Below, one piece after another: positions 1-5,472 of a stretch of DNA of 5,472 bases (within the stretch, counting starts at the first letter, position 1; every line of letters starts with the position of its first letter). Below the pieces are notes generated by a model that was not told where the DNA came from, ran no database searches, and saw only the letters and a list, made by a program, of their open reading frames with translations. This DNA is from an uncultured Eggerthellaceae bacterium (GTDB lineage Bacteria > Actinomycetota > Coriobacteriia > Coriobacteriales > Eggerthellaceae). Location of the stretch: assembly GCA_946631805.1 (NCBI GenBank), contig CAMPAJ010000129.1, forward strand, positions 1 to 5,472, in the 5' to 3' direction. Made by a program: the position numbers and the translations under genes.

Positions 1-1401
1 GAGCCACTCGGCGGGATAGGCTTCGCCAAGGCGCGTCGATGAAGCCGTCGCGATATAGTACGGTGCGCTCCCGTCATCAGTGTTGAACAAGTCCGCTCTC
101 AACTCGTTGAGCACAGTCTCGCGCCCTTCGGCTTCACAGCGAGCAGCAAGCTCGTCATAACGCGCAACGAACGAATCGCTCCGCGTGCCTTTCGACAAGT
201 GAAACCTATTGGCGAGCTCGTCGTATGCGAGGAAGGTGTCGAGCCGCTGCTGTACCTCGTCCTCTCCCCCGTGGGCGGGAATCAGATAGAACACGTCAGT
301 AACTTTGCCAAAGCCGCCTACCCCGCCTTGGCCGCGCGATTCCGTACCGGCAAGCTGGGTCGTATCGGTTTTCATGAAGCGGCCGAATGAACCTGGATAT
401 CCCGGCACCGACATCCAATCGTCGAGCTGGCGATTTGCAGGCCCCTCGCCCGCGTCAAACGCCCGGCGAAGCTTCAGGTACTCGCACTCGAGCATATAGA
501 AATCGGCATCGTAATCCCAGGGAATCAGATTTGCATGCCGTACAGCCCCGAGCAGCGTGCCATAGGCGAGCAAGTACTTGGCTCCAAGAGAGTGGCAAAG
601 CTCGTCGAACTCGAGCATGGATTCCAAAATATCGGCGTGAAGCTCGCGCGTCCGGGCTCCGGCAAGGTTGTCGAGGAGCTGTTGACCTTCATTGATGAGC
701 GTCAGCTCCTCGAGGCCCTTCGCGCTCGAAAGGTCGACGTCAAAACCAACGTCATCCACATGGCATTCCGCATGGGGCGTTCCGTCGGGTGCTATACGCA
801 CCCGCGCATCCAACGTGCCCGACTCGATTGCCCGCGCAGTTGCCGCGACGACGTCGTATGCCATGCTTTTCAGAAGAACGCAATTCGACCAGGGACGATT
901 TTTCTTTTCACGCGCATGGGGCTTGCCAGAGGTGGCGGCGCCCGGGCCCACGATCCGCAGAACGTAGTTCTTGCCACCCGTCATGTCGGGCACGGCAGCA
1001 GCTTGACCCCGCACGCAAAACCCTGCGAAGAACCCCTGGAAGCTACGCCCCGCATCCTTGCTCTTCTCGTTTGCGGGATTGCTTCTATACGTTTCGTCCC
1101 CAATGCACGCGGTCAAACAGATAGTTGCATCGGTCAGAACTGCATCGAGCGCCTGTTCAGCCTGATCGCATATATGCGCGACGTCGATTGCGCCCAGAAC
1201 GATGCCGTCGGGCCGAGACAACGTCATGGCCTCGACCCGAGCAAGCGTCCTTTCCTTAGAACGAGCCTCCACATAATACGTCGCCTCGTCCAGCAGGCGG
1301 ACGCCCTCGAACATAACCACCAGTAGCGAACCTTCCCAACGAAGTTCCCGCACACGGGCTTCGCTCACAAGCTGTTCGCTCCGGCATTCCCCCTCTAACA
1401 C
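1..1401 (-). CDS. LicD-family phosphotransferase, C-terminus cut by window edge
   Basis: The minus frame is open from a TAG at 1405-1407 to base 1, giving 467 codons from a GTG start. LicD proteins transfer a phosphorylated group from a CDP-activated donor (phosphocholine; ribitol phosphate in fukutin/FKRP) to a surface glycan. The LicD core starts near residue 265. It shows YGTLLGAVRH (280-289), IPWDYDAD (293-300) with D296, D298 and D300 as likely metal ligands, and VTDVFYLIP (367-375). The visible end, GEAYPAEWL, resembles the late LicD region, so only a modest C-terminal part should be missing. Residues 1-260 are an N-terminal region I do not recognise, probably beta-rich (LRWEGSLLVVMFEGV at 20-34). 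I chose GTG at 1401 because AAGGTG lies 9 nt upstream and it keeps that segment; ATG at 1314 is an alternative. The gene starts 55 bp after the GatZ-like gene, suggesting co-transcription. The acceptor glycan is unknown. Confidence 0.88.
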   Translation of the reverse strand, partial: MLEGECRSEQLVSEARVRELRWEGSLLVVMFEGVRLLDEATYYVEARSKERTLARVEAMTLSRPDGIVLGAIDVAHICDQAEQALDAVLTDATICLTACIGDETYRSNPANEKSKDAGRSFQGFFAGFCVRGQAAAVPDMTGGKNYVLRIVGPGAATSGKPHAREKKNRPWSNCVLLKSMAYDVVAATARAIESGTLDARVRIAPDGTPHAECHVDDVGFDVDLSSAKGLEELTLINEGQQLLDNLAGARTRELHADILESMLEFDELCHSLGAKYLLAYGTLLGAVRHANLIPWDYDADFYMLECEYLKLRRAFDAGEGPANRQLDDWMSVPGYPGSFGRFMKTDTTQLAGTESRGQGGVGGFGKVTDVFYLIPAHGGEDEVQQRLDTFLAYDELANRFHLSKGTRSDSFVARYDELAARCEAEGRETVLNELRADLFNTDDGSAPYYIATASSTRLGEAYPAEWL

Positions 1402-1410
1402 GTACTATCA

Positions 1411-1416
1411 CACCTT
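1411..1416 (-). promoter_or_regulatory. Ribosome binding site of the LicD-like gene
   Basis: AAGGTG on the minus strand lies 9 nt before GTG 1401. It matches the site used by the GatZ-like gene and supports the GTG start over ATG 1314, which is preceded only by GGTGG at very short spacing. Confidence 0.5.
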
Positions 1417-1456
1417 ACGACCCCAAATGCCTATGTATATGCCTACAGCCCGCCTC

Positions 1457-2767
1457 CTACAGCTCGCCGTTGTTCTTCGTCGCATACAGGTACCGATCCA
1501 CGCGGTCGCCGATCTTGTCGAGCAAGATGGCCTCGGCCTCGTTGGGCAGCTCGCCGGCGCGCACGCGGAAGTACTGCGTGGGCATGTACTGGCTGAGCAT
1601 GCACAGCGGGATTTCGCCATGCGAAAGGTTTTGAATCAACTTGTTACGCGCTGCGACGACCTCGGGCACGGCCATGTAATACCGGCAGCGGTCCAGGAAG
1701 CTGTACGCGCGCGAAATCGCCTGGTCCTCCAAGCTTCCTTGGTAGTAATTCTGCCAATGGACCGGATTGGCCAGCATCGCGTGCTCGAGCACCTCGCGGA
1801 AATGCGAGCGCTTCTCGGGCTGGCCGGCGTACACGCGGCACTCGATGCCCTCGAGCGCGAACAGCCCCTCGCGCATGCTGAACGTGAAGGCGGGCCCCAC
1901 CTTGAGGATGGCCACGCCGTCCTCGCACATGGCCTTGAGGTTCTCCTGCGTCTGGTAATCGGACGAATGGCCCTCGATGCAGAATGGCTTCGTACGCATG
2001 TAGGCTGCGAGCTCCTGAGCGGCTGCGCTGTCGTACTCGTTGAGCGCCCGTTCGTGGAATTCCACGCCCATCTCGACCACGAAGCCGACGACGCGTGCAA
2101 GCGCATCGCCCAACCCGCGCTCCGCGAACTCGCGCTCGTAGGCCTCGATCGTGCGCTTGCAGTTGGCCGGGTCGGTCACGCCCATCACGGCATCGTCGCT
2201 CGCATCGCCGCCCGGCACCGGCACCTCGCTGCCCAACACGTACACGGGCGGCTCGGCGCCCGGATGCTCGGCGGCATAACGCGCGAACTCGTCCTCGGCC
2301 GCAGCGCACAGCTCGGCACCGCGACGGGCGCACGTCTGCACGGCCAGGTCCTCATGCGGATCGTCGTCTCCCACGCGCATGCTCGTGTCCAGGTGGATCT
2401 TCGAGTAGCCGGCTGCCACGCACGAGCGCACGAGCGCCTCGGCCTTGGGCATGGCCTCCACTTCGGGCAAATCGCACCAGGGAAGCGGTCCCAGATGGTC
2501 GCCGCCCAGGATGACGCGGTTGCGGTCAAGGTCGATCTCGTCGGCGATGGCGTACACGAAGTCGCGGAAGTCGGCTGCCGTCATGCCGGTATAGCCGCCT
2601 TCGGGATTCACCTGGTTCGACGTGGACTCCACGAGCGCCACGGTGCGCGTCTTCTGCGCCTTCACGAGTACGGCCTTGACCACGTCGCGGTTTGCCGAGC
2701 AACACGAGAATATGCCTACCCCACGACCTGCTTTGTTACGTTGGACGATTTCCTGTACTGGATGCAT
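1457..2767 (-). CDS. GatZ/KbaZ/AgaZ-family protein (tagatose-bisphosphate aldolase subunit or ketose-6-P 4-epimerase)
   Basis: A 436-residue protein, close to the roughly 420-425 of E. coli GatZ and KbaZ. Family motifs appear in order: VESTSNQVNPEGGYTGM (46-62), ILGGDHLGP (86-94), KIHLDTSM (123-130), GSEVPVPGG (179-187), EGHSSDYQT (265-273) and LKVGPAFTF (288-296). The expected fold is a TIM barrel, cytosolic. In enterobacteria GatZ/KbaZ is the non-catalytic partner of the class II aldolase GatY/KbaY. From memory, other members of the family are tagatose-6-phosphate/fructose-6-phosphate 4-epimerases. No GatY-like gene, sugar kinase or PTS gene is in the window, so a stand-alone epimerase feeding the GatD-like enzyme is the better inference here. 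The start is ATG 2767, preceded by AAGGTG at 6-nt spacing; an in-frame TTG at 2848 would overlap the upstream gene and lacks a clear site. The gene lies 71 bp after the dehydrogenase and 55 bp before the LicD-like gene. Family is certain, activity is not. Confidence 0.92.
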   Translation of the reverse strand: MHPVQEIVQRNKAGRGVGIFSCCSANRDVVKAVLVKAQKTRTVALVESTSNQVNPEGGYTGMTAADFRDFVYAIADEIDLDRNRVILGGDHLGPLPWCDLPEVEAMPKAEALVRSCVAAGYSKIHLDTSMRVGDDDPHEDLAVQTCARRGAELCAAAEDEFARYAAEHPGAEPPVYVLGSEVPVPGGDASDDAVMGVTDPANCKRTIEAYEREFAERGLGDALARVVGFVVEMGVEFHERALNEYDSAAAQELAAYMRTKPFCIEGHSSDYQTQENLKAMCEDGVAILKVGPAFTFSMREGLFALEGIECRVYAGQPEKRSHFREVLEHAMLANPVHWQNYYQGSLEDQAISRAYSFLDRCRYYMAVPEVVAARNKLIQNLSHGEIPLCMLSQYMPTQYFRVRAGELPNEAEAILLDKIGDRVDRYLYATKNNGEL

Positions 2768-2773
2768 GTTCTG

Positions 2774-2779
2774 CACCTT
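2774..2779 (-). promoter_or_regulatory. Ribosome binding site of the GatZ-like gene
   Basis: AAGGTG on the minus strand lies 6 nt before ATG 2767. This fixes the start at the methionine of MHPVQEI rather than at the in-frame TTG at 2848. Confidence 0.6.
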
Positions 2780-2838
2780 TCCGCGAACGGGACTCGAGCG
2801 CCCAGCACGTTCGCTTTCTCCTGCGCCATCTAAGACGG

Positions 2839-3894
2839 CTATCTGCAATCGACCAGAATCTTACCCGATATCGAGTTACCATCGGCAAACTTCATCATTC
2901 CATCAGGAATCTCGTCGAGCGTGAACACGGAGTCGATCATTTCCTCCGTAACGTTGAGCACGCCCTCGGCGAACTGGCGCGCCACCTCGCTCCACTCGCG
3001 CCCCGGGAACGGGAAGCTGTACGACATCCAGCTGCCCGTGAGCTCGAGCTCCTTGCGGTTGAGGTTTTCCCATTCCCTCACGCTGAACTGCATGGGGCGC
3101 TTGGGGGTGCCCACCATGCACACGCGCGCCTTGTTGGCCGCGAGCTCGAAGGACTTGACCATCATGGCGTTGCTGCCCGACGTGTCGAACACGAAATCAA
3201 AGCCGCCGCGCCCGAGGGTCGCCAGAAGCTTTTGGTCCCACTCTGGTTCAGACGTGTTCACCAGATTGCAGACCCCGGCGCTGCATGCGGCATCGATGCG
3301 ACTCTGGCGGCGCGCAAGCGCCGTGACCTCAAGCCCCATAGCCTGCAAGATCTGCGCAGTGAAAATGCCGATCGTCCCGCATCCCACGACGACTGCCGTC
3401 GCATCCGGGCGCATGCGAGCGCGCACGCCCGCGAGCTCGATTGCATGTTGCGCGACCGTCGCCGGTTCAAAGAACGCCGCTTGCATGTCGTCAACCTCGT
3501 CGGCAACGGAAAACGCATTTGCAGCGGGTATGGCCACATACTGGGCGTAGGCGCCTGGACGACGCGACCCGATAAAGCTGTAGTGCTTGCACAGCGAGTA
3601 GTTCCCCGCTTTGCAATCCGCGCATTCCATGCACGGCACAAGCGGGATGCCCGAAACGCGCACGCCGACCATCGACGCATCGACGCCCTGCCCCACTTCC
3701 TCGACCATGCCCGAGAACTCATGACCCAAGATGAGCGGGAACGCATGCACGGCCCCGTCGAGGAAGCGCGGCACGTCCGACCCACACACGCCGCAGTACG
3801 CCACGCGCACGAGCACTTCGCCCGGCCCCGCCTGCGGCGTCGGTACCTCCTCGCACACCATCGTGCGCGTATCTTTCAGCAATGCTGCTTTCAT
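2839..3894 (-). CDS. GatD-like zinc-dependent alditol-phosphate dehydrogenase
   Basis: A 351-residue medium-chain dehydrogenase, nearest by eye to E. coli galactitol-1-phosphate 5-dehydrogenase (GatD), which interconverts galactitol-1-phosphate and tagatose-6-phosphate. Catalytic zinc ligands are C37 (in CGVCGSD), H58-E59 (in GHEFSG) and E143 (in FFEPATV). The structural zinc cysteines are C88, C91, C94 and C102. The dinucleotide fold has GCGTIG (171-176). IGSRR (108-112) and GSWMSYSFPFPG (287-298) closely match GatD and are stronger evidence than the generic dehydrogenase motifs. At the end of the second Rossmann strand, where NAD-dependent GatD has Asp, this protein has Ala194-Arg195-Arg196, which suggests NADP(H). 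It sits between a cytidylyltransferase and a GatZ-like gene, so it probably runs as a reductase supplying an alditol phosphate, like TarJ next to TarI. The start is ATG 3894 with GGAGGA just upstream. The exact substrate is inferred. Confidence 0.9.
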   Translation of the reverse strand: MKAALLKDTRTMVCEEVPTPQAGPGEVLVRVAYCGVCGSDVPRFLDGAVHAFPLILGHEFSGMVEEVGQGVDASMVGVRVSGIPLVPCMECADCKAGNYSLCKHYSFIGSRRPGAYAQYVAIPAANAFSVADEVDDMQAAFFEPATVAQHAIELAGVRARMRPDATAVVVGCGTIGIFTAQILQAMGLEVTALARRQSRIDAACSAGVCNLVNTSEPEWDQKLLATLGRGGFDFVFDTSGSNAMMVKSFELAANKARVCMVGTPKRPMQFSVREWENLNRKELELTGSWMSYSFPFPGREWSEVARQFAEGVLNVTEEMIDSVFTLDEIPDGMMKFADGNSISGKILVDCR

Positions 3895-3896
3895 GC

Positions 3897-3902
3897 TCCT
3901 CC
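3897..3902 (-). promoter_or_regulatory. Closely spaced ribosome binding site of the GatD-like gene
   Basis: GGAGGA on the minus strand ends only 2 nt before ATG 3894, tighter than the 6-9 nt used by its neighbours. The outer end of the inverted repeat (3911) lies 9 nt upstream, so a folded repeat in the mRNA would sit close to this site and could affect translation. Confidence 0.5.
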
Positions 3903-3910
3903 GATCTATG

Positions 3911-4064
3911 GTGAAAAAGGGTCGTAGCCATTTTCACATATACTGAACCTGCAACCCCTTACTCCACACGTTTCAAAAGGTTGGGCCTTTTCACTGCTCG
4001 CGAAACCGCGCATTAGGGTCGTGGCGTTTCGAACCATGTGAAATTGGCTACGACCCTTTTTCAC
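3911..4064. repeat. 154-bp element with 29-bp near-perfect inverted repeats
   Basis: The left arm 3911-3939 starts GTGAAAAAGGGTCGTAGCCA. The right arm 4036-4064 is its reverse complement with one mismatch in 29 positions (T versus A at arm position 21). The arms flank a 96-bp spacer with no gene. The element fills most of the 171-bp gap between the cytidylyltransferase and GatD-like genes; its right end is 1 base from the stop codon at 4066-4068. No target-site duplication is visible at the outer ends. Each arm is itself an imperfect hairpin: GTGAAAAAGG pairs with CCATTTTCAC at 9 of 10 positions around GTCGTAG. In the operon mRNA the two arms could pair into a long stem. Candidates are a REPIN-like pair of palindromic repeats, a miniature transposable element, or an invertible segment. 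The repeat itself is certain; its nature is not. Confidence 0.9.
3975..3991. repeat. Small hairpin inside the inverted-repeat spacer
   Basis: AAAAGG and CCTTTT pair around a 5-nt loop (TTGGG). The minus-strand reading begins GTGAAAAGG, close to the GTGAAAAAGG that begins both arms, so this may be a decayed third copy of the palindromic unit. It lacks a clean T tract, so I do not call it a terminator. Confidence 0.45.
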
Positions 4065-4065
4065 A

Positions 4066-4767
4066 TTACTTGAAGTAGTAGCCGTGGAACAGGCGCTCGT
4101 AGAGCGCCATGTCGTGGCGGTACGTGATCTTGAGGTTGACGAAATCCGTCGGCACGACCTTCATGGAAATGTCGTTGGCAAGCGCGATGGCGCCGGCGCT
4201 CGTGAACTGCTCGAGCTCCTCGTCGGCGGCTTGCTCGTATATGCGGTGAATCGGCCCGAACTTGAACAGCTCCGGCGACGCGCCCGAGACAATCTGCTCA
4301 CGCGGCACGACCTCGACCAAGTTGCCCTCCAGGTCGGTCTTGTACACGGTATCGAACTGCTTGCGGCCGAGCGTTGCCGCACCGTATTCCTGCGTCGCGC
4401 GGATGGCGTCGGCCGTTGAGCCCTCGTCCAAGTAGGGATGCGTGGCGTCGTGGATGAGCACGATGTCGTCGTCTTTTGCAAACTCCGCGAGCTTGCGCAG
4501 GCCGTTGCGCACCGACGCGGAGCGCGTGGAACCGCCGGCCACAGTGCCGGCGTATTTGGCGATCTTGAGCTTGGTGGCCCATTCGTCCGCATAATCAACC
4601 CAGTCCGCATGGCACACGAGCACGATGCTGTCGACCTTGTTGAACCGGTCGTACTTGTCCATGACGTACGAGAACACGGGCTGCCCCTCCACGTCGACGA
4701 ACTGCTTGGGAATGTTCGCGCCGAAGCGCGTCCCCGAGCCGCCCATCATAAGCAAGACGTGATTCAC
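4066..4767 (-). CDS. IspD/TarI-family cytidylyltransferase
   Basis: A 233-residue, probably cytosolic enzyme of the family that transfers CMP from CTP to a polyol phosphate: methylerythritol phosphate for IspD, ribitol phosphate for TarI and animal ISPD. Motifs: MGGSGTRFG (8-16) with IPKQF (19-23) for CTP binding, GGSTRSASVRNGL (78-90), DATHPY (107-112) and NLKIT with K213. The usual Arg in the DAxRP motif is His110, and the usual QTPQ/LTPQ stretch is SGASPE (161-166), so the polyol site differs from classical IspD. With a GatD-like reductase and a LicD-like transferase downstream, a CDP-alditol synthase is more likely than a housekeeping isoprenoid role. The start is GTG 4767, because AAGGAGG lies 6 nt upstream; the in-frame ATG at 4792-4794 would place that site inside the gene and add nine residues the family lacks. 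It is the first gene of the apparent operon. Confidence 0.88.
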   Translation of the reverse strand: MNHVLLMMGGSGTRFGANIPKQFVDVEGQPVFSYVMDKYDRFNKVDSIVLVCHADWVDYADEWATKLKIAKYAGTVAGGSTRSASVRNGLRKLAEFAKDDDIVLIHDATHPYLDEGSTADAIRATQEYGAATLGRKQFDTVYKTDLEGNLVEVVPREQIVSGASPELFKFGPIHRIYEQAADEELEQFTSAGAIALANDISMKVVPTDFVNLKITYRHDMALYERLFHGYYFK

Positions 4768-4773
4768 GCGATT

Positions 4774-4780
4774 CCTCCTT
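4774..4780 (-). promoter_or_regulatory. Ribosome binding site of the cytidylyltransferase gene
   Basis: A full AAGGAGG on the minus strand lies 6 nt before GTG 4767. It decides the GTG start over the upstream ATG at 4792-4794. Confidence 0.75.
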
Positions 4781-4800
4781 GCTTGAGATAACATACATTG

Positions 4801-4842
4801 ACTATAATAGCCATGAATTAACGCATTCCCTCGAATGCGTTA
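4801..4842 (-). promoter_or_regulatory. Candidate operon promoter with 24-bp palindromic operator
   Basis: On the minus strand TATTAT (4804-4809) resembles a -10 box 36 bp before the GTG start. No good -35 box stands 17 bp upstream. Instead a perfect palindrome, TAACGCATTC and GAATGCGTTA around CCTC (4819-4842), overlaps that position. This arrangement fits a regulator-controlled promoter for the cassette. The plus strand of the same bases reads TATAAT (4803-4808), so the -10 call is not strand-specific. The palindrome is certain, the promoter is tentative. Confidence 0.4.
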
Positions 4843-4876
4843 CCGTATTCCTAAACCTATATGACCTGCTCATAGA

Positions 4877-4897
4877 GGTGTCTCACCATGAGACACC
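4877..4897. repeat. Perfect 9-bp-arm hairpin
   Basis: GGTGTCTCA and TGAGACACC are exact reverse complements around a 3-nt CCA spacer. There is no adjacent T tract. It could be an operator or a decayed mobile-element end; nothing in the sequence decides this. Confidence 0.7.
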
Positions 4898-4909
4898 CGA
4901 CATAGCGAA

Positions 4910-4922
4910 AGGAACTGTTCCT
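4910..4922. repeat. 13-bp palindrome AGGAAC-T-GTTCCT
   Basis: A perfect 6-bp-arm palindrome around a central T. Its layout (GGAACTGTTCC) resembles the core of the larger palindrome at 5014-5046 (GGGGACTGTCCCC), so the two may be related repeat units. Confidence 0.6.
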
Positions 4923-4966
4923 ATTACTTTTCTGTCCCGTTATTTGTACATTACAGTATGTAAGGT

Positions 4967-4995
4967 TGAGTCATCTAACCTCGTTAGATGACTCA
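4967..4995 (+). terminator. Terminator-like hairpin
   Basis: TGAGTCATCTAAC and GTTAGATGACTCA form a perfect 13-bp stem with loop CTC, followed on the plus strand by TTATTATT. The T-rich side suits a plus-strand transcript, but no plus-strand gene is visible upstream. For the minus-strand recombinase transcript the stem lacks a T tract. It may instead be a regulatory or mobile-element palindrome. Confidence 0.35.
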
Positions 4996-5013
4996 TTATT
5001 ATTGGACAACTAA

Positions 5014-5046
5014 ACCTGACAATGGGGACTGTCCCCATTGTCAGGT
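5014..5046. repeat. 33-bp perfect palindrome at the recombinase stop
   Basis: ACCTGACAATGGGGAC (5014-5029) and GTCCCCATTGTCAGGT (5031-5046) are exact reverse complements around a single T at 5030. The last base of the recombinase TGA (5046-5048) is inside it. In RNA it would form a very stable stem and could end the recombinase transcript, although the following minus-strand TTTAGTTG is a weak T tract. The exact coincidence with an early stop also suggests an insertion or repeat-element boundary. Confidence 0.9.
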
Positions 5047-5472
5047 CAGGCTAGCAGTTCCTGGACAGTGGTGAAATCAGCTTTGGAAACAAGCGGCTCG
5101 TGCGCATCGGGTGTGCGAGCCCACTGCTCGGGCGGCACGCTCATGTATTGCTTCGTCCGCCAGCTAGCCTTTCGTGTTTTACCCTGCGCGAGCAATCCCG
5201 TGTATATATCGTCCCTGAGTATGCGCAGCACGGTCTGCGCATGCCACTTCGGCGGCTTAGCCGAGTCGAAGTTCGTACGGTAATTCTGCCCGAGGCGTCG
5301 CCTATGGGCAGAAGGAGGCTCGATTCCTTCGCCGTTGAGCTCCCGTGCAATCCGCGATGCGGGCTTTCCGCCTATGAAATCGGCGAATATGCGCACGACG
5401 ACGGCCGCGGCATCGGCGTCCACAACGAGCTTGTGCTTGTCCTGCGGGTCCTTGACGTAACCGTACGGCGCG
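5046..5472 (-). CDS. Serine site-specific recombinase, C-terminal end only, apparently truncated
   Basis: The frame enters from the right edge and gives 141 residues before TGA 5046-5048. It matches the recombinase domain that follows the catalytic resolvase domain in large serine recombinases: APYGYVKD (1-8), a VDADAAAVVVRIFADFIGG-type helix (17-35), IARELNGEGIEPP (41-53), W76 with VLRILRDDIYTG (81-92), and HEPLVSKADFTTVQELL (124-140). These enzymes cut and rejoin DNA at attachment or inversion sites through a catalytic serine, which would lie outside the window. Family members normally continue past the VQELL stretch into a zinc-ribbon and coiled-coil region of one to two hundred residues or more. 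Here the protein ends one residue later, at the palindrome, so it is probably a truncated remnant. The N-terminus cannot be judged. Confidence 0.88.
   Translation of the reverse strand, partial: APYGYVKDPQDKHKLVVDADAAAVVVRIFADFIGGKPASRIARELNGEGIEPPSAHRRRLGQNYRTNFDSAKPPKWHAQTVLRILRDDIYTGLLAQGKTRKASWRTKQYMSVPPEQWARTPDAHEPLVSKADFTTVQELLA

Follow-up and report, generated by a model that had tools for sequence, protein, structure and literature searches.

A conserved IspD–GatD–GatZ gene cassette and its possible role in CDP-galactitol synthesis

Why should a cytidylyltransferase of the IspD family be encoded next to relatives of two galactitol enzymes and a LicD-domain protein? The question is raised by an uncultured Eggerthellaceae bacterium (NCBI GenBank assembly GCA_946631805.1), in which these genes lie together on contig CAMPAJ010000129.1. 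The window refers here to the whole stretch of DNA that was analysed, 5,472 nucleotides in length. A sequence-only reading of it had proposed that four genes lead from fructose-6-P to a CDP-alditol, and from there to a surface glycan.

Gene content of the window

All four families named in that reading were found, co-oriented and in the order IspD, GatD, GatZ and LicD (Table 1). The end of the cassette had also been placed correctly, as the GTG start at position 4767 fits the 233-aa relative P0001.

Table 1. Protein-coding features of the window
Feature	Position	Strand	Length and start	Domain and remarks
IspD-family cytidylyltransferase, cassette type	4066..4767	minus	233 aa, GTG start	PF01128
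GatD-like zinc MDR dehydrogenase	2839..3894	minus	351 aa	ADH_N/ADH_zinc_N
GatZ-family protein	1457..2767	minus	436 aa, ATG at 2767	PF08013
LicD-domain protein	1..1401	minus		PF04991; C-terminus outside the window

The IspD-type protein matches PF01128 at 117.1 bits (cut-off 27), TIGR00453, the model for the MEP-pathway IspD, at 144.7 bits (cut-off 181.3), and NF001183 at 123.2 bits (cut-off 166). The best solved match of the GatD-like protein is galactitol-1-P 5-dehydrogenase (4a2c; 201 bits), and its score against the GatD model NF007642 is 246.2 bits (cut-off 550). The GatZ-family protein, which has the same length as its nearest relatives, can be aligned to the solved chain 2fiq and scores 530 bits against PF08013 and 455.9 bits against the NCBIfam agaZ/gatZ model (cut-off 568.8). 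All three proteins miss the curated cut-offs of their best NCBIfam models, and they are therefore relatives of these families and not members by the NCBIfam standard. An Rfam search of the window returned no match, and no match to its inverted repeat was found elsewhere.

The metal and catalytic residues given for E. coli GatZ in the available text of PMC11907403 (Cys20, Glu44, Asp87, His88, Glu171, His257, and Lys279) all have counterparts in the window protein (C28, E52, D95, H96, E186, H272, and K294, in 441-aa numbering). These seven are kept in 33/33 cassette GatZs, and equally in 54 non-cassette GatZs. In the GatD-like protein, the zinc-ligand cysteines and His58-Glu59 are conserved in 32/32 cassette relatives, and Ala194-Arg195 replaces an acidic residue. 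Arg195 is found in 21/33 cassette GatDs, window included, against 0/19 other GatDs, a comparison that amounts to one or two independent contrasts and is too small for a statistical test. The acidic residue is retained in 11/33 cassette GatDs, meaning that the shift in cofactor is incomplete.

The LicD-domain protein matches PF04991 at 51 bits (cut-off 22.6; 2.6e-13) and the FKRP structure 6kaj weakly. Three close relatives are 723–797 aa long. One relative, P0241, is 100% identical to the window LicD across 88% of the latter, and another close relative, P0242 (778 aa), shares 17–20% identity with the 15 other LicDs aligned; by these alignments the window LicD is classed as a divergent type. 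Aspartates D293, D295, and D297 (P0242 numbering) are nevertheless invariant in 18 aligned rows, P0241 among them. P0242 and the nearest IspD, P0001, are probably linked too, the longest contig being 23,648 bases for both. In the relative L140, the LicD lies upstream and carries a GDPD domain.

Recurrence of the cassette in other genomes

Among the best 80 of at least 588 confirmed GatZ loci in the genome collection, 26 have a cassette-type IspD adjoining GatZ, with a reductase of the GatD type in 24 and of the SDR type in two. The adjacency of the cassette genes is beyond chance on the basis of this recurrence. In the reverse direction, an alignment of cassette IspDs was run against Slackia-class and Methanobrevibacter-class genomes. 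It detected cassette IspDs in 12/396 Slackia-class genomes, with an adjacent GatD in 12/12 and an adjacent GatZ in 11/12 (at the twelfth locus the contig ends), and in 6/151 Methanobrevibacter-class genomes, all six with an adjacent GatZ. Cassette IspD rows score at least 340 bits, or at least about 310 when held out; matches of 157–169 bits (4/6 and 4/5) were excluded as non-cassette, and their loci, which are short, showed no GatZ. The families thus stand side by side in other genomes, whether approached from GatZ or from IspD, and the lack of conservation that the sequence-only reading had named as evidence against itself was not observed.

A single clade (100/99), separate from IspF-linked IspDs and from TarI-like rows, unites all 27 cassette IspDs (that of the window among them), and they share invariant residues of their own, such as M17, T118, H119, S173, and E175 (counted from the ATG at 4794). 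The cassette reductases cluster with GatD, far from a separate TarJ-like branch. TarI-like and TarJ-like here denote IspD–MDR pairs without GatZ, since the trees held no named TarI or TarJ. A TarI/TarJ-type CDP-ribitol synthase was considered and rejected, as the cassette IspD and its reductase both fall outside these rows.

GatZ is more loosely distributed. IspD-adjacent GatZs split into two separate groups in the GatZ tree, and 149 Slackia-class genomes gave five strong GatZ matches, comprising one cassette, three loci without IspD nearby, and one at a contig end; GatZ in general is not tied to IspD. Phage matches to GatZ also exist. On an E. coli plasmid, a cassette-type IspD occurs together with an enterobacterial GatZ, GatY, and a GatD-type dehydrogenase that is 86% identical to a GatD encoded with galactitol PTS genes and falls 1.4 bits short of the NF007642 cut-off (548.6 of 550 bits). 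IS1 remnants lie between this IspD and the gat genes. One IspD clade, two GatZ groups, and the enterobacterial plasmid GatZ together indicate that a single lineage of IspD has had more than one kind of GatZ as its partner.

The reductase varies as well: archaea and a single clostridial genome have a short-chain dehydrogenase instead of GatD. A PF01370 SDR adjoins IspD–GatZ in loci L053 and L067, and related SDRs are found in three more archaeal loci. The L053 SDR matches 8v4g/8v4h, a putative nucleotide sugar dehydratase that we take to be the C. jejuni enzyme, at 126 bits, and UDP-glucuronate decarboxylases higher, at 144 bits.

A LicD or a glycerophosphotransferase (Glyphos_transf) was found at 22/26 cassette loci compared with 0/54 other GatZ loci, although these 54 controls are mutually related and contrasts with them are not independent tests. 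Counted separately, LicD is present at 15/26 and the glycerophosphotransferase at 14/26; neither was found at the remaining 4/26 (L025, L040, L042, and L062). An ABC-2 permease was seen at 7/26 cassette loci and 0/54 controls, a count that is not evidential, one of its three seed proteins being without a Pfam match.

Predicted pathway and alternative readings

Judging from sequence, we consider it probable (about 0.7) that the cassette makes CDP-galactitol for phospho-galactitol units of a teichoic-acid-like or capsule-like surface polymer. This reading draws on the gene families and their conserved linkage, the conserved residues, the separate IspD clade, the missing galactitol PTS IIC (EIIC-GAT) and adjacent aldolase, and the surface-polymer context. 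GatZ would convert fructose-6-P to tagatose-6-P, which the GatD-like enzyme, acting as a reductase and probably using NADPH, would turn into galactitol-1-P. The IspD-type enzyme would then join galactitol-1-P and CTP to give CDP-galactitol. A phosphotransferase would transfer phospho-galactitol to a glycan, a role for which the candidates are the LicD-domain protein in the window and a LicD and/or a TagF/TarL-like glycerophosphotransferase elsewhere; at some loci the glycan would be exported by an ABC exporter. In the SDR loci of archaea and the one clostridial genome, CTP addition may precede reduction, with CDP-6-tagatose made first. We infer the substrates, product, step order, and acceptor. 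For the epimerization, C4 epimerase activity of GatZ/KbaZ between fructose-6-P and tagatose-6-P has published support, as far as the available text goes (PMC11907403). With linkage conserved in both directions and none of the contrary findings named beforehand encountered, the route outlined by the sequence-only reading gains support, its product being predicted.

Least credible among the alternatives is that the IspD-type protein is an ordinary MEP (isoprenoid) enzyme lying by chance near catabolic genes. It does match PF01128 and TIGR00453, public annotation calls such genes MEP cytidylyltransferases, and four cassette genomes that have IspF (G007, G010, G015, and G016) yielded no IspD of the IspF-linked type, each having, besides its cassette IspD, one that belongs to a different group. 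The protein nevertheless misses the TIGR00453 cut-off and its clade stands apart from IspF-linked IspDs, for which reasons a MEP-pathway identity was rejected. In 12/26 cassette genomes, a second IspD is found no more than 150 bases from IspF. IspF was not found in 4/26, and in two of these, G013 and G019, the cassette IspD is the sole PF01128 match, though the genomes may be incomplete. The separate clade and the four genomes without a detected IspF argue against a cytidylyltransferase devoted to the MEP pathway, an outcome that had been thought capable of overturning the pathway. It is only slightly more plausible, and still very unlikely, that the cassette is a catabolic galactitol or tagatose operon with GatZ as aldolase subunit. 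The E. coli galactitol PTS operon (L150) does include GatZ and GatD, and, outside the cassette, 18/54 GatZ loci have an FGGY kinase and 17/54 a sugar permease. Both are absent from the 26 cassette loci, where surface-polymer genes are found instead. When the cassette genomes were searched for the remaining parts of an uptake operon with GatY and PTS genes, EIIC-GAT was found in 0/26; a class II aldolase (PF01116) was absent in 8/26 and present in the other 18/26 as one gene, which may be Fba or GatY, always off the cassette contig. A galactitol catabolic operon was rejected on these grounds.

Another alditol (glucitol, mannitol, or a pentitol) could potentially be the CDP-activated product, with GatZ serving a different epimerization, but we regard this as improbable. 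Pathways to CDP-glucitol, CDP-mannitol, CDP-arabinitol, and CDP-ribitol are known from the sources available, and 8/26 cassette genomes also have an IspD adjoining a TarJ-like reductase. Fructose-6-P requires no epimerase on the way to glucitol or mannitol, yet GatZ adjoins nearly all cassette IspDs of the reverse search, and the cassette reductases group with GatD and not with the TarJ-like branch. Of greater weight, though still the less favoured option, is a different order of steps, in which CTP transfer to tagatose-6-P gives CDP-6-tagatose, and the GatD-like enzyme or SDR then reduces it to CDP-galactitol or the C2 epimer CDP-talitol. In the available text of PMC10918830, CTP is joined to the ketose phosphate before reduction in the synthesis of CDP-6-glucitol and CDP-mannitol; the substrate of HS5.18 is fructose-6-P, and other donors tried, including glucitol-6-P, gave <1%. 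As the characterised CDP-hexitols are made CTP-first, the IspD-type enzyme may use a substrate other than galactitol-1-P. A single IspD clade with both GatD and SDR partners is also most simply explained if the ketose phosphate is the IspD substrate, and the L053 SDR matches 8v4g/8v4h, albeit below the decarboxylases. On the other hand, GatD acts on free sugar phosphates, and GatD-type dehydrogenases predominate at the cassette loci, the plasmid copy being close to a galactitol-operon GatD. The bacterial CDP-ribitol route, so far as the sources available describe it, also reduces before CTP transfer.

Relation to known systems and implications

The closest parallels to the predicted CDP-galactitol pathway are HS5.18/HS5.17 of Campylobacter jejuni HS:5 (CDP-6-D-glucitol) and Mnp1/Mnp2 of Streptococcus pneumoniae 35A (CDP-mannitol), in which, as far as the available text describes them, an IspD-family cytidylyltransferase and an NADPH-dependent reductase make a CDP-hexitol for surface polysaccharide (PMC10918830), as is predicted for the cassette. 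Both start from fructose-6-P without an epimerase and use an SDR after CTP transfer, whereas the window has GatZ and a GatD-type MDR. Their PF01128–PF01370 pairing is thus not found in the window, but the same two Pfams occur in the archaeal and L053 variants. TarI/TarJ and animal ISPD with FKTN/FKRP likewise employ an IspD-family enzyme, and FKTN and FKRP share the LicD-type transferase domain, according to the available part of PMC4873967. These systems handle a pentitol and have no epimerase, and the cassette IspD and reductase fall on other branches than the TarI-like and TarJ-like rows. The bacterial route resembles the predicted one in its zinc MDR reductase, TarJ, and in reducing before CTP transfer. 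We know of no GatZ or GatD in the AbpA system of pneumococcal serogroup 24. AbpA also supplies a CDP-alditol for a surface polymer, but this is the pentitol derivative CDP-arabinitol (PMC10118250, available text). E. coli GatZ/KbaZ and the Agrobacterium fructose-6-P/tagatose-6-P enzyme belong to the same GatZ family, with all seven active-site residues, but they serve galactitol use or tagatose production in the available text (PMC11907403), whereas the cassette GatZ is linked to a cytidylyltransferase.

No CDP-galactitol, tagatose-6-phosphate 4-epimerase, or galactitol-phosphate polymer was found in the literature searched, whose coverage excluded most subscription papers; the galactitol in the available part of PMC5116648 is a methylation-analysis derivative. 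We give roughly even odds to the broader proposal that a so far undescribed CDP-galactitol pathway was built repeatedly from one cytidylyltransferase lineage and GatZs of at least three origins. Phospho-galactitol polymers would then occur on gut Actinomycetota, Bacillota, Methanobrevibacter-class methanogens (with an SDR reductase), and rare E. coli that have the pathway on a plasmid. Genes that annotation currently assigns to isoprenoid synthesis or galactitol breakdown become a testable biosynthetic set. If the prediction is true, gut microbes would use an activated building block and a surface-polymer unit that are both new, galactitol would join the short list of CDP-activated alditols, and, should it hold in methanogens, CDP-alditol chemistry would reach archaeal envelopes.

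Gene content of the window and recurrence of the cassette

All four co-oriented families named in the sequence-only reading were matched by Pfam. For IspD, GatD and GatZ the nearest NCBIfam models were likewise those of the families named there, although all three proteins scored below the curated cut-offs. A perfect inverted repeat (16-base arms, 1-base spacing) adjoins the PF07508 fragment upstream of the cassette, which suggests a mobile-element border. Most of the gap between the IspD and GatD genes is occupied by two 29-base arms, 97% complementary and separated by 96 bases. Because this gap is ~60 bases or less in coriobacterial relatives of identical gene order, the stretch has the look of a small element inserted there; searches for a 17-base pattern from it in 146 loci, for a 29-base arm in viral contigs and for the whole stretch in plasmids gave no match.

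Features of the window and of related loci (L-numbers denote loci from the genomes searched)
Feature	Location	Strand	Remarks
LicD-domain protein	1-1401	minus	first 467 residues, continues past window edge; Pfam
GatZ-family protein	1457-2767	minus	Pfam
GatD-like zinc dehydrogenase	2839-3894	minus	Pfam
Repeat in IspD-GatD gap	3911-4064
IspD-family cytidylyltransferase	4066-4767	minus	GTG start, 233 aa; Pfam
Perfect inverted repeat	5014-5046
Serine-recombinase fragment	5046-5471		PF07508; outside cassette
Extended SDR beside IspD and GatZ	L053:10294-11364; L067:11321-12376		also in L151, L152, L154
Possible tandem LicD proteins	L002:11355-13106; L005:11281-13149; L144:10476-12395
Choline-binding proteins and nucleotidyltransferase/choline-kinase-like fusion	L005:18345-20186 and neighbours		Slackia exigua
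E. coli plasmid locus L149	NZ_JBTZOT010000002.1		glycerophosphotransferase, IspD, IS1 remnant, gatZ, IS1 remnant, GatY-type aldolase, zinc dehydrogenase

A collection containing a single genome for each species was scanned with an alignment of 23 GatZ proteins (A1), and the best 80 of at least 588 confirmed stretches were analysed, a sample that consequently tilts towards window-like loci. Their reading frames were scanned with the window's four proteins and then with profiles. The proposed search for these families side by side elsewhere returned a cassette-type IspD adjoining GatZ at 26 of the 80 best loci. Among these 26, drawn from the same best 80 of at least 588, the reductase is GatD-type at 24 and is replaced by an extended SDR at two, L053 from Clostridia and L067 from Methanobrevibacter (61% identity to each other). 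The records include Slackia exigua, Parvibacter, Ruminococcus, Lachnospiraceae, Oscillospiraceae, Erysipelotrichaceae, Bacilli and Methanobrevibacter, and the majority are metagenome-assembled genomes. Gene order is IspD-GatD-GatZ in most coriobacterial loci and IspD-GatZ-GatD in most others, a variation that argues for function and against one inherited arrangement.

The cassette cytidylyltransferase

The cassette cytidylyltransferase (CYTIDYLYLTRANSFERASE) is a kind of its own. All 27 cassette IspDs fall into one clade (100/99) in a tree of 62 family members taken from the window and the cassette genomes; the IspF-linked set and the set paired with TarJ-like reductases lie apart from it. Profile scores also part cassette from other IspDs cleanly: with all 27 rows in the profile, no cassette IspD scored below 340 bits and no other above 157, and the seven coriobacterial rows still scored 310-358 bits when held out. 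Cassette IspDs share the family residues R23, K30, D116, D148, T149, R165 and K222 (242-aa numbering). Their own invariants are M17 for Ala, H119 for Arg, A172-S173 for Gln-Thr, E175 for Gln and S199 for Asp, at positions where 12 IspF-linked and 7 TarI-like rows share a different residue.

In 12 of the 26 cassette genomes, IspF has another IspD no more than 150 bases away. IspF was not found in four of the 26; in two of these (G013 and G019), which may be incomplete, the sole PF01128 match is the cassette IspD. Counting against a separate kind, four genomes (G007, G010, G015, G016) have IspF but no IspD of the IspF-linked group was found in them, their IspDs being the cassette copy, one of the TarI-like group, and fragments. 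The TarI-like-group gene of G010 stands in a row of ABC-2 permease, ABC ATPase, IspD and glycerophosphotransferase genes (L104), with no reductase adjoining IspD. An IspD with a TarJ-like reductase occurs elsewhere in eight of the 26 genomes (G004, G005, G007, G021, G022, G024, G025, G026), which carry two parallel kits, with GatZ and GatD (or SDR) in one only. In four of the eight, LicD precedes the IspD-TarJ-like pair (L098, L099, L100, L103); these genomes, from Ruminococcus and a Ruminococcaceae MAG, contain the GatZ cassette as well. At a further locus, L113, an IspD sister to the cassette clade adjoins a long-branched GatD-like reductase, with no GatZ in the 5.6-kb locus; this is perhaps a CDP-hexitol kit starting at fructose-6-P.

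Reverse searches with a 24-row cassette IspD alignment (A2), in classes whose names follow from record titles, showed the cassette to be rare but consistent. In the class of Slackia exigua, 12 of 396 genomes matched, every one at 349 bits or more, with IspD adjoined by GatD in 12/12 and by GatZ in 11/12. In the twelfth (G037) the contig breaks off inside GatD, and its 0.9-Mb genome yielded no GatZ. The class that includes a Lachnospiraceae genome gave two matches in 391 genomes, scoring at least 322 bits and each accompanied by GatZ and GatD, and that of a Bacilli genome gave one strong match in 346, with GatZ. GatZ adjoins IspD in all six matching genomes of the 151 in the Methanobrevibacter class; an SDR was seen in three of these six short loci, and a fourth genome (G022) has it in the longer L067. 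The archaeal form is not one single binning error. The tie from GatZ to IspD is looser than that from IspD to GatZ: a search of 149 Slackia-class genomes gave five strong GatZ matches in all, of which one was the cassette of S. exigua, three (G034, G046, G058) had no IspD nearby, and the fifth (G052) was at a contig end. The GatZ of G034 is adjoined by SIS-domain and sugar-kinase-like genes.

Probable epimerase, reductase and a plasmid-borne relative

GatZ is probably the C4 epimerase of the cassette; PMC11907403 supports fructose-6-P/tagatose-6-P C4 epimerase activity for GatZ/KbaZ. The solved relative 2fiq aligns to the window GatZ across 11-434, and both the window protein and 33/33 cassette GatZs have all seven metal or catalytic residues named in that paper, which in E. 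coli GatZ are Cys20, Glu44, Asp87, His88, Glu171, His257 and Lys279. They are equally kept in 54/54 other GatZs from the best 80 of at least 588 loci, so that they speak for competence and not for specialisation. IspD-adjacent GatZs form two separate groups in a quick tree, 7 coriobacterial and 20 others. PF01116 (class II aldolase, the family of GatY) was absent from 8 of the 26 cassette genomes, including all six coriobacterial ones; the remaining 18 have one such gene each, Fba or GatY, always on a contig other than that of the cassette IspD (18/18). EIIC-GAT was absent from all 26.

The GatD-like enzyme probably works in reverse. Most cassette reductases group with GatDs, and a long branch with full support parts them from TarJ-like enzymes (quick tree, subject to long-branch effects). 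Of the zinc-site residues examined, each is retained in 32/32 cassette GatDs except Glu143 (31/32). An Asp that closes the second Rossmann strand is the usual sign of NAD use. It is present in 19/19 non-cassette GatDs, whereas only 11 of 33 cassette GatDs, the window counted, have an acidic residue there; Arg follows in 21/33 cassette GatDs vs 0/19 others, and the window protein has Ala-Arg at these two positions. The pattern suggests NADPH, and hence synthesis. The shift requires 4-5 changes on the tree, of which no more than 1-2 independent contrasts with the cassette label result, and is therefore a pointer and not a test.

A cassette-type IspD was found on one record among 72,556 plasmids, from E. 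coli (protein search); 5,426 E. coli genomes searched at near-identity yielded a single match. The annotated locus, L149, is a plasmid-borne surface-polymer cluster riddled with IS. Its IspD groups with the cassette IspDs (99; quick tree, long branch) and its GatZ exceeds the GatZ equivalog cut-off. Its dehydrogenase scores 548.6 against a GatD cut-off of 550, is 86% identical to the GatD of a galactitol PTS operon and retains the Asp. At this locus a near-orthologue of a known galactitol-1-phosphate dehydrogenase stands with a cassette-type IspD, as an independent witness, although chance assembly is possible given the GatY gene and the IS1 debris between the parts.

Candidate transferases, order of steps and proposed product

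Among the best 80 of at least 588 GatZ loci, LicD occurs at 15/26 cassette loci vs 0/54 others, a glycerophosphotransferase (PF04464 type) at 14/26 vs 0/54, and either one at 22/26 vs 0/54 (Fisher 5.5e-16, descriptive only, since the transferase profiles were built from cassette-locus proteins and so favour the cassette side, and the loci are kin). FGGY kinase shows the opposite distribution (0/26 vs 18/54). Neither transferase was found in four of the cassette loci, L025, L040, L042 and L062. The genomes behind L025, L040 and L042 have the TarI-like-group IspD described above at another place; in the one checked, G010, it stands with exporter and glycerophosphotransferase genes. In L140, whose IspD, GatZ and GatD are 85%, 78% and 66% identical to those of the window, the cassette is preceded by a gene for an ABC-transporter ATPase and followed by GT2 and glycerophosphotransferase genes.

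The window LicD is of a divergent type: its close relative P0242 shares 17-20% identity with 15 other aligned LicDs (13 from cassette loci), and at least eight relatives of the window protein were found. The reading is at its weakest in the putative role of this protein as the transferase that uses the proposed donor. In Slackia exigua, the choline-related neighbours suggest phosphocholine-decorated polymers near the cassette, and LicD there could also move phosphocholine. In the alignment, the LicD proteins of L002, L005 and L144 show, as judged by eye, what resembles a degenerate second copy of the LicD domain ahead of the recognised one; these may be tandem LicDs.

In the proposed pathway, for which all of the evidence is sequence-based, GatZ would convert fructose-6-P to tagatose-6-P, the GatD-like enzyme would reduce this to galactitol-1-P, the IspD-type enzyme would form CDP-galactitol, and LicD or the glycerophosphotransferase would transfer a phospho-galactitol unit. 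The order of steps is the main doubt. According to PMC10918830, C. jejuni HS5.18 forms CDP-6-fructose first, with glucitol-6-P under 1%, and an SDR reduces afterwards; Mnp1/Mnp2 follow the same order. The archaeal and L053 cassettes resemble these systems in their SDR reductase, and so fit CTP transfer before reduction. Neither galactitol nor tagatose is mentioned in the main text of PMC10918830. Routes already known include CDP-ribitol, CDP-mannitol, CDP-glucitol and CDP-arabinitol, and a partial literature search with CDP-galactitol and galactitol-phosphate terms found no paper. The set in the window would be a CDP-alditol cassette to which a C4 epimerase and a GatD-type reductase have been added.
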